NCBI GenBank assembly: GCA_022483015.1
Contig: JAKVOB010000001.1
Span: 124,001 to 188,000, forward strand
Length of the DNA: 64,000 bases
Origin: Atopobiaceae bacterium
Lineage (GTDB): Bacteria > Actinomycetota > Coriobacteriia > Coriobacteriales > Atopobiaceae
Direction: 5' to 3'
In this document: one piece after another, positions 1-64,000 of the stretch
Position numbering within the stretch: the first letter of the stretch is position 1
How the letters are laid out: the number at the start of each line of letters is the position of its first letter
Position numbers and translations under genes: made by a program
Notes under the pieces: generated by a model
Databases searched by the model: none
The model's input: only the letters and a program-made list of their open reading frames with translations
Told to the model about the DNA's origin: nothing

Positions 1-660
1 TTCCAGACGTTCGGCCAGTACCTGCTCTATTACGTGGGGCTCGCCCACGCCACGGGCGTCACCGGATCGCTCGTGCAGGGGCTGGGCGTGTTCGTCTCGC
101 TCCTGGCGGCATGCCTGCTCTTCCGCATGGAACGCCTCACGGAGCGCAAGGTGCTGGGCTGCGTCGTGGGCTTCGCCGGGCTCGTGGTGGCAGACTACGG
201 CAGCCTCTCGAACGGCATCGGCTTCACCTTCCTCGGGGAGGGGCTCATCATGCTCTCGTCCGTGGCGACGGCCCTGGCCGGCCCCTTCGTGCGGCGCTAC
301 TCCACCGAGACGGACCCCATCCTCATGTGCGGCCTGCAGTTCGTGATGGGAGGGGCGGCCCTCACGTGCATAGGGGTGGCCCTCGGCGGGAGCTTCTCGG
401 TGAGCACGCTCCCGCAGGCGGGCACGCTCGCCTGGCTCGTGATGGTCTCGGCCGTGGCCTACGGCACCTGGAGCGTGCTGCTCGCCCACAACGACGTGAG
501 CCATGTGACCGTCTATGGGTTCATGACGCCCGTCTTCGGGGTGCTGCTCTCGCTGCTGCTCCTGGGTGACGAGGGCAATCCCGTGACGGTCCTCACCTTC
601 GTGGCGCTGGCACTCGTGTGCGCCGGCATCATCACGGTGAACTCCGGCAAGGAGGGGTGA
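1..660 (+). CDS. EamA/DMT-family transporter, 5' end outside window
   Basis: C-terminal part of an inner-membrane drug/metabolite (DMT, EamA) exporter. The frame is open from the first base of the window, so the true start lies upstream; the GTG at base 34 lies inside a hydrophobic stretch and is not a likely start. The protein is a succession of hydrophobic helices with small polar loops and ends with a helix before NSGKEG. The substrate cannot be deduced. It converges on a second, complete EamA gene on the opposite strand 29 bases downstream, so the two paralogues sit tail to tail. The family call rests on overall helix pattern and composition. Confidence 0.8.
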   Translation, partial: FQTFGQYLLYYVGLAHATGVTGSLVQGLGVFVSLLAACLLFRMERLTERKVLGCVVGFAGLVVADYGSLSNGIGFTFLGEGLIMLSSVATALAGPFVRRYSTETDPILMCGLQFVMGGAALTCIGVALGGSFSVSTLPQAGTLAWLVMVSAVAYGTWSVLLAHNDVSHVTVYGFMTPVFGVLLSLLLLGDEGNPVTVLTFVALALVCAGIITVNSGKEG

Positions 661-689
661 GCTCCCCCGCTCGGCCTCGTTCCCTCGCG

Positions 690-1613
690 CTACCCCTGTG
701 CCCTGCCGCGCCTTCCCGGTAGCGCCTCCACGATGGCAGGCCCCGCCTCCGAGAACGCGATGGCGCAGAAGATGAGGGCGAAGCCCGCCACGAGCCTCGG
801 CGTCAGCGCCTCGCCGGCGAACGCCACCGAGAAGGCCACGCCGCTCGGGCTCTCGAGCGACGAGAGGAGCGCCCCTGCCGTGGGATCGACCTTGGTGAAG
901 GCATGGTTCATGGCTGCCAGGCAGCCGAACGAGCAGACCACCGCCAGGAACGCCAGCACGCAGATGTTGCTCGCGCTCCAGACGGAGGCCGGGGGTGCCT
1001 GCTCGGTCGCGAGCGAGCAGGCGACCGAAGCCACGCCCATGACCACGAACTGCCAGAACGTGATGGCCCAGACGTCGTGCGACTGTCCCCAGCGGTTCAC
1101 GGCGACCATCTGGAAGGCATAGAACACGGCGCCCACCAGGGTGAGCAGGTCGCCCAGGTTGAGGGGGAGGCCGCCGTCGAGCGCCACGAGGCCCAGGCCG
1201 CAGAGGCAGACGAAGGCCGCGATCACGTTGTGGCGCTCGGGCCTGCCGAGGTGCGCGGCCCACATGCAGAACGGCACGAGCACGCAGTAGCATCCCGTGA
1301 GGAAGGCGTTCTTGCCCGGCGTGGTGAGCGTGAGGCCGAAGGTCTGGAAGGCATAGCCCGCCCACGAGAACACACCGATGACGAGACCTGCCACGACCGT
1401 CTGCCTGTCGAGGTGCGCACGGATCCGACGCCGGAAGACCACGAGCATGATGAGGGCCGCCGAGACGAAGCGCGTCGAGAGCAGGAGGAACACCGGGAAC
1501 TGGCTCACGGCGTCCTTCATCACGAAGAACGAGAACCCCCAGGTGAGCGCACAGCCGACCAGAAGGAGCTTACAGAAGGACGATGAGTCCGCGAGCCGCC
1601 TGACCTTCTCCAT
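690..1613 (-). CDS. EamA/DMT-family transporter
   Basis: Complete 307-residue DMT-family permease with about ten predicted membrane helices in two EamA repeats. The first repeat starts near LLVGCALTWGFSFFVMK and carries the family-typical proline/glycine helix, and the second starts near NLGDLLTLVGAVFYAFQ. It probably exports a small metabolite or amino acid; the substrate is unknown. Its ATG overlaps the stop of the upstream HAD phosphatase gene (TGATG), so the two are translationally coupled. It lies tail to tail with the partial EamA gene at the window start. Confidence 0.85.
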   Translation of the reverse strand: MEKVRRLADSSSFCKLLLVGCALTWGFSFFVMKDAVSQFPVFLLLSTRFVSAALIMLVVFRRRIRAHLDRQTVVAGLVIGVFSWAGYAFQTFGLTLTTPGKNAFLTGCYCVLVPFCMWAAHLGRPERHNVIAAFVCLCGLGLVALDGGLPLNLGDLLTLVGAVFYAFQMVAVNRWGQSHDVWAITFWQFVVMGVASVACSLATEQAPPASVWSASNICVLAFLAVVCSFGCLAAMNHAFTKVDPTAGALLSSLESPSGVAFSVAFAGEALTPRLVAGFALIFCAIAFSEAGPAIVEALPGRRGRAQG

Positions 1614-2263
1614 CAGCGCCCCGCGAGCGAGAATCCCTCGAAGGTATCGATCGACTCGTCGGCGGCGGACGTGTCCTGCACGACCGAGCCCGCCTTGACC
1701 CCGATGACATAGGCACCGGCCGCGTTGGCGGCGGCGATCCCACTCGGCGAGTCCTCGAAGACGACGGTCGCGGAGCCCATGGCCCCGAGGTTGTCCATCG
1801 ACGCCAGGTAGCAGGCAGGGTCAGGCTTGCAGGCATCGACCATGTCTCCGCACACCACCGAGTCGAAGAGGTCGGCCATATGCAGGCGGTCGAGCGCGAA
1901 GAGGATGTCTGAGGCCTTCGTGGTGGAGACGAGCCCCACCGGGATGTTGGAGCGGCGGAGCGAGCGGACCAGGCGCACGACGCCAGGGATGGGAGCGAGC
2001 TCGAGGTCGCGATAGATGTCGACGCCGTCGGCATCCTCCTCGAGATAGCGCTCGTAGGTGAGGTCGGACCCGAGGGACTCGAGGAGGGCCGGGATGGAGT
2101 CCTCGCCTGCCGTGCCAGCCAGGGCCTCGACCTGCTCCGTGGTGGGATCGAGCCCGAGCCGCCGCAGGGTGGCCATGTTGCGTCTGGCGCCAAGGACCTC
2201 CGTGTCACAGATGACGCCGTCGAAGTCGAACAGGACGCACTCGATGTCCTCCGGCCTTGCCAT
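1613..2263 (-). CDS. HAD-superfamily phosphatase (beta-phosphoglucomutase-like)
   Basis: 216-residue cytosolic haloacid-dehalogenase hydrolase. HAD motif I is CVLFDFDGVICDT near the N-terminus with both aspartates. Motif II (VGLVSTTK), the motif III lysine region (CGDMVDACKPDP) and motif IV (VVFEDSPSGIAAA) are all intact, as in the phosphosugar phosphatase/beta-phosphoglucomutase subgroup with a helical cap. The start at 2263 is chosen because a strong GGAGG site precedes it; upstream in-frame ATGs lack one. It is coupled to the EamA gene downstream. The substrate is not determined. Confidence 0.85.
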   Translation of the reverse strand: MARPEDIECVLFDFDGVICDTEVLGARRNMATLRRLGLDPTTEQVEALAGTAGEDSIPALLESLGSDLTYERYLEEDADGVDIYRDLELAPIPGVVRLVRSLRRSNIPVGLVSTTKASDILFALDRLHMADLFDSVVCGDMVDACKPDPACYLASMDNLGAMGSATVVFEDSPSGIAAANAAGAYVIGVKAGSVVQDTSAADESIDTFEGFSLAGR

Positions 2264-2380
2264 GGGTCCTCCTTGGGTCGCATGCCGACGTGCCACAACA
2301 CGCCCCAGCATACCAGCCAGGCAGCCCTGCGCTATCCTGATCGGCAGGCACACAAGGTAAGCGCGGACGAGAGGGACGAG

Positions 2381-3352
2381 ATGGCGGAAGCTCCAGCTGG
2401 CCTGGCGGGATGGCTCATGCCCGTGGCCTGCCTCGCCCTCGCGGCGCTCCTGGTCGTGCTCGGCATCCGGCTCGTCAGGCGCCTCCGCGCCCGCAGGCTC
2501 TCACGCGAGTTCCGGACGCGCTTCGGAATGGAGCCGGGACGAGGCATCCACCTGACCCGACGTCGCGCGAAGTCACAGGGGAGCAGCTATGTCCTCGCCT
2601 TCCCCCGCTGGGCACGGGCGAACCGGGACGGCTCCCATGACGACCGCTCGAACGACAGGGGGACGCACCACGGCACCTGTCAGCTCGACCTCGACTCCTA
2701 CACGCTCACCTGCACGGACCCGATCATGATGGCTGGCCTCGTCAGTGACCTGCGCCGTCGCGGTGCCGTCATCGAGCCGTGCGCACTCGAGCGCCTCAAG
2801 GCGGAACGGATGGGGCGGACCCGGACGAGACGGGGCGCCCTCGACTCGCTCGAGGACATATGCCGGGCCTATGCCGACGAGCCTGCCGGCTTCGAGCGGC
2901 TCTGCGCCGACCTGCTGCGCTCGCAGGGTCATACCTGCGAGGTCACGCCCGCATCCAACGACGGTGGCTATGACATCGTCTGCAGGCGTGGGGACGTCCT
3001 CGACATGCTCGTCGAGTGCAAGTGCTTCTCGCAGGGCACCGTGGTGGGACGTCCCCTCGTGCAGAAGCTCGTGGGAGCAGACCAGGGACCTGACGGGGCG
3101 TTGGCCCCCCACCTGCTGTTCATGACCACGTCGCGCTACAGCTCCCAGGCCCAGGCCTATGCCGCCGAGACGGGCGTCTCGCTGATAGACGGCGGGCAGC
3201 TGCTCCGCATGCTCGAGGAGCAGGGCCTCCTGGGGGGCGCGGAGACGGAAGAGGCCGCCGCGGGCACGGCTGCCGATGGCTGGCAGCTGACCCGCGACGA
3301 CCTCATGAGGCACTATCCACCCGACTGGTTTGTGGGACAGGACCGCCCCTGA
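2381..3352 (+). CDS. Membrane-anchored Mrr-like restriction endonuclease-fold protein
   Basis: About 323 residues. After a short polar start comes one hydrophobic helix (LMPVACLALAALLVVLG), then a basic linker, and from about residue 165 a PD-(D/E)XK nuclease domain of the Mrr_cat type. Visible catalytic elements are FERLCADLL, then SNDGGYDIV and VECKCFS (D...E-x-K), followed by a C-terminal GVSLIDGGQL motif typical of Mrr-family domains. The start at 2381 follows a GAGGGACGAG site; the longer reading frame from 2273 has no good ribosome site. No methyltransferase is nearby, so a restriction role is not implied; anchored Mrr-like proteins may cleave foreign or modified DNA. Confidence 0.8.
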   Translation: MAEAPAGLAGWLMPVACLALAALLVVLGIRLVRRLRARRLSREFRTRFGMEPGRGIHLTRRRAKSQGSSYVLAFPRWARANRDGSHDDRSNDRGTHHGTCQLDLDSYTLTCTDPIMMAGLVSDLRRRGAVIEPCALERLKAERMGRTRTRRGALDSLEDICRAYADEPAGFERLCADLLRSQGHTCEVTPASNDGGYDIVCRRGDVLDMLVECKCFSQGTVVGRPLVQKLVGADQGPDGALAPHLLFMTTSRYSSQAQAYAAETGVSLIDGGQLLRMLEEQGLLGGAETEEAAAGTAADGWQLTRDDLMRHYPPDWFVGQDRP

Positions 3353-3365
3353 GCGACCCGTGGCG

Positions 3366-4496
3366 CTAGACCCTCGCCGCCACCGCATCCCCCATGGCGA
3401 CCGTGCCCAGGATGTGGTCCTTCGGCGTGGTGGCATCCGCGATGTCGACCGTACGCCAACCGTCATCGAGCACGGCGCCCACGGCCGCCTCGACCTCGTC
3501 GGCCGCCTCGTCAAGGTCGAGGCCGTGACGCAGGAGCATCGCCACCGAGAGGATCTGGGCGAGCGGGTTGGCGATGCCCTTCCCCGCGATGTCAGGCGCG
3601 CTGCCATGGCTGGGCTCGAACAGGGGCGTGCCCTCGCCCAGGCTCGCGCTCGCAAGCATGCCGAGCGACCCCGTGAGCATGGAGGCCTCGTCCGAGAGGA
3701 TGTCACCGAAGGTGTTCTCGGTCACGAGGATGTCGAACTGGCCAGGGTTGTCCACGAGCTGCATGGCACAGTTGTCCACGAGCATGTCGTTCGAGGCGAC
3801 CGTGGGGTACTCGGCGGCCACGCGATGCGCGACGCTGCGCCACAGCCGGCTGCACTCGAGCACGTTGGCCTTGTCGACCGAGGTCACACGGCCATGCTCG
3901 TGCTTTGCGGCCGCCTCGTAGGCGAAGCGGACCACACGCTCGATCTCGCCCTCGGTGTACTCGCACTTGTCCGACGTGTAGACGCCCGCGGCGCCATCCA
4001 GGCCGGCACCGGGCACGTTCTCCCGACGCTCGCGCTCACCGAAGTAGAGGCCCCCCGTGAGCTCACGGACGATGAGCATGTTGACGCCGGACAGGCGCTC
4101 GGGACGGAGCGGGCTCGCGTCGGCGAGCGCGGACCAGATCTGGACCGGCCGCAGGTTGATGTGCAGTCCCAGCTGCTTCCTGATGCCCAGGAGCCCCTGC
4201 TCGGGACGGGGCGCGCCAGGTTCGGTCGTGTCCCACTTGGGGCCGCCCACCGCGGCAAGCAGGACGGCGTCGGCCGCGCGGGCCGCGTCCATCGTCGCCT
4301 CGGGCAACGCCGTGGGCCTCTCGCCTGCCGCACGCGTCGCGTCGATGGCGCAACCGCCGATGAGCTGGTCCGTGCACTCGAAGGCAATGCCGTGCTTGGC
4401 ACCCACGGCTGCGAGCACCTTCTTGCCCTCGGCGATGATCTCGGGGCCGATGCCGTCGCCGGGAAGCGTGCAGATCCTGAAGGTCTTTGTCATCAT
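3366..4496 (-). CDS. leuB: 3-isopropylmalate dehydrogenase
   Basis: Third step of leucine biosynthesis, oxidative decarboxylation of 3-isopropylmalate with NAD. About 376 residues, normal for LeuB. The N-terminus has FRICTLPGDGIGPEI, the substrate/metal region has ECTDQLIGG and later SVDKANVLE, and the NAD-binding part has FEPSHGSAPDIAGKGIANP. ATG 4496 and ATG 4493 are adjacent; GGTGAT upstream fits either. leuB is separated from leuACD by the unrelated degV gene on the other strand, so it has its own promoter. Confidence 0.95.
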   Translation of the reverse strand: MMTKTFRICTLPGDGIGPEIIAEGKKVLAAVGAKHGIAFECTDQLIGGCAIDATRAAGERPTALPEATMDAARAADAVLLAAVGGPKWDTTEPGAPRPEQGLLGIRKQLGLHINLRPVQIWSALADASPLRPERLSGVNMLIVRELTGGLYFGERERRENVPGAGLDGAAGVYTSDKCEYTEGEIERVVRFAYEAAAKHEHGRVTSVDKANVLECSRLWRSVAHRVAAEYPTVASNDMLVDNCAMQLVDNPGQFDILVTENTFGDILSDEASMLTGSLGMLASASLGEGTPLFEPSHGSAPDIAGKGIANPLAQILSVAMLLRHGLDLDEAADEVEAAVGAVLDDGWRTVDIADATTPKDHILGTVAMGDAVAARV

Positions 4497-4710
4497 GATC
4501 ACCAATCTTCGAGTTTGCTTCTGACCAGAGTAGCGTATGCGGGAGCACCGATGGCTCGCCCAGGCACACCGCCCGCCCACGTTTTCGAACCGGGCCATGC
4601 CATCGCTCAGGTGACATCCCGTCGTGCCAGCGTATCGCTGCCATTGAGCGTAGACTGTTTTTGAATCTCCGTCCTAGCCACGTCATCCTCGTCTCTCTGA
4701 GGGAGCGCCC

Positions 4711-5577
4711 ATGTCTGAGTACATCGTCGTCACCGAGAGCGGTTCGGACATCACCTGCGACTGCGCCGCCCGGGAGGGCATCGTCGTCGTCCCCATGCAC
4801 GTCACGTTCGGCGATGAGAGCCGGGACGATGACGGGAGCTTCGATCCCGAGGTCATCTACGACCACTACCGCACGACCGGCGAGCTGCCCCACACCTCGG
4901 GCTGCTCGCCCCATGACTTCGAGCTCGCCTTTGACCGCATCCACACCGAGCATCCGAGCGCACAGATCATCTACCTCGCCTACTCGGCCATCACCACGGT
5001 GAGCCATGCCTCCGCGTTGGTCGCAGCCGAGGGACGTGGCTATGTCCACGCCTACGACACCAAGAGCGTCTCGTCGGGCCTGCACATGGTCGTCACCAAC
5101 GTGGCCCGTTGGCTCCGCGCCAACCCTGACGTCACGATCGGCGAGGTCGATGCATTCGTGGCAGACCAGGTCGACCGCATCCGAATGGCCTTCATCCCCG
5201 GGGACCTTGATTACCTGCGCGCAGGCGGGCGCCTGTCGAACGCGGCCTTCCTGGGCGCCATGCTCCTCCGGATCAAGCCGACGGTCGAGATCGTCGATGG
5301 GCAGCTGGTCGCGACCGAGAAGCGCCGCGGCTCGATGTACAAGTGCTCGATCGACCTCACCGACCACTTCCTCGATCACGAGCCGCTCGACACCGGTCGT
5401 GTGACCTTCATCTACTCCGTCGGCGACAAGCCGGACCATCACATCCGTGCGGTGGTGGAGGGCATGGTGGGCCGTCGGGGGTTCGACGAGGTCGAGTGGG
5501 TCAAGACCGGCGCCATCATCTCGTCGCACTGCGGGCCTGGGGCCTTCGGCATCGTCGGACTCACCGCCAAGGCCTAG
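4711..5577 (+). CDS. DegV family protein
   Basis: 288-residue DegV-fold fatty-acid-binding protein. DegV proteins bind a single fatty acid and some act as FakB partners of the fatty acid kinase FakA. Seen here are the N-terminal VVTESGSDITCD segment, the HTSGCSPHDF motif (SQPSP-like region), and the C-terminal half with LDYLRAGGRLS and IKPTVEIVDGQL, typical of the family. A GAGGGAG ribosome site precedes the ATG. It is a single gene facing leuB divergently and leuD convergently; no fakA is in the window. Confidence 0.9.
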   Translation: MSEYIVVTESGSDITCDCAAREGIVVVPMHVTFGDESRDDDGSFDPEVIYDHYRTTGELPHTSGCSPHDFELAFDRIHTEHPSAQIIYLAYSAITTVSHASALVAAEGRGYVHAYDTKSVSSGLHMVVTNVARWLRANPDVTIGEVDAFVADQVDRIRMAFIPGDLDYLRAGGRLSNAAFLGAMLLRIKPTVEIVDGQLVATEKRRGSMYKCSIDLTDHFLDHEPLDTGRVTFIYSVGDKPDHHIRAVVEGMVGRRGFDEVEWVKTGAIISSHCGPGAFGIVGLTAKA

Positions 5578-5590
5578 GCCCCAAGGGCCG

Positions 5591-6091
5591 TCACTCCCGT
5601 TCGCCCAGGGTACGCCTGGTGTGTGCCACGAGCCCTCCCTCATCGATGATCTCCTTGATGAAGGGTGGGAACGGCTGGGCCGAGAAGCTCTGGCCGTTCG
5701 TCTCGTCGGTGATGGTGCCGGAGTCGGCGTCCACGCTCACCTTGTCGCCGGCCTTGATGGCATCGACGGCCTCGGGGCACTCCATGATGGCGAGGCCCGT
5801 GTTGATCGAGTTGCGATAGAAGATGCGTGCGAAGCTCTTGGCGATGACGCACGAGACGCCGGCGGCCTTGAGCGCCACGGGCGCATGCTCTCGGCTCGAG
5901 CCACAGCCGAAGTTCTCCTCGGCCACGATGATGTCACCGGGCCTGACCGTGGTCGCGAACGTGGGGTCGAGGTCGCACATCGCGTGCTGTGCGAGCTCGG
6001 CCGGGTCTGACGTGTTGAGATAGCGCGCGGGGATGATGACATCGGTGTCGACGTCGCGCCCGTAGCGGAAGACCGTTCCCTCGAAGTGCAT
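5591..6091 (-). CDS. leuD: 3-isopropylmalate dehydratase small subunit
   Basis: Small subunit of isopropylmalate isomerase, which with LeuC converts 2- to 3-isopropylmalate. 166 residues, the short archaeal/clostridial type. The swivelling-domain signature includes [17 protein letters not shown], then [24 protein letters not shown] in the usual place (about residues 60-84), and [21 protein letters not shown] site precedes the start. It is 45 bases downstream of leuC in the leuA-leuC-leuD unit. Confidence 0.95.
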
Positions 6092-6136
6092 GGCAGCTCC
6101 TCTCGTGGTGGCGCCCGGAGGCGTCGCGTGGCAGTG

Positions 6137-7405
<1,269 letters not shown>

Positions 7406-7437
7406 GTGGTTCTCCTCTCATCCTTCTGCGTCAGCAA

Positions 7438-7483
7438 GGGTCGGCATGCGAGGCCTTCGCTCGGGACCTCGCAGACCGACCCC
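7438..7483 (-). other. Intercistronic hairpin leuA-leuC
   Basis: Inverted repeat with two stacked 7-bp stems, outer GGGTCGG/CCGACCC and inner TGCGAGG/CCTCGCA, separated by 2-base bulges and a roughly 13-base loop. It lies between the leuA stop and the leuC ribosome site, about 20 bases before that site. No T-run follows on the minus strand, so it is probably an mRNA stability, processing or translation element rather than an intrinsic terminator. Confidence 0.6.
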
Positions 7484-7543
7484 ATCGCCTGCCGGGTCAT
7501 AGGACAGCCAGCGGGCTACGGTTGCTTCGGTAACGACCAGCGA

Positions 7544-9079
7544 CTACTCCGCGCCCGTCTCGCGCTCTGACGTGAGCAGGCGGTTGAGGGCGTTGAGGTA
7601 GGCCTTGGCCGAGCTCACGATGATGTCGCCGTCGCTCCCGCGACCGGTGAAGACCTCGCCCCCCGCAGCCGTCACGCGGATGGTGACCTCGCCCAGGGCG
7701 TCGATGCCACGCGTCACGGCCTTGACCGAGAACTCGGTGAGGTCGTTCGAGACGCCCACGATCTTGTTGACGGCCTTGTAGACGGCGTCGACCGGGCCGG
7801 TGCCATAGGCGCAGTCGGTGGTGGTGTTGCCGTCCTCGTCGGTGAGCGTGATGGTCGCCGTGGGCGTGAGCGGGAAGCCACAGCTGATCTGCACCGCGTC
7901 GAGGCTCCAGATGGCCTTGGTCGACCGGTCGCGCTCGTGGATGATCGACTCGAGGTCCTCGTCGTAGACCTCCTTCTTCTTGTCGGCCACCTCCAGGAAG
8001 GCCTGGTAGATCTTGTCGAACTCCTCGTCGGCGAAGGTGTAGCCGAGCTCGGCGTAGCGGTGGCGCAGCGCGGCATGGCCGGAACGGGCCGAGAGGATGA
8101 TCTGCGAGCCACCGGCGCCGACGTCGGCCGGGTCGATGATCTCGTAGGTGTCGCGCGCCTTCAGGACGCCGTCCTGGTGGATGCCCGAGGAGTGGGCGAA
8201 GGCGTTCGCGCCCACGATGGCCTTGTTGGGCTGCACGTTGATGCCCGTGATGGAGCTCACGAGCTTGGAGGCGTGGCAGAGCTCCTGGGTGACCACGTCC
8301 GTGTGGGCGTCGAGGTCGTCGCCATGCATGCGGATGGCCATGACGACCTCCTCCATGGCGGTGTTGCCGGCACGCTCGCCCAGGCCGTTGATGGTGCACT
8401 CGATCTGCGTGGCCCCCTTGGCCACGGCATCGAGCGCCAGCGCCGTCGCCATGCCGAGGTCGTTGTGGGTGTGGACGGCGATGGTCACGTCCTCGATGCC
8501 GTCCACGCGCTCGCGCAGGTCCTCGATCCGGGCACCGAACTGCCACGGCATGGAATAGCCCGTGGTGTCGGGGATGTTGACCACGGTGGCACCGGCCTTG
8601 ACGGCCGCCTGGATCACGCGGACGAGGAAGTCCTCGTCGGACCTGCCAGCGTCCTCGGCATAGAACTCGACGTCATCGACGTAGTTGCGGGCGTACTTCA
8701 CGCAGTGGATGGCCCGCTCGACGCACTCGTCCTCAGAGATCTTGAGCTTCTCCTTGAGGTGGGTGGGGCTCACGCCCAGTCCGGTGTGGATGCGCGGGCG
8801 CTTGGCGGTCTTGAGCGCCTCGGCCGCGACGTCGATGTCCTTGTCGACCGCGCGGGTGAGACCGCAGACGACGCAGTCATCCCCTGCGATGCGACCGATC
8901 TCGCTCACGCTCTTGAAGTCGCCAGGGCTCGAGATGGGGAACCCGGCCTCGATCACGTCGACCTTCATGCGCACGAGCTGCCGCGCGATGATGAGCTTCT
9001 CCTCGGTGTTCATGCTGGCACCGGGGGACTGCTCCCCGTCACGAAGCGTGGTGTCGAAGATGGCGATCTTGCGGGTCAT
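7544..9079 (-). CDS. leuA: 2-isopropylmalate synthase
   Basis: First committed leucine enzyme, condensing 2-oxoisovalerate with acetyl-CoA. 511 residues, the usual length. The TIM barrel starts at IFDTTLRDGEQSPGASM (metal Asp, catalytic Arg), continues with HTHNDLGMATA and NGLGERAGN, and ends with an allosteric regulatory domain (residues about 390-505), so leucine feedback is expected. An AGGAGG site precedes the start. It is the first enzyme gene of leuACD and is preceded by a leucine-rich leader peptide. Confidence 0.95.
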   Translation of the reverse strand: MTRKIAIFDTTLRDGEQSPGASMNTEEKLIIARQLVRMKVDVIEAGFPISSPGDFKSVSEIGRIAGDDCVVCGLTRAVDKDIDVAAEALKTAKRPRIHTGLGVSPTHLKEKLKISEDECVERAIHCVKYARNYVDDVEFYAEDAGRSDEDFLVRVIQAAVKAGATVVNIPDTTGYSMPWQFGARIEDLRERVDGIEDVTIAVHTHNDLGMATALALDAVAKGATQIECTINGLGERAGNTAMEEVVMAIRMHGDDLDAHTDVVTQELCHASKLVSSITGINVQPNKAIVGANAFAHSSGIHQDGVLKARDTYEIIDPADVGAGGSQIILSARSGHAALRHRYAELGYTFADEEFDKIYQAFLEVADKKKEVYDEDLESIIHERDRSTKAIWSLDAVQISCGFPLTPTATITLTDEDGNTTTDCAYGTGPVDAVYKAVNKIVGVSNDLTEFSVKAVTRGIDALGEVTIRVTAAGGEVFTGRGSDGDIIVSSAKAYLNALNRLLTSERETGAE

Positions 9080-9102
9080 GGCTTCCTCCTGCTCTAAGAC
9101 CT

Positions 9103-9219
9103 GTCAAGGCCTTGACGGGGAACCGTATGGCTCGCGTGATGCAGGGGAAGGAGACGGTGACGCACGCGAGGCAAGGGTTCCAAGATGGGAACGCGGACGC
9201 GTGCGAGAGACGAGGTGTC
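9103..9219 (-). promoter_or_regulatory. Candidate leuA attenuator leader structures
   Basis: Between the leader-peptide stop and leuA the transcript can form an 8-bp stem (CGCACGCG with CGCGTGCG, bases 9161-9168 and 9198-9205). It encloses a smaller stem (GTTCC/GGAAC, 9177-9181 and 9188-9192). A second perfect 14-base palindrome, GTCAAGGCCTTGAC, lies at 9103-9116, just upstream of the leuA ribosome site. There is no U-run, so control may act on translation or use a non-canonical terminator. A candidate extended -10 (TGCTATCCT on the minus strand, near 9366-9374) lies upstream. Confidence 0.5.
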
Positions 9220-9297
9220 CTAGCGCGCGCCCTTGGTAAGGAGCGTGGCAAGCGATAGGAGCGCTAGGCAACGGGTGGCCGGGGCGGGCTGGATCAT
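9220..9297 (-). CDS. leuL: leu operon leader peptide
   Basis: 25-codon reading frame with a GGAGG ribosome site 8 bases before its ATG, ending in TAG 140 bases upstream of leuA. The middle reads LALLSLATLL: six leucine codons in ten, using CTA, CTT and CTC rather than the CTG preferred in this GC-rich genome. That is the pattern of a ribosome-stalling attenuator leader (known from leu operons of actinobacteria and enterobacteria). Not a structural protein. Confidence 0.75.
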   Translation of the reverse strand: MIQPAPATRCLALLSLATLLTKGAR

Positions 9298-9388
9298 GTG
9301 TGCCGCCTCCTGCATGGGCATGCCTCTCGTCGATGCGCAGGGCCCAGAGCCCCGCGGTTGCGAGAAGGATAGCACGATTCGTGCCCCA

Positions 9389-10312
9389 TCACACCTCCGG
9401 GGACAGGATTCCCCTCTTTATGAGGACGCGCACCAGCGCCTCCACATACTCGGGATCGAACTGGGTGCCGGAGCAACGCCTGAGCTCGACGACGGCTGCC
9501 TCGGGAGAGATGCCCTTGTGATAGGGACGGCTCGTCACCATGGCGTCATAGGCGTCGGCCACGGCGATGACCTTGGCTGCAGGCTCGATCTGGTCTCCCG
9601 TCAACCCGTCAGGGTACCCGGTCCCATCGACGTGCTCGTGATGCTGCCTCAGGATTGATGCCACCCGGTCGCCGAGCACCGGCTTGGCTATCTGCTCGGA
9701 CCAGACGCTGTGGTCCTTCATGATCTTGTACTCCTCGTCGGTGAGACGCCCCGGCTTGGTGAGGATCTCTATCGGGACGAGCTCCTTGCCGATGTCATGG
9801 AAGCGGGCAGCGAACTGGAGCATCGAGACCTCGTCCTCGGGAAAGTCCGTCTCGTGGGCGACCGCCCCCACGAGGGCCCTCACCCGCTCGCAGTGCGCCA
9901 GGGTGTCACCGTCGCGCTCCTGGAGGTCCTCGAGCGGCGGCATGAGCGAGCTCGTCCAAGCGACGTCGTCCTCGTAGGTCGAGCCCGTCGAGACGCAGAA
10001 GAGCTCCGATGCCTCGCTCGCGAGATAGACGACATCCGCCCTGAGGTCCGACAGCGTGAATACGTCACCGGGCAGCAAGACGATGTCAGGCTCACCCTTG
10101 GGACTCAGGACGAGCCTGCCCGAAAGGAGGTAGTACTCCTCGAAGTCTCCCGTGTCGACCGGCCTGAACACCCCGCAGGCGTTCTCATCGAACTGGAAGA
10201 CGAGCGTGTCGGTGTTGCGATCGCTGCAGACGCGCACGACGCGGGCATGCGAGAAGTCCTGGACGTAGCGGCCCTCGTACCCCTCATGATGATAGACGGA
10301 GATGCCCTCCAT
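9389..10312 (-). CDS. HD-GYP phosphohydrolase with cupin-like N-terminal sensor domain
   Basis: 307 residues. Residues 1-120 resemble a small beta-barrel/cupin module (DTLVFQFDENACGVFRP, LSGRLVLSPKGEPDIVLLPGDVFTLSD). From about residue 135 there is an HD-GYP domain with FAARFHDIGKELVP (HD), the DHSVWSEQI helix and HHEHVDGTGYPDGLTG (HHExxDGxGYP). HD-GYP proteins commonly hydrolyse cyclic di-GMP or related dinucleotides; here the metal ligands look complete. The start at 10312 has GAGGAG upstream. It follows the SPFH gene by 127 bases on the same strand. The ligand of the sensor part is unknown. Confidence 0.8.
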   Translation of the reverse strand: MEGISVYHHEGYEGRYVQDFSHARVVRVCSDRNTDTLVFQFDENACGVFRPVDTGDFEEYYLLSGRLVLSPKGEPDIVLLPGDVFTLSDLRADVVYLASEASELFCVSTGSTYEDDVAWTSSLMPPLEDLQERDGDTLAHCERVRALVGAVAHETDFPEDEVSMLQFAARFHDIGKELVPIEILTKPGRLTDEEYKIMKDHSVWSEQIAKPVLGDRVASILRQHHEHVDGTGYPDGLTGDQIEPAAKVIAVADAYDAMVTSRPYHKGISPEAAVVELRRCSGTQFDPEYVEALVRVLIKRGILSPEV

Positions 10313-10439
10313 GGGCCCGCTCCTCGCCTCTGCCTGCACCCCCACGGATAAGACTGATGAGGTTCTTACCCCCAAGCCAGCGAAGGAGCCGGAACAGCTC
10401 AGACTGCGTCGCGAGCGGTCCGGTTATCCCGCCGAGCGA

Positions 10440-11354
10440 CTAGCGGGTCGGCGCGGCAGGACCGTCCTTGGTGGCCTCGTTGCCCGTGACGATGGCACGC
10501 GTGATCTCGTCGTTGAGCTGGTTGAAGCCTCCGGGGGTCGATGCGGGGAGCACGACCGTCTTGGCATTGCCCGACTCGGAGAGGCTCCTCATGACGTCGA
10601 GGTACTGGTTGAACATGACGATCTGGTTGACGTCCTCGATGTCCATGCCCACGGCCTGCAGGCTCTTGATCTGGTCGACGATGCCGTCGGCGATCTCACG
10701 ACGGTAGTTTGCCTGTCCCTCGCCCTGGAGGCGCGTCTTCTCGGCGTCGGCCGTGGCCTGGGTCACGATCTCGATGCGCTTGGCCTCGGCACGCTCGCGG
10801 GTGGCCTCCTTCTCGCGCTGGGCGGCGTTGATGGAGTCCATGGCCTTCTTGACCGAGGGGGAGGGGTCGATGGACGTGATCAGGGTCTTGATCACGTCGA
10901 AGCCGAACCGCTTCATCTCGGTGCCGACGGTCTCCTGCACGTCGAGGGCGACGTCGTCCTTCTTGGCGAAGGCGTCGTCGAGCGTGAGCTTGGGGATGGC
11001 CGAGCGCAGGGCGTCCTCCATGTAGGACTGGAGCTGGAGGGCCGGGTCCGCGAGCTGGTAGTAGGCCGTGGGGACGTTGGTCTCGTCCACGCGGTACTGG
11101 GCGGAGGCGACGACGTTCACGAAGACGTTGTCGAGCGTCTTGGTCTCGAGGCTGACGTCGAGCTGCTCGATGCGCAGGCTCATCCTGGCCGCGATGCGGT
11201 CGATGAAGGGGGCCTTCACATGGAACCCTGCCGTCACGTACTTGTCGTACTTGCCCAGGCGCTCGATGACGAACGCCTTCTGCTGGGGCACGATGTAGAA
11301 CGATCCCGTCACGACCATGACGATGAGGACGAGGATGACGAGGAATGTGATCAC
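10440..11354 (-). CDS. SPFH/band-7 (stomatin/prohibitin-like) membrane protein
   Basis: About 304 residues. One N-terminal membrane helix (ITFLVILVLIVMVVTG) is followed by the band-7 domain starting at FYIVPQQKAFVIERLGKYDK and a long coiled-coil rich in A/E/R (REKEATRERAEAKRIEI). The GTG start at 11354 is chosen because AGGAGG lies 5 bases upstream; the ATG further upstream has no site and would put charged residues before the helix. SPFH proteins form oligomeric membrane microdomain scaffolds. No NfeD partner is adjacent. Confidence 0.88.
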   Translation of the reverse strand: MITFLVILVLIVMVVTGSFYIVPQQKAFVIERLGKYDKYVTAGFHVKAPFIDRIAARMSLRIEQLDVSLETKTLDNVFVNVVASAQYRVDETNVPTAYYQLADPALQLQSYMEDALRSAIPKLTLDDAFAKKDDVALDVQETVGTEMKRFGFDVIKTLITSIDPSPSVKKAMDSINAAQREKEATRERAEAKRIEIVTQATADAEKTRLQGEGQANYRREIADGIVDQIKSLQAVGMDIEDVNQIVMFNQYLDVMRSLSESGNAKTVVLPASTPGGFNQLNDEITRAIVTGNEATKDGPAAPTR

Positions 11355-11402
11355 GATGACCTCCTGGGGCTCACACACTACCAACGGAACACACACTTGG
11401 TG

Positions 11403-11672
11403 CTACCTCACGCGTGGACCGTAGAGAACGTCAAGCAACACGACCTGGTTGCCATCATAGCGATAGATGATGACGAACGGACTGACCACGAGCTTCCTGA
11501 TGTCCTCACCAAACCGCTCGATTACCGTCTCGCGAATCAGGCGGGAGCCCATCTCAGGAAAGACCGAAAGCCCATGGACCGACTCGAGTAGCCTCTCAAG
11601 GATTCGATCTGATGACACATCTGCCATGGCCCGTACGAACTCGTTCGTATATATGAGGGGAGTATCAGGCAT
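11403..11672 (-). CDS. RelE/ParE-family toxin
   Basis: 89-residue protein of the plasmid-stabilisation ParE/RelE fold: basic, with FVRAMADVSSDRILERLL in the N-terminal helices and the C-terminal strand block LVVSPFVIIYRYDGNQVVLLDVLYGPRVR, which fits the ParE-type pattern. Its ATG overlaps the end of the preceding antitoxin gene by 8 bases, the usual toxin-second arrangement. Whether it targets gyrase or ribosome-bound mRNA cannot be told. Confidence 0.82.
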   Translation of the reverse strand: MPDTPLIYTNEFVRAMADVSSDRILERLLESVHGLSVFPEMGSRLIRETVIERFGEDIRKLVVSPFVIIYRYDGNQVVLLDVLYGPRVR

Positions 11673-11970
11673 GGCAAGCCTGTTGCGCTCGCCCTGCCCT
11701 CAGCTCCTTGATACGGCTCTCTCCCTCTTCCATCGAATAGACCCGACCAGCCTCCACATCCGCGAGACCGCGTGCGATGCCCTCGTTCACGCGTTCCTCG
11801 AAGGCAAGCTGCTCGGCCTTCCGCTGGACATACTCGTCCAGCACCTCCTCGGAGCACAGCACGTAGGCACCATGCCCGTTCTCCGTGATGCGAACGAGGC
11901 CTTTCCTGGCCTCCTCACGCACGGCAGCAGAGTCCTTCGAGAGGGCGCTCACCGGAAAGATGGCCTCCAT
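11665..11970 (-). CDS. Phd/YefM-like antitoxin
   Basis: 101-residue antitoxin. The N-terminal half (FPVSALSKDSAAVREEARKG, then VRITENGHGAYVLCSEE) matches the Phd/YefM DNA-binding fold; the C-terminal half is an acidic helix that would wrap the toxin. It precedes and overlaps the toxin gene. An operator-like repeat array sits 45-80 bases upstream, implying autoregulation. Confidence 0.8.
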   Translation of the reverse strand: MEAIFPVSALSKDSAAVREEARKGLVRITENGHGAYVLCSEEVLDEYVQRKAEQLAFEERVNEGIARGLADVEAGRVYSMEEGESRIKELRAGRAQQACHA

Positions 11971-12014
11971 GTCACTCCCTCCATCTGCGTTACGTTGGCA
12001 TGGATGATACTACC

Positions 12015-12049
12015 ATGTTCAGTATATCTTCGGAACATCTGAGGAACAT
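12015..12049 (-). promoter_or_regulatory. Candidate autoregulatory operator of the toxin/antitoxin pair
   Basis: Three copies of one hexamer in 35 bases: ATGTTC once and GGAACAT twice on the plus strand, forming an inverted and a direct repeat. They flank a minus-strand TATACT that could be the -10 of the antitoxin promoter. The block is distinctly A+T-richer than the surroundings. Binding by the antitoxin/toxin complex is inferred. Confidence 0.45.
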
Positions 12050-12072
12050 ATTCTGATTATTCGGCGTCAGTC

Positions 12073-12849
12073 TTATACCAACCCGAGCCTGGCGCAGGCG
12101 TTCCAGATGCCGTCATCGTCGACCGACGTGGTGACGAGGTCGGCCGCGGCCTTGGCACCCGGGGTCCCGTTGGCCATGGCCACCCCACAGCCCACGGCCG
12201 CCAGCATCGAGGCGTCATTGTCGCCGTCGCCGAAGGCCACGGCCTCGTCGAGCGTGAGGCCCATGCGCGCGAGCGTGGCCTTGACGCCCTCGGGCTTGCC
12301 ACCCGTGGCGGGGATGACGTCGCAGAAGACGTCGCACCAGCGTGTGGTGGCCACGCCCTCGACGGCCTCGGTGATGAGGTGATCCCGCGACGGGTCCTGG
12401 AAGGCACAGAACTGGTAGACGTCGTGCGTGAGGCCGCGGCGGACGTCGCCCACGGTGTAGGTGAGGTTGGCGTTGCTCCCCGCCTCGAGCACGCGCGGCG
12501 AGAGGGCGCTCACGTAGGAGCAGGTCTCCTCCATCACGAGGATGTCGTAGCGACCCTCCTCGCACTGGCCGATGATGCCGGCCACGGCAGCGGGGGCGAT
12601 CGGGTTCTTGAGATAGATGCCATCAGCGTCGAAGCAGAGCTGCCCCGAGAGGAGCACGTAGGCATCGAAGCCGTCCTCGACGCACGGTTGGAGCTGGTAG
12701 CGGGGACGGCCCGAGGCGACGCAGCACCTGATGCCCTTCTCGCGCAGGCACGCCAGGGCGTTCCTGGTGGACTGTGACATCCGGTGCGTCCTGGTGCTCA
12801 CCATGGTGCCGTCGATGTCGAAGAAGGCGGCCCGTATCCGAGATGGCAT
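12073..12849 (-). CDS. Cof-type HAD-IIB phosphatase
   Basis: 258-residue HAD hydrolase of the Cof/YidA type. Motif I is AAFFDIDGTMVSTRTH, motif II is CVASGRPRYQL, and the C-terminal signature is AVAFGDGDNDASMLAAVGCGVAMANG with the catalytic aspartates. The cap domain lies between. Such enzymes dephosphorylate sugar phosphates or flavin/PLP precursors. The chosen ATG lies 4 bases downstream of the aminotransferase stop, so the two are probably co-transcribed. Confidence 0.87.
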   Translation of the reverse strand: MPSRIRAAFFDIDGTMVSTRTHRMSQSTRNALACLREKGIRCCVASGRPRYQLQPCVEDGFDAYVLLSGQLCFDADGIYLKNPIAPAAVAGIIGQCEEGRYDILVMEETCSYVSALSPRVLEAGSNANLTYTVGDVRRGLTHDVYQFCAFQDPSRDHLITEAVEGVATTRWCDVFCDVIPATGGKPEGVKATLARMGLTLDEAVAFGDGDNDASMLAAVGCGVAMANGTPGAKAAADLVTTSVDDDGIWNACARLGLV

Positions 12850-12853
12850 CGCG

Positions 12854-14008
12854 CTACATCCCTGCCCGTCCGATGGCGGCCACGGCCTCACGGATCCTCT
12901 CGGGAGGTAGCACGAGGGCGAAGCGCACGTAGCCCTCGCCGTGGGGGCCGAAGCTCGCCCCGGGGGTCACGATGACGCCGGCACGCTCCATGAGGCGCAG
13001 GCAGAACTCCATGGAGTCCCCGCCGCCGGGGATGTGCGCCCAGACGAAGAGGGTGCCGTGCGCGTTGGGGCGCTCCCAGCCGATGGCCTCGAGGCCGTCG
13101 CATAGCGCGTCACGTCGGTCCTGGTAGGCCAGGCGCTGGGTCTCCACCTGCTCGAGCGGGCCGGTGAGCGCGGCGATGGCGGCATGCTGGATGGGATAGA
13201 ACATGCCGAAGTCGATCTGGCTCCTGAGCTTGCGTAGGGCCGCGACCACGTCGGGGCGTCCCACCAGGAAGCTGATGCGGGCACCCGTCACGTTGAACGA
13301 CTTCGAGAGGCTGAAGAACTCCACGCCCACATCGGCTGCCCCCGGATTGTTGAGGAAGCTCCTGCCGGCCACGCCGTCAAAGACGATGTCGGAGTAGGCG
13401 TTGTCATGGATGATGAGGATGTCGTGCTGACGCGCGAAGGCGATGACCTGCTCGTAGACCTCAGGCGTGCCCACCGAGCCCACCGGGTTCGCCGGGAGCG
13501 ACACCACCATGTACTTGGCACGGTCGGCGACGGCAGGGTCGATGCCTGCCACATATGGCAGGAAGTCGTGCTCGGCCACGAGCGGATAGTACTCGAGCCT
13601 GGCCCCGCCGAGGAGGCTGCCCGCCTGGAACACCGGGTAGCACGGGTCGGGGATGAGCACGGTGTCACCCTCGTCGAGGAGCGCCATCCCGAGGTGCCCC
13701 ATCCCCTCCTGCGTGCCGTTGACCGAGCAGACCATGTCGGGCGTGATGGAGACGCCGAAGCGGCGCTGGTAGTAGGAGCAGACGGCCTCGAGCATCTCGG
13801 GGAGGTCATGCAGGCTGTACTTCCAGTCCTCGGGGTGCTGGGCACTCTGCACGAGGGCGTCGACCACGTGCGCCGGGGGAGCGAAGTCGGGCGTGCCCAC
13901 CGAGAGGTCGTAGATGGTCCTGCCCTGGGCCTCGAGGTCGAGGCGCTTTGCCTGCAGGGACGAGAAGACCTCGTCGCCGAAGAGGTCGAGGCGATGTGAG
14001 AGCTGCAT
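12854..14008 (-). CDS. PLP-dependent class I/II aminotransferase
   Basis: 384-residue fold-type I aminotransferase. It has the N-terminal IYDLSVGTPDFAPP, cofactor motifs NGTQEGMG and IPDPCYPVF, SLPANPVG, HDNAYSDIVFDG (Asp/Tyr to PLP), and the Schiff-base lysine in FFSLSKSFNVTGARISF. The C-terminal arginine region is GASFGPHGEGYVRFAL. It resembles the LL-diaminopimelate/alanine-type subgroup; the substrate is not certain. The start at 14008 (MQLSHRLDLFG) follows GAAAGG. Confidence 0.88.
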   Translation of the reverse strand: MQLSHRLDLFGDEVFSSLQAKRLDLEAQGRTIYDLSVGTPDFAPPAHVVDALVQSAQHPEDWKYSLHDLPEMLEAVCSYYQRRFGVSITPDMVCSVNGTQEGMGHLGMALLDEGDTVLIPDPCYPVFQAGSLLGGARLEYYPLVAEHDFLPYVAGIDPAVADRAKYMVVSLPANPVGSVGTPEVYEQVIAFARQHDILIIHDNAYSDIVFDGVAGRSFLNNPGAADVGVEFFSLSKSFNVTGARISFLVGRPDVVAALRKLRSQIDFGMFYPIQHAAIAALTGPLEQVETQRLAYQDRRDALCDGLEAIGWERPNAHGTLFVWAHIPGGGDSMEFCLRLMERAGVIVTPGASFGPHGEGYVRFALVLPPERIREAVAAIGRAGM

Positions 14009-14253
14009 GGGATGCCTTTCGAGAAGGACGTGAGAGACCTGGGTCGATGGTTCCACGATACCCCAATGCCACGGGAGAGCCGCGGCACGAGGTGGGATGG
14101 GCCGCGCGGAGGCGAGGCGACCGCCCATGTCTCCCGCCCCTGCGACCCCCCAGGGTCCCTCTCGGTAGAGGAAAGACAGCCTCCCGACACATCTTTCCCG
14201 CCCGGTCGTGGCAGACTAGACGCATTGTGGCCCGACGAATCGAGGACGTAGAG

Positions 14254-15417
14254 ATGACACGCACCTTCAAGACCATGCCCCACCGTCGCACGAGGCTCGC
14301 CCTTACCCTCAGCTGCCTGCTGGCGCTCGTCATAGGCATGGTCGGCCTCTCGGCCTGTGGTGATGACACGTCGACCACCACGAGCACCGATGCCCCCGAC
14401 TACCTGAGCCTTGCCAAGGACGCCTGCAGCTGGTCCAAGCTCGAGGAGCAGGGCCTGGTCATCAAGTACACCACGGCCGAGGCCACGAGCGGCTCGGCCT
14501 TCCAGACGCTGGGACTCGACTACGTGCTCGAGGGCAGCACCGGCGGTCGCAAGTTCACCCTGCTCCATGGCTATGACCAGCAGTACCAGTGCGAGTCTGA
14601 GTACCTGCGCTACAACGGCAGCTGGTACTCGCAGTTCGCGGGCTTCACGGCCACGCGCTTCATGATGTCGTCCGACCTCTGGTCGAGCAGCATCACCTAT
14701 CCCAACCCGTCCATGTTCGACAGCTTCAGCCCCAAGCTCGTGAGCGACGTCAAGAATGATGACGGCACCTACTCGCTCGTCTACCAGATCACGCCCAAGA
14801 ACGATGACGACGTCTGGGGCGATACCTTCTCGAGCTACCTCTCGAGCGGCGTGAGGCACCTCTACTGGGGGCTCACCCTCGACTCCAGCTATCGCCCGAC
14901 CTCCGAGACGCTCGCCACCGACGCCGGCCTCACCGACACGGTGTGGGAGCCGCTCACCTACGAGTACGTCAACGCGTCCGACTACGACCTCACGTCGCTG
15001 TTCACCTTCGCCGACGCCTACGAGCAGTCCGACATGATCAAGGTCACGGTCGTCGACGCGGTCACCGGCGACGAGATCCAGACCATGGAGGTACAGCGCA
15101 ACACGCCCGTCTATGTCGAGGTGCCCGACGGCGTGTCGATCTACACGGACGCGGCGTGCACGCAGGACTACAACCAGACCATGCTCGAGAACTGGCGCAC
15201 GCTCGGCACCGAGCTCACACAACCGGCCGACCTCACGCTCTACGAGAAGTCGGACAGCATCGCGCTGACGACCACGGACGCAGGGACCCCCGTGACGACG
15301 GCAGCGACCACCGACGAGACCGCCACGGGCGCGGCGTCCGGCTCGACCGACGCTGACGCCGCCACGACCGCCGGTGCCTCGTCAGTGCCTCTGGCGGCAA
15401 CCACCGCAACGTCATAG
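14254..15417 (+). CDS. Predicted secreted lipoprotein of unknown function
   Basis: 387 residues. Basic N-terminus, hydrophobic helix LALTLSCLLALVIGMVGL and lipobox LSAC followed by GDD, so it should be lipid-anchored outside the membrane. The mature part is rich in Tyr, Ser, Thr and Asp, with a Thr/Ala/Ser-rich low-complexity tail from about residue 345. No enzymatic motif is recognised. The ATG at 14254 follows GAGGACG. It is a monocistronic gene ending at a strong bidirectional terminator. Confidence 0.75.
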   Translation: MTRTFKTMPHRRTRLALTLSCLLALVIGMVGLSACGDDTSTTTSTDAPDYLSLAKDACSWSKLEEQGLVIKYTTAEATSGSAFQTLGLDYVLEGSTGGRKFTLLHGYDQQYQCESEYLRYNGSWYSQFAGFTATRFMMSSDLWSSSITYPNPSMFDSFSPKLVSDVKNDDGTYSLVYQITPKNDDDVWGDTFSSYLSSGVRHLYWGLTLDSSYRPTSETLATDAGLTDTVWEPLTYEYVNASDYDLTSLFTFADAYEQSDMIKVTVVDAVTGDEIQTMEVQRNTPVYVEVPDGVSIYTDAACTQDYNQTMLENWRTLGTELTQPADLTLYEKSDSIALTTTDAGTPVTTAATTDETATGAASGSTDADAATTAGASSVPLAATTATS

Positions 15418-15436
15418 GCACGCCCACACCCGACCG

Positions 15437-15475
15437 CGCAGAACGCCTGCTCACCTGTTGAGCAGGCGTTCTGCG
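15437..15475. terminator. Bidirectional hairpin terminator overlapping the tatD 3' end
   Basis: Perfect 17-bp inverted repeat (arms start CGCAGAACGCC) with a 5-base loop, followed on the plus strand by TTTCG. It closes the lipoprotein gene. The last nine codons and stop of tatD on the other strand lie inside it. Confidence 0.75.
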
Positions 15476-16245
15476 TTTCGGGCGACGACCTGCGCCATGG
15501 GCTCGTCGCGGATGCGCCCCACGAGCTCGAGGGCATGGGCGAGGGACCCCTGCTGGCGTTCGGGCGAGCAGGGCCTGTCGGGCGCCTCAGGGAGGTCCGT
15601 CTCGAGCAGGATGGCCTCGGCAGGCAGGTCATGCACATAGGCCCGGCCCTTCCGCGTCGCGAGCATGCGCTCCCCCACCGAGAAGGAGCAACCCAGGCGC
15701 ACCGCACGTGCGAGCTCGTCCGACGTCCCCGAGAACCAGTGCAGCACGCAGCGGCAGCTGGCAGCCACGCCCGTGGCCTCGAGCACGTCGAGCACCTCGC
15801 CCGCGGCATGCACGGAGTGGATCGAGACCACGGGACGCCTCCCGGCCGCCTCGACCGCATCCATCGCGCGCTCGAGGGCCGCACGTTGCACATCATGGGT
15901 CGCGACATGCGCACACCCCAGGTCGAGCCCCACCTCACCGACGAGGTCGGCCCCGCCCACGAGCTCGCAGAACCGGCCGAGGGGGACCTCCGGGTCCGCC
16001 GCTTCGGAGACGTCCCACGGATGCAGGCCCAGGCCCACGACTACGTTGGTCGATCCTGCCAGCTGGGCATGCGCGGCCTCGTAGCCTGCCGGGCCCACCG
16101 TGCACGAGAGCGCGGAGACCCCAAGGGACCCGAGGGCCCTGGCATGCGCCGCCGGGTCCGGCACGAAGTCGAGATGGCAGTGGGCATCGAGCAGGTGCGG
16201 GGCCGCAGGCTCGCCGTCAGCGGCCATCGCGTGCCCGCTCGTCAT
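15451..16245 (-). CDS. tatD: TatD-family metal-dependent hydrolase
   Basis: 264-residue TIM-barrel metallohydrolase of the TatD (3'-5' DNA exonuclease/deoxyribonuclease-like) family. Metal ligands are LLDAHCHLDF (HxH), VGEVGLDLG (Glu), SIHSVHAAGEV, LHWFSG (His) and LLETDLP (Asp). ATG 16245 with GGGGAT upstream overlaps the tcdA end by 29 bases; ATG 16227 is an alternative. The coding 3' end is embedded in a terminator hairpin. Confidence 0.85.
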   Translation of the reverse strand: MTSGHAMAADGEPAAPHLLDAHCHLDFVPDPAAHARALGSLGVSALSCTVGPAGYEAAHAQLAGSTNVVVGLGLHPWDVSEAADPEVPLGRFCELVGGADLVGEVGLDLGCAHVATHDVQRAALERAMDAVEAAGRRPVVSIHSVHAAGEVLDVLEATGVAASCRCVLHWFSGTSDELARAVRLGCSFSVGERMLATRKGRAYVHDLPAEAILLETDLPEAPDRPCSPERQQGSLAHALELVGRIRDEPMAQVVARNAERLLNR

Positions 16246-17008
16246 CGATCCCCGTGAGATGCCTGATGACGTCACCTGCCAGCATCTGTCCCATGATCGG
16301 CGGCATGAACGAGGCCGTGCCCAGCGTGGCCCCGCGTCGCTCCTGCCCCGCCGGGGCGTCCGCGTCATCGGGTGCCGCCGCACTCGCACGCGCGTCGACC
16401 TCGAGCGGTCGCTCGGGCGAGAAGAGCACGCGCAGGTGGCGTATCCCCTGCTTGCGTGCGCGCTTGCGCACCGCGTGGCAGAGCGGGTCCACGCGCGTGT
16501 CGTAGATGTCAGCGAAGCGCAGACGCTCGGGATGGACCTTGTTGGCCGCCCCCATCGAGCTCACGAGCGGGACTCCCATGCGTTCGCAGAGCTCGGCCAT
16601 GACCAGCTTGGTGGCCACGGTGTCGAGGGCGTCGACCACATAGTCGAGGCCGCCCTGGTCCTGCCGGCACCTCTCGAGGAGGGCCTCGGCGTTCTCGGGA
16701 AGCACCCTCATGTCATAGGTCGTGACCTGTGCGGCCGGATCGATGTCGAGCACCATGTCGCGCATGACCTCGACCTTGCGCCTGCCCACCGTCGAGGTGA
16801 AGGCGATGGCCTGACGGTTCACGTTCGAGGCCGACACCTCGTCGGAGTCCACGAGGGCGAGCGAGCCCACACCGCCGCGAGCGAGGGCCTCGGCACAGCT
16901 CGACCCCACACCGCCCAGGCCGAGCACCAGCACGCGGGCATGGGCGAGCCGCGCCAGCCCCTCCCGGGAGAAGAGCAGCTCGAGCCGTGCGGAAGCCTCC
17001 CCCTCCAT
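16217..17008 (-). CDS. tcdA: tRNA threonylcarbamoyladenosine dehydratase (TcdA/CsdL-like)
   Basis: 263-residue E1-like/ThiF-fold enzyme that uses ATP to cyclise t6A37 of tRNAs. The nucleotide-binding loop is VLVLGLGGVGSSCAEALAR, then LVDSDEVSASNVNRQ with the conserved Asn/Arg, and the dehydratase-typical SSMGAANKVHPERLRFADI and DPLCHAVRKRARKQG. The C-terminus MGQMLAGDVIRHLTG also fits. Start MEGEASARLELL is preferred over longer versions lacking similarity. Confidence 0.88.
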   Translation of the reverse strand: MEGEASARLELLFSREGLARLAHARVLVLGLGGVGSSCAEALARGGVGSLALVDSDEVSASNVNRQAIAFTSTVGRRKVEVMRDMVLDIDPAAQVTTYDMRVLPENAEALLERCRQDQGGLDYVVDALDTVATKLVMAELCERMGVPLVSSMGAANKVHPERLRFADIYDTRVDPLCHAVRKRARKQGIRHLRVLFSPERPLEVDARASAAAPDDADAPAGQERRGATLGTASFMPPIMGQMLAGDVIRHLTGIDDERARDGR

Positions 17009-17013
17009 GGGCC

Positions 17014-17496
17014 TCAGGCCGCCCGTTCTTCTCGCCAGACCAGCAGGCCGACGAGAGCGCTCACCACGGGGAGCACGAACGAGCCCGCGAGGTTGGAGGG
17101 GTCGAGGGTCGCAGAGCCCAGCCAGAGGTCGATCGCGAACGAGGCGACGGAGACGGCGAGCGAGATGAGCGCCATCACGAGGTACGGCGTGACCACCATC
17201 CGGCCGCGCGCGGCGCGGATGCCGAAGATGCCGCAGAGCAGGTCGAAGAACCCCGATGCCAGCAGGAAGGCGGCCACCACCAGGAGCAGGTCGGGACCCG
17301 AGAGCCCGCCTGCGAAGAGGCCGAGGGACGTGTTGGCCATGCTCTGCTGGAAGCCCTCGGCAAGCGAGCTCGAGCCTGTCATGAGCGCCGACGCAAGGCC
17401 GAGCAGGACGTAGAGGACCGCCATGAGGACCATCAGGACGGAGCAGATGACGAGCACCGCCTTCTTCCATCCATGGGGCGCGTAGGTCGTGTCCAT
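17014..17496 (-). CDS. Small four-helix membrane protein of unknown function
   Basis: 160 residues with about four membrane helices (VLVICSVLMVLMAVLYVLLG, LLLVVAAFLLASGFFDLL, PYLVMALISLAVSVASF, FVLPVVSALVGLLVW). AAAAGGAG precedes ATG 17496. It lies 5 bases upstream of tcdA and 47 bases downstream of another membrane protein gene, so it is probably in one operon. No family is recognised. Confidence 0.7.
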   Translation of the reverse strand: MDTTYAPHGWKKAVLVICSVLMVLMAVLYVLLGLASALMTGSSSLAEGFQQSMANTSLGLFAGGLSGPDLLLVVAAFLLASGFFDLLCGIFGIRAARGRMVVTPYLVMALISLAVSVASFAIDLWLGSATLDPSNLAGSFVLPVVSALVGLLVWREERAA

Positions 17497-17543
17497 GTGG
17501 GTCTCCTTTTCTGCCGCAGGGGTGCGGACGAGGGTCGCGACGA

Positions 17544-18572
17544 CTAGAAGTTCGTGATGTACAGGAACTGCAGCATCGCATAGAACACGTAGACGACGAC
17601 CGCGATGATGTTCATGGCGTCCTTGGGTACCCGATCGATCCAGCGTGCGATGAAGGGATAGATCACCCATGTGATGATGGTCGAGACCACGCCGAAGAGC
17701 GCGCCGTTCTGCAGGCAGATCTGCCCCATGAAGTTGAAGGGCAGAGGCGTGTAGTCCCAGAGCTGGAGCGTCGGGTTGGTGGCAAGGCCGAAGACGAGCT
17801 CGACGAGCGAGCAGACGATGCCGTTGATCACGAAGCTCAGGACGATCGGGAGCACGGGCACATGGACGTGCGCCTGGAGCCAGTTCTTGATGGGATAGAG
17901 CAGCAGCACGCACATGGCGAAGCCCATGCCCTCCGTGGGGAACGGGTAGAGCCAGTCACGCCAGAGGGAGGTGTCGGCCGGGTTGACGTCACCCGGCACG
18001 AGGCCGTTGAGGATGGCCACGCCGAAGGCGGCCTCCATCCAGTGGCCTACCACCGCGAAGATGCAGTAGAACATGACCAGGTCACGCCAGAAGCGGAGCT
18101 CGTTGGGCTTCGGGATGGCCGTGTCGTGCGTGGGAGCGAGCGAGAGGGGCTCCACGAGCACGGCCTTGACGCGACGCGAGGTGAGCATGTAGAGGATGAC
18201 GAGCCCGTTTATCACCCAGGCGGGCCATTGCGCCATGACGTCCCCGCCGGAGACGGCCGCGAGCGCCACGTCCGTCGCTATGGCGAAGAGGTTCAGGAAG
18301 ACGAAGTAGGGCCTCGCCGCCCGCATGCGCTGCATGATGAGCCAGACGCCCACGCCGTTGAGGACGACGGTCACCGCCCCCACGAGGGTGTTGAGGTCAT
18401 AGACCATGACATCGCGCGAGACCATCCCCAGGTAGACCAGGGTCGTCACCACGTTGAAGATGCAGCCTATCTCGACAAGCCGTAGGAATCCGAGCTTGTG
18501 GCCGTTCGAGAAGTCCTTCTTGGACGTGCTCATGTGGTGTGGGCGCTCTTCCGCGCCAAGCTCAGCTTCCAT
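17544..18572 (-). CDS. Polytopic membrane protein (possibly CmpB-like putative ABC permease family)
   Basis: 342 residues with eight or more hydrophobic segments. The stretch FWRDLVMFYCIFAVVGHWMEAAFG followed by a loop and a short second half resembles the DUF1113/CmpB-like family, but only loosely. The start at 18572 is supported by GAGGAGGG; MSTSKK at 18533 is an alternative with a weaker site. Likely a membrane-resident transport or scaffold role; function unknown. Confidence 0.6.
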   Translation of the reverse strand: MEAELGAEERPHHMSTSKKDFSNGHKLGFLRLVEIGCIFNVVTTLVYLGMVSRDVMVYDLNTLVGAVTVVLNGVGVWLIMQRMRAARPYFVFLNLFAIATDVALAAVSGGDVMAQWPAWVINGLVILYMLTSRRVKAVLVEPLSLAPTHDTAIPKPNELRFWRDLVMFYCIFAVVGHWMEAAFGVAILNGLVPGDVNPADTSLWRDWLYPFPTEGMGFAMCVLLLYPIKNWLQAHVHVPVLPIVLSFVINGIVCSLVELVFGLATNPTLQLWDYTPLPFNFMGQICLQNGALFGVVSTIITWVIYPFIARWIDRVPKDAMNIIAVVVYVFYAMLQFLYITNF

Positions 18573-18741
18573 GGGCCCCTCCTCGCGTCTCGGGTCTTTC
18601 GCCCCAGTCTAGCGTGTGCCTGGGCGTCCGAAGGGATGAAGTCGCCCAACGTCGTAAGCAGGACGGCGGAGGCCGTGGCACAATCACATCAGTACAAAAC
18701 GGGGGCGCGGCCATCCGCGCACGGCACACAAAGGACTCCAC

Positions 18742-20397
18742 ATGCCTGAGGCAATCCGCAAGGTCAACGTCATAGGCCATCTCCATCCCGACACCGACAG
18801 CATCTGCTCGGCGATCTCCTATGCCTACCTCAAGAACCAGATCGGTCCCAAGGTCTACGAGGCGAGGCGTGCCGGCACCATCAGCCGTGAGACCGCCTTC
18901 GTGCTCAAGCACTTCGGCTTCGAGGAGCCTGAGCTCATCACGAGCGTGACCCCGCAGATCAAGGACATCGACATCAACCACCAGGAGGGCATCGCCCCCG
19001 AGACGAGCCTGTTCGCCGCCTGGCTGCTCATGGGCGAGGCCCACGTGGACACCCTCTGCATCACCGACAAGGACGACGACCTCCAGGGCCTCATCGCGCT
19101 CAAGGACATCGCGACGGCGAACCTGGACATCTTCGACACGAGCATGCTCTCGGTCGCACACACCATGGTGGGCAACATCGCCAAGACCCTCGACGGCCAG
19201 ATTCTCGTGGGCGACGCGGCCGACACCATCGACCAGGGCAACCTCTGCGTCGGGACCACCCCCGAGATGATGGACGGCGTCATCAGCCCCGGCGACATCG
19301 TCCTCGTCACCAACCGCTACGAGTGCCAGCAGTTCGCCGTCGAATGCGGTGCCTCCTGCCTCGTGATCTGCTGTGGCGCCGACGTCTCCGAGAAGGTCCG
19401 CGACGCCGCCGAGCGTGCGCACTGCACCATCATCACCACGCCCTATGACACCTACGCCACCGCCCGCCTCATCTGCATGTCCTGCCCCGTCCGCGCGCGC
19501 ATGCTCACCGACGACATCCTGAAGTTCAGCGTCAACACCGCCGTCGACGACGCGCAGAAGGTCATGGCACAGTCCAAGCACCGCTACTTCCCCGTCATCG
19601 ACGAGGAGGGCCACTATGTCGGCATGGTGAGCACGCCCAACCTGCTCACGATCAAGCGCAAGCACGTCATCCTCGTCGACCACAACGAGCGCTCCCAGGC
19701 AGTCGAGGGCCTCGAGCAGGCCGAGATCATGGAGATCATCGACCACCACCGCATCGGGACCATCGAGACGAGCGGCCCGGTCATGTTCCGCAACATGCCC
19801 GTGGGATGCACCTGCACCATCATCTACTCGATCTTCCAGGAGAACGACGTCGAGATCCCCGCGAACATCGCCGGCCTCATGCTCTCGGCGATCCTCTCCG
19901 ACACCCTCATGTTCCGCTCGCCCACCTGCACGATCGTCGACGAGCGCGCCGCGCACGCCCTCGCCGGGATCTGCGGCGAGGACATCGAGGCCTACGCCGA
20001 CGCCATGTTCGAGGCCGGCGCCGACCTCACGGGACGCACCGCCGAGGAGGTCTTCCACTCGGACTTCAAGGTCTTCAGCCGTGGCCAGGCCCGCTTCGGC
20101 GTGGGCCAGAGCAGCTTCATGACCGAGAAGAGCCGCAAGGCCGCCGAGGCCCTCGTCGCCCCTTACCTCCCCGAGGCCGCGGCCGACGAGGAGCTCCCGA
20201 TGGTCTTCTACATGTTCACCGACGTGAAGTCCCAGACCACCGAGTTCGTCTCGTGGGGCGAGGGCGCATCCGACGTCGTCGACAAGGCCTTCGACGTCAC
20301 CTCCACCGACGGCATGGCCGTGCTTCCGGGCGTCGTCTCCCGCAAGAAGCAGGTCATCCCCAACCTCATGGCCGCCATGCAGGAGATCAAGGAGTAA
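18742..20397 (+). CDS. ppaC: Manganese-dependent (family II) inorganic pyrophosphatase with CBS/DRTGG insert
   Basis: 551 residues, longer than the 310-residue core because CBS and DRTGG regulatory domains are inserted (about residues 70-290). Core DHH-type motifs are NVIGHLHPDTDSICSAI at the N-terminus and MEIIDHHRIGTIETSGP in the middle, with the C-terminal DHHA2 domain ending in VLPGVVSRKKQVIP. It hydrolyses pyrophosphate to drive biosynthesis; CBS-containing forms bind adenine nucleotides as regulators. AAAGGA precedes the ATG. Followed by a repeat-bearing intergenic region. Confidence 0.9.
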   Translation: MPEAIRKVNVIGHLHPDTDSICSAISYAYLKNQIGPKVYEARRAGTISRETAFVLKHFGFEEPELITSVTPQIKDIDINHQEGIAPETSLFAAWLLMGEAHVDTLCITDKDDDLQGLIALKDIATANLDIFDTSMLSVAHTMVGNIAKTLDGQILVGDAADTIDQGNLCVGTTPEMMDGVISPGDIVLVTNRYECQQFAVECGASCLVICCGADVSEKVRDAAERAHCTIITTPYDTYATARLICMSCPVRARMLTDDILKFSVNTAVDDAQKVMAQSKHRYFPVIDEEGHYVGMVSTPNLLTIKRKHVILVDHNERSQAVEGLEQAEIMEIIDHHRIGTIETSGPVMFRNMPVGCTCTIIYSIFQENDVEIPANIAGLMLSAILSDTLMFRSPTCTIVDERAAHALAGICGEDIEAYADAMFEAGADLTGRTAEEVFHSDFKVFSRGQARFGVGQSSFMTEKSRKAAEALVAPYLPEAAADEELPMVFYMFTDVKSQTTEFVSWGEGASDVVDKAFDVTSTDGMAVLPGVVSRKKQVIPNLMAAMQEIKE

Positions 20398-20466
20398 CGA
20401 CGCGAGCCCGGCGGGGGCTCCGGACGTGACGTGTTCCTCTCGCCAGACGTGTGGCACACGTGGCCC

Positions 20467-20558
20467 CTGTTACACAGGTGGCCTCATTCGCAGGATTCCT
20501 GCCGAACAGGGGCACTTGTGTAACAGAAGCCTGCCGAACCCACGGACTTGTGTGACAC
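20467..20558. repeat. Three-copy 28-29-bp repeat between ppaC and corA
   Basis: Two direct copies (20498-20526 and 20530-20558) share CCTGCCGAAC, six variable bases, then ACTTGTGTAACAG or ACTTGTGTGACAC. A third, inverted copy (20467-20494) reads CCTGCGAA, seven variable bases, ACCTGTGTAACAG on the minus strand. Copies one and two can pair as a 14-base inverted repeat. There is no open frame and no T-run. It could be a regulator array or a dispersed genomic repeat. Confidence 0.6.
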
Positions 20559-20630
20559 CCTGGCGAGGGAGCATCCCGCCCGTCAGGTCCCACGACGGGT
20601 TCCAGCCGACCGCATGACGAGGGAGCGACC

Positions 20631-21587
20631 GTGAAGGACGTCTACACCATCGGCGAGAGGGGCCTCCGGCACGGCGGCGACATCGGCGCCGGGTCGCTCG
20701 TGCTCCTCGTCGACCCCACCTCCGCAGAGATCGACTCGGTCGTCGAGGCATGCGGCAGGCTCGGCACGTGCGAGCTCGACCGCGGCGACCTCCTGTTCGC
20801 CCTCGATGACGAGGAGCCCTCGCGCCTCGAGTCAGAGGACGGTTACACGATGCTCGTGCTCGATGCGCCCGTCCGCGAGCCGAGGGGCAAGACGAGCAGC
20901 TACCAGACCTACCCTGTGGGCATCTTCGTCACGGCCGGCGGCGTCACCATCGTGGTCTCGCTCGTCGACGTGCGCACCTTCAGGCGCGAGACCCGGGAGC
21001 GGGCCCTCGTGAGCCCGGCTGGCAAGCCCCACTACGTCTACGAGCTGCTCATGGCCATCGCCCTGAGCTACCAGGGGTTCCTGCGCGAGATCGAGAAGAC
21101 CCGCAAGTCGCTCGTCGACGGCCTCGACAGCCGCGCGAGCAACGACGACCTCATGCTGCTCCACGGCCTCGAGACCGACATCGTCTACTTCGAGACCTCG
21201 CTCACGGGCAACCGCGCCGTGCTCGACCGCGCCGCCAGGAGCCGGCTCGCGGCCGACGACGAGGACCGCGACCTCTTTGCCGACGTGAACGTCGAGGTGA
21301 AGGAGGCCGCCGAGATGGCCCACATCTACCAGCAGCTGGTCGCCGGCACGCGGGACCTGTTCACCAACGTGATGAACAACGACCTCTCTGTCACGATGAA
21401 GGTCCTCACGAGCCTCACGGTGATCATGGCCGTGCCCACCATCGTGAGCGGCTTCTATGGGATGAACGTCGACGGGACGTGGATGCCGCTCTCGTCCACG
21501 CCGCACGGGTTCATCATCGTCTGCATCATCACGGCCGCGATCTGCGCCCTCTGCGCACTGCTGCTGCATCGCAAGAACATGCTGTAG
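20631..21587 (+). CDS. corA: CorA-family magnesium/divalent cation channel
   Basis: 318 residues: a long cytosolic N-terminal domain with coiled-coil helices, then two C-terminal membrane helices. The first ends with FYGMNV, the GMN selectivity motif, and the second is IIVCIITAAICALCALLL. GTG start at 20631 with GAGGGAG 6 bases upstream. A stand-alone gene after ppaC; both relate to Mg/Mn metabolism, but separate transcription is likely. Confidence 0.9.
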   Translation: MKDVYTIGERGLRHGGDIGAGSLVLLVDPTSAEIDSVVEACGRLGTCELDRGDLLFALDDEEPSRLESEDGYTMLVLDAPVREPRGKTSSYQTYPVGIFVTAGGVTIVVSLVDVRTFRRETRERALVSPAGKPHYVYELLMAIALSYQGFLREIEKTRKSLVDGLDSRASNDDLMLLHGLETDIVYFETSLTGNRAVLDRAARSRLAADDEDRDLFADVNVEVKEAAEMAHIYQQLVAGTRDLFTNVMNNDLSVTMKVLTSLTVIMAVPTIVSGFYGMNVDGTWMPLSSTPHGFIIVCIITAAICALCALLLHRKNML

Positions 21588-21618
21588 CGCAGCGCCTCCT
21601 GGTGAGCGAGGCAGGCAG

Positions 21619-22002
21619 CTAGACCCTGGCGACGGCCTTGATCTCGACCTTGGCACCCTTGGGGATGGCCGCGACCTGGAAGCAGGCGCGCGCGGGATAC
21701 GGCTCCGAGAAGAACTCCGCGTAGACGTCGTTCATGGCCGAGAACTCCGAGATGTCGGCCATGACGACGGTGGTCTCGACCACATCGCCCATGGACGCGC
21801 CGGCGGCAGCGAGGATCTCACGGATGTTGGTGAGGCTCTGACGGGTCTGCGACGCGATGTCGGGGCCGGCGAACTCTCCGGTGGCGGGGTCGATGGGGAT
21901 CTGGCCCGAGACGTTGATGGTGGCACCGGCGGACTTGATGCCCTGCGAGTAGGGACCGAGGGCGGCGGGTGCTTGAGGCGTGGCGATGGCGGTGGCGGAC
22001 AT
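21619..22002 (-). CDS. ridA: RidA-family 2-iminobutanoate/2-iminopropanoate deaminase
   Basis: 127-residue YjgF/YER057c/UK114 trimer-forming enzyme that hydrolyses reactive enamine/imine intermediates from PLP enzymes. Family features are APAALGPYSQGIKSAG, VSGQIPIDPATGE, a central VVETTVVMADISEF and the C-terminal ARACFQVAAIPKGAKVEIKAVA with the catalytic arginine. AAGGAG precedes the start. Confidence 0.92.
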   Translation of the reverse strand: MSATAIATPQAPAALGPYSQGIKSAGATINVSGQIPIDPATGEFAGPDIASQTRQSLTNIREILAAAGASMGDVVETTVVMADISEFSAMNDVYAEFFSEPYPARACFQVAAIPKGAKVEIKAVARV

Positions 22003-22114
22003 GGCAGCTCCTTGGGATGAGGGCGCTCGGGTGGGGCGCGGTTGGTCCTATCCTAGCGAGTTCGCGGGCAGACGTGGGGACGGCGCCAGATGCACGCACG
22101 CATCCCCTGACGTC

Positions 22115-22924
22115 TCACTGCCCGTGGCTGCCCCTCCCCCGCAGCGTCCGCACGCCCATGGCCACGAGCAGCGCCGCCGCCCCCACCAGGGCGATGGCCC
22201 CTCCCGGCCGCACGCCCAGGCCATAGGAGGCCACGATTCCCACCAGGCACGACGCAAGCGAGATGCCCACACTCGCGCCGAGGCAGGCCCGATACCCACG
22301 CGCCACCTGCAGCGCCGCCGCCACGGGGACCACCAGCATCGAGGACACCACGAGCGAGCCGATGGTCCGGGACGAGATGGACACGACCACGCCCACGACG
22401 ACGGCGAACGCGACATCGACCAGACGCGTCCGCACCCCGCAGGTCCGCGCCAGGCCCTCGTCGATCGACACCACGAACAGGGCACGGCGCAGCACGAACA
22501 GGACCACCAGGGTGGCGATGCCCAGCACGATGACCAGCGCCAGCTCGGCATCGCTCACCGACACGAGGCTCCCGAACAGGTAGTCGTCAAGCGAGCGGGT
22601 GTTACCCGCGAACGACGAGAGGATGCCGGCGAGCCCTGCCCCCGTGGCCGCGACCACGGCGATGGCGACGTCGGCATAGTGTGGCATCCTCCGCCGCACC
22701 CCCTCGATCGAGAGCGCCGCGATGACACAGGCGACAAGCGCCCCCACCACGGGGTCCACGCCAGCGACGAGCCCCGCCGCCACGCCGGCGAGCGAGCAGT
22801 GCGAGAGCGCGTCACCCGTCATGGACGTACGCCGCAGCACGAGCGTCGACCCCACGAGCGGCAGCACCACGGCCAGCACGACGCCGCAGGCGATCGCCCT
22901 CCTCATGAAGGCATAGGCCAGCAT
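22115..22924 (-). CDS. znuB: Zinc ABC transporter, membrane subunit
   Basis: 269-residue ABC-3-family permease with seven to nine hydrophobic helices. It carries the family hallmark STLVLRRTSMTGDALSHCSLAGVAAG near residue 30 and the C-terminal SMLVVPVAAALQVARG. It forms the channel for Zn(II) with ZnuC. Its ATG overlaps the znuC stop (TGATG). Zinc rather than manganese is inferred from the adjacent zur gene and operator. Confidence 0.87.
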   Translation of the reverse strand: MLAYAFMRRAIACGVVLAVVLPLVGSTLVLRRTSMTGDALSHCSLAGVAAGLVAGVDPVVGALVACVIAALSIEGVRRRMPHYADVAIAVVAATGAGLAGILSSFAGNTRSLDDYLFGSLVSVSDAELALVIVLGIATLVVLFVLRRALFVVSIDEGLARTCGVRTRLVDVAFAVVVGVVVSISSRTIGSLVVSSMLVVPVAAALQVARGYRACLGASVGISLASCLVGIVASYGLGVRPGGAIALVGAAALLVAMGVRTLRGRGSHGQ

Positions 22925-23655
22925 CAGGCGACCCCCTCGGTTATGGCGGAGCGCGTCAGGTGCAGGATGCGCCCGCCCGTCCCCGCCGCGTTCGCGAGGT
23001 CGTGCGTCACCACGAGCGCCGCCAGGCCATCATCGCGGCAGAGGTCCGCCACCAACGAGAAGAACGCCTCGGTCGCAGACGCGTCGAGCGCCGAGGTGGG
23101 CTCGTCGAGCACGAGCAGGTCAGGAGCGCCCACGAGGGCCCGGGCCAGCATGGCCCGCTGGCGCTGCCCTCCCGAGAGCTCCGAGACCGGACGGTCTGCG
23201 AGCTCGGCCACGCCGCAGCGCGCGCAGGCCGCGAGCACCTGCGAGCGGGCATCCGCGCCCAGCCTGCCGAAGGCCCCTGCCTCGGCGAAGAGGCCCGTCC
23301 GCACGACCTCGGCCACCGTGGCGGGGAACGACGCGAGCCCCTCGAGGTCGCCCTGGGCGAGATAGCCCACGCGTCGCCAGTCGGCGAAGCGCCGCGCGTC
23401 GGTCCCCATGAGACGTGCCTCGCCCGCCGTAGGAGAGAGCTGCCCCAGCACGAGCCCTACGAGCGTGGACTTGCCGGCACCGTTGTCACCCTCGACGAGG
23501 CAGAGCTCGCCCGGGAGGACGCACGCGTCCCACGGGCCGAAGCCCTCCGAACCCGGATAGCGGAACCCCAGGGCACGGAGCTCTATGAGCGGCTCCCCAT
23601 GAGGCCTCGTGACGCGTCGACCCGCACGTCCCTCTCGCCTGCAGCGTGCCCTCAT
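22924..23655 (-). CDS. znuC: Zinc ABC transporter, ATP-binding subunit
   Basis: 243-residue ATPase. Walker A is EGDNGAGKSTLVG, the signature is VSELSGGQRQRAMLARAL, and Walker B is [12 protein letters not shown] with the H-loop VVTHD. The ATG overlaps the znuA stop (ATGA) and the gene end overlaps znuB, so stoichiometric coupled translation is likely. Confidence 0.9.
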   Translation of the reverse strand: MRARCRREGRAGRRVTRPHGEPLIELRALGFRYPGSEGFGPWDACVLPGELCLVEGDNGAGKSTLVGLVLGQLSPTAGEARLMGTDARRFADWRRVGYLAQGDLEGLASFPATVAEVVRTGLFAEAGAFGRLGADARSQVLAACARCGVAELADRPVSELSGGQRQRAMLARALVGAPDLLVLDEPTSALDASATEAFFSLVADLCRDDGLAALVVTHDLANAAGTGGRILHLTRSAITEGVA

Positions 23656-24626
23656 GCCAGTGCCGCCTTGAGCTCGGAGAGGTTGCCCCTCATGACCGAG
23701 AAGTAGTCCTGCCCCTGCGCCAGCTCCTCGTCGGTGAGGCCCTCGAGGGGGTTCAGCTGCTCGGCCGTGGCACCGGTCTCCGAGGCGATGGCCTGGGCGA
23801 CCTTGGGGCTCACGAGGTCCTCGTAGAAGATGGTGGTGATGCCGTCCTGCCTGACCTCGTCGGTGATGGCGGCCATGGCCTGGGCGTCAGGCTCGGCATC
23901 AGGGTCGAGGCCCTCGATGCCCACCTGGGTGAGCCCATACTCGTCGCAGAGGTATCCCCAGGCCTCGTGCGAGACCACGATCCTCTTGTTCGTGCAGGCC
24001 GAGAGTGTGCTCGCGTACTCCTGGTCGAGCTGGTCGGCCTCGGCGGCCGCCGTGGCATAGTTCGCCTCGAAGGTGTCGGCATCTGCCGGGTCGGCCTTCT
24101 CGAGCGCGTCGGCGATGGTGCGCATCTCGGCCTTGGCGTCCTTGGGCGAGTTCCAGACATGTGGGTCGTCCACGAGCTGGCCCGCCTCGGCCCCCTCGTC
24201 GGCCGTGACCTGGCGCAGGGTGATGCCGTCAGAGGCACATACCGATGCAGGGGCGTCGGAGCCGGCGGACGCCAGCACGTCGGACACCCAGGACTCCATC
24301 CCCGCCCCGTTGTAGACGAGGAGGTCGGCCGAGTCGATGGTCTGGATGTCGGCAGCGCTCGGCTCCCAGTCATGGGGCTCGGTACCCGCCGGCACCATGC
24401 AGGTGACGTCGACCTTGTCACCACCGATGCGCTGCGCGAAGTCGGCCATGGGATAGAAGCTCGCGACGACCTTGACCTTGGACGAGGTGCCGGCATCGGC
24501 AGCCTGCGTCGTGGCAGTCGAGCCGGCGCTCGCGGACGAGCAGCCGCAGGCCGCGAGGAGCACGGACACGGCGAGGCAGAGCACGGTCGCAATGCGGCCT
24601 AAGAGCATGGAGCTGGAACGAGACAC
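23652..24626 (-). CDS. znuA: Zinc ABC transporter, substrate-binding lipoprotein
   Basis: About 324 residues, cluster A-I metal-binding protein. Signal peptide LATVLCLAVSVLLAAC-type with lipobox LAAC, then VVASFYPMADFAQRIGGDKVDV, PAGTEPHDWEPS (first His), DDPHVWNSP (second His), VVSHEAWGYL (third His) and a C-terminal Glu/Asp region. The GTG at 24626 has GGGAGG upstream; ATG 24608 has none. No His-rich loop is seen. It begins the uptake genes after zur. Confidence 0.88.
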   Translation of the reverse strand: MSRSSSMLLGRIATVLCLAVSVLLAACGCSSASAGSTATTQAADAGTSSKVKVVASFYPMADFAQRIGGDKVDVTCMVPAGTEPHDWEPSAADIQTIDSADLLVYNGAGMESWVSDVLASAGSDAPASVCASDGITLRQVTADEGAEAGQLVDDPHVWNSPKDAKAEMRTIADALEKADPADADTFEANYATAAAEADQLDQEYASTLSACTNKRIVVSHEAWGYLCDEYGLTQVGIEGLDPDAEPDAQAMAAITDEVRQDGITTIFYEDLVSPKVAQAIASETGATAEQLNPLEGLTDEELAQGQDYFSVMRGNLSELKAALA

Positions 24627-24724
24627 GTTGAAGGACCTCCCAGACGAGTGACGAGAAGATGTGGCTCTCGCTCGCGATGGAAGATGGGGACCGGTGGCCG
24701 AGGCGCAGGACGCAGGCCGCGCCG

Positions 24725-25156
24725 TCAGTCGCCTGACGATGCCCCCGCGCGCCCCTTGGAGCACTCGTGGCAGTAGCCGTAGAGGACCGTCCTGTGAGGC
24801 TCGACCGTGAAGTCGTGCTCCTCGCTCACATGCTCCACGAAGGTCTCGAGCCCCTCGCAGTCGAGCGGAAACACCCGGTGGCACCCCAGGCAGGCGAGGC
24901 ACGTCCCCTCGTCGGAGCCCTCGACGAGGCAGTAGCGCGCAGGCCCTCCCTGGCCATCGGGAACCTGCACGACCACGCCCGTGGCCGAGAGGCGCTCGAG
25001 CGTGCGGTAGACCGTCGTCTTGCCCACGCCACCGCCGGTGGCGGCAAGCGCCGACACGATCTGGTCCACCGTGAGCGACTCCCCGACATGGGCGCGCATG
25101 AGGTCGAGCACGGCCCCCTGCTGCCTTGTCGCGTATGGTCCCCTCTTGCCAGCCAT
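24725..25156 (-). CDS. zur: Fur-family zinc uptake regulator (Zur-like)
   Basis: 143-residue Fur-fold repressor. The winged helix includes RQQGAVLDLMRAHVGESLTVDQI and GKTTVYRTLERLSATG. The dimer domain has CLACLGCHRVFPLDC and YGYCHECSKG, i.e. the two structural CxxC pairs. It most likely senses Zn(II) and represses its own operon with znuACB, 98 bases downstream. A near-perfect operator lies 15-43 bases before the start codon. Fur or PerR identity is less likely given the neighbours. Confidence 0.88.
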   Translation of the reverse strand: MAGKRGPYATRQQGAVLDLMRAHVGESLTVDQIVSALAATGGGVGKTTVYRTLERLSATGVVVQVPDGQGGPARYCLVEGSDEGTCLACLGCHRVFPLDCEGLETFVEHVSEEHDFTVEPHRTVLYGYCHECSKGRAGASSGD

Positions 25157-25170
25157 CGTCTCACCGTTCC

Positions 25171-25199
25171 AAAGTGAAAACGAAAACCGTTTTCACTTT
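25171..25199 (-). promoter_or_regulatory. Zur-type operator of zur-znuACB
   Basis: Perfect dyad of 12-base arms, AAAGTGAAAACG and CGTTTTCACTTT, around 5 bases. The core TGAAAAC...GTTTTCA resembles Zur boxes of Gram-positive bacteria. It lies 15 bases upstream of the zur ATG, so zur-znuACB should be autoregulated by zinc. Binding is inferred from position and sequence. Confidence 0.75.
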
Positions 25200-25326
25200 A
25201 CTCAAGGGTCGGGTCATGTCAACACCCGGTCCGGACCTTTTCAATCAGTCTAGCGCGGAGGGACGGGCCAGCGTGCGAACAGGGCCGCAACGGGACGTCC
25301 TTCTCGGCCATGAGGTGCCTCCACTG

Positions 25327-25401
25327 CGTCTGTCGATGCAATTCCTAGCGTTTCAGAGCCACACAGGCACCAGAAAACGATAGGGGATGCATCGACAGAC
25401 G
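25327..25401 (-). other. Long inverted repeat downstream of hydE
   Basis: Arms of 13-14 identical bases (CGTCTGTCGATGCA and its complement) continue inward as an imperfect match (TTCCTAGCGTTT against AAAACGATAGGGGA), leaving a roughly 20-base loop. It sits 72 bases after the hydE stop, at the 3' end of the nif-like/hyp/hyd transcript. There is no T-run on either side, so it may be a transcript-end stabiliser or factor-dependent stop. The remaining 25200-25472 region has no credible gene. Confidence 0.55.
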
Positions 25402-25472
25402 AAGGCAAGGTCCCGGGTATCAGGTATCGGCCATGTTGCGACTCGCACGGCACCGCCACGTCCGACGCGCCC

Positions 25473-26555
25473 TCAGCCCACGTAGTCCCCGCGGCTCACG
25501 ACCACCTCGCAGCCAGCAGACCCCACCACGCGCTCGAGCGCCGCGTGGTTCTCGGCAGCCTCGGCCCCCGAGCAGAGCTTGCCGTCGTAGAGCAGGTACT
25601 TGCCGCGCACGCCCGCCGGCGACAGGTTGGGCATGATCACGTTGGCCCCCGCCAGCAGGCCCAGGCGACGGCCGTCCGCGGCGACCGTGCCGAGTGCGGT
25701 CGTGGCCGGCAGGAGCGCATGGGGGAACATGAGCCTGAGGATCCCCAGCAGATGCAGGGTGTCGGCCATGCTGCCCGCCGGCTCGTGGGCGAAGGGCGTG
25801 TCATGGTGCGGCAGGAAGGGACCGATGCCGATCATGTGCGGCCCCAGTCGCTCCATGAAGCGCAGGTCGGCGATGACGTCGGCCACGGTCTGGCCGGGCG
25901 AGCCCACCATGAGCCCGCATCCCACCTGGTAGCCGATGGCCTTGAGGTCGACCAGGCAGCGCTTGCGATGCTCGCACGACAGCTCGGGCGGATGCAGTCT
26001 GCGGTAGTGGACGGGGTCGGCCGTCTCCTCGCGCAGGAGGTAGCGGTCGGCACCTGCGTCGAAGTAGGCCTGGTAGCTCGCGTGCTCGCGCTCCCCTATG
26101 GAGAGGGTCACGGCGCAGTCGGCAAAGCGCGCCTTGATGGCGGCCACGATGGCGCAGACGCGGTCGTCCGAGAAGAACGGGTCGTCGCCACCCTGCAGCA
26201 CGAAGGTCCGGAGTCCCAGATCATATCCCTGCTCACAGCAGGCCAAGATCGTGTCCGCGTCGAGGCGGTAGCGCTCGGCATGGGCGTTGCCCGCCCTGAG
26301 GCCGCAGTAGTAGCAGTCGTTCCGGCAATGGCTCGTGAACTCGATGAGCCCGCGCAGGTAGACCACGTGGCCATACGTGCGCTCGCGCGCCTCGCGTGCC
26401 GCCGAGAAGAGCGCCTGCTCGTCAGCCTCCGACCACCCTGGCGCAAGGAGCCGCACGAGCTCGGCATCGGCAAGCGTGCGCTCGCGCGCCAGGCGGGCGA
26501 TGAGCCCGGCCCGCCCGGACGCCGGCACGCGGACGTCCCTCTCCTCGTCCGTCAC
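25473..26555 (-). CDS. hydE: [FeFe]-hydrogenase H-cluster maturase HydE (radical SAM)
   Basis: 360-residue radical SAM enzyme. The CX3CX2C cluster motif is at Cys77, Cys81 and Cys84 (SHCRNDCYYCGLR), followed by FVLQGGDDP, TLSIGEREHASY, YLLREETAD and GLMVGSPGQT, all typical of HydE. HydE acts on the HydG-made Fe(CO)2CN-cysteine complex during assembly of the [2Fe] subcluster. It is last in the twelve-gene unit, overlapping hydF by ATGA. No hydG and no hydA are in the window, so what HydE works on here is open. Confidence 0.93.
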   Translation of the reverse strand: MTDEERDVRVPASGRAGLIARLARERTLADAELVRLLAPGWSEADEQALFSAAREARERTYGHVVYLRGLIEFTSHCRNDCYYCGLRAGNAHAERYRLDADTILACCEQGYDLGLRTFVLQGGDDPFFSDDRVCAIVAAIKARFADCAVTLSIGEREHASYQAYFDAGADRYLLREETADPVHYRRLHPPELSCEHRKRCLVDLKAIGYQVGCGLMVGSPGQTVADVIADLRFMERLGPHMIGIGPFLPHHDTPFAHEPAGSMADTLHLLGILRLMFPHALLPATTALGTVAADGRRLGLLAGANVIMPNLSPAGVRGKYLLYDGKLCSGAEAAENHAALERVVGSAGCEVVVSRGDYVG

Positions 26556-27757
26556 TCGTCCAGCTCCTTCTCCACGTCAGGGAGCACCCGGAGGCTCCGA
26601 CGCAGGATGCCCCGCATCTGCGCGATGAGCACCCCGTAGTTGGTCATGGGGACGCCCTGGTCGGTGGCCTGGCGCATGCGATGGCACACCTCCCGCTCGT
26701 TGAGCATGCAGCCGCCGCAATGGACCACGAGGGCGTAGCGCGTGAGGTCGTCGGGGAAGCCCCTCCCCGACGAGCTCTCGAAGGTGAGGTCGAGCCCCGT
26801 GTACTCGCGCATCCAGCGGGGGATCTTGACCGTGCCGATGTCGTTGCACTGCCGGTGGTGCGTGCAGCCCTCGGCCACGAGGATGCGGTCGCCGTCATGC
26901 AGGCCAGCGACGGCGCTCACGCCCCGCACGGCCTCGGCGAGGTACCCCTTGTGGCGCGCCATGAGGATCGAGAACGACGTCAGCAGGACGTCGTCCGGCA
27001 CGATGGCGGCGACCTCCTTGAAGACCTGGCTGTCCGTGATGACGAGCGAGGGCGGCTCGCGCAGGCGCCCCAGGGCGTCGGCCAGCTCGGTGTCCTGCAC
27101 GACCATGGTGGTGGCGCCGGAGTCGAGCAGGTCGCGGATCACCTGCTGCTCAGGCAGTATGAGGCGCCCCTTGGGGGCGGCCTTGTCGATGGGGATCACG
27201 AGCACCACGACGCTCCCCCTCCCCATGAGGTCCCCCACGAGGCCGGGCTCGGGCGCGTCGTTCTCGCCCAGCGCCGCGATGCGCTCCTTGAGCCCCTCGA
27301 TGCCCGTGCGCTCGGTGGAGCTCACATAGACCTCGTTGGCGTCGGCCGTGGGCACCTCGTCGAGCAGGTCGGCCTTGGTCATCGCGAGCAGATATGGGAT
27401 CCCACGGTCCTCGAAGAGGGAGACGAGCTGGTGGTCGCAGGGCTGCATCCCCTGGGTCGCGTCCACCACGAGCACCGCCACGTCCGTGCGTTCGAGCACG
27501 CGCCTGGTCGCCGCCACGCGCTTGGCCCCCAGCTCGCCCGTGTCGTCGAAGCCGGGCGTGTCGATGATGACGACCGGCCCCATGGGCAGCAGCTCCATCG
27601 ACTTGGTCACGGGGTCGGTCGTGGTGCCCCGCACGTCGGACACCACCGAGAGCTCCTGGTTGGTGACAGCGTTCACCACGCTCGACTTGCCGGCGTTCCT
27701 CCTGCCGAAGAAGCCGATGTGCACACGCTCCCCCGACGGGACGTCATTCAGGCTCAT
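26552..27757 (-). CDS. hydF: [FeFe]-hydrogenase H-cluster maturation GTPase HydF
   Basis: 401 residues: N-terminal TrmE/Era-like GTPase domain (P-loop GRRNAGKSS at residues 18-26, GTTTDPV, DTPGFDD, MTKAD), a dimerisation domain, and a C-terminal [4Fe-4S] domain. Cluster ligands Cys298, Cys347 and Cys350 with His346 (HCGGC) match canonical HydF. HydF is the scaffold that delivers the [2Fe] precursor to apo-HydA. Its start overlaps the stop of the second short nitrogenase-like gene (ATGA). Confidence 0.93.
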   Translation of the reverse strand: MSLNDVPSGERVHIGFFGRRNAGKSSVVNAVTNQELSVVSDVRGTTTDPVTKSMELLPMGPVVIIDTPGFDDTGELGAKRVAATRRVLERTDVAVLVVDATQGMQPCDHQLVSLFEDRGIPYLLAMTKADLLDEVPTADANEVYVSSTERTGIEGLKERIAALGENDAPEPGLVGDLMGRGSVVVLVIPIDKAAPKGRLILPEQQVIRDLLDSGATTMVVQDTELADALGRLREPPSLVITDSQVFKEVAAIVPDDVLLTSFSILMARHKGYLAEAVRGVSAVAGLHDGDRILVAEGCTHHRQCNDIGTVKIPRWMREYTGLDLTFESSSGRGFPDDLTRYALVVHCGGCMLNEREVCHRMRQATDQGVPMTNYGVLIAQMRGILRRSLRVLPDVEKELDE

Positions 27758-28890
27758 AGTGACCCACCTTCCATAAGATGCGCGAGGTCGATGGCCTCGC
27801 CCCTATACACACGACCGGAGAACGCCAGATGCGGGACCGAGAGAAACCGTGCCGCAGGCGGCGCGACGAGCTTCCAGAGGGGATCTGCCACGATGAGGTC
27901 GGCACCCTCGAGCTCGCGCGCGACCTCCTCCTCGCCCCGGGCGAGGACGTCGCCCGCGCCCAGGAGGGCGTTGTCGGCCTCGAGCGGGCAGACCAGGCGG
28001 AACGGACGTCCCAGGCGGCCGGCCAGGGCGACGGCGACCGACCCCATCGCCACCGGCTCGCCCACCACGACCGCCGTGGCAGCCGGGGCATCGGCACGCC
28101 TGCTCCCGCAGGGCGCCGAGCACTCCCCCGTCCTCTCGGCGGCGTCGAGCGCCCTCGCGAGTCCGTCCGCGAAGCCCGGTACGGGCGTGCCGGCCACCCA
28201 GGGCGTGCCGAAGCGCTCGCGGAGCACCTTGGCCGCAGCCATGCCGGTGGCCGAGACCACGAGGTTGACCGACCCCTGGGCCGCACGGCCGAGCCCGTCG
28301 AGCGTGTCCCCCATGGCCCAGCAGGACGTGACCTGCCAGCCGGCACCCTCGACCCAGGCGCGTATCGAGCCCAGCGCGCCGTCGGCCATGAGGTCGAGCG
28401 GCGTGGCCCCCAGGATGTTGAGGTGACGGGGCTGCGGTCGGGCGTCGTCCACGAAGCGTCTGGCGACCTCCGCGAAGGCCGCTCCGGCGCCGCGCACGTA
28501 GTCGTGCATGCCGTTGGTGGGCAGTGCGAAGCAGGGCACGCCGCACTCGCGCCCGATCGTGGCCGCGAGCGCGTCGAGGTCGCTTCCCACGAGGTAGGGG
28601 ATCGGCGAGGCCACGAGCGCCACGAAGCGCGGTGCGAGGTCGCGCGCCGCCGCGACGACGTCGTCTACGAGGCGCCGGTCGTTGCCCATGAGGGCGTCCG
28701 ACTCCTTGAGCCCCGAGAGGAACACCAGGCTGTCCTGGTCATACCAGCGCGTCTCGTCGAAGGTGTTGTAGGTTGAGTTGCAGCCCGACGGGTCGTGCAG
28801 CACCACCATGCCACCCAGCTCGAAGAGGGCCGAGGCCGCCCCCGAGACGTCCCCCGTGTAGACCGGCTCTATCCGCTGCGTCTGTCTCAT
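27754..28890 (-). CDS. Nitrogenase component 1-like protein, short type (pair 2)
   Basis: 378 residues with the fold signature of nitrogenase component 1 (NifD/NifK/BchN/BchB family) but shorter than true NifD or NifK. The N-terminus reads SGAASALFELGGMVV with one P-cluster-position cysteine (Cys37, PSGCNST), then WYDQDSLVFLSGLKESDALMG. The second usual Cys position is replaced (VASPIPYLVGSD). It is clearly a paralogue of the short protein at 35272-36309, sharing FELGGM/FDLGGM, MGNDRRLV/MGRDDRLV and a common C-terminal PH-x-A-x-SGR. Start 28890 gives an ATGA overlap with the long partner; 28905 is an alternative. Substrate unknown. Confidence 0.75.
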   Translation of the reverse strand: MRQTQRIEPVYTGDVSGAASALFELGGMVVLHDPSGCNSTYNTFDETRWYDQDSLVFLSGLKESDALMGNDRRLVDDVVAAARDLAPRFVALVASPIPYLVGSDLDALAATIGRECGVPCFALPTNGMHDYVRGAGAAFAEVARRFVDDARPQPRHLNILGATPLDLMADGALGSIRAWVEGAGWQVTSCWAMGDTLDGLGRAAQGSVNLVVSATGMAAAKVLRERFGTPWVAGTPVPGFADGLARALDAAERTGECSAPCGSRRADAPAATAVVVGEPVAMGSVAVALAGRLGRPFRLVCPLEADNALLGAGDVLARGEEEVARELEGADLIVADPLWKLVAPPAARFLSVPHLAFSGRVYRGEAIDLAHLMEGGSL

Positions 28891-30212
28891 AGGCAGCTCG
28901 CGCATCCCAGACCCTTGCGCTGCACGAGCGCCTTGGTGTCCTTCTCGGTGGCGACGGCCTCGACCATGAGGCGAGCCAGGTGACGGATGCCGTCGAAGCC
29001 CCAGAGCCCCCCGCCCTCGACCATGTCCACGAAATGTGGGGTGTCGAGCGCCCAGGCGGCCCACTGGCCTATCGCGAGCACGTCGCCCTCGCCCCCACGG
29101 GGACGCGTGCGCATGCGTGCCTGGACCATCGGATAGAGCATGAGGTCAGGTGCATGCTCGACGAGCCAGGCGGCATCGTCCGTCTCGTCGGGACGGACCG
29201 CGTCGAGGAAGGCCCATCGCACGTCGAAGCCATGCTCGAGCAGGAGGCGCGCAAGCCCGAGCGGGCGGGGATGCACGTTCTGGTCGATGGCCACGGGCAG
29301 GCCGGCGAGCGCCTCACGGGCCTGGTCCAGCGCGTCATCGGCCGCCGCCCGCAGGTCCGTGCAGTCGGGATGTGCCATCTCGAGCCCGTCTGCCAGCGCA
29401 TCGATCCCGTGGGCGATCTCGTCATACGAGAAGGACCCCGGCAGGTAGAGCAGGTCCGCGCCCAGGCGCCCGGCCAGGGCCTCGATGCCATGCCGCGCCG
29501 TGGGATAGGTGCAGACCATGAGCTGCGCCTCGGCCAGGTGCTGGTAGTCCGCATAGGTCGCGCACCCCTGGACCTGCCTGACCTCGCAGCCGGCATCCCG
29601 GGCGAGTCCCAGCAGGTCGGCCGTGTCGTCGAGGGCGAAGTCGCTGCCGAGCACGTCGACCACGCGCTCCTGGTGGGGACATGGTCGCAGGGGGTCGTAC
29701 ATGGACGCGCGCAGCTCCTGCTCGGGGGTGAGGTGCTCCTTCTGGCGGATGGGGTCCATCCAGCACTCGACGAAGTCCACGCCGGGGAAGCGCCCGCGTA
29801 GGGTCCGCATGACATAGGCCACGTCACACCCCGTGAAGCGGTGGACGCAGACCAGGAACAGCAGGACCACCGGCGGCAGCTCGTCGAGCTTGGCGAGGAC
29901 GTCGGCCACGCCGTCGATGGTGAAGCGCTCGAGGTCACCAGCCACGAGGTTCTTCTCGTCCAAGGCAACGAGCGAGAAGCGGTCGAGCTCCCCCATCTCG
30001 GCAGCCGTCATCACGACGCCGCGGACGCAGTTCTCGGCACAGACGTAAACCTGGTGCGCCTCGGGCACGAGCATGCCCGTGTGCACGATGTTCCAGGTCC
30101 CATGCACGGGGGCGTTGAACTCGAGGCCCTGCGAGAAGGGCCGCGGGAGCCGCGCGTCGGCCATGCGCACGCCGACGTCGGTGGGCACGGGCCGCATGAC
30201 CTGCGTCAGCAT
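28887..30212 (-). CDS. Nitrogenase component 1-like protein, long type (pair 2)
   Basis: 441-residue NifD/NifK-superfamily protein. P-cluster-like cysteines are Cys58 and Cys62 (VCAENCVRG) and Cys122 and Cys129 (FLVCVHRFTGCD); then PCPHQERVVDVLGSDF and QGCATYADYQHLAEAQLMVCTYPTARHG. It ends in GCASC, a possible extra Fe-S or metal site. Long and short proteins of this pair probably form a heteromer reduced by the NifH-like protein at 37653-38417. A GGGGGA site precedes ATG 30212, and the start overlaps the TM1266 gene end by 7 bases. It lacks the length of NifD/K and no FeMo-cofactor genes are present, so N2 fixation is not expected. Confidence 0.75.
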   Translation of the reverse strand: MLTQVMRPVPTDVGVRMADARLPRPFSQGLEFNAPVHGTWNIVHTGMLVPEAHQVYVCAENCVRGVVMTAAEMGELDRFSLVALDEKNLVAGDLERFTIDGVADVLAKLDELPPVVLLFLVCVHRFTGCDVAYVMRTLRGRFPGVDFVECWMDPIRQKEHLTPEQELRASMYDPLRPCPHQERVVDVLGSDFALDDTADLLGLARDAGCEVRQVQGCATYADYQHLAEAQLMVCTYPTARHGIEALAGRLGADLLYLPGSFSYDEIAHGIDALADGLEMAHPDCTDLRAAADDALDQAREALAGLPVAIDQNVHPRPLGLARLLLEHGFDVRWAFLDAVRPDETDDAAWLVEHAPDLMLYPMVQARMRTRPRGGEGDVLAIGQWAAWALDTPHFVDMVEGGGLWGFDGIRHLARLMVEAVATEKDTKALVQRKGLGCASCL

Positions 30213-30481
30213 GGTACGTCCCCCTCCTCGGGGGAGACCACGTTGGAGTAGGTGGCCTTGGCCGTCACGCCCGCGAGGCGCCCGAGCCTGCCCGAGAGCG
30301 TGTTGATCACGTCCTGCGGGGCATCGATGGCCACGCAGATGATGTTGACGCCCTTCTGCCGGTAGGGGATCCCCATGCGCCCGATGATGTAGCCCGCATC
30401 CTCCGAGAGGAGGTTGTTGAGCTCCTCGGTGTCGGCTCCCCCGCTGACGATGATCGAGACGATCGCGACCCTGGTCTCCAT
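30206..30481 (-). CDS. TM1266-family putative iron-only hydrogenase system regulator
   Basis: 91-residue small protein with an ACT/NikR-C-like beta-alpha-beta pattern (TRVAIVSIIVSGGADTEELNNLL, then YIIGRMGIPYRQKGVNIICVAIDAP). This matches the family usually found near hydE/F/G in [FeFe]-hydrogenase bearers and suggested to regulate them. It lies 9 bases downstream of hypE and overlaps the following long nitrogenase-like gene. Its presence links the whole unit to hydrogenase biology. Confidence 0.85.
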   Translation of the reverse strand: METRVAIVSIIVSGGADTEELNNLLSEDAGYIIGRMGIPYRQKGVNIICVAIDAPQDVINTLSGRLGRLAGVTAKATYSNVVSPEEGDVPC

Positions 30482-30490
30482 GATGTCCTC

Positions 30491-31495
30491 CTAGCAGATG
30501 CGGGGCAGGAGCTCGCCCGTGGGCTGGGGCAGGAGCGTCCGCGTGCCGATGCTCGTGCGCATGATGACCTTGCCGGGATGGTCGGCCGAGACGGTGCCGA
30601 TGACGGCCGCCCCGTGCGAGTGGTCCGTGGCACGCAGGGCAGCGACCACGTCGTCGGCCACGTCGGCCGGTGCGAAGACGACCATCGTGCCCTCGCAGGC
30701 CAGGTAGAGCGGGTCGAGGCCGAGCATGTCGCAGACGCCACGGACCTCGGGCGCCACCGGCACGGCCTCCGCGTCGAGCTCCACCGAGACGGACGACTCG
30801 CCCGCGATCTCGTAGAGCACGGTGCCCACCCCGCCACGCGTGGCGTCGCGGATGACATGCACGTCAGAGGTGGTGTCGAGCATGGCCTTGACCGGTCCCC
30901 AGAGCGGGGCGCAGTCGGTCGTGACGTCGGCGTCGATGCCGAACTCGTCGCGCGCGAGCAGGATCGTGCAGCCGTGACGGCCGATGTCGCCCGTCACGAT
31001 GACCTTGTCGCCCGGGCGGGCGGCATCGCCGGCGAGGTGCGTGCCCGGCATGACCTCGCCCACGCCCGTCGTGGTGATGAAGAGGTTGTCGACCTGCCCC
31101 CTGCCGGCCACCTTGGTGTCACCGGCCACGATCTCGACGCCGGCCTCGGCCGCCGTGGCGGACATCGCCGAGACGACCTGCTCGAGCCTCTCCAACGGGA
31201 AGCCCTCCTCGATCACGAAGGAGCACGTGAGGTAGAGCGGACGCGCGCCCATGCAAGCCAGGTCGTTCACCGTGCCACAGACGGAGAGCTTGCCGATGTT
31301 GCCACCCGGGAAGAACGGCGGGCTCACGATGAAGCCATCCGTGGTCATGGCGATCGGGCCGGCCGGCCGGGGCAGCACCGCGGCATCGTCCGCCGTGAGG
31401 TGTGGGTTGTCGAAGTGGGCCTTGAACACCGTGTCGATGAGCTCGGCGGTCTGCCGGCCTCCGGCCCCGTGCGCGAGCATGACGGTATCGCTCAT
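30491..31495 (-). CDS. hypE: Carbamoyl-dehydratase HypE, hydrogenase maturation
   Basis: 334-residue PurM/AIR-synthetase-like protein. HypE dehydrates the thiocarbamate that HypF puts on its C-terminal cysteine to thiocyanate, the source of cyanide ligands. It starts with MLAHGAGGRQTAELI, has MTTDGFIVSPPFFPGGNIGKL, VAGDTKV and the glycine-rich RDATRGGVGTVL, and ends exactly in PRIC with the catalytic Cys as last residue. The ATG overlaps the hypD stop. No frameshift or loss of motifs. Confidence 0.96.
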   Translation of the reverse strand: MSDTVMLAHGAGGRQTAELIDTVFKAHFDNPHLTADDAAVLPRPAGPIAMTTDGFIVSPPFFPGGNIGKLSVCGTVNDLACMGARPLYLTCSFVIEEGFPLERLEQVVSAMSATAAEAGVEIVAGDTKVAGRGQVDNLFITTTGVGEVMPGTHLAGDAARPGDKVIVTGDIGRHGCTILLARDEFGIDADVTTDCAPLWGPVKAMLDTTSDVHVIRDATRGGVGTVLYEIAGESSVSVELDAEAVPVAPEVRGVCDMLGLDPLYLACEGTMVVFAPADVADDVVAALRATDHSHGAAVIGTVSADHPGKVIMRTSIGTRTLLPQPTGELLPRIC

Positions 31496-32544
31496 AGCTG
31501 TTCTCCTCCGTATTGGTAGTAGGCCGAGCAGGCGCCCTCACCCGAGACCATGCAGGCGCCCACGGGATGCTGCGGCGTGCAGACCTTCCCGAAGAGCGGG
31601 CAGTCATGCGGGGTGCAGGCTCCCCTGAGCACGTCGCCGCAACGGCAGGCCGGGTTGGAGCGGCCCTCCACGTGCGGCAGGTCGAACTTCCTGCGGGCGT
31701 CATAGGCGGCGTAGGCATCGCGCAGGCGCATGCCCGAGCCGGGGATCTCGCCGAGGCCGCGCCACGTGGCGTCGCACGGCTCCATGAGACGGGCGACGAG
31801 CCCCTGGGCGCCCTTGTTGCCCTCGCGGGTCACCACGCGCGGATAGGCGTTGGCGAAGAAGGGCCTGCCCTCCTGCGACCTCCTGAGGATGATGGCAAGG
31901 GCGCACATGATCTCCGGTGCGGTGAACCCGCAGACCACACCCGAGACCCCCTGGCCCACGAGGTCCTCCTCGGCCCTGGTGCCCGTGATGGCGCAGACGT
32001 GCCCCGGATAGAGGAACGCGTCGGCACTCCCCTTCAGGGCCTGGTAGGCCTGTGGCATCGTCTTGTTGGCCGTGAGCAGCGAGAAGTTGCCGAGCCCGGC
32101 GGCGTCGGCCCGCTCCACGGCCAGGCAGTTGGCAGGCGTGGTCGTCTCGAAGCCGACCGAGAGGAACGTGACCTGCTCGGAGGCATGGTCGCGCGCATAG
32201 TCCACGGCGTCGAGCGGCGAATAGACCACCTGCACGCGCGCGCCCTTGGAGCGGGCGCCCGCCAGGCTCATGTCGGTCCCCGGCACGCGCACGAGGTCGC
32301 CGAAGGTGCACACGGTGACGTCGTGCTCGAGGCCCAGCATGACGGCCTCGTCGATGAAGCCGGGCGGCGTCACGCACACCGGGCAGCCCGGGCCCGAGAT
32401 GAGCCTCACCTGGGGCGGCAGCAGCCCACGGATGCCCAGGCGGAAGATCTCGTGCGTATGGGTGCCGCAGACCTCCATGATGCGCAGGGCAGGACCGTCA
32501 TAGGACTCGATGATCGCCCGCGCCTTGTCGGCCGCCCCCGTCAC
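31492..32544 (-). CDS. hypD: Hydrogenase maturation Fe-S protein HypD
   Basis: 350 residues. HypD with HypC carries the Fe(CN)2CO moiety of [NiFe]-hydrogenases. Conserved motifs are MEVCGTHTHEIFR (active Cys), SGPGCPVCVTP, FLSVGFETTTPA, GFTAPEIMCAL and the C-terminal [4Fe-4S] cysteines in ACRCGDVLRGACTPHDCPLFGKVC. Coupled by ATGA overlaps to hypC and hypE. Confidence 0.96.
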   Translation of the reverse strand: MTGAADKARAIIESYDGPALRIMEVCGTHTHEIFRLGIRGLLPPQVRLISGPGCPVCVTPPGFIDEAVMLGLEHDVTVCTFGDLVRVPGTDMSLAGARSKGARVQVVYSPLDAVDYARDHASEQVTFLSVGFETTTPANCLAVERADAAGLGNFSLLTANKTMPQAYQALKGSADAFLYPGHVCAITGTRAEEDLVGQGVSGVVCGFTAPEIMCALAIILRRSQEGRPFFANAYPRVVTREGNKGAQGLVARLMEPCDATWRGLGEIPGSGMRLRDAYAAYDARRKFDLPHVEGRSNPACRCGDVLRGACTPHDCPLFGKVCTPQHPVGACMVSGEGACSAYYQYGGEQL

Positions 32545-32750
32545 GAGAGCTCCTCGAGCAGGGCGTCCGTCTCGTCCTCGTCGTCCGACGTGATGCGCGA
32601 GATGGCCACGCCCGCATGCACCATGACGTACTCACCTGGCTCGAGGTCATCGAGCAGCTCGGCCGAGACCTCGCGCTGCGCCCCCGTGGCGTCCACGACG
32701 GCCGTCCCCTCCTGCACCCGCACTACCTTTGCCGGCAGTCCTACGCACAT
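32541..32750 (-). CDS. hypC: Hydrogenase maturation chaperone HypC
   Basis: 69-residue HypC/HupF protein starting MCVGLPAKVV, with the essential Cys2 that binds the Fe(CN)2CO precursor, and ending with LEPGEYVMVHAGVAISRI. GGAGAG precedes the ATG. It is the first gene after the 167-base gap behind hypF. Confidence 0.95.
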   Translation of the reverse strand: MCVGLPAKVVRVQEGTAVVDATGAQREVSAELLDDLEPGEYVMVHAGVAISRITSDDEDETDALLEELS

Positions 32751-32846
32751 GTGACTCTCCTCTCCTCGCGCCGTCCGGCGCGTCGGTTCCCTCGCATGTC
32801 ACGGCCACCATCACGAAGACCATGAGCCGCAATTCCCTCTCCTCCT

Positions 32847-32910
32847 CGCTGAGGTAGCGCATCCGGCACCTTTTATAGGCCATAAAGGTGCCGGATGCGC
32901 TACCTCAGCG
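32847..32910 (-). repeat. Perfect 27-bp inverted repeat between hypF and hypC
   Basis: Two exactly complementary 27-base arms (left arm begins CGCTGAGGTAGCG) with a 10-base loop, starting 7 bases after the hypF stop on the minus strand. No T-run follows in either direction, so it is not a classic terminator. It may limit read-through or protect mRNA ends so that upstream and downstream halves of the unit are expressed differently, or be a dispersed element. The flanks (32751-32917) have no other gene. Confidence 0.8.
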
Positions 32911-32917
32911 GGCGCCA

Positions 32918-35275
32918 TCACCCGTGACCACGGAGCCGCTCCATCGCCACGACGGCCTGTCCGAGCGAGATGCCCCCGTCGTTGGGAGGCACCAGGCAGT
33001 GCGTGAGCACCGAGAAGCCCGCCTCGGCAAGGCCGTCCGCCACCATCCCCAACAGCAGCGTGTTCTGGAACGTCCCGCCCGAGAGCGCGACCGTGCCCAC
33101 GCCGCTCTCGTCACGGGCCGCCACGCAGGCGTCGACCGCCTGGGCTGCCAGGGCCCTGTGCGCAAGGAGCGCGAGCGCCCCGGCGTCGGCCCCCGCAAGC
33201 CTGAGGTCCATGACCTCCGAGAAGAGCGCGCGGGTGTCCATGACGATGCGACCATCGGGACCGCTCGTGAGGCCCGGCACCGCCCAGCCGTCGCACGACG
33301 CGCCTGCCCGCAGCGCGGCCTCGGCCGTCACCTGCAGCGCGCAGGCCGCCTCCGACTCGTAGGTCGACGCGCGCCGTATGCCCAACAGTGCCGAGAGGGC
33401 GTCGAACAGGCGGCCCGTGCTCGTGCAGGTGACGGCATTGACGTGCCTCTCGGCCATTCGCGCCTGCACGCGGCAGGTCCGCTCGTCGGCGAGCCCGAGC
33501 CGCTCGCAGGCCACCACCAGCTCGTCGGTGCTCCCGACGAGCTCGCGCGCCATCGAGACGGCGACCCTCCAGCCCTCGCGGGCGGCGGCGTCCCCGCCCA
33601 CCAGCAGGAAGGGGCTGATGCTCCCCAGGCGTTCGAAGCCCGCGGCGTCGGCCAGCAGGAGCTCGCCACCCCAGATGGTCCCGTCCGTGCCGTAGCCCGT
33701 CCCGTCGAAGGCCAGGCCCAGGACCGGACCCGCGCAGTCGTTCTCGGCCATGCACGAGACGACGTGGGCGTGGTGGTGCTGCACCTCCACGAGAGGCAGC
33801 CCCGACTCCTCGGCCACGAGGCGCGTGTTGTACCGCGGGTGCAGGTCACAGGCCACGACTGTGGGCTCGATCTCGAGAAGGGCCTCCATGCGGCCGACCG
33901 TCTCGCACAGGGCGTCGAGCGTCCGTACGTCACCCATGTCGCCCACGTAGGGCGACGGGTAGAAGAGGTCGTTCTTGGCCAGGCAGAAGGTGTTCTTGAG
34001 CTCGCCACCCACGGCAAGGACCTGTCCGGCATACCCGCGCGACAGCATGGTCGGCAGCGGCGCGTAGCCCCGTGAGCGGCGGATCATGTACGGCCGGCCA
34101 TGGAACCAGTCCATGACGGAGTCATCGGCACGTACGCGGATGGCCCGGTCGTTCGTGAGGATGCAGTCGCAGAAGCCGGCAAGCTCGGCGGCGGCGTGCT
34201 CGTCATCCTTGCAGATGGGCGCCCCCGAGACGTTGCCGCTCGTCATGACGAGGCAGTCGGGCACCTCGATGCCGTCATCGTACGAGAAGAGCAGCAGCTG
34301 GACGGGTGCGTAGGGAAGCATCACGCCCACGCGCGGGTCGTCGGGCGCGACCGCCTCGCAGAGCGTCGCCGTCGTCGCACGTCCGAGCAGCATGATCGGC
34401 TTCTGGTGGTTGTCGAGCACCTCCTCCTGGGCCGGCGTGAGCTCACACTCGCGACGCACCACGCCCATGTCGCGCATCATCACGGCGAAGGGCTTGGCCG
34501 GGCGCCCCTTGAGCGTGCGGAGCCGCCCCACGGCCTCCTGGTTGGTGGCGTCGCAGCACAGGTGGAAGCCACCGATGCCCTTCACGGCCGCGATGCCGCC
34601 GGCAGCGATGGTACGGCGCACGTGGCTGATGGCATCGTGCCCGCGCTCGGGCCGCCCCAGCAGGAAGACCTCGGGACCGCAGTCGTTGCAGCACACGGGC
34701 TGCGCGTCATAGCGACGCGACCCCGGGTCGGCGTACTCGTCGGCACAGGTGGGGCACATCCCGAAGGAGGCCATGCTCGTGCGCTCACGGTCGTAGGGCA
34801 TGGTGTCGAGGATGGTGAGGCGCGGCCCGCAGCAGGTACAGTTGATGAAGGGGTGCAGGTACCTGCGATTCGTCGGGTCGAAGAGCTCGCGCTTGCAGTC
34901 ATCGCAGATCGCGATGTCCGGCGACACGAAGATCTCGCCCGTGACCTTCTCGCTCTCCACGATCTCGAAGTCCGAGAGGGACGGCGCGTCCCCGACCGGC
35001 TTGACGTCGAGCTTCAGGATGGACGCCCGACGCGGCGGCTCGTGCTCGAGCAGGTGCAGGAAGCGACCCACCTGGGCCTCGGTGCCCTGGGCCACGACCT
35101 CGACATAGGGACCCTTGTTGCAGACGCTGCCGCACACGCCCGCGCTCGTCGCATGGCGGGCAACCGTGGGCCTGAAGCCCACGCCCTGCACGATGCCATA
35201 GACGCGGATGCGGCGCGTGACCAGGCCCGATGCCAGCGCATCACCCCTCGGGACCTCGGGATGCGAGCCCGTCAT
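32918..35275 (-). CDS. hypF: Carbamoyltransferase HypF
   Basis: 785 residues, full length. Domains in order: acylphosphatase-like (IRVYGIVQGVGFRPTVARHA), two zinc fingers (CDDCKREL to CTCCGPRL; CPTCADEY to CCNDCGPE), YrdC-like ATP/carbamoyl domain (AAVKGIGGFHLCCDATN), and Kae1-like domain with VEVQHHHAHVVSCMAEN and AFDGTGYGTDGTIWGGE. It makes the carbamoyl-adenylate used by HypE. Start 35275 is set by the ATGA overlap with the upstream short nitrogenase-like gene. Confidence 0.96.
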   Translation of the reverse strand: MTGSHPEVPRGDALASGLVTRRIRVYGIVQGVGFRPTVARHATSAGVCGSVCNKGPYVEVVAQGTEAQVGRFLHLLEHEPPRRASILKLDVKPVGDAPSLSDFEIVESEKVTGEIFVSPDIAICDDCKRELFDPTNRRYLHPFINCTCCGPRLTILDTMPYDRERTSMASFGMCPTCADEYADPGSRRYDAQPVCCNDCGPEVFLLGRPERGHDAISHVRRTIAAGGIAAVKGIGGFHLCCDATNQEAVGRLRTLKGRPAKPFAVMMRDMGVVRRECELTPAQEEVLDNHQKPIMLLGRATTATLCEAVAPDDPRVGVMLPYAPVQLLLFSYDDGIEVPDCLVMTSGNVSGAPICKDDEHAAAELAGFCDCILTNDRAIRVRADDSVMDWFHGRPYMIRRSRGYAPLPTMLSRGYAGQVLAVGGELKNTFCLAKNDLFYPSPYVGDMGDVRTLDALCETVGRMEALLEIEPTVVACDLHPRYNTRLVAEESGLPLVEVQHHHAHVVSCMAENDCAGPVLGLAFDGTGYGTDGTIWGGELLLADAAGFERLGSISPFLLVGGDAAAREGWRVAVSMARELVGSTDELVVACERLGLADERTCRVQARMAERHVNAVTCTSTGRLFDALSALLGIRRASTYESEAACALQVTAEAALRAGASCDGWAVPGLTSGPDGRIVMDTRALFSEVMDLRLAGADAGALALLAHRALAAQAVDACVAARDESGVGTVALSGGTFQNTLLLGMVADGLAEAGFSVLTHCLVPPNDGGISLGQAVVAMERLRGHG

Positions 35276-36309
35276 GGGACCAACCTCCCTGACACCGCGA
35301 AGTGGGGGGCGTCGACCCACGTCCCGGCAAACCCAGGGGCGAGCGCGCGCATGTCCGTGTCGGCCACGACCACGTCGAAGCCGCCGTCGGCCACGAGCCG
35401 CGAGAGGTCGTCCTCCTCGTCCAGGTGGACGTCACCGGGACGCGCGAGGGCGTCGTCGAGCATGAACCAGGAGGCGACCACGACCTCGGCACCGGCCTCC
35501 TCGCACCTCTCGCGCAAGGTGTCGGCCGCGACCTGCTGGTGGCACACGAGCACGCGCCTGCCTTCGAGCTGGAGCCCCGCGAGGAGGTCGTCCGCAAGCG
35601 GGTACGCCACCGAGAGGGGCGTCCCGTAGGTACGCTCGAGCCAGCGCGCGCCGGCCAGGCCGGACGGCGCCACCACGAGGTTCCGCTCGCAGGTGGATGC
35701 CGCACGCACGTCGTCCATCGAGGCCCCGGCCCCGTAGCAGACCACGTCGTCCCAGCCCTCCTGCCTGAGCCGTCCGCGCAGGAGCCTGCCGGCATGGGTC
35801 GTCGACAGGTCGAGCGGCGTGGCCCCGACGACGCCGAGGCGTCCCGGCACCACGGGCCCCCTCTCGGTCGCGAAGGCCTGGAACAGGGCGAGGTAGGCCT
35901 TGCTCGCGCCCACGTCATAGAGATGCATGCCGTCCGTGTCGATCGCGAGCGCCGGCAGGCCGCACGCATGCGTCGCCATGGTCGCCACGGCGGCGAGGTC
36001 CGTCCCGATGACGGCAGGGACCGGCGTCCCCACCAGGGCCACGAAGCTCGCTTCGATGCGGTCTGCGGCCGAGGCCAGCTTGGCGACCAGACGGTCGTCC
36101 CGCCCCATGATCGCGTCCATGTCGCGCAGGCCCGCGCTGAAGATGGCACTCCTGCGGGTGGACCAGCGCGGCTCGTCGAAGCCGCAGACGTTGCCGGCAC
36201 ACCCCCCGGCGTCCACGATCACGATCATGCCGCCCAGGTCGAAGAGCACCGAGGACGCTCCCGACTGGTCGGGGGCGAAGGGCGTGAGGCACCTCCTGAG
36301 ACCCCTCAC
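35272..36309 (-). CDS. Nitrogenase component 1-like protein, short type (pair 1)
   Basis: 345-residue NifD/NifK-superfamily protein, paralogous to the short protein at 27754-28890 (SSVLFDLGGMIVIVDAGGC against SALFELGGMVVLHDPSGC). Cysteines Cys37 and Cys42 (GGCAGNVCGF) lie at the P-cluster region; the later Cys position is TPVPAVIGTD with none. LGVVGATPLDLS is shared with the paralogue (LGATPLDLM). Overlaps of four bases on both sides couple it to its long partner upstream and to hypF downstream. It probably forms a heteromer with that partner. Confidence 0.75.
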   Translation of the reverse strand: MRGLRRCLTPFAPDQSGASSVLFDLGGMIVIVDAGGCAGNVCGFDEPRWSTRRSAIFSAGLRDMDAIMGRDDRLVAKLASAADRIEASFVALVGTPVPAVIGTDLAAVATMATHACGLPALAIDTDGMHLYDVGASKAYLALFQAFATERGPVVPGRLGVVGATPLDLSTTHAGRLLRGRLRQEGWDDVVCYGAGASMDDVRAASTCERNLVVAPSGLAGARWLERTYGTPLSVAYPLADDLLAGLQLEGRRVLVCHQQVAADTLRERCEEAGAEVVVASWFMLDDALARPGDVHLDEEDDLSRLVADGGFDVVVADTDMRALAPGFAGTWVDAPHFAVSGRLVP

Positions 36310-37656
36310 GCCATCACCTCGTCCAGACGACGGAGCAGCTCCACGAGCCCCTCGTAGCCGAACGGCTGGACCTCGTCGTTCCAGGCCACGTTGGGGACGT
36401 CGGGCTGGTAGTAGGCGGCATCGTGGCCGATGGTGACGTCGGCGGGCAGGAGCGAGGCATCATAGTCGAGCATCGTGGGCTCGAGGTTCGAGAAGACGCG
36501 GGTCTCTGGGCTCACCTCGGCGAGATGACGCAGGTAGGCAAAGCTCTCGTCGGTCACCGTGGCATAGAGCTCCGTGACGCGGAGGCCGGCGCGGGCGAGC
36601 GCGAGGGCGAGCTCGAAGGGGTCTGCGTTCGCGCACTCCCCTATGGCCACGCGGGCCCCGGCGTGCCTCTCCGAGAAGGACGCGAGCGCCGAGACCGCCT
36701 CGGAATGAGGGCGGGACGTCGTCGAGGTCGCAGCCCAGCACCTGGCCGAGGGCCTTGTACTGGCTCGCGATCCTCTCGACCTGGTAGAGGCGACGCAGCT
36801 CCACCGACGGCATGCCCAGTCGGCGCTCGAGGTCAGCCGCGGCCACACGCGCCTCGGGGTCGAGCACGAGGTTGAAGTTGGCCTCGGACATGGCCAGGTA
36901 CTCGTCATAGGTGGAGCACCGCGCGAGCTCGTTGACCTTGCGGATGCCGGCCTGCCCGAGCAACCCATGGAGCTCGCACGCATCGCGCAGCGGCGAGAAG
37001 AACCCCATGACGTTGACCACGCGGGACCTGCGCGGACGCCCCTCGAGCAGCGAGTAGAGCTCCTCGCGCACGTAGACCATGGGCGGGCGGCGGCCCTCGC
37101 GCGTGAGGGCGTACATGTAGCAGGGGCGCACCGGCACGCCCGCGGCCTTGGAGGCCTGGGTGCAGACGCGCTCCATGTCGGTGCCGAGCAGCGCGTCCAC
37201 GCACGTGATGCAGATCATGACCATGGAGGGCGGCTGGGCCAGACCCTCGCAGACCTCGCGCACGGCCTCCGGGATGAGCTTGAGGTGACGGCTCGTGACC
37301 ACGTCCGTCTGGTCCATCGTGAGGTAGAAGAAGCGGTCACGGTAGCCCGGCAGGCGGCTCACGAGCGAGGTGTTCCTCCCGCAGCATCCCGGCGACACGA
37401 TCAGCATGACCGAGCCTGGGATCGAGAGGCCGGCGCGCTTCACGCCGAACCCCTCCGCACCCGGTGAGTTGAAGGCCAGGGCCGCGGGGGAGCTGTAGAT
37501 GAGGTGCTTGGACGAGACGAGCTCCGAGGGTAGGTCGGCCGGACCCCGACGCACGAGGTCGGCCACCGAGAAGCTCGCGGCAGCAGCACCCTGCGCGGAC
37601 GCGCGGCCACAGGGCCCCGAGCAGGCCAGGCCATCCTCGTGGGGATGCCCTGTCAT
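36306..37656 (-). pseudogene. Nitrogenase component 1-like protein, long type (pair 1), frameshifted
   Basis: NifD/NifK-superfamily gene, 449 residues if one base is ignored. P-cluster-like cysteines are Cys91/Cys92 (SPGCCGRN) and Cys149/Cys152 (ICITCVDALLG). Then follow TREGRRPPMVYVREEL, ARCSTYDEYLAMSEANFNLVLDPEA and, after the frame change, HAGARVAIGECANADPFE and PDVPNVAWNDEVQPFGYEGL. The frame changes by one base near 36706-36718 (GAGGGCGGGAC), so either one G is surplus (sequence error) or the gene is broken. Everything before and after aligns well with the family and the ends keep perfect ATGA overlaps with both neighbours, which argues for recent damage or an error. Confidence 0.7.
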
Positions 37657-38417
37657 GACGCGCCCCCCTGGCGTGAGAGGAGGGTATGGGCGAGGTCGAT
37701 GAAGCGCCGGCTTATGCCGGAGGTCGCGTCGGCCTCGACGACCGTCCTGCCCTCGTCCTCGCACGCGATGATCTGGTCGCTGCGGGGGATCTCACCCAGG
37801 ATGGGAAGTCCGGCGCCGTCGGCGAAGGCCTTGACCTTCTCGTTCTCGTCGGCGACGTCGCGATGGTTGAGCACGATGCCGGCGACCTTGGCGTAGCTTC
37901 GGTCCTCGAAGTTGTGCACGGCCTCGTTGATGTTGTTGGCCGCGTAGAGCGCCATCTTCTCACCCGAGGTCACAATCACGACCTCCTGGGCATAGCCCTC
38001 CCTGATGGGGGCCGCAAAGCCGCCGCAGACCACGTCGCCCAGCACGTCGTACAGCACGACGTCGGGCTTCCAGGTCTCGAAGAGTCGCAGCTCGTCGAGG
38101 AGGTCGAAGGTGGCGATGATGCCACGACCGGCGCATCCCAGGCCCGGGGTGGGGCCGCCCGTCTCGATGCAGAGCACCCCGCCGAAGCCCTCGCGAGAGA
38201 CCTGGCCCAGGCTCGTGGGCTCCTCGTCGTGCTCGCGGAGGTAGTTCATCACCGGCGTGAGCGGCTCGCCGCCGAGCAGGTTCACCGTCGAGTCGGCCTT
38301 GGGGTCGCACCCGATCTGGATGACGCGGAGGCCCATCGTCGAGAACGCGGCCGAGAGGTTCGACGTGACGGTCGACTTCCCGATACCGCCCTTGCCGTAG
38401 ATGGCGACCTTGAGCAT
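37653..38417 (-). CDS. NifH-like [4Fe-4S] ATPase reductase
   Basis: 254-residue homologue of nitrogenase Fe protein/BchL/CfbC. P-loop GKGGIGKST at residues 8-16, switch region CDPKADST (37-44), and both subunit-bridging cluster cysteines, Cys95 (GLGCAGRG) and Cys131 (DVVCGGF), equivalent to Cys97 and Cys132 of NifH. It should deliver electrons with ATP hydrolysis to the nitrogenase-like heteromers encoded downstream. GAGGGAG precedes ATG 38417; the longer in-frame extension has no similarity. First gene of the unit. Shorter than true NifH, in line with non-N2-fixing members. Confidence 0.88.
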
Positions 38418-38805
38418 GGCACTCCCTCGACGGTCGCAGGCAGCCTGCCCACGGGGCGCGACGGTCGTGGGATCATAGGGAGGGGAAGCGATGGCATGGA
38501 CGTGCCGACAGCCGGCCACGCCCTGCGCATACGATTCCGGCTCGGGGACCCTTGCCGTCACTGCATGCGAAACGAATCATGTGGGTCTTTCGGGAGGCGC
38601 GCGGCCGCCCGTCAGACATGACTAGTGTGGGCGGCAGAGTCCCATATGTCAATGGTGAACTCGCAGGTGGCACCCCTCCTCCGAACCTGGCCGTCCCGGC
38701 AGCCTGAGATCGTGCCCGACATGTTAGAGCGCCCGAAAACGGGTACAGCGAATATGGCGTTTTGAACACAAGTCAAAAACAGGCATCGGAGCGAGAGGCA
38801 TCACC
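38418..38805. promoter_or_regulatory. Divergent control region nifH-like / aldolase-like
   Basis: 388 bases without a credible gene. It must hold the promoter of the minus-strand nif-like/hyp/hyd unit and that of the plus-strand aldolase-like gene. The plus side becomes A+T-rich from about 38725 (GCGAATATGG, then TTTTGAACACAAG), but no clear -35/-10 pair was found. No riboswitch class was recognised. Confidence 0.4.
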
Positions 38806-39453
38806 ATGGACATGGACGCGTTCTACGACAAGCTCGAGCATGCAGGCTACATCCCCCAGACCTACTCCGACAAGGTACGCGACGGTGCAGCGCTCGCCCA
38901 TGCCCTCGTCGGCGGCGGACTCACGGTCGTTCAGGTGGAATGCATGGGCACGTCAGGCGCCAAGGCCATCCACGACATGGCCACCGCCAAGCCCGACCTC
39001 CTCGTGGGCGCGGGGGCCATCGCCACCACGGACGCGCTCGCCACGGCCATCGAGTCCGGCGCCGGCTTCGTGACGCTGCCCACCTATGACGAGACGCTCT
39101 GCCGCGCCTGCCTCGATGCCGACATCCCCTGCATCCCCACCACGGTCGACGAGGGTGGCATCTTCAAGGCCCACAAGATGGGCCTCATCGTCACGGGCAT
39201 GGTCACCGCCAACCCCCAGGACGCGATCTCGTGCATCGATCGGTTCGCGGCCGCCTTCGAGGGTCACCGCTTCATGCCCATCGGCTGCGTGGACGAGGAC
39301 AACACCGCGGACTTCCTGGCAGATCCCGCCGTCCTGGCCTGCTGCTCGGAGGACTGGGTGACCAGGCCGGACTTCGTCGAGGGCGGGGAGTACGAGGGAA
39401 TCACCCGTCTGGCAGCCGAGGCCAACGCCTGTGTCAGGAGGGCCCGCAAGTAG
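38806..39453 (+). CDS. KDPG/KHG aldolase-like TIM-barrel protein lacking the catalytic lysine
   Basis: 215 residues with the KDPG-aldolase layout: AHALVGGGLTVVQVE (Glu45 kept), DLLVGAGAIATTDALATAIESGAGFVTLP, DIPCIPTTVDEGGI. The Schiff-base lysine expected near residue 130-133 (KFFPA in the family) is replaced by IVTGMVTA, and GAGTV is GAGAI. It is thus probably not a classical aldolase; a related lyase or isomerase role is possible. It stands alone, divergent from the nifH-like gene. GAGAGG precedes the ATG. Confidence 0.65.
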   Translation: MDMDAFYDKLEHAGYIPQTYSDKVRDGAALAHALVGGGLTVVQVECMGTSGAKAIHDMATAKPDLLVGAGAIATTDALATAIESGAGFVTLPTYDETLCRACLDADIPCIPTTVDEGGIFKAHKMGLIVTGMVTANPQDAISCIDRFAAAFEGHRFMPIGCVDEDNTADFLADPAVLACCSEDWVTRPDFVEGGEYEGITRLAAEANACVRRARK

Positions 39454-39779
39454 GGACATACGTCACGGTGCCTCGCGACATGACGATCCTCTCCGCATCC
39501 CCGTTTCACCAGAAGACGTGTCGTCTAGGGTTATTCCGAGCTCAACGGACATATGACCCGAGCTGACACGTCTTCTGACAAGGAGACGGCCACTTCCACG
39601 GAACGGCCCCATCGAGAGGGACGTTCCGTCGAGTCGGTCGGGCGAGTGGTATCGCCTCTGCCATACGTTCCATCTATTCCAGATGATGCTAGATAGGCAT
39701 TTGTTATCGCACCCCCCTGGCCATATGCTCTTTGTGAGCAACGGCGCCCCCACCGGCGCATGGCGAAAGGACGAATGCG
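39454..39779. other. Intergenic region with inverted repeat
   Basis: 326 bases with no gene. Thirteen-base arms, CAGAAGACGTGTC at 39510-39522 and its exact complement at 39565-39577, flank 42 bases; a smaller ACGGAAC/GTTCCGT pair follows around 39597-39630. The first may end the aldolase-like transcript or be an operator pair. The promoter of the CMD gene should lie in the A+T-richer 39690-39740 part, not resolved. Confidence 0.45.
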
Positions 39780-40559
39780 ATGCCAGCCACAGACCAAGAC
39801 GCCACGACGACCGACCGGGTCGACCTCACCGAGAGCCTCGCAGGCCTCACCTCGGAATTCGCCAGCACCGATCCCGAGTTCGTCGACCTGTTCGACGCCT
39901 TCGCCTTTGACGAGGTGCCCGACCGCGTCCCCCTCGACGACCACACCCGCGCCCTGGGATGGCTCTCGACCCTCGTCGGATGCCAGGGCATCGACGCCTA
40001 CCGCGTGATGCTCCCCCTGGCCCTCACGATGGGCATCACCCCCACGGAAGCCAAGGAGGCCGTCTACCAGGCGACGGCCTATCTTGGCCTAGGGAGGGTG
40101 TTCCCCTTCCTCACGGCGACGAACGAGGTGCTTGCCGAGAAGGACGTCACGCTTCCCCTCGCGCCCCAGGCGAGGACCACGCCCGAGGGTCGCCGCGAGG
40201 CCGGCACGCAGGCCCAGGTAGACATCTTCGGTGACGGCATGCGCGACTTCTGGAGGAACGGCGACGCCGAGTACCCCCAGATCAACGAGTGGCTGGCCGC
40301 GAACTGCTTCGGCGACTACTACACGCGCGGCGGCCTCGACCTCAAGGCCCGCGAGCTCGTCACGTTCTGCATCATCGCGGCCCAGGGTGGCTGCGACGGC
40401 CAGCTCCAAGGCCATGCCGCAGGCAACCTCCACATCGGCAACGGCGAGGCGCTCCTCCTGGCCGTCATCTCGTCGAACCTGCCGCTCATCGGCTACCCCC
40501 GCACCCTGAACGCCATCACCGCGCTCGAGGCCGCAGCCGCCTCGGCAGACAAGGAGTGA
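39780..40559 (+). CDS. Carboxymuconolactone decarboxylase-family (AhpD-like) protein
   Basis: 259 residues with two CMD-type helical halves: the first around LSTLVGCQGIDAYRVMLPLALTMGITPTEAKEAVYQATAY, the second around LKARELVTFCIIAAQGGCDGQLQGHAAGNLHIGN. The classical AhpD pair CxxC is not seen in the second half (GGCDGQLQGH has one Cys), so a redox peroxidase role is unsure. Three bases upstream of the flavodoxin gene, so probably co-transcribed. Confidence 0.8.
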   Translation: MPATDQDATTTDRVDLTESLAGLTSEFASTDPEFVDLFDAFAFDEVPDRVPLDDHTRALGWLSTLVGCQGIDAYRVMLPLALTMGITPTEAKEAVYQATAYLGLGRVFPFLTATNEVLAEKDVTLPLAPQARTTPEGRREAGTQAQVDIFGDGMRDFWRNGDAEYPQINEWLAANCFGDYYTRGGLDLKARELVTFCIIAAQGGCDGQLQGHAAGNLHIGNGEALLLAVISSNLPLIGYPRTLNAITALEAAAASADKE

Positions 40560-40561
40560 CC

Positions 40562-41059
40562 ATGTCCCGCACGCTCGTCACGTACTTCACCTACTCGAAC
40601 GGCAACACCGAGGGCATCGCACGGGCGGCTGCCGAGGCATTGGGCGCCGACCTCTGCGCCATCGAACCCATGAGCCCCTATGTCGGCAGCTACGACGACG
40701 TGGTCGAGCAGGGCAAGGAGGAGGTCGACACGGGCTTCATGCCCGACATCGAGCCTGCCGAGTTCGACCCCGAGTCCTATGACGTCATCGTGGTGGGTAC
40801 CCCGACCTGGTGGTACACCATGGCACCCCCGGTCCGCACGTTCCTGGGGGCACACGACTGGGAGGGCAGGACCGTCGTCCCCTTCATGACCAACGCCGGA
40901 TGGCCGGGGTCCGTCATCGACGATATGGAGGACGCCTGCCCGGGGGCCGCCTTCGCCCATGCGAAGGAGTTCCGCTTCGACAGCCAGGGTGGTGACCAGA
41001 TGGTCACGCCGCAGGCAGAGCTTGACCGTTGGCTCGACGAGCTTCGGACGCACGACTGA
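40562..41059 (+). CDS. Flavodoxin
   Basis: 165-residue flavodoxin-fold FMN protein. The phosphate loop is TYFTYSNGNTEGIARAAA, with the FMN-flanking segments VVGTPTWWYTMAPPVRTFL and TNAGWPGSVIDDM. It resembles the family that accompanies CMD and aldo/keto reductase genes in anaerobes. It should carry low-potential electrons or act in quinone/aldehyde metabolism. Coupled to the CMD gene. Confidence 0.88.
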   Translation: MSRTLVTYFTYSNGNTEGIARAAAEALGADLCAIEPMSPYVGSYDDVVEQGKEEVDTGFMPDIEPAEFDPESYDVIVVGTPTWWYTMAPPVRTFLGAHDWEGRTVVPFMTNAGWPGSVIDDMEDACPGAAFAHAKEFRFDSQGGDQMVTPQAELDRWLDELRTHD

Positions 41060-41153
41060 CGCCCGACCAGCCGGACGACCCCACGCAGGTCATCGCCTCG
41101 AGTGGGTATCCTTGTAGCATCAAGGCACGACCTCCCATAGGAAGGGATCCATC

Positions 41154-41726
41154 ATGAGCACATCCGCAACCACGCTCGCCCGACCGCTGCCCTCCGTGAG
41201 GGTCCAGACGCTCGCGACCATCGCCGCCATAGTGGGGGCCGTCGCCGTGCCACAGCTGTTCCATGTCGCCGGTGCGGCCCTGGGGCTGGGCACCGCGTTG
41301 GGCGAGACGTTCCTCCCCATGCACCTGCCCATCATCCTCGTCGGCCTTCTCGCCGGCCCGTATGCAGGCATCATCGCGGGCGTCTTCGGTCCCCTGGCGA
41401 GCTTCGCGATCTCGGGCATGCCCGGCATCGGGATGCTCCCGTTCATGATGATCGAGCTCGGCACCTATGGCCTGGTGGCGGGGCTCCTCCGCCCGACCAA
41501 GGCCCCCACGGTCGGCAAGGTCCTCATCACACAGGTCGCAGGCCGCCTCGTCCGTGCGGCAGCCATCCTGGTGGCCGTCCTCGCCCTGGGAAACCAGGCC
41601 ATCGCCATCAGCACCATCTGGACGAGCGTCGCAGCAGGCCTCCCCGGCCTCATCCTCCAGTGGGCCCTGCTCCCGCTGGTGATCCACCTCGTCGACAAGG
41701 CCCAAGGCACCTCGCTCGAGGGTTAG
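41154..41726 (+). CDS. ECF transporter S (substrate-binding membrane) component
   Basis: 190 residues, about six hydrophobic helices. The ECF S-component hallmark is FLPMHLPIILVGLLAGPYAGIIAGVFGPLASFAISG with a second helix pair MLPFMMIELGTYGLVAGLL. The substrate is likely a vitamin or small metabolite; no ECF A/A'/T genes are adjacent, so it would use a shared module (group II). Followed 5 bases later by a DUF1893 gene. Confidence 0.83.
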   Translation: MSTSATTLARPLPSVRVQTLATIAAIVGAVAVPQLFHVAGAALGLGTALGETFLPMHLPIILVGLLAGPYAGIIAGVFGPLASFAISGMPGIGMLPFMMIELGTYGLVAGLLRPTKAPTVGKVLITQVAGRLVRAAAILVAVLALGNQAIAISTIWTSVAAGLPGLILQWALLPLVIHLVDKAQGTSLEG

Positions 41727-41731
41727 GTCCC

Positions 41732-42184
41732 ATGACCGCCTCATCGAGCAGATCCGATATGACCCGCGCCCAAGGGCTCCTTGGACGCGGGTCCTTCACG
41801 TGCGTGCTCTGCAAGGGTGACGTCACGCTCACGAGCTCCGCGCGCGGCGTCGCGCCGCTCCTCGCCTGGCTGGCGTCCAAGAAGGACCTCGCGGGGTTCT
41901 CGGCCGCGGACAAGGTGGTGGGTCGTGCGGCGGCGTTCCTCTATGTGCTCATGGGTGTGGGTGCGGTCTTTGCCGACACGATGAGCGAGGGGGCACAGGA
42001 CGTGCTCCTGGCCCACGGCATCGAGACCAGCATGGCGACGCTCGCCGACCACATCGTGAACCGGGCCGGCACAGGTCCGTGCCCCATGGAGGATGCCGTC
42101 CATGGCATCGATGACCCCGAGCAGGCGCTCGAGGCCATCAAGGTCAGGCTTGCCGAGCTGAGAGGTGCCAGGAACTGTTCCTGA
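41732..42184 (+). CDS. DUF1893 domain protein
   Basis: 150 residues. SFTCVLCKGDVTLTSSARGVAPLLAWL is followed by AADKVVGRAAAFLYVLMGVGAVFADTMSEGA and an acidic C-terminal helix, matching the DUF1893 family of unknown function (cytidine-deaminase-like fold). Two cysteines (CVLC) near residue 25. Likely co-transcribed with the ECF S component, which hints at a link with cofactor uptake. Confidence 0.75.
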   Translation: MTASSSRSDMTRAQGLLGRGSFTCVLCKGDVTLTSSARGVAPLLAWLASKKDLAGFSAADKVVGRAAAFLYVLMGVGAVFADTMSEGAQDVLLAHGIETSMATLADHIVNRAGTGPCPMEDAVHGIDDPEQALEAIKVRLAELRGARNCS

Positions 42185-42198
42185 GCGGACGGTCTGGC

Positions 42199-42219
42199 AC
42201 GGGGCCCCAAGGCCCCCGT
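42199..42219. terminator. Hairpin terminator between convergent genes
   Basis: ACGGGGCC-CCAA-GGCCCCCGT forms a GC-rich stem with a four-base loop and is followed on the plus strand by CCTTCT. It lies between the convergent DUF1893 and aldo/keto reductase genes. Confidence 0.5.
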
Positions 42220-42244
42220 CCTTCTCGCCAGCGGTCGTCGCGGC

Positions 42245-43372
42245 CTACTCGAACTCGGCCGCGACCTCCTCCAGGAGCTTGCGGATGGGCAGGTGCTGCG
42301 GGCAGACCTGCTCGCATCTGCCACATCCGAGGCACTCCGAGGCCTTGGCGTGCCCTCCCGTGGTATGGACCTGGCCGTAGTAGTAGGCCGAGTTCCAGCC
42401 CCCGAAGGCGCGCTTGTCGTTGAGGCAGCCAAAGACCTCGGGGATGTTGATGTGCTTGGGACAGCCGGCAGTGCAGTAGTGGCATGCCGTGCAGGGTATG
42501 AGGCCCTTCGCGGCCAGGACCTCGTGCACATGCCTGAGCCCCGCGACCTGCTCGTCATCGAGCGGAGACGGGTCGACCATGGTCGAGAGGTTGTCGCGCA
42601 GCTGGGCCATGTCGCCCATGCCCGACAGGATCATGGCGACCCCCGGCTGCGTCGCGGCGAACCTCAGCGCGAAGCCCGCGTTCGAGAGGTGCTCCGGGTT
42701 GGGGACCTCATCGAGCGCCGCCTGCGCGTCATCAGGCAGGTTCACGAGGTTGCCGCCCTTGACGGGCTCCATCACGATGACCGGGAGTCCTCGCTCGGCA
42801 CAGACCTCGTAGCAACGCCTGCTCTGGATGGCCGGCGCCTCCCAGTCCTCGTAGTTGAGCTGGATCTGCACGGCCTCGACCTCGGGGTGCTCGTCGAGGA
42901 TGCGCGCGAGCACCTCAGGCCGGTCATGGAACGAGATTCCCATGTGGTGGGCCTTGCCCTGAGCCACGAACTCCCGGGCCTGCTCATAGGCACGGCATTC
43001 CATGAAGTGGTCGTAGTTCGAGAGGCCCTGCGCGTGCATGAGCAGCAGGTCGAAGTGGTCAACGCCACAGGCGACGAGCTCGTCCTCGAGCACGGGCATG
43101 ACGTCGTCGGCCGTCTTGAAGAAGTTGGCCGTGAGCTTGTCCGTCAGGAAGAAGGCGTCGCGCGGATGCCGTTTGACCAGGCATTCGCGCACCGCGACCT
43201 CGCTCTGGCCGTCGAGGTAGCCATGTGCCGTGTCGAAGTAGTTCAAGCCAGAGGCCAGGAACGCGTCGAACATGGCGCTCGTCGCCTCGAGGTCGACCTT
43301 CCCGTCGACCATCGGTAGGCGCATGCACCCGAACCCGAAGCGCCCGACCTTCTCGTCAGTCCATGATGCCAT
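42245..43372 (-). CDS. Aldo/keto reductase with C-terminal 4Fe-4S ferredoxin domain
   Basis: 375 residues. Aldo/keto reductase barrel: GFGCMRLPMVDGKVD, NYFDTAHGYLDG (catalytic Asp/Tyr), LTDKLTANF (Lys), LLLMHAQGL (His). The C-terminal part has two cluster motifs, CTACHYCTAGCPKHI and CLGCGRCEQVCPQHL. Such proteins couple NAD(P)H, ferredoxin or flavodoxin and aldehydes. Downstream of the iron alcohol dehydrogenase by 33 bases on the same strand. Confidence 0.92.
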   Translation of the reverse strand: MASWTDEKVGRFGFGCMRLPMVDGKVDLEATSAMFDAFLASGLNYFDTAHGYLDGQSEVAVRECLVKRHPRDAFFLTDKLTANFFKTADDVMPVLEDELVACGVDHFDLLLMHAQGLSNYDHFMECRAYEQAREFVAQGKAHHMGISFHDRPEVLARILDEHPEVEAVQIQLNYEDWEAPAIQSRRCYEVCAERGLPVIVMEPVKGGNLVNLPDDAQAALDEVPNPEHLSNAGFALRFAATQPGVAMILSGMGDMAQLRDNLSTMVDPSPLDDEQVAGLRHVHEVLAAKGLIPCTACHYCTAGCPKHINIPEVFGCLNDKRAFGGWNSAYYYGQVHTTGGHAKASECLGCGRCEQVCPQHLPIRKLLEEVAAEFE

Positions 43373-43405
43373 GGTCGTTCCTCCTCGTGTCGTCCCTGGC
43401 CGCCA

Positions 43406-44572
43406 TCAGAGGCTCGCGACGAGGATCTGACGGACCTCGTCGGGAGAGAGCTCGTGATACCCGCCGTCGAGCACGAAGGTGGCCTTGACGGTGTCATCGA
43501 TCAGGTCCTCGGAGAGTCCGAGCTCGCGCGAGTGCATGACGACGCCGATCTCGCCCATCCACGCCTCGAGGGCGTCGAGCCCCTCGCTCGCGACCTGCTC
43601 GTCGGTCTTGCCGTTCGCGTCCACGTCGAAGACCTCGGTCGCGAAACGGCGGAACTTGGGCAGGCCATAGGGCATGACGAGGCGGTAGTAGGGCATGGCC
43701 ACAGCCGAGAGGGTCATGCCGTGGGTCGCGTCGGTGACGGCACCGATGGCCTGGCCCAGCATGTGCACCTCCCAGTCGGTCGCCTTGCCGCAGGCGATCA
43801 GCGTGTTCAGGGCGAGCGTGCAGGCCCAGGTCACGTTCGAGCGGGCCTCGTAGTCCGCAGGGTCGGCCACGGCTGCACGCCCGTTGCGTACGAGCGAGCG
43901 CATGAGGCCCTCGGAGAGGTAGTCACTCACGTTGTCATCGTCACCCGAGAAGTACTGCTCCTGGACATGGTTGAACGCATCGAAGATGCCGGCCCTCATC
44001 TGGTAGTCCGGCACGGTGAACGTGACCTCGGGATTCACGATGGCGAAGCGCGGGATGACGTCCGACCCGAAGACGTGGCCGATCTTGAGCTTGGCCGCAT
44101 GGTCGGTGATGACGGAGCCGGCGTTCATCTCCGAGCCCGTCCCGCTCATCGTGAGCACGTCGCCCACGGGGATGATGCGGTTCTGCGGGTCCTCCATGTG
44201 CAGGTAGTAATGCTCCCAGGGGTCACCGTCGCACCAGGCGCCGACCGAGACGCCCTTGGCGTAGTCGATCGTGGAGCCTCCGCCCACGGCAAGGATGAGG
44301 TCGACGTCGTTGTCACGTGCGACCTTGCAACCCTCGCGGAGCTTGTCGGCCGTGGGGTTGCTCATGACACCCGCGACCTCGGCCACGGTCTTGCCGGCCG
44401 CAGCGAGGATGGAGATGACCTCGTCATAGAGGCCGGTGCGCTTGACGGAGCCGCCGCCGTAGACGAGAAGCACGCGGTCGCCGTAGGACGCGAGCTCGCC
44501 CGCGAGCTCGTCGAGGGCCTCGGGACCGAAGTGGACGGCGCAGGGGTTATGGAACGTGAAGTTACCTAGCAT
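43406..44572 (-). CDS. Iron-containing alcohol dehydrogenase (BdhA/YqdH-like)
   Basis: 388-residue group III alcohol dehydrogenase. NAD-binding VLLVYGGGSVKRTGLYDEV, AVGGGSTIDYAKGV and TMSGTGSEMN, with metal ligands in the Asp/His array: FDAFNHVQEQY, DWEVHMLGQAI and THGMTLSAV. This is the butanol dehydrogenase-like subgroup. Oxidises or reduces alcohols/aldehydes. Part of a cupin/ADH/AKR gene row under a divergent LysR gene. Confidence 0.93.
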   Translation of the reverse strand: MLGNFTFHNPCAVHFGPEALDELAGELASYGDRVLLVYGGGSVKRTGLYDEVISILAAAGKTVAEVAGVMSNPTADKLREGCKVARDNDVDLILAVGGGSTIDYAKGVSVGAWCDGDPWEHYYLHMEDPQNRIIPVGDVLTMSGTGSEMNAGSVITDHAAKLKIGHVFGSDVIPRFAIVNPEVTFTVPDYQMRAGIFDAFNHVQEQYFSGDDDNVSDYLSEGLMRSLVRNGRAAVADPADYEARSNVTWACTLALNTLIACGKATDWEVHMLGQAIGAVTDATHGMTLSAVAMPYYRLVMPYGLPKFRRFATEVFDVDANGKTDEQVASEGLDALEAWMGEIGVVMHSRELGLSEDLIDDTVKATFVLDGGYHELSPDEVRQILVASL

Positions 44573-44627
44573 GTGAGCTCCTCGCTTGTGATGGTTTTGA
44601 TCGTGCGACCTCGTGACGGGCATCGAC

Positions 44628-45320
44628 CTATCCGAGCTTGGCGTAGTCCTCGTCGGACACCGGCTCGAGCCACTCGTTGGAGGCGTCCTCGCCCGGCACC
44701 TCGATGGCGAGGTGCTGGAACCACGAGTCCTTGGTCGCGCCATGCCAGTGCTTGACGCCCTCGGGAATGTTGACGACGTCCCCGGGGCCGAGCCTTCGTG
44801 CGGGCTTGCCCCACTCCTGGTACCAGCCACATCCGGCCGTGACGAGCAGGATCTGGCCGCCACCCTTGGTGGCATGGTGGACATGCCAGTTGTTGCGGCA
44901 TCCCGGCTCGAAGGTGACGTTGCCGACGCCAACCTGCTCCGTGCTGAGCATCTTGAGGTAGCTCTGTCCCACGAAGTACTGCGCGTACGCGTCATTGGGC
45001 GCGCCCGTCTCGAACACGCTGAGATCTCCCTTACCCATGGTGGTGTCCTCTCGTTCGGTCTTCGTACACCCACATCTCGTGGCACATCCGCCTGCCGGAT
45101 CGGCAGCGGCATCGCCCTTGCATCTGAGCCGGAATATGAGGTAGTCCAGGCAATCGAGACGCTGCTGGTCGCCGTGGATCCGCTCGAGGAGTCTCTGCCT
45201 CACCCGGGCGAGCATGAGGTCGCGCGTCCGGGCGTCGGCGGTCGCGATGCGCGACGCCTCCCCTGGCGGGCAACCGATGTCACACAGGCAGCAGGTGATG
45301 TCCCCGTCATCGAGCACCAT
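44628..45320 (-). CDS. Cupin protein with MerR-tail-like N-terminal domain
   Basis: 230 residues if started at 45320, where GGGGAGGGGAGGC forms a strong ribosome site. Residues 1-70 (DITCCLCDIGCPPGEASRIA, then LLERIHGDQQRLDCLDYLIF) look like the C-terminal effector helices of MerR regulators without the DNA-binding part; a Cys-rich linker follows. From residue 95 (MGKGDLSVFETG) comes a cupin of the carboxymuconolactone/HmgA-like type: NNWHVHHATKGGGQILLV, GWYQEWGKPARRLGPGDVVNIPEGVKHWHG. ATG 45038 with GAGAGGAC could also start the cupin alone (136 residues). Either a fusion or a two-start gene. Metal ligands His, His and His are present. Confidence 0.7.
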   Translation of the reverse strand: MVLDDGDITCCLCDIGCPPGEASRIATADARTRDLMLARVRQRLLERIHGDQQRLDCLDYLIFRLRCKGDAAADPAGGCATRCGCTKTEREDTTMGKGDLSVFETGAPNDAYAQYFVGQSYLKMLSTEQVGVGNVTFEPGCRNNWHVHHATKGGGQILLVTAGCGWYQEWGKPARRLGPGDVVNIPEGVKHWHGATKDSWFQHLAIEVPGEDASNEWLEPVSDEDYAKLG

Positions 45321-45444
45321 GCCTCCCCTCCCCGTCGGTTCCGTGGTTCCATTCTCCGGTGAGGTGGCAGGAATGTAAAATGCCTATCTTGCACTATTGG
45401 GTATACGTGACACGTATGTCATTCTCGTCAGCAGGGAGCGCCTC

Positions 45445-46350
45445 ATGGAACTTCGTACGCTCGAGTACTTCCTCGCCGTGGCCCGCGAGGAGAACATGAC
45501 CGCAGCCGCCGACGTCCTCCACGTGACCCAGCCCACCCTCTCGCGCCAGATAGCGGACCTCGAGCGCGAGCTCGGGGCCACGCTGTTCATCCGGTCGAAC
45601 CGGGCGACCACGCTCACCGAGGACGGCATGCGCCTGCGACAGCGCGCCGAGGAGATCGTGGGGCTGGCCGAGCGCTGCGAGGCCGAGTTCCGCCTCCCCG
45701 ACGAGGACCTCGCCGGGACCGTCGCCATCGGCGCAGGCGAGACCGTGATGATGCGCCGCGTGGCACGGGTGGCCCAGCGCATCCATGCGCGCCATCCGCT
45801 CGTCCACTTCGACCTCTACAGCGGCAACGCTGACGACGTCGCCGAGAGGCTCGAGCACGGCACGCTCGACCTCGGCCTCATGCTCGAACCCGTGGACAAG
45901 GCCCGCTACGAGTACCTCACCCTGCCCGACAAGGACACCGTGGGCGTGCTCATGCGCGCCGACGACCCACTCGCGCAGGAGGATGCCATCACCCCCGAGC
46001 AGCTCGCGCGGATGCCGCTCCTCCACTCGTCACGCGACGTCGCGCATAACTTCGACCTCAGGACCTGGTCCAAGAACCGGATAGACCCCGACCAGGTCGA
46101 CTTCGTGGGGACCTACAACCTCATCTTCAACGCAGGCCTCTTCGTCGAGGCAGGCGTCGGCTACTCGCTCACCCTCGAGGGGCTCAGTGACGTGAGCGGG
46201 ACGAGCAGCCTGCGGTTCGTGCCGCTGCGCCCTCGACTCACCATGGGTGGCGTCATCGTGTGGAAGAAGTACCGGCTGCCCTCGCACGCCGCCGAGGTCT
46301 TCCTCGACGAGCTGCGCGCGGACCTCGAGAGCGAGGAGGGCGCGTCCTGA
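45445..46350 (+). CDS. LysR-family transcriptional regulator
   Basis: 301 residues. N-terminal HTH LRTLEYFLAVAREENMTAAADVLHVTQPTLSRQIADLERELG and a periplasmic-binding-fold effector domain from about residue 90 (GTVAIGAGETVMMRR, LDLGLMLEPVD). The start at 45445 (MELRTLEYF) is the family's usual one; a longer in-frame ATG at 45397 is unlikely. Divergent from the cupin gene, so it probably controls the cupin-ADH-AKR row; the 124-base gap should carry both promoters. Confidence 0.92.
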   Translation: MELRTLEYFLAVAREENMTAAADVLHVTQPTLSRQIADLERELGATLFIRSNRATTLTEDGMRLRQRAEEIVGLAERCEAEFRLPDEDLAGTVAIGAGETVMMRRVARVAQRIHARHPLVHFDLYSGNADDVAERLEHGTLDLGLMLEPVDKARYEYLTLPDKDTVGVLMRADDPLAQEDAITPEQLARMPLLHSSRDVAHNFDLRTWSKNRIDPDQVDFVGTYNLIFNAGLFVEAGVGYSLTLEGLSDVSGTSSLRFVPLRPRLTMGGVIVWKKYRLPSHAAEVFLDELRADLESEEGAS

Positions 46351-46377
46351 GGTCCCGACGGACCGATGTGGCCACCC

Positions 46378-47499
46378 TCATGACAACGTGAGCTGCAGGG
46401 CATAGGTGCCGACCGAGGTGGCGTACTGGACGTTGCGGCACGGATGGCCGGAGTCGCCCAGGACATCGAAGGCGTCCTGCCCCTGGAAGAGGGCGCAGAG
46501 CCGCGCGTAGGTGTCCGCATCGGCGCAGCACACGTCGAGCACGTCGCCATCCTGCGAGGCGAGGATCCCCTCGAGCTCGGAGACATCGTAGGCAGAGAGC
46601 ATGAGGCCGCGGCGCACGTACCAGTTGTCTGCGGTGGCAGAGGACGCCGGCATGTCCTCGGCGTAGGTGGGGGCATGCGTCGCGCCCATGACGTCGCTCG
46701 TGACGTTGAGCCAGTCGTGCCGGAGCGTCGCGTCCGCCTGGTCGTCACCCGTGACGTCCGTATAGTAGACCTCGCCGTCGAGGACCGAGCGGTTCCACGC
46801 ATGGCTCTCGCCGTCATAGGTGCCCTCCACGTCGTAGCACGAGACGCCTGCCCTGCGCATGAGGTAGCAGTAGGCGTTGGCATATCCCATGCAGACGCAA
46901 CGGCCATTGACCAGGGCCCCGTAGACGTCCTGGTCGGACTCGTCGACCGACGCCTCGTAGGTGACGTGCTCGCAGAGCCAGTCGTGCAGGTAGACGGACT
47001 TCTCGTAGTCACCCATATCAGCCGTCAGGCCCGAGAGGGCTGAGTCCGCCACCGACTCCACGGCCGTCCGCACGGCAGCCGTGTCACCGTACTTCTCCGA
47101 GAAGTGCATCGTGGTCCCCAGGATGGACCTCGTGTAGCTCCCCGACCCCGAGACCCAGAAGAGGTCGGGCGTCTGACGGACCGCGTCGAAGAGCGCGTCC
47201 AGGTCGGAGTCGCTCGAGGCCCCCACATGCACGTCGAGCACACCCGCATCGAGGTCCTCGCAGATGGTGTCGAAGTCGTCATGGAGGTCGGCGGAGAGCG
47301 AGGCCGGATAGGGCCTCTCGCTCGTCGACGAGGCCGTCGCGGCATCCGAGGCCCCACTGCCCGAGGCAGCCGCCGAGGAGGTCGTCACGGAGGAGGAGAC
47401 CCGCGACGCGGACGTGGGGATGAGTCCCGTCGCCCGGCCCACGGCCACACAGATGGTCGTGACGAGCAGCACGGAGGCTATGCCACGAAGCAGACGCAC
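46378..47499 (-). CDS. Secreted transglutaminase-like protein
   Basis: 373 residues. N-terminal signal or anchor helix (LLRGIASVLLVTTICVAVG), a Ser/Ala/Thr-rich linker to about residue 65, then a domain with the papain-like triad of the transglutaminase superfamily: Cys in NGRCVCMGYANAYCYLM, His in GESHAWNRS and Asp in YYTDVTGDD, with the typical YEKSVYLHDWLCEHVTY helix before. A cell-surface protease or peptide-modifying role is plausible. Target unknown. Single gene convergent with the LysR gene. Confidence 0.8.
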   Translation of the reverse strand: MRLLRGIASVLLVTTICVAVGRATGLIPTSASRVSSSVTTSSAAASGSGASDAATASSTSERPYPASLSADLHDDFDTICEDLDAGVLDVHVGASSDSDLDALFDAVRQTPDLFWVSGSGSYTRSILGTTMHFSEKYGDTAAVRTAVESVADSALSGLTADMGDYEKSVYLHDWLCEHVTYEASVDESDQDVYGALVNGRCVCMGYANAYCYLMRRAGVSCYDVEGTYDGESHAWNRSVLDGEVYYTDVTGDDQADATLRHDWLNVTSDVMGATHAPTYAEDMPASSATADNWYVRRGLMLSAYDVSELEGILASQDGDVLDVCCADADTYARLCALFQGQDAFDVLGDSGHPCRNVQYATSVGTYALQLTLS

Positions 47500-47520
47500 G
47501 GCAGACCCTTCTCGGTGTGC

Positions 47521-48264
47521 CTACAGCACCTTGCTGAGGAAGCTCTTGGTGCGCTCGTTCTTGGGATGGCTCATGACCTCTTCGGGAGTGCCTTGCTCGA
47601 GGATGACACCGTCATCGACGAAGACCACACGGTCGGCGACGTCGCGGGCGAAGCCCATCTCATGGGTCACGACGACCATCGTCATGCCCTCCTTGGCAAG
47701 CTCGCGCATGACGTCGAGGACCTCCGAGACCATCTCGGGATCGAGGGCGCTCGTGGGCTCGTCGAAGAGCATGATGTCGGGTTCCATGGCGAGGGCACGG
47801 GCGATGGCGACACGCTGCTGCTGCCCGCCCGAGAGCTCCCGGGGCTTCGCGTCGACCTTGTTGGACAGTCCCACGCGCTCGAGGAGCTCGAGGGCCTTCT
47901 TCTCGGCCTCGGCGGGTGTCTTGAGCTTGAGCTCGACCGGCGCGAACGTGAGGTTCTGCTTCACCGTGTAGTGCGGGAAGAGGTTGAACTGCTGGAAGAC
48001 CATGCCTAGGTGCCGACGGACCTGGTCGACGTTGGCGCTCTTGTCGGTGATGCTCTCGCCGTCGATGAAGACCTCACCCGAGGTGGGCTCCTCCAGACGG
48101 TTGAGGCACCGCAGGAACGTGGACTTGCCCGACCCGGACGGCCCGATGACGCAGACGACCTCGGCAGGCTTAATCTCGATGTCGATGCCCTTCAGGACCT
48201 CGACCTCACCGAAGGTCTTCGTGAGACCTACGACCTTTATCTTTGGCTCGGCCATGTTAGGCAT
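47521..48264 (-). CDS. Polar amino acid ABC transporter ATPase
   Basis: 247 residues, GlnQ/HisP type. Walker [19 protein letters not shown], signature [15 protein letters not shown], Walker [16 protein letters not shown] and the H-loop VVTHEM. Its start overlaps the permease stop by 8 bases. Likely Gln/Glu/His/Cys-type uptake; the exact amino acid is unknown. Third gene of binding protein-permease-ATPase. Confidence 0.93.
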
Positions 48265-48934
48265 GCATCCTTTTCTCGATCGTCCTCGAGACGAGCATGA
48301 GGACGCTGGTGATCAGGAGGAAGCAGATCGCCACCCAGGTATAGGTGGCGAACGACTCCATGGTCCTGCCGACATAGATCTTGGCCTGGTACATGACCTC
48401 GCCGAGGCCGATGGCATAGAGGATCGTGGAGTCCTTGAGCGTGATGATGCACTGGTTCACGAGCGAGGGCAGGCAGATGCGCACGGCCTGCGGCAGGATG
48501 ATCTTCCGCATGGACGTGGCATACCCCACGCCGAGGCTGCGCGCCGCCTCCATCTGACCCTTGTCGACCGACTCGATCGAGCCACGGAAGATCTCGGAGC
48601 TGTAGGCGCCGGCATTGAGCGAGAGGGTCACGAGGCTCGCCGTGAAGACGTCGATGCGGAAGGCCGAGCCCGTGAGCATCTGGATGAGCTGGGGCATGGC
48701 GAAGTAGATGTAGAAGGCCTGGACCAGCATAGGGGTGCCGCGGATGAGCCAGATGTAGAACTTGGCGATGCCGCGGAGCACCCGATGCTTGGAGAGGTGC
48801 ATGAGGCAGACGAGGATGCCCAGGACCATGGCGATCACGAGCGAGATGATCGTCACCTGCAGCGTGACCGAGAGGCCGCTGGCAAGCATCGGCGCCAGGT
48901 CCTCGAACGTCTCGAGCATACTCGACAGGCTCAT
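48257..48934 (-). CDS. Polar amino acid ABC transporter permease
   Basis: 225-residue HisM/GlnP-type permease with five predicted helices. The coupling loop is [48 protein letters not shown] (EAA motif). Sits between the binding-protein and ATPase genes. Start ATG 48934 lies 62 bases after the binding-protein stop. Confidence 0.93.
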
Positions 48935-48996
48935 GGACCACCCTCACATCCGGGGGCCGCGGGGCCCCATGTCAGTTGTCATGCGTACCATCCAGC

Positions 48997-49815
48997 TTAC
49001 GCCTTGAGGTACTGGTTGACGATCTCGTCGTACTTGCCGCTGTCCTTGATGCTCTTGAGGCCCTTGTTGAAGGCGGCGAGGAGGTCGGCGTTCTTGCCCT
49101 TGAGCACGGCGAAGCCATACGGCGTGGAGAAGTCGTCCTTCTCCTCGACGACGATCTTGAGGCCGTTGCCCTTGGAGATGCCATAGGCCATGACGGGGTA
49201 GTCCTCGAAGCAGGCCACGGAGTTGCCCGTCAGGACGTCCTGGTACATGAGCGAGGAGTCATCGAAGTACGTGATGGTCAGGTTGTACTGGGACTTGAGG
49301 CTCTCCGCGCAGTCGGCCCCCTGCGTCCCCGTCTTGGCGGCGACGGTCTTGCCGTTGAGGCCGTCGAGGCTCGTGATGTCCGAGCCGTCCTTGACGGCGA
49401 CGCAGACGTAGGAGTCGTAGTACTCATCGGAGAAGTCGTACTTCTGCTTGCGGGCGTCCGTGATGGACATGCCGGCCATGGCAGCGTCCGCCTGGCCGGA
49501 CTCGAGTGCGGCCACCGCGGCGTCGAAGCCGAGGGACTGGAGGTCGTAGTTGAAGCCTGTCTCGGCCGCGATGGCGGCGAGCAGGTCGACGTCGATGCCG
49601 ACGAACTTGTTGGAGTCGTCCGTGAACTCGAACGGGGCGAACGTGGTGTCCGTCGCGACGATGTAGCTGCTCTTGGAGAAGTCCGACGAGGATGACGAGG
49701 TCGTCGACGAGGAGCTCGATGACGAGGAGGACGAGCCGCAACCCGCGAGGCCGACCATGGCGACGGAACCAGCTGCGAGACCGAGGAACTCACGACGAGA
49801 GAAGGTATGAGACAT
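48997..49815 (-). CDS. Polar amino acid ABC transporter substrate-binding lipoprotein
   Basis: 272-residue family 3 solute-binding protein. Twin-arginine-like signal SRREFLGLAAG followed by a lipobox LAGC, then a Ser-rich linker (about 14 serines). The domain begins SSYIVATDTTFAPFEFTDDSNKFVGIDVDLLAAIA and has GLNGKTVAAKTGTQGA and the amino-carboxylate Asp/Arg region. Highest-expressed component expected at the start of the operon; the AT-rich upstream region should hold the promoter. Confidence 0.9.
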   Translation of the reverse strand: MSHTFSRREFLGLAAGSVAMVGLAGCGSSSSSSSSSSTTSSSSSDFSKSSYIVATDTTFAPFEFTDDSNKFVGIDVDLLAAIAAETGFNYDLQSLGFDAAVAALESGQADAAMAGMSITDARKQKYDFSDEYYDSYVCVAVKDGSDITSLDGLNGKTVAAKTGTQGADCAESLKSQYNLTITYFDDSSLMYQDVLTGNSVACFEDYPVMAYGISKGNGLKIVVEEKDDFSTPYGFAVLKGKNADLLAAFNKGLKSIKDSGKYDEIVNQYLKA

Positions 49816-50040
49816 GGTTGACCCCCAACGTTTGATGGCTTTCGATACCTGTATATGTTAAATGAGTGTACTGTATCTTGTTTTCCAACTTGTTTCGCCA
49901 AGAAAGCCACAAGTTCGTCCGAAGCAGCAGGTGCGGTGACGGACCTTATGCAATACCGGTCAGGTCGGGCTCGAGTGGCTCTCCCCCGCACATCCTCAGG
50001 CACATGTCACGAAGCTCTGCTATAGTCGACCGCAATTGCA
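49816..50040. other. Divergent intergenic region, amino acid ABC operon / thiC
   Basis: The left part (49850-49910) is A+T-rich for this genome and should hold the minus-strand promoter of the ABC operon. On the right, an extended -10 (TGCTATAGT, 50018-50026) fits the thiC promoter, with transcription starting a few bases before the riboswitch. No gene seen. Confidence 0.55.
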
Positions 50041-50130
50041 TAGACGGGGAGCTTGCGACGGCAGGCTGAGAGGGAGCACATGCTCCGACCCAGGGAACCT
50101 GATGTGGATAATGCCAACGAAGGGATGCGC
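50041..50130 (+). promoter_or_regulatory. TPP riboswitch (THI element) of thiC
   Basis: Contains the conserved THI-box segments in order: GACGGGGAGC, GGCTGAGAGGGAG, a short variable hairpin, GACCCAGGGAACCTGATG and TGGATAATGCCAACGAAGGGAT. Its 3' end overlaps the AAGGGAT ribosome site, 5 bases before the thiC ATG, so thiamine pyrophosphate would block translation initiation. Confidence 0.95.
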
Positions 50131-50131
50131 T

Positions 50132-51430
50132 ATGACGCAGATCGATGCCGCACGTGCGGGAACCATCACAGAACAGATGAGGACGGTCGCCGCCGACGAG
50201 TATCGGGACGCCGGGTTCGTGCGCGAGGGCGTGGCGGCGGGACGCATCGCGATCCCCGCGAACCCAGCCCATGTGGGTCTCGCGCCCCGCGGCTTCGGGG
50301 CGGGCCTCCGCACCAAGGTCAACGTGAACCTCGGCATCTCGGGCGACATCCATGACGCCCCCACGGAGTGGGAGAAGGTCGACATCGCCGAGAGGTATGG
50401 GGCCGACGCCATCATGGACCTCTCCAACTCGGGCAAGACCCGCCGGTTCCGCCAGCAGCTCATCGGCCGCACCCCCCTGGCCGTCGGTACCGTCCCCATC
50501 TACGACGCCATCGGCTACCTCGACAAGCCCCTCGTCGAGCTCACGGCAGAGGACCTGCTCGGCGTCGTGCGGACCCACGCCGAGGACGGCGTCGACTTCA
50601 TGACCATCCATGCCGGCTTCAACCGCCGGGTGCTCGACACCTTCCTCGAGACGAAGCGACTCACCAACATCGTGAGCAGGGGCGGCTCGCTCCTCTTCGC
50701 CTGGATGATGACGACGGGCAACGAGAACCCCTTCTACGAGCACTTCGACGAGCTCCTCGCCATCCTCCACGAGCACGACGTGACCATCTCGCTCGGGGAC
50801 GCCATGCGTGGGGGAAGCACCTTCGACTCGACCGACGCCTCCGAGACGGCCGAGCTCGTCGAGCTGGGCAAGCTCACCACCCGCGCCTGGGACGCCGGGG
50901 TGCAGGTGGTGGTGGAGGGTCCCGGCCACATGGCACTGGACGAGGTGGCCGCCAACATGAAGCTCCAGAAGCGCCTCTGCCATGACGCCCCCTTCTACGT
51001 GTTGGGCCCGCTCGTCACCGATGTTGGCATGGGGTATGACCACATCACCGCTGCCATCGGGGGTGCCGTCGCTGCCGCATCCGGTGCCGATTGGCTCTGC
51101 TATGTGACCCCCGCAGAGCACCTCAGGCTCCCCGACGCACATGACGTGCGAGAGGGGCTCGTCGCCACGCGCATCGCCGCCCATGCGGCAGACATCGCCA
51201 AGGGCATCCCCCATGCCCGCGACGTCGACGACCGCATGAGTGACGCCCGCAGACGTGTCTCCTGGGAGGAGATGTTCGACTGCGCGCTCGACGGTGACCA
51301 TGCCCGCGAGGTCCTTGCCGAGGCACCCCCCGAGACCGAGGGCACCTGCACGATGTGCGGCAAGATGTGCGCCGCACGCACGGTCAACCGCATCATGGAT
51401 GGACTCACCGTAGACCTGGGAGAGAACTAG
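50132..51430 (+). CDS. thiC: Phosphomethylpyrimidine synthase
   Basis: 432 residues, the short anaerobe-type ThiC, a radical SAM enzyme turning AIR into HMP phosphate. Motifs: VNVNLGISGDIHD, MDLSNSGKTRRFRQQL, DFMTIHAGFNRR, RGGSLLFAWMM, VVEGPGHMALDE, and the C-terminal Cys array CTMCGKMCA (CX2CX4C type) for the [4Fe-4S] cluster. The start at 50132 directly follows the riboswitch. First gene of thiC-thiM-thiE-thiD. Confidence 0.95.
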   Translation: MTQIDAARAGTITEQMRTVAADEYRDAGFVREGVAAGRIAIPANPAHVGLAPRGFGAGLRTKVNVNLGISGDIHDAPTEWEKVDIAERYGADAIMDLSNSGKTRRFRQQLIGRTPLAVGTVPIYDAIGYLDKPLVELTAEDLLGVVRTHAEDGVDFMTIHAGFNRRVLDTFLETKRLTNIVSRGGSLLFAWMMTTGNENPFYEHFDELLAILHEHDVTISLGDAMRGGSTFDSTDASETAELVELGKLTTRAWDAGVQVVVEGPGHMALDEVAANMKLQKRLCHDAPFYVLGPLVTDVGMGYDHITAAIGGAVAAASGADWLCYVTPAEHLRLPDAHDVREGLVATRIAAHAADIAKGIPHARDVDDRMSDARRRVSWEEMFDCALDGDHAREVLAEAPPETEGTCTMCGKMCAARTVNRIMDGLTVDLGEN

Positions 51431-52270
51431 ATGAATACCTCATACCTCAAGACCTGCATGGACTCCGTCCGCGAGCAGGCGCCCCTCGTGCACTGCGTCA
51501 CCAACTACGTCACCGTGAACGACTGCGCCAACGCCCTGCTCGCTGTCGGGGGAAGCCCCATCATGAGCAGCGGGGAGGCAAGCGACGTCCGTGACATCGC
51601 CAGCATCTGCGACGGGCTCGACCTCAACATCGGCACGCTCGACGAGGTGTCGGTCGCAGCCATGCGGGTCGCAGCCACCCGCGCAGGGGAGCTCGGGCAT
51701 CCCATCCTGCTCGACCCGGTCGGAGCCGGCGCCTCGGCCATGCGCACCTCCACGGCGAGCGTCCTTCTCGACTCGTTCCCCGTGAGCGTCATCCGGGGCA
51801 ACATGAGCGAGATCCAGGCCGTGGCAGGCGCGAGCTCGACCACGCACGGGGTCGACGCGAACCCGGACGATGCCGTCACCAGGGACAACCTTGCCGACAA
51901 GGCGGCATTCGTACGGTCCTTCTCGGCCACATGCGGCACCATCGTGGCCGTGACCGGTGCCATCGACCTCGTGAGCGACGGCACGCGCACGGTCGCCATT
52001 GCCAACGGTGATGCGACCATGAGCCGCATCACAGGCAGCGGTTGCATGCTCTCGGCCATCACGCCGGCATTCCTTGCCGCGCACGACGACGCCTTCGAGG
52101 CGGCCGTCACGGCCGTGTGCGCCATGGGGGTGGCGGGCGAGGTCGCCGCAGGACGCATGGGTCCGCTTGACGGGAACGGGAGCTTCAGGACCTACCTGCT
52201 CGACGCCCTCTATAACCTCACGGGGGATTCCCTGCTCGCAGGGGCCCGCATCGACGAGCCGGAGGCATGA
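51431..52270 (+). CDS. thiM: Hydroxyethylthiazole kinase
   Basis: 279-residue ribokinase-fold ThiM that phosphorylates the thiazole moiety in salvage. VHCVTNYVTVNDCANALLAVGGSPIMSS is diagnostic, with LLDPVGAGASAMR and the catalytic region ITGSGCMLSAI (GxGC). The ATG immediately follows the thiC stop. No thiG/thiS biosynthesis genes are near, suggesting thiazole salvage. Confidence 0.94.
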   Translation: MNTSYLKTCMDSVREQAPLVHCVTNYVTVNDCANALLAVGGSPIMSSGEASDVRDIASICDGLDLNIGTLDEVSVAAMRVAATRAGELGHPILLDPVGAGASAMRTSTASVLLDSFPVSVIRGNMSEIQAVAGASSTTHGVDANPDDAVTRDNLADKAAFVRSFSATCGTIVAVTGAIDLVSDGTRTVAIANGDATMSRITGSGCMLSAITPAFLAAHDDAFEAAVTAVCAMGVAGEVAAGRMGPLDGNGSFRTYLLDALYNLTGDSLLAGARIDEPEA

Positions 52271-52273
52271 CGC

Positions 52274-52951
52274 ATGACACCCCTGGCAGCCCGCGGCACC
52301 TGGTCGAGGCAGGACATCCGCCATGCGATGCGGCTCTATGCCGTCACGGACCGGGCCTGGCTCCATGGCAGGACCCTCCCCGACTGCGTGGCACAGACCA
52401 TCGAGGGAGGTGCCACCTTCATCCAGCTCCGCGAGAAGCACGCCGGTCATGACGAGAGGCGCGACCTCGCCCTCAGCCTCAGGCACATCTGCGCCAAGGC
52501 AGGCGTGCCCTTCGTCATCGACGACGACGTCGAGCTCGCCCGGGAGGTCGGCGCGGACGGCGTGCACGTTGGGCAGTCGGACATGGCCTGCGAGAGGGCG
52601 AGGGAGCTCCTCGGCCCCGAGGCCATCATCGGGGTCTCGGCCCAGACCGTCGGGGAAGCCCTCGCAGCCGAGCGCCAAGGGGCCGACTACTTGGGCGTGG
52701 GCGCGCTCCACCCCACGCCGACCAAGCCGGACGCCGCCGAGGTCACGCTCGATGGGCTGGCCGGGATCTGCAAGGCCGTCTCGATTCCCGTCATAGGGAT
52801 CGGCGGCATCGACGCGGCCACGGTCCACGAGCTTGCCGGGACCGGCGTCGCCGGCGTCGCCGTGGTGTCGGCCATCTTCGCGGCCGAGGACGTCACGTCG
52901 GCCACCCGCGAGCTCGCCTCAGGGGTGGCCGCCCTCCTGGACCGACCATGA
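52274..52951 (+). CDS. thiE: Thiamine-phosphate synthase
   Basis: 225-residue TIM barrel joining HMP-PP with thiazole phosphate. RLYAVTDRAWL, GATFIQLREKHAGHDE (phosphate and Lys), FVIDDDVELAREVGADGVHVGQSDM, GADYLGVGALHPTPTK, IPVIGIGGI and GVAVVSAIF fit throughout. GGAGG lies 8 bases before the chosen ATG. Overlaps thiD by four bases (ATGA). Confidence 0.94.
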   Translation: MTPLAARGTWSRQDIRHAMRLYAVTDRAWLHGRTLPDCVAQTIEGGATFIQLREKHAGHDERRDLALSLRHICAKAGVPFVIDDDVELAREVGADGVHVGQSDMACERARELLGPEAIIGVSAQTVGEALAAERQGADYLGVGALHPTPTKPDAAEVTLDGLAGICKAVSIPVIGIGGIDAATVHELAGTGVAGVAVVSAIFAAEDVTSATRELASGVAALLDRP

Positions 52952-53746
52952 GGCTGCCTGCGGTCCTCGCCATCGCAGGGACGGACTCGTCGGGAGGGGC
53001 AGGCATCCCCGCCGACATCAAGACGATCGCCGCGCACCACCTCTATGCCGAGTGCGCCATCACGGCCGTGACCGCCCAGGACACCTGCGAGGTCCGCGAC
53101 GTCCAGACCATCGACGCCCGCATCGTGGGGTCCCAGATGGACGCATGCTTCGAGGACATCCCACCTGCCGCGGTGAAGGTCGGCATGGTGGGAGGCGCCG
53201 AGACGTGCTCGGCCATCGCGCGCGCCCTTCTCGCCCACCACGCCAAGGACGTCGTGCTCGACCCCGTGATGGTGGCCACGAGCGGGGCCACGCTCGCAGA
53301 CGACGCTACCGTGGACGCCCTTACCAGGGAGCTCTTCCCACTCGCCTCGGTCGTGACCCCAAACATCCCCGAGGCGGAGCGCCTCGCGGACGCCCACATC
53401 ACCGACGAGGCCAGCGCCGAGGACGCAGCCGATGCCATCGCGCGCCTCACCCCCGGCGCCGTCCTCGTGAAGGGTGGGCATGCCCGGAAGGGGGGCGGAT
53501 GACCTGCTGCGCCTCGCCTCGGGAGAGATGGTCTGGCTCAGGGCCGAGCACATCGAGGCGCAGGGCACCCACGGGACGGGATGCACCCTCTCGTCGGCCA
53601 TCGCCTGCGGCCTGGCATGTGGGAGCCCCCTCGAGGACGCCGTCCGTGCCGCGAAGGCCTATCTCGAGGGGGCCCTTGCGGCAGGCCTCGACCTCGGGCA
53701 TGGCAACGGCCCCATCGACCAGCTGTGGGAGCTCCCGGAGGCCTGA
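52948..53746 (+). pseudogene. thiD: Hydroxymethylpyrimidine (phosphate) kinase, frameshifted
   Basis: Ribokinase-fold ThiD. The first part (AIAGTDSSGGAGIPADIKTI, VKVGMVG, VLDPVMVATSG, VTPNIPEAERL, VLVKGGH) ends early after RKGGG. The remaining part with [20 protein letters not shown] and the C-terminus continues in the next frame. One base too many in the run of six G at 53490-53495 explains the break; without it the product is 265 residues, normal for ThiD. Sequence error and genuine inactivation cannot be told apart here. Confidence 0.8.
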
Positions 53747-53768
53747 TTAGATTTCTCGGGACGATACG

Positions 53769-53829
53769 TTGACTGCATGTCGCTCGGCTCCTATACTCTC
53801 CATAATTCCTAGCTGCGTACTAGGATTAT
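53769..53829 (+). promoter_or_regulatory. Promoter and palindromic operator of the cystathionine lyase-type / cysteine synthase-type pair
   Basis: TTGACT (53769-53774), 17 bases, TATACT (53792-53797) is a good housekeeping promoter. Right after the -10 lies the dyad ATAATTCCTAG-N5-TACTAGGATTAT (53802-53829). The same CCTAG-N5-TACTAGG occurs at 56020-56036. The position suggests a repressor that blocks transcription. Confidence 0.7.
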
Positions 53830-53853
53830 GACAGCGGACAAGGAGAAGAGAAG

Positions 53854-55035
53854 ATGCCCCCTACGAACCCAACCTCGACCCTCCATGGTGCGACAAGGCT
53901 CATCCATGGAGGGGGCACGACGGACCTGACGACCGGTTCCGTCAACGTCCCGATCTACCAGACCTCGACCTTTCGACAGGAGGAGATCGGTGGCACTCCA
54001 AGATGGGAGTACTCACGCACGGGCAACCCGACGAGAGCGGCCCTCGAGTCCCTTCTCGCCGAGCTCGAGGACGGCACGCACGGCTTTGCGTTCGCCTCGG
54101 GCATGGCCGCCATCACGGCCGTGATCTCGCTCTTCGATGAGGGCGACGAGATCCTCATCTCAAGCAACGTCTATGGGGGGACCTATCGCGTCCTCGACAA
54201 GGTGTTCTCGCACTTCGGAATCGGCTTCTCGGTCGCCCAGGGGACCAGCCCCGACGACTATGAGGCCGCCATGGGACCCAAGACGGTCGCCGTCCTCATG
54301 GAGAGCCCAGCGAACCCGCTCCTCTCCGTGACCGACATCTCCGCCGTGAGCGAGGTCGCCCATAGGCATGGGCTCCTCTCGATCGTGGACAACACCTTCA
54401 TGACCCCCTGGCTCCAGCGCCCCCTCGAGCTCGGCGCCGACATCGTCGTCCACAGCGCCACCAAGTACCTGGGCGGCCATTCCGACCTCGTGGCCGGCGC
54501 GGTAATCGTCCGGGACGACGAGCTCGCGCGCAGGCTCGCCTTCATCCAGAACTCGACCGGTGGCGTCCTGGGACCCTTCGACTCCTTCCTCCTGATCCGA
54601 GGCATCAAGACGTTGGGAGTCCGCATGGACCGCCACGTGAGCAACGCGCAGATCATCGCCGAGGCGCTCGCAGAAGACCCGGAGGTGGCCCATGTCCACT
54701 ACCCCGGTCTCGAGGATGACCCCAGCTACGAGACCAACCGCCGGCAGGCCACAGGCGCGGGCGGCATGCTCTCCTTCGAGCTTGCTCCGGGCCACGACCA
54801 CCGTATCTTCTTCAAGAGCCTTCGGCTCGTCGCCCTCGCCGAGAGCCTCGGCGGCGTCGAGTCCCTGGCCTGCCATCCGGCGACGATGACCCACGCCGCG
54901 ATCCCCCGCGAGGAGCGGGTCCGTGCGGGCATCACCGACGGGCTCATCCGGCTCTCGGTGGGCATCGAGGACGCGGATGACATCCTCGCCGATGTCAGAC
55001 AGGCAATTCGAGCGAGCTCCCAGGGAAGGAACTGA
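53854..55035 (+). CDS. Cystathionine gamma-lyase/synthase-type PLP enzyme
   Basis: 393-residue Cys/Met-metabolism PLP enzyme. Motifs: TSTFRQEEIG, RWEYSRTGNPTRAALE, FASGMAAITAV, VDNTFMTPWLQRPLELGAD, the Schiff-base lysine in HSATKYLGGHSDLVAG, SLGGVESLACHPATMTHA and a C-terminal IRLSVGIED. With the adjacent synthase-type gene it most likely runs reverse transsulfuration (MccB-like, cystathionine to cysteine), though MetB-like synthesis or a Met gamma-lyase role cannot be excluded. One base separates the stop from the next ATG. Confidence 0.87.
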   Translation: MPPTNPTSTLHGATRLIHGGGTTDLTTGSVNVPIYQTSTFRQEEIGGTPRWEYSRTGNPTRAALESLLAELEDGTHGFAFASGMAAITAVISLFDEGDEILISSNVYGGTYRVLDKVFSHFGIGFSVAQGTSPDDYEAAMGPKTVAVLMESPANPLLSVTDISAVSEVAHRHGLLSIVDNTFMTPWLQRPLELGADIVVHSATKYLGGHSDLVAGAVIVRDDELARRLAFIQNSTGGVLGPFDSFLLIRGIKTLGVRMDRHVSNAQIIAEALAEDPEVAHVHYPGLEDDPSYETNRRQATGAGGMLSFELAPGHDHRIFFKSLRLVALAESLGGVESLACHPATMTHAAIPREERVRAGITDGLIRLSVGIEDADDILADVRQAIRASSQGRN

Positions 55036-55036
55036 G

Positions 55037-55951
55037 ATGGGACATCACTACGAGTCCATGCACGAGCTGGTCGGGCACACGCCCATGGTGAGACTCAGCC
55101 ACGTGGGAGCGCCCGAGGGCGTGGGGCTCTTCGCGAAGCTCGAGCTCTGGAATCCCTCGGGCAGCGTGAAGGACCGGACGGGCATGTACATGGTCCAGGA
55201 CGCCGAGCGTCGGGGCCTACTCCATCCGGGCTCGACCATCGTGGAGGGGACCGCGGGCAACATGGGCCTAGGAATCGCCTTCGCAGCCCTGGGCAAGGGC
55301 TACCGCGTCATCTTCGTGGTGCCCGAGAAGTTCAGCGAGGAGAAGCAGACCCTCATGCGCGCCCTGGGCGCGGAGATCGTGAGCACATCCCAGGAAGGCG
55401 GAATGTCGGAAGCGGCCTCCAAGGCTGACGAGCTCGCGTCGAGCATCCCTGGAGCCGTGGCCTTAGGGCAGTTCCACAACCAGGCGAACCCGCAGGCCCA
55501 CTACGAGACCACGGGGCCCGAGATCTGGGACGACCTCGATGGGGACATCGACTGCTTTGTGGCCGGTGCCGGATCGGGAGGCACGTTCACCGGCATCATG
55601 CGACTCCTCAAGGAGAGGGACCCGAGCATCCGAGGGATCCTGGCCGACCCCGTGGGATCGACCATGGGTGGCGGCACGCATGCCGACTATGCCACCGAGG
55701 GCATCGGGAACGACTTCGTCGCCGAGACCATGGACATGTCACTCGTCGACAAGGTGGTCAAGGTCGATGACGAGAAGGCCTATGAGGGATCCCGTCTGCT
55801 CGCACGTGAGGAAGGCATCATCGCCGGTTCGAGCTCGGGAGCAGCCCTTGCCGCGGCCCTGGAGGTGGCACGGGGGATGCATGCGGGGACCGTGGTCACG
55901 CTGTTCCCCGACCGTGGGGATCGCTACTTCAGCAAGCATCTGTTCGCCTAG
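55037..55951 (+). CDS. Cysteine synthase / cystathionine beta-synthase-type PLP enzyme
   Basis: 304-residue fold-type II PLP enzyme. The lysine is in NPSGSVKDRTGMY, the loop normally TSGNTG is TAGNMG (GTAGNMGLGIAFAA), with AGAGSGGTFTGIMRLLKE and GIIAGSSSGAALAAAL. Without CBS domains, it resembles CysK/MccA. Paired with the gamma-lyase-type gene, an O-acetylserine-dependent cystathionine beta-synthase (MccA) is the favoured reading. The Thr-to-Met change in the substrate loop could alter specificity. Confidence 0.87.
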   Translation: MGHHYESMHELVGHTPMVRLSHVGAPEGVGLFAKLELWNPSGSVKDRTGMYMVQDAERRGLLHPGSTIVEGTAGNMGLGIAFAALGKGYRVIFVVPEKFSEEKQTLMRALGAEIVSTSQEGGMSEAASKADELASSIPGAVALGQFHNQANPQAHYETTGPEIWDDLDGDIDCFVAGAGSGGTFTGIMRLLKERDPSIRGILADPVGSTMGGGTHADYATEGIGNDFVAETMDMSLVDKVVKVDDEKAYEGSRLLAREEGIIAGSSSGAALAAALEVARGMHAGTVVTLFPDRGDRYFSKHLFA

Positions 55952-55974
55952 GAATGGCGATGTGCAGAGAGTGC

Positions 55975-56038
55975 TTGACAGGGCACGGCACGAGTGGCAT
56001 CCTGTTCATCACATTAATTCCTAGTACATTACTAGGTG
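55975..56038 (+). promoter_or_regulatory. Promoter and palindromic operator upstream of the Met/Cys leader peptide
   Basis: TTGACA (55975-55980), 17 bases, CATCCT (55998-56003) as promoter. CCTAGTA-CAT-TACTAGG (56020-56036) inside AATTCCTAG...is the same operator as at 53808-53824, with identical half-site spacing. A shared regulator of both transcripts is inferred. Confidence 0.65.
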
Positions 56039-56076
56039 TTAGTGAACGACCAAGACGACATGAGAGGAGCGGCACC

Positions 56077-56151
56077 ATGAGCAACGTGACATCGGGCACA
56101 GAGAGGAAGATGCGCATGTGCATGTGTGGCATGATGCCGCACACACCATAG
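56077..56151 (+). CDS. Met/Cys-rich leader peptide
   Basis: 24-codon frame with GAGAGGAG 8 bases before its ATG. The second half reads KMRMCMCGMM, i.e. five internal Met and two Cys in ten codons. It is followed 60 bases later by a terminator and then by a hydrolase gene. This is the layout of ribosome-mediated attenuation sensing methionine and cysteine. An alternative, a small metal-binding peptide, is less likely because of the terminator. Confidence 0.72.
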   Translation: MSNVTSGTERKMRMCMCGMMPHTP

Positions 56152-56235
56152 GCCACTCTTCCACAACCAACGGTTGCGCCCGAGTGACCTCGGGGCCGCA
56201 GCCACCGTAGCAGCCCGCACACCGCGGGCTTTTTC
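56152..56235 (+). terminator. Attenuator: antiterminator-type hairpins and intrinsic terminator
   Basis: A long imperfect hairpin (ACGGT at 56170 with ACCGT at about 56204, core CCCGAG-TGAC-CTCGGG) precedes a classic terminator: AGCCCGC (56212-56218), 5-base loop, GCGGGCT (56224-56230) and a T-run TTTTTC. The terminator stands 31 bases before the next start codon, so read-through is needed for the cyclase and permease genes. Confidence 0.75.
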
Positions 56236-56265
56236 TTACCGATCACACTTGAGAGGAATGACGAC

Positions 56266-57030
56266 ATGAGCCTTCTGGACACATTCGAACGGCTGGAACG
56301 GTACCGATGGGTCGAGCTCTCGCACCACCTCGATGACGACTCCCCCTACTGGGGAGGGCTCGACGAGGGCGCCGTGGAGATAGGCAGGACGGTGCTCGAC
56401 TTCGATTCCGACGTACTCTCCTGCCTGATCCAGACCTTCAAGTTCCCAGGCCAGTTCGGGACGCACGTCGACTTTCCCGGTCACTTCGTCAAGGGAGGGA
56501 AGCTCTCCGATGCCTATGACCAGAAGCAGCTCGTCTTTCCCCTGGTAGTCATCGACATCTCCGACAAGGTCTCCAAGTCCCCCGACTACGAGCTGACCCT
56601 TGACGACATCCATGAGCACGAGTCGAGGCACGGCATCATCCCGGCCGGATCCTTCGTAGCCCTTCGGACCGACTGGTACAAGCGTTGGCCGAGTGGTGAT
56701 GCCCTTGCGAACCTTGACGAGACAGGCCACGAGCACGCGCCTGGCTGGACGATCGAGACCCTTAGGTTCCTGTTCGAGGAGCGAGGGGTCAAGGGAACGG
56801 GCCACGAGACGTTGGACACCGACGCATCCGTGGGGGCCGAACGCACAGGTGACCTGGTCGCAGAGCGTTTCGTCCTGCAGCAGGGCAAGATCCAGATCGA
56901 GCTTCTCGCGAACCTCGATCAGGTACCCGCGACAGGCGCCGTCCTCTTCGCCTCGGTACCGCGGATAGATGGGGCCACGGGACTTCCGGCTCGCGTATGG
57001 GCAATCGTCGACGATGGTAACGAGGAGTAG
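56266..57030 (+). CDS. Cyclase-family (kynurenine formamidase-like) metal hydrolase
   Basis: 254 residues of the PF04199-type cyclase/formamidase family. Metal-binding signature QFGTHVDFPGHF (HxGTHxDxPxH-like), plus GSFVALRTDWYKRWP and GHETLDTDAS with further ligands. Members open amide/formamide or ring bonds. A role on a sulfur amino acid derivative is inferred from the leader peptide and the adjacent permease. Six bases before the permease gene, so one transcript. Confidence 0.83.
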   Translation: MSLLDTFERLERYRWVELSHHLDDDSPYWGGLDEGAVEIGRTVLDFDSDVLSCLIQTFKFPGQFGTHVDFPGHFVKGGKLSDAYDQKQLVFPLVVIDISDKVSKSPDYELTLDDIHEHESRHGIIPAGSFVALRTDWYKRWPSGDALANLDETGHEHAPGWTIETLRFLFEERGVKGTGHETLDTDASVGAERTGDLVAERFVLQQGKIQIELLANLDQVPATGAVLFASVPRIDGATGLPARVWAIVDDGNEE

Positions 57031-57035
57031 AGATC

Positions 57036-58469
57036 ATGGCTGAGACTTCATCTACTGGAACGCTTCATAAGGATGCACTTGGTTTCTTCGAGGTGATTGC
57101 CCTCTCCGTGGCAATACTTGCGCCCACGTTCGCCTCTTCGATGAACTTCGGTATGATCGCCGCGGATGCAGGGTCATCGGTGAGCCTCGTCTTCGTCATC
57201 TCGGTGGTCTCCCTTCTCTTCGTAGCGACGGCCTTCGTCAAGTTCGGGTCGAGATACTCCTCGGCAGGTTCGGCCTACACCTATATCGAGGTCGGCCTGG
57301 GAAAGCATGTCGGTGCCCTCAGCGGCTGGGCGCTCCTGCTCACCTACACTTGCTGGACGGCCGGCTGCTCGTCGGCCTTTGGTTACCTGTTCGGCCAGTT
57401 CGTGCTCGAGCTGACCGGCATCGACATCTCCTGGGTCGTCTTCACGCTCCTCGCGCTTGCGGGGATATGGTACATAACGTATTCCGACGTACACCTGAGC
57501 ACACGCCTCATGCTCGTGGTGGAGCTCATCGCTGTGGCCCTGCTCCTGGTAGGTCTCATCTCCATCGCAGTGCAGGTGGCTGGGACGACCGGTCTGAGCA
57601 TCGCTCCGTTCCAGACGTCCGGGGACACCACGGCCACGGGCATCGGTACCGGCATGGTTGCCGCTATCCTGAGCTTCGGCGGGTTCGAAGGGGCTGCCAG
57701 CCTGGGCGAGGAGACGAGGAACCCTCACAAGTACATCCCGGTCGCCATCCTGAGCACCGTCATCTTCGCTGGCATCGTCTATGTCTTCGTCAGCTTCGTC
57801 GAGGTGAACGCCTACGGTCTCTCGCCAGAGGGTATCGCCGCCTTCGCCTCATCGGGTTCTGCTGTGGTGGAGCTCTCCTCACGCTACCTGAGTCCGACGT
57901 TCACCACGATCATCACGTTGTTCATCAGCATCTCGGCCTTCTCGACGGCACTGGGGTCGATGACTGCAAGCTCACGCGTCCTCTACCAGCTGGCAAAGGA
58001 TGGTAAGGCGCCTATCTCGCTCGGGAAGGTCCATCCCCGCCATCAGACCCCTTCCGTGGCAGACGGTGTCATCACCGTCGTCGCAGTGGCAACCGTTCTC
58101 GCGGTCTTCCTCGGGTCCGGTGCCACCATCGACGGCTTCCTCGTGTTCCAGTACGTCGGCACCATAGGCACCATCGCGCTCGTACTCGTCTATCTGCTCA
58201 CCTGCATAGCCGCGATTGCCGAGTTCGGGGTCAAGAGCCACGAGTGGACCTGGCAGAACATCTTCCCGGCCGCTGGCAGCGTCTTGTTGGCCTACGTGCT
58301 GTGGGCCAACGTGGCCCCCGATGCCCTCGAGTTCCCCTTCAACATCTTCCCCTTCGTCGTCATAGCGTTCCTCGCCGCAGGCTACGCAGTGACGAGCATC
58401 ATCTGGAGGAGAAGCTCGACCGACCCGCAGGTCAGCACGAGCGCAGAGGGCGCGACCTCACAGGCCTGA
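57036..58469 (+). CDS. APC-family amino acid permease
   Basis: 477 residues, twelve predicted helices, APC superfamily. The N-terminal ALGFFEVIALSVAILAPTFASSMNFGMIAADAG has the unwound helix-1 signature and FGGFEGAASLGEETRNPHKYIPVAIL is the classic helix 6/loop motif. Probably imports an amino acid or derivative. Co-transcribed with the cyclase-like gene and controlled by the Met/Cys attenuator, so a sulfur-containing substrate is suspected. Confidence 0.9.
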   Translation: MAETSSTGTLHKDALGFFEVIALSVAILAPTFASSMNFGMIAADAGSSVSLVFVISVVSLLFVATAFVKFGSRYSSAGSAYTYIEVGLGKHVGALSGWALLLTYTCWTAGCSSAFGYLFGQFVLELTGIDISWVVFTLLALAGIWYITYSDVHLSTRLMLVVELIAVALLLVGLISIAVQVAGTTGLSIAPFQTSGDTTATGIGTGMVAAILSFGGFEGAASLGEETRNPHKYIPVAILSTVIFAGIVYVFVSFVEVNAYGLSPEGIAAFASSGSAVVELSSRYLSPTFTTIITLFISISAFSTALGSMTASSRVLYQLAKDGKAPISLGKVHPRHQTPSVADGVITVVAVATVLAVFLGSGATIDGFLVFQYVGTIGTIALVLVYLLTCIAAIAEFGVKSHEWTWQNIFPAAGSVLLAYVLWANVAPDALEFPFNIFPFVVIAFLAAGYAVTSIIWRRSSTDPQVSTSAEGATSQA

Positions 58470-58499
58470 TGCACCAAGGTCCTGCGTGTCACGACAGGC

Positions 58500-58530
58500 G
58501 GGGCCCATCGTTGACTCGACGGTGGGCCCC
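58500..58530. terminator. Bidirectional terminator between permease and malic enzyme
   Basis: GGGGCCCA-T-CGT pairs with ACG-G-TGGGCCCC around a TTGACTCG loop; the genes on both sides converge here. No long T-run, so strength is uncertain. Confidence 0.55.
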
Positions 58531-58533
58531 GAC

Positions 58534-60165
58534 CTAGTAGAGAGGGCTCCAGGCAGCGGCATCGAGCGCGGCGTCGACGTCATCCGCTGGCACGCGTGCC
58601 AGGCCCTCGTCCATCGCCGTCGTCGCGACGGCCTCGGCCACACGGCGGGTGATGCGAGGCAGCTCGGCCATGGGCGGCAGGACCGGGGCACCCGGTGTCT
58701 CCACGTCGACGAGGTCGGCAAGGGCGCGGGCGCCGGCAAGCAGCATGGACCTGCTCACGACCTTGGCGCAGATGACCATGGCCCCCAGGCAGATGCCGGG
58801 GTACATGAGGGCGTTGTTGCCCTGCCCGATCCTATGGGTGATGCCGGCCACCTCGACCGGGTCGGAGGGCGTCCCCGTGACCACGAGCGCGCGTCCTTCG
58901 GTCCAGGCGAGCACGTCTGCAGCCGCGGCCTCGGCAAGCTTCGTGGGGTTCGAGATGGGGGCGATGAAGGGCCGATCGCAGCCCTGGGCCATGGCCTTGC
59001 AGACCTGCTCGTCGAAGGAACCATGCACCGTCGAGGTCCCGACGAGCCCGAACGGCCGGACGGCCAGGATGACATCGGCCAGGCTGGTGAGGTCGAGTCC
59101 CGCGGGAAGCTCGGAGCGGTCATGGGCATAGCGCCCCTGCCCCTCGGTGAGGTCATCGAGGTCGGACGTGACCAGCCCCTGCCGGTCGAAGGCGTAGATG
59201 CGCGAGGAGGCGTCCTCCTTGCTCAGCCCACCGAACGAGACCATCCCGTCCACGATCTGGTCGGCGATGCCGATGCCCGCCGTGCCGGCTCCGAAGATGA
59301 CGACACGCATGTCGTCGTAGCTCGCGCCTGCCACACGCCGTGACGCCTCGAGCGCACCCAGCACCGTGACCCCCGTCCCCTGGATGTCGTCGTTCAGGGT
59401 GAGGACGCGGTCGCGATAGCGCTCGAGGATGGGCGCCGCGCAGGGGCGTCCGAAGTCCTCCCAGTGGAGGAGCGCCTTGGGGTAGAGGTCGAGTGCCGTG
59501 GTCACGAAGGCGTCGATGAAGGCGTCGTACCTCTCGCCACGGACACGATGCTCACGGAGCCCGAGGTAGCGCGGGTCATCCAGGAGCTGCTGCCGGTTGG
59601 TGCCGCAATCGATCATGACCGGGAGGATCTGGGCCGGGTCGATGTGGGCGGCCGCCGTGTAGACGGCGAGCTTGCCCGTGAGGATCTCCGCCCCGTTCAC
59701 GCCCCAGTCGCCGATGCCGAGGATGCCCTCGCCGTCGGTGGCCACGACGAGGCGGATGTCCGCGCCCACGCCGGCGAACTGGGTGAGCGCGCGGCGGATT
59801 CCCTCGGGATGCTCCACGTCCACGTAGGCGACGGAGCTGCCTGAGTAGTGGTCGCAGTACCCCTCGATGGACTGGGCCACCGTGGGCGCATAGACGACGG
59901 GCATGTACTCAGAGAGGTGCCTCTCCATGCTGAGGTAGAACAGCCTCGTGTTGGTATGGCAGACGTCCATGAGGTACATGCGGCGCGCGAGGTCGGTGGG
60001 CTGGGCGAGGAAGCGCTCCCAGACCTGGGCCTCCTGCTGGTCCTGGGTCTCTAAGGCCGCAGGGAGCAGGCCGTCGATACCGAGGTCGAGGCACTCCTCC
60101 CGCGTGAAGGCGCACCCCTTGTTGGTCAGGGGGTCAGACAGGATGGCGCGACCGCTCTCGTTCAT
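58534..60165 (-). CDS. NAD(P)-dependent malic enzyme
   Basis: 543 residues, the large MaeA/SfcA type. Substrate part MPVVYAPTVAQSIEGYCDHY, LVVATDGEGILGIGDWGVNG (Lys region), HWEDFGRPCAAPILERYRDRVLTLNDDIQGTG (metal Asp/Glu), dinucleotide fold VVIFGAGTAGIGIADQIVDG and the C-terminal FIAPISNPTKLAEA. Interconverts malate and pyruvate plus CO2. AGAGGA precedes the ATG. A GGGGG-CGAA-CCCCC hairpin (60221-60234) lies in the upstream leader. Confidence 0.93.
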   Translation of the reverse strand: MNESGRAILSDPLTNKGCAFTREECLDLGIDGLLPAALETQDQQEAQVWERFLAQPTDLARRMYLMDVCHTNTRLFYLSMERHLSEYMPVVYAPTVAQSIEGYCDHYSGSSVAYVDVEHPEGIRRALTQFAGVGADIRLVVATDGEGILGIGDWGVNGAEILTGKLAVYTAAAHIDPAQILPVMIDCGTNRQQLLDDPRYLGLREHRVRGERYDAFIDAFVTTALDLYPKALLHWEDFGRPCAAPILERYRDRVLTLNDDIQGTGVTVLGALEASRRVAGASYDDMRVVIFGAGTAGIGIADQIVDGMVSFGGLSKEDASSRIYAFDRQGLVTSDLDDLTEGQGRYAHDRSELPAGLDLTSLADVILAVRPFGLVGTSTVHGSFDEQVCKAMAQGCDRPFIAPISNPTKLAEAAAADVLAWTEGRALVVTGTPSDPVEVAGITHRIGQGNNALMYPGICLGAMVICAKVVSRSMLLAGARALADLVDVETPGAPVLPPMAELPRITRRVAEAVATTAMDEGLARVPADDVDAALDAAAWSPLY

Positions 60166-60355
60166 GCTTGGGTCCTCTCGTGTGGGTTGATGCCATCATG
60201 ACAGACCGAGCCACCGGAGTGGGGGCGAACCCCCGGCTGTCACGGATGCAGGTGCCGACCGCCCACCGATGGGACGTCACTCTCGCCGTCCGAAGTGTCA
60301 CCATGTTGATTGAACAACTTGAGAAGACCAGTGACTGGCAGATGGAGGAGCGCCC

Positions 60356-62017
60356 ATGTCCGATTCGCTGAAGTGGTGGCAGAGGACCATCGTGTACGAG
60401 GTCTACCCCAAGAGCTTCCTCGACACGAGGGGCCAGGGGACGGGCACCATACAGGGCATCACGTCCAAGCTCGACCACCTCGCCTCGCTCGGCGTCGGCG
60501 CCGCCTGGCTCACCCCCGTCTACGCCTCCCCTATGGTCGACAACGGCTATGACGTGGCCGACTACTATGCCATCGACCCAAGCTTCGGGACCATGGCCGA
60601 CATGGACGAGCTCATCGCCCGTGCCGGCGAGCGCGGCATCCGCATCGTGATGGACCTCGTGTTCAACCACACATCCGACCAGAACTCGTGGTTCGTCGAC
60701 TCCGCCTCGTCACCCACGGCCGAGCACGCCGACTGGTACATATGGCGCGACGCCAGACCCGACGGCAGCGCCCCCACCAACTGGCGCAGCATCTTCGGGG
60801 GTTCGGCATGGGAGTGGTGCGAGGCACGGCAGCAGTACTACCTGCACACCTTCGCCCCCCAGCAGCCCGACCTCAACTGGGCGAACCCCCGCGTCCGCTC
60901 CGCGCTCTTCGACGTGGCCAACTTCTGGGCCGACAAGGGCGTGGGCGGCTTCCGCGTGGACGCCGTGACCTACATCAGGAAGCCCGACGAGTTCCGCGAC
61001 GGCACGCCCGACGCCGATGACGGCATGGTCCGCATCCATGACATGACCGCCAACACGCCCGGCATCCTCGACTACCTCCATGAGTTCAAGGACGCCGTCT
61101 GCGACGGGCGCGACATCTTCACCGTGGGCGAGGCCAACGGCGTCGTCGCGTCCGACCTGCCCCTCTGGGTGGGCGACGACGGCGTCTTCGACATGGTCTT
61201 CGAGTTCTCGCACATGCACGTCCCCATGGGTTCCGCCGAGGTCTGGTACGAGGCTCCCGCCTGGAGGCTCACGGAGCTCAAGGCAGCGCTTGCCGCATCC
61301 CAGGCCAACACCGCGACCACGGGCTGGTACCCCATCTTCTTCGAGAACCACGACCAGCCGAGGTCGCCCTCCAACTTCCTCCCAGCGGGCGTGGACCCTG
61401 CCCTGGCCGCGAAGGTGCTGGCGACGGTCCTGCTCACCCTGCGGGGCACGCCCTTCGTCTACCAGGGCGAGGAGCTCGGCTACACCAACGTGGCCTGGCC
61501 CTCGATCGACGACTACGACGACGTCTCGTCCGCGTCGCAGTACGCCTCCGCGATCGCGGCCGGCCTCACGGCGGACGAGGCCCTGAGGTGCGTCCATCGC
61601 TTCAGCCGTGACAACGCCCGCACCCCCCTGCAATGGACCGACGGCAGCCACGCGGGCTTCTCCACGGGCACGCCCTGGCTTCCCGTGCACGACGACTACG
61701 CCACGGACAACGTCGAGGCGCAGGATGCCCAGAAGGCCTCCGTGCTCTCCTGGTACCGACGGCTGGTCGCCCTCCGCGCCTCGCACGAGGAACTCGTGTC
61801 GGGCGACTACGTCGAGCTCATGCCCGCGAGCGAGCAGGTCCTCGCCTTCCAGAGGACGGCAGGGGCCAGAAAGGCCGTCGTGCTCGCGAACCTCTCGGAC
61901 GAGGACGCGCCCTACGAGGCATCGCTCGTCGACGGCATGGGGCTCCTCGCATCCACCTACGGCGACTCGCTCGCAGGGACCCTCCGCCCTCTGGAGTCCG
62001 TCGTCTTCGAGGCGTAG
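60356..62017 (+). CDS. GH13 alpha-glucosidase (oligo-1,6-glucosidase/trehalose-6-P hydrolase-like)
   Basis: 553-residue cytosolic glycoside hydrolase. GH13 regions: I VMDLVFNHTSDQN, II GGFRVDAVTYI (nucleophile Asp), III FTVGEANGV (acid Glu), IV FFENHDQPRSPS (Asp). Domain B begins after the EHADWYIWRDAR segment, and the C-terminal beta domain ends with RPLESVVFEA. Probably hydrolyses short alpha-glucosides. GGAGGAG precedes the ATG. Confidence 0.92.
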   Translation: MSDSLKWWQRTIVYEVYPKSFLDTRGQGTGTIQGITSKLDHLASLGVGAAWLTPVYASPMVDNGYDVADYYAIDPSFGTMADMDELIARAGERGIRIVMDLVFNHTSDQNSWFVDSASSPTAEHADWYIWRDARPDGSAPTNWRSIFGGSAWEWCEARQQYYLHTFAPQQPDLNWANPRVRSALFDVANFWADKGVGGFRVDAVTYIRKPDEFRDGTPDADDGMVRIHDMTANTPGILDYLHEFKDAVCDGRDIFTVGEANGVVASDLPLWVGDDGVFDMVFEFSHMHVPMGSAEVWYEAPAWRLTELKAALAASQANTATTGWYPIFFENHDQPRSPSNFLPAGVDPALAAKVLATVLLTLRGTPFVYQGEELGYTNVAWPSIDDYDDVSSASQYASAIAAGLTADEALRCVHRFSRDNARTPLQWTDGSHAGFSTGTPWLPVHDDYATDNVEAQDAQKASVLSWYRRLVALRASHEELVSGDYVELMPASEQVLAFQRTAGARKAVVLANLSDEDAPYEASLVDGMGLLASTYGDSLAGTLRPLESVVFEA

Positions 62018-62047
62018 GCACGGCCGTCACCCCGCGTCGGCAACCCC

Positions 62048-64000
62048 CTAGGCCTTCCTGCCCACCTGCTCGGCGATCAGGTCGAAGAGCACCTGTGGGT
62101 CTATGGGCTTGGAAAGGTGGGCGTCCATCCCGACCTCGAGGCTCGCCCTCACGTCCTCCTCGTACGCGTTGGCGCTCATCGCGATGATGGGGACCGTCTT
62201 GGCATCAGGGCGGTCGAGGGCACGGATGGCGCGCGTGGCATCGAGGCCGTCCATGACCGGCATGCGGATGTCCATCAGGATGACGTCGTACGCCCCCGTC
62301 TCGGCCTCCGAGAACGCCGTGAGGCCTGCCTGCCCGTCCGCCTCATGCCGGACGTCGCAGCCCTGCCTCTCGAGGAGACGCTGCGCGACGAGCGCGTTGA
62401 CGTGGTTGTCCTCGCAGAGGAGCACCTTGAGCCCCGTGAGGTCCACGGGCTCGTGCTCCTTGGGAATCCCCTGCGCCAGAGCGGCCTGCCGCCCCTGCGA
62501 GACGTCCTGGACGGCTGGCGCGGCCGCGTCCCTCGAGCGGTAGCGATAGGGCAGGGTCACCGAGAAGGTCGTGCCGACGCCCAGCGCGCTCGTCACCGAG
62601 ATGTCACCGCCCATGGCGCGTGCCGTCCTCCGCGCGAGCGCGAGCCCCAGCCCCGTCCCCGGGATGGCGCCCGTGCCCTCGAGGCGCTCCTGCGCGAAGG
62701 GGGTGAACACCTGCCTCAGGAACCCCTCGCTCATGCCGCACCCGTCATCCGAGACCGTGAGGAGGTCGCACGTGTCCTCCTCGTCATGGCTCAGGTTCTT
62801 GACGGCGATCGTCACATGGCCTCCCTCGCCGGTGAACTTGAGGGCATTGCTCAGCAGGTTCATGAGCAGCCGCTGCGTCTTGGGGACGTCCATGTAGTAC
62901 TCGTAACCAGCGACACCCGTACCCTGTGGGTACTCGAAGTGGATATGCTTCGACTCCATCTCGGGGGCGACCATGCTCACGCAGGGGATGAGGGCCTCCA
63001 TGGGAGGGGCCCATGTGCAGTTGAGCGTGAAACGGCCGCTCTCGATGCGGCTCATGTCGAGGATGTCATTGAGGATGTGGAGCAGGTACTCGCTCGATTC
63101 CTTGATGTGCTGGAGGTCCTCCCTCGTCCCAGGCTCCTTGGTCTCGTCGAGGGCGAGCTGGGTCATGCCGATGATGGCGTTCATGGGGGTGCGGATGTCA
63201 TGGCTCATGTTCGAGAGGAACTCGCTCTTGGCGCGGCTCACGCCCTCCGCCTTGCTCAAGGCCTCCTGCAGGACCTGCTGCTGCTTGAGGTCCTGCTCGT
63301 AGATGTCGGTGATGTCCCGGCTGGCGAGGACGATGTCCTCATGGGTGTCATCGAGATAGAAGGCCCGCGTCCGCTTGCAATGCGGCTCGCCGTCCTCGCC
63401 CATGCGCAGGTAGGTGATCTTGTCGACCGCCCCTCCCTGCGCCCCCTCGACCAACGCGTCGCGCGAGAAGAACCTCCGCACCTTGGCGACGTCCTCCGGC
63501 ACGATGCCCTCGAGCACGGGGGCGTCCCCACCGAAGAGCGCGGCATCATAGTCGAACCCCTCGCCAAGCGCCTGGCCACGGTCCGCATAGTCGTCGCGCA
63601 GACGGAGCAGCACGGCCTTGCCCGAGACCACGCTCAGGAGCATGACGAAGTCGGTCTCCTCGTCTATGACCCCATCTGCCACGAGGGAGCGCTTCCTCTC
63701 GAGGTCGACGTCACGCACGAAGACGTAGGCGACGACGTCGTCCGTGTCGCAGTCACGCTCCATCCTGCTGTCCGCGCTCAGCCAGTGGAGGCACCCGTCA
63801 TCGAACCGGACGCGGAAGTCCATGCTGCGCTCGGGCATCCCGCCGTCGAACAGGTCGAGGTTCGTGATGCGGTCGAACCGTGACGCGAGCAGCGCACGGT
63901 CACTCTCGACGGGCATGCCCTGCCTCAGGAGGGCCACGCACTCCGATCCGGTCTTGTTGTCCAGCGACCGGTCCTGCGGATGGTGCACGTTCCGGTACTC
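62048..64000 (-). CDS. Hybrid sensor histidine kinase/response regulator, 5' end outside window
   Basis: Over 650 residues. N-terminal sensor with PAS-like segments (DRITNLDLFDGGM and a second one with YLRMGEDGEPHCKR), a coiled linker, then H-box FLSNMSHDIRTPMNAIIGM, N-box LLMNLLSNALKFTGEGG, G1 VSDDGCGMSEGF, G2 GTGLGLALARR, and a C-terminal receiver with LLCEDNHVNALVA, LMDIRMPVMDG (phosphoacceptor Asp) and Lys in LSKPIDP. The frame remains open past the GTG at 63988 (EYRN upstream), so the start lies beyond the window. No membrane helix in the visible part. Confidence 0.9.
   Translation of the reverse strand, partial: EYRNVHHPQDRSLDNKTGSECVALLRQGMPVESDRALLASRFDRITNLDLFDGGMPERSMDFRVRFDDGCLHWLSADSRMERDCDTDDVVAYVFVRDVDLERKRSLVADGVIDEETDFVMLLSVVSGKAVLLRLRDDYADRGQALGEGFDYDAALFGGDAPVLEGIVPEDVAKVRRFFSRDALVEGAQGGAVDKITYLRMGEDGEPHCKRTRAFYLDDTHEDIVLASRDITDIYEQDLKQQQVLQEALSKAEGVSRAKSEFLSNMSHDIRTPMNAIIGMTQLALDETKEPGTREDLQHIKESSEYLLHILNDILDMSRIESGRFTLNCTWAPPMEALIPCVSMVAPEMESKHIHFEYPQGTGVAGYEYYMDVPKTQRLLMNLLSNALKFTGEGGHVTIAVKNLSHDEEDTCDLLTVSDDGCGMSEGFLRQVFTPFAQERLEGTGAIPGTGLGLALARRTARAMGGDISVTSALGVGTTFSVTLPYRYRSRDAAAPAVQDVSQGRQAALAQGIPKEHEPVDLTGLKVLLCEDNHVNALVAQRLLERQGCDVRHEADGQAGLTAFSEAETGAYDVILMDIRMPVMDGLDATRAIRALDRPDAKTVPIIAMSANAYEEDVRASLEVGMDAHLSKPIDPQVLFDLIAEQVGRKA

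Follow-up and report, generated by a model that had tools for sequence, protein, structure and literature searches.

The window analyzed here, the whole 64,000-nucleotide stretch of contig JAKVOB010000001.1, contains a cystathionine gamma-lyase/synthase-type gene (CGL) and a cystathionine beta-synthase-type gene (CBS), followed on the same strand by a predicted hydrolase-permease operon. A short leader ORF and an intrinsic terminator precede the hydrolase gene. The promoter-like sites and the leader ORF were read from the sequence, the Met/Cys codon run came from a density scan, the RNA segments and the antiterminator are predicted folds, and the enzymes and the permease were assigned with Pfam, for the hydrolase and the permease also from solved structures. 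The features are as follows.

53769-53797, plus strand: promoter-like TTGACT-17-TATACT of the CGL-CBS operon
53808-53824, no strand: palindrome CCTAGctgcgtaCTAGG before CGL, the first of three in the genome
53854-55035, plus strand: cystathionine gamma-lyase/synthase-type PLP enzyme (CGL, PF01053), preceded by the palindrome
55037-55951, plus strand: cysteine synthase/cystathionine beta-synthase-type PLP enzyme (CBS, PF00291)
55975-56003, plus strand: promoter-like TTGACA-17-CATCCT before the leader, with a weak -10
56020-56036, no strand: palindrome CCTAGTACATTACTAGG (pattern CCTAG-N7-CTAGG) upstream of the leader, putative Rrf2/CymR-like operator
56062-56069, plus strand: Shine-Dalgarno sequence GAGAGGAG of the leader ORF, 7 bases 5' of the ATG
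56077-56151, plus strand: leader ORF MSNVTSGTERKMRMCMCGMMPHTP, 24 codons and a stop
56104-56162, plus strand: segment 1:2, predicted long hairpin that includes the stop codon as well as the Met/Cys run
56110-56136, plus strand: Met/Cys codon run MRMCMCGMM
56150-56190, plus strand: segment 2:3, predicted pairing between AGGCCACTC (56150-56158) and GAGTGACCT (56182-56190) that a ribosome on the stop codon would prevent
56172-56203, plus strand: segment 3:4, predicted hairpin GGTTGCGCCCGAG/CTCGGGGCCGCAGCC, which can form together with the terminator
56193-56216, plus strand: putative antiterminator, predicted to overlap the 5' arm of the terminator
56212-56235, plus strand: intrinsic terminator, stem AGCCCGC-ACACC-GCGGGCT at 56212-56230, then a T run
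56266-57030, plus strand: cyclase-family (PF04199) hydrolase, isatin hydrolase-like
57036-58469, plus strand: APC amino acid permease (PF13520)

The preliminary description had proposed a 24-residue Met/Cys peptide and a terminator with a T run before the cyclase-family gene, and both were located in the sequence: the peptide exactly at 56077-56151 behind a good Shine-Dalgarno sequence, and the terminator with its stem at 56212-56230. The locus contains two elements of an attenuator, namely, a short ORF that can be translated and in which the codons to be sensed are clustered, and an intrinsic terminator between this ORF and the structural gene. Met and Cys make up 7 of the 9 residues of MRMCMCGMM (five Met and two Cys codons), and no other run in the six frames of the 64-kb window reached this density, the next best having 5. 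When the region 56037-56266 was shuffled with its dinucleotides preserved, an SD-preceded ORF with an equally dense Met/Cys run arose in none of 20,000 shuffles. A longer in-frame ORF starting at 55954 was dropped, since it would cross both the promoter-like site and the palindrome. A scan of the window gave no Rfam match over the leader, which thus resembles no known riboswitch or T-box model. The sole Rfam match in the window was a TPP riboswitch at 50035-50142, just above the gathering score.

The pattern CCTAG-N7-CTAGG occurs three times in the 2.28-Mb genome: before the window leader, before the CGL-CBS operon, and at G000:C1:734848 (locus L104), next to a methionine-type ABC transporter. 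All three copies lie directly 3' of a promoter-like TTGAC(A/T)-17 nt-(T/C)A.., a position that suits a repressor blocking transcription. A palindromic site before several sulfur operons is what a CymR-type regulon would display. CymR of Bacillus is an Rrf2 repressor of cysteine genes, and its site at B. subtilis cysK is CATAATACCAATACAAATAGTCGGAAATTG (PMC11487621). Compared with this site (CATAATACCAATAC...GTCGGAAATTG), the palindrome described here (CATAATTCCTAG...CTAGGATTATG) has a similar outer layout but a different core. Three Rrf2 proteins in the genome scored above the Pfam cut-off (G000:C1:2219-2611, 638635-639030, and 30072-30470); the one at 2219-2611 adjoins a sufS-type desulfurase, and its matches to the IscR and CymR models fall short of the cut-off in each case. 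The regulator of the palindrome is probably a CymR-like member of the Rrf2 family but may also be an IscR-like or unrelated protein. To our knowledge, no CymR target carries a Met/Cys leader.

A palindrome scan of 140 genomes of the family revealed that the bare 10-base pattern is unspecific, control patterns being equally frequent in some genomes. Palindromes with AATT-like flanks were found before CGL (L150, L152, L169, and L170), before cysK (L177, L178, and L182), and before metY-like genes (L179 and L180). At L163 and L173, where ABC transporter genes are close by, the palindrome lies directly 5' of lipoproteins predicted to bind substrates; these loci possibly encode importers of sulfur compounds.

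The locus L104, which was picked by its palindrome alone, contains a second ORF of this kind. Here, MTSHTSNKRDVFMVGRLPLCYGHFRIERMMCSRMCCSTHR lies 5' of a metN-like gene, for which the best NCBIfam model was TIGR02314 MetN with a score under the model cut-off. The Met/Cys run of this leader, ...ERMMCSRMCCSTHR, was matched in 0 of 20,000 shuffles, and the starts of both leaders have GAGAGGNG...CCATGANCANC in common. No obvious intrinsic terminator was found for the second leader. In our view, nothing supports Met/Cys leaders as a genuine trait of this genome's sulfur regulon more strongly than this second leader. An FMN riboswitch (L105:803-941, minus strand) precedes a membrane protein gene that diverges from the metN-like operon.

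As a pattern, the exact Met/Cys run was confined to this genome among the 140 genomes of the family and 397 genomes of the order, and none of the other MCMCxM matches in these sets was leader-like. Related leaders with Cys or mixed Met/Cys codons (CACCCIC, MCCQMCC, and CMWCMC) were found before cysK and CGL, several of them following the same palindrome. Leaders located 3' of flanked palindromes include GTG-MLKQIACACWCICPQAARLCA, MLKQITCACCCICPQAARLCA, and MKSFANISCMWCMCAVPGSTMA, and those of CGL are of types MENLAYTSALATRACCTFTGCRR and HARLVHWVRACCCLAHI. Upstream of cysK (76 loci), we found MCCQMCC in three genomes (L263, L265, and L274), CCTCAVPGS-type leaders at L277, L282, and L293, CIAPCCC leaders at L261 and L278, and TTCACCICTQAARLCA at L270. 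The three MCCQMCC leaders keep the core MCCQMCCHNAWLSP while their N termini vary, and they represent another type of mixed Met/Cys leader. Under one fixed rule, a dense Cys or Met/Cys run preceded cysK at 9 of the 76 loci, compared to 0.29 loci on average, and never more than 3, across 200 shuffled sets; because the genomes are related, the nine cases correspond to perhaps five or six independent ones. Dense runs also lay 3' of 5 of 17 palindromes, a list biased by having been picked partly from loci with known leaders.

The fold of the leader RNA was more stable than those of its own shuffles (z = -4.8). In our model, the ribosome masks 12 nt, counted from the first base of its A-site codon, which is consistent with the 26-nt footprint assumed for the Mycobacterium tuberculosis ilvB1 attenuator (PMC13236596). 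In equilibrium folding, the probability of the terminator was at least 0.94 at every ribosome position, and no ribosome-dependent switch was seen for the window leader. The hairpin at 56172-56203 had initially been taken for the alternative to the terminator, a role that did not hold up, as the two coexist at equilibrium. According to the folding, the actual competitor is a second conformer, in which 56150-56158 pairs with 56182-56190 and the antiterminator at 56193-56216 ties up the 5' arm of the terminator. As long as the 3' arm of the terminator has yet to be transcribed, this conformer is the best one (-24.1 kcal/mol) once 56137-56146 and the bases beyond are exposed, and it is impossible with a ribosome at the stop codon covering 56150-56158. 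The mean probability of such a transient antiterminator was 0.42 for stalls within the run versus 0.12 at the stop codon, a difference equalled in 25 of 300 spacer shuffles (8%). These modelled values are suggestive and compatible with a ribosome-dependent switch, short of proof, and we regard a terminator switch in the window leader as plausible.

The same equilibrium procedure was applied to leaders of the family. For L177, L178, L270, and L261, the predicted probability of the terminator was about 0 at early Cys codons and exceeded 0.9 at the stop codon, such that, in the model, these leaders behave as clean textbook Cys-stall attenuators. L265 and L274, which carry the conserved MCCQMCC leader, showed no switch in equilibrium folding. 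Because these leaders fail too, failing the equilibrium test is weak evidence.

Among solved structures, isatin hydrolases are closest to the hydrolase behind the window leader, and the best solved relative of the permease is the cystine/glutamate transporter xCT, a distant match. The closest hydrolases share 54 to 60% identity with the window enzyme and have no adjacent permease; among 16 hydrolase relatives from the family and 80 others, none had the permease next door. The upstream regions of the family relatives contained no such Met/Cys leader, and no sulfur riboswitch was found at 35 loci of hydrolase relatives. Among the 397 genomes of the order, there was no close relative of the permease, the single 36% relative being without a Met/Cys leader, and no orthologous operon. 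The pair is private to this genome, and since no copy occurs elsewhere in the order, it is probably a late arrival. We know of no established sulfur substrate for this hydrolase family. A role in the salvage of a sulfur amino acid derivative would fit the regulon. The pair is a candidate for taking up and salvaging a sulfur compound. In three Lachnospiraceae-type genomes (L032, L035, and L062), an FMN riboswitch lies directly 3' of the cyclase-family gene, near 4871-5006.

Taken together, we think it probable that the leader acts as a ribosome-mediated attenuator for sulfur amino acids and is itself governed by a sulfur operator, giving the hydrolase-permease operon two layers of control. At the first layer, a putative CymR-like Rrf2 regulator would bind the palindrome near the transcription start under an ample supply of sulfur amino acids, and it would also control the CGL-CBS operon and the methionine-type ABC transporter. 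At the second layer, the Met/Cys leader would be translated once transcription has started. If Met-tRNA or Cys-tRNA ran short, the ribosome would pause in the run, and AGGCCACTC would stay uncovered and could pair with GAGTGACCT; the strand that follows would thereby become available for the antiterminator at 56193-56216, and transcription would go on. With both tRNAs plentiful, a ribosome at the stop codon would cover AGGCCACTC, and the hairpin at 56172-56203 and the terminator would form. In this scheme we infer the identity of the regulator, leader translation, stalling, antitermination, and the read-out of both amino acids. The earlier proposal of a Met/Cys-sensing leader was thus supported in part: the shared operator, the second leader, and the Cys and Met/Cys leaders of the family speak strongly and independently for it. 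The points against the attenuator reading are the equilibrium folding without a switch, the spacer shuffles that equal the transient difference, the restriction of the exact run to this genome, the lack of an orthologous operon in the order, a hydrolase family with no established sulfur substrate and no sulfur riboswitch at its relatives, and a second leader with no obvious intrinsic terminator.

We weighed four other explanations for these observations. The closest is a narrower version of the attenuator reading, in which only the two Cys codons are regulatory and Met is neutral, as in the cysK leaders. Most related leaders contain Cys only, and an otherwise CCTCAVPGS-like leader (L208) has Met in place of Cys, suggesting that Met may be a tolerated filler. 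Five Met codons in nine speak against neutrality, however, as do the Met codons of the second leader and the retention of Met in the MCCQMCC leaders of three genomes, and we consider a sensor of Cys alone unlikely, if worth serious attention. It is rather less probable still that the repressor of the palindrome controls the operon alone, with a leader that may be translated and a terminator acting at a fixed rate, as might be the case for a recently acquired operon. Such control would agree with the equilibrium folding, which lacks a ribosome-dependent switch, and with the recently acquired look of the hydrolase and permease, but chance would not be expected to produce a run this dense behind a good Shine-Dalgarno sequence, and another Met/Cys leader follows the same palindrome elsewhere in the genome.

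Instead of sensing through its codons, the run might encode a small thiol/thioether peptide that itself has a role in metal or redox binding, or one that arrests the ribosome in a redox-sensitive manner. Although the CMC spacing could bind metal, the two leaders are hardly alike outside the run and the relatives vary in sequence yet retain Cys and Met codons, which makes a functional peptide very unlikely. The terminator might also belong to the upstream CGL-CBS operon, on whose strand it lies 0.26 kb 3' of CBS, with a chance ORF before it. A promoter-like site and a palindrome stand between CBS and the leader, however, and the shuffles exclude a chance ORF; we therefore regard this last explanation as extremely improbable. 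The preferred reading remains the ribosome-mediated attenuator under a sulfur operator.

Cysteine-responsive short ORFs are known from mycobacteria (Canestrari et al. 2020, cited by PMC13236596; also PMC4633059), in agreement with the preliminary description, which had set these poly-Cys leaders apart from a mixed Met/Cys leader that it considered new in this gene context. In both cases, a short ORF with a Cys run precedes sulfur genes and is proposed to stall ribosomes at low Cys. The mycobacterial ORFs are leaderless, poly-Cys, and described as translational attenuators, whereas the window leader is SD-led, has mixed Met/Cys codons, ends before an intrinsic terminator, and lies behind an operator that other operons share. 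For Actinobacteria, Seliverstov et al. 2005 (PMC1262725) describe Cys leader peptides 5' of cys operons and cbs, similarly with Cys runs near the stop codon. In that study, the Cys leaders lacked terminators and methionine genes of Actinobacteria showed no sign of RNA control; its accessible passages name neither Coriobacteriia nor Cys leaders containing Met. The uORFC-8-2 cysS attenuator of Rhodobacterales (PMC8632094) resembles the window leader in its two tandem Cys codons, intrinsic terminator, and transcription attenuation but belongs to another phylum and to a cysS gene, with no Met codons reported. The assumed novelty was borne out insofar as we found no report of Met-codon or mixed Met/Cys leaders in the open literature, which was the part covered. 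Cys leaders are thus known in a few bacterial groups, and the mixture of Met and Cys codons is the new variant here.

More generally, sulfur assimilation in Coriobacteriia may be controlled by a shared operator together with leader peptides of mixed Met and Cys codons, each leader summing the supply of Met and Cys, and operons newly captured into the regulon, like the one described here, may acquire such a leader, a tentative idea to which we give somewhat less than an even chance. The related leaders, some with textbook switches, provide a ready list for asking whether one leader integrates two amino acids.

Further conserved leaders were observed before sulfur genes of the family. In about 16 genomes, a near-invariant GATGCCCAAGCCCGGGCA...GACCGGGCG lies about 90 to 190 bases 5' of metN (L109, L110, L113, L115, L117-L119, L121-L123, L126, L127, L129, L131, L132, and L134), usually after an in-frame Met run such as MKSAVAHITMMMVMEMPKPGHS. 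Because GACCGGGCG is in another frame or after the stop codon in L117 and L119, conservation seems to extend to the RNA and not to the peptide alone. The sampled loci gave no Rfam match, and this element is possibly an undescribed methionine-sensing leader RNA. Before metY-like genes (L179, L180, and L181), we found the same ATGCCCAAGCCCG core within MKKKHxYNRLICLGLFMPKPEL(C/S), followed directly by a stop codon; these leaders lie 3' of a CCTAG-N7-CTAGG site and are followed by a CTCGGGC hairpin. A looser form of the ATGCCCAAGCCCG leader is present at L183:2080.
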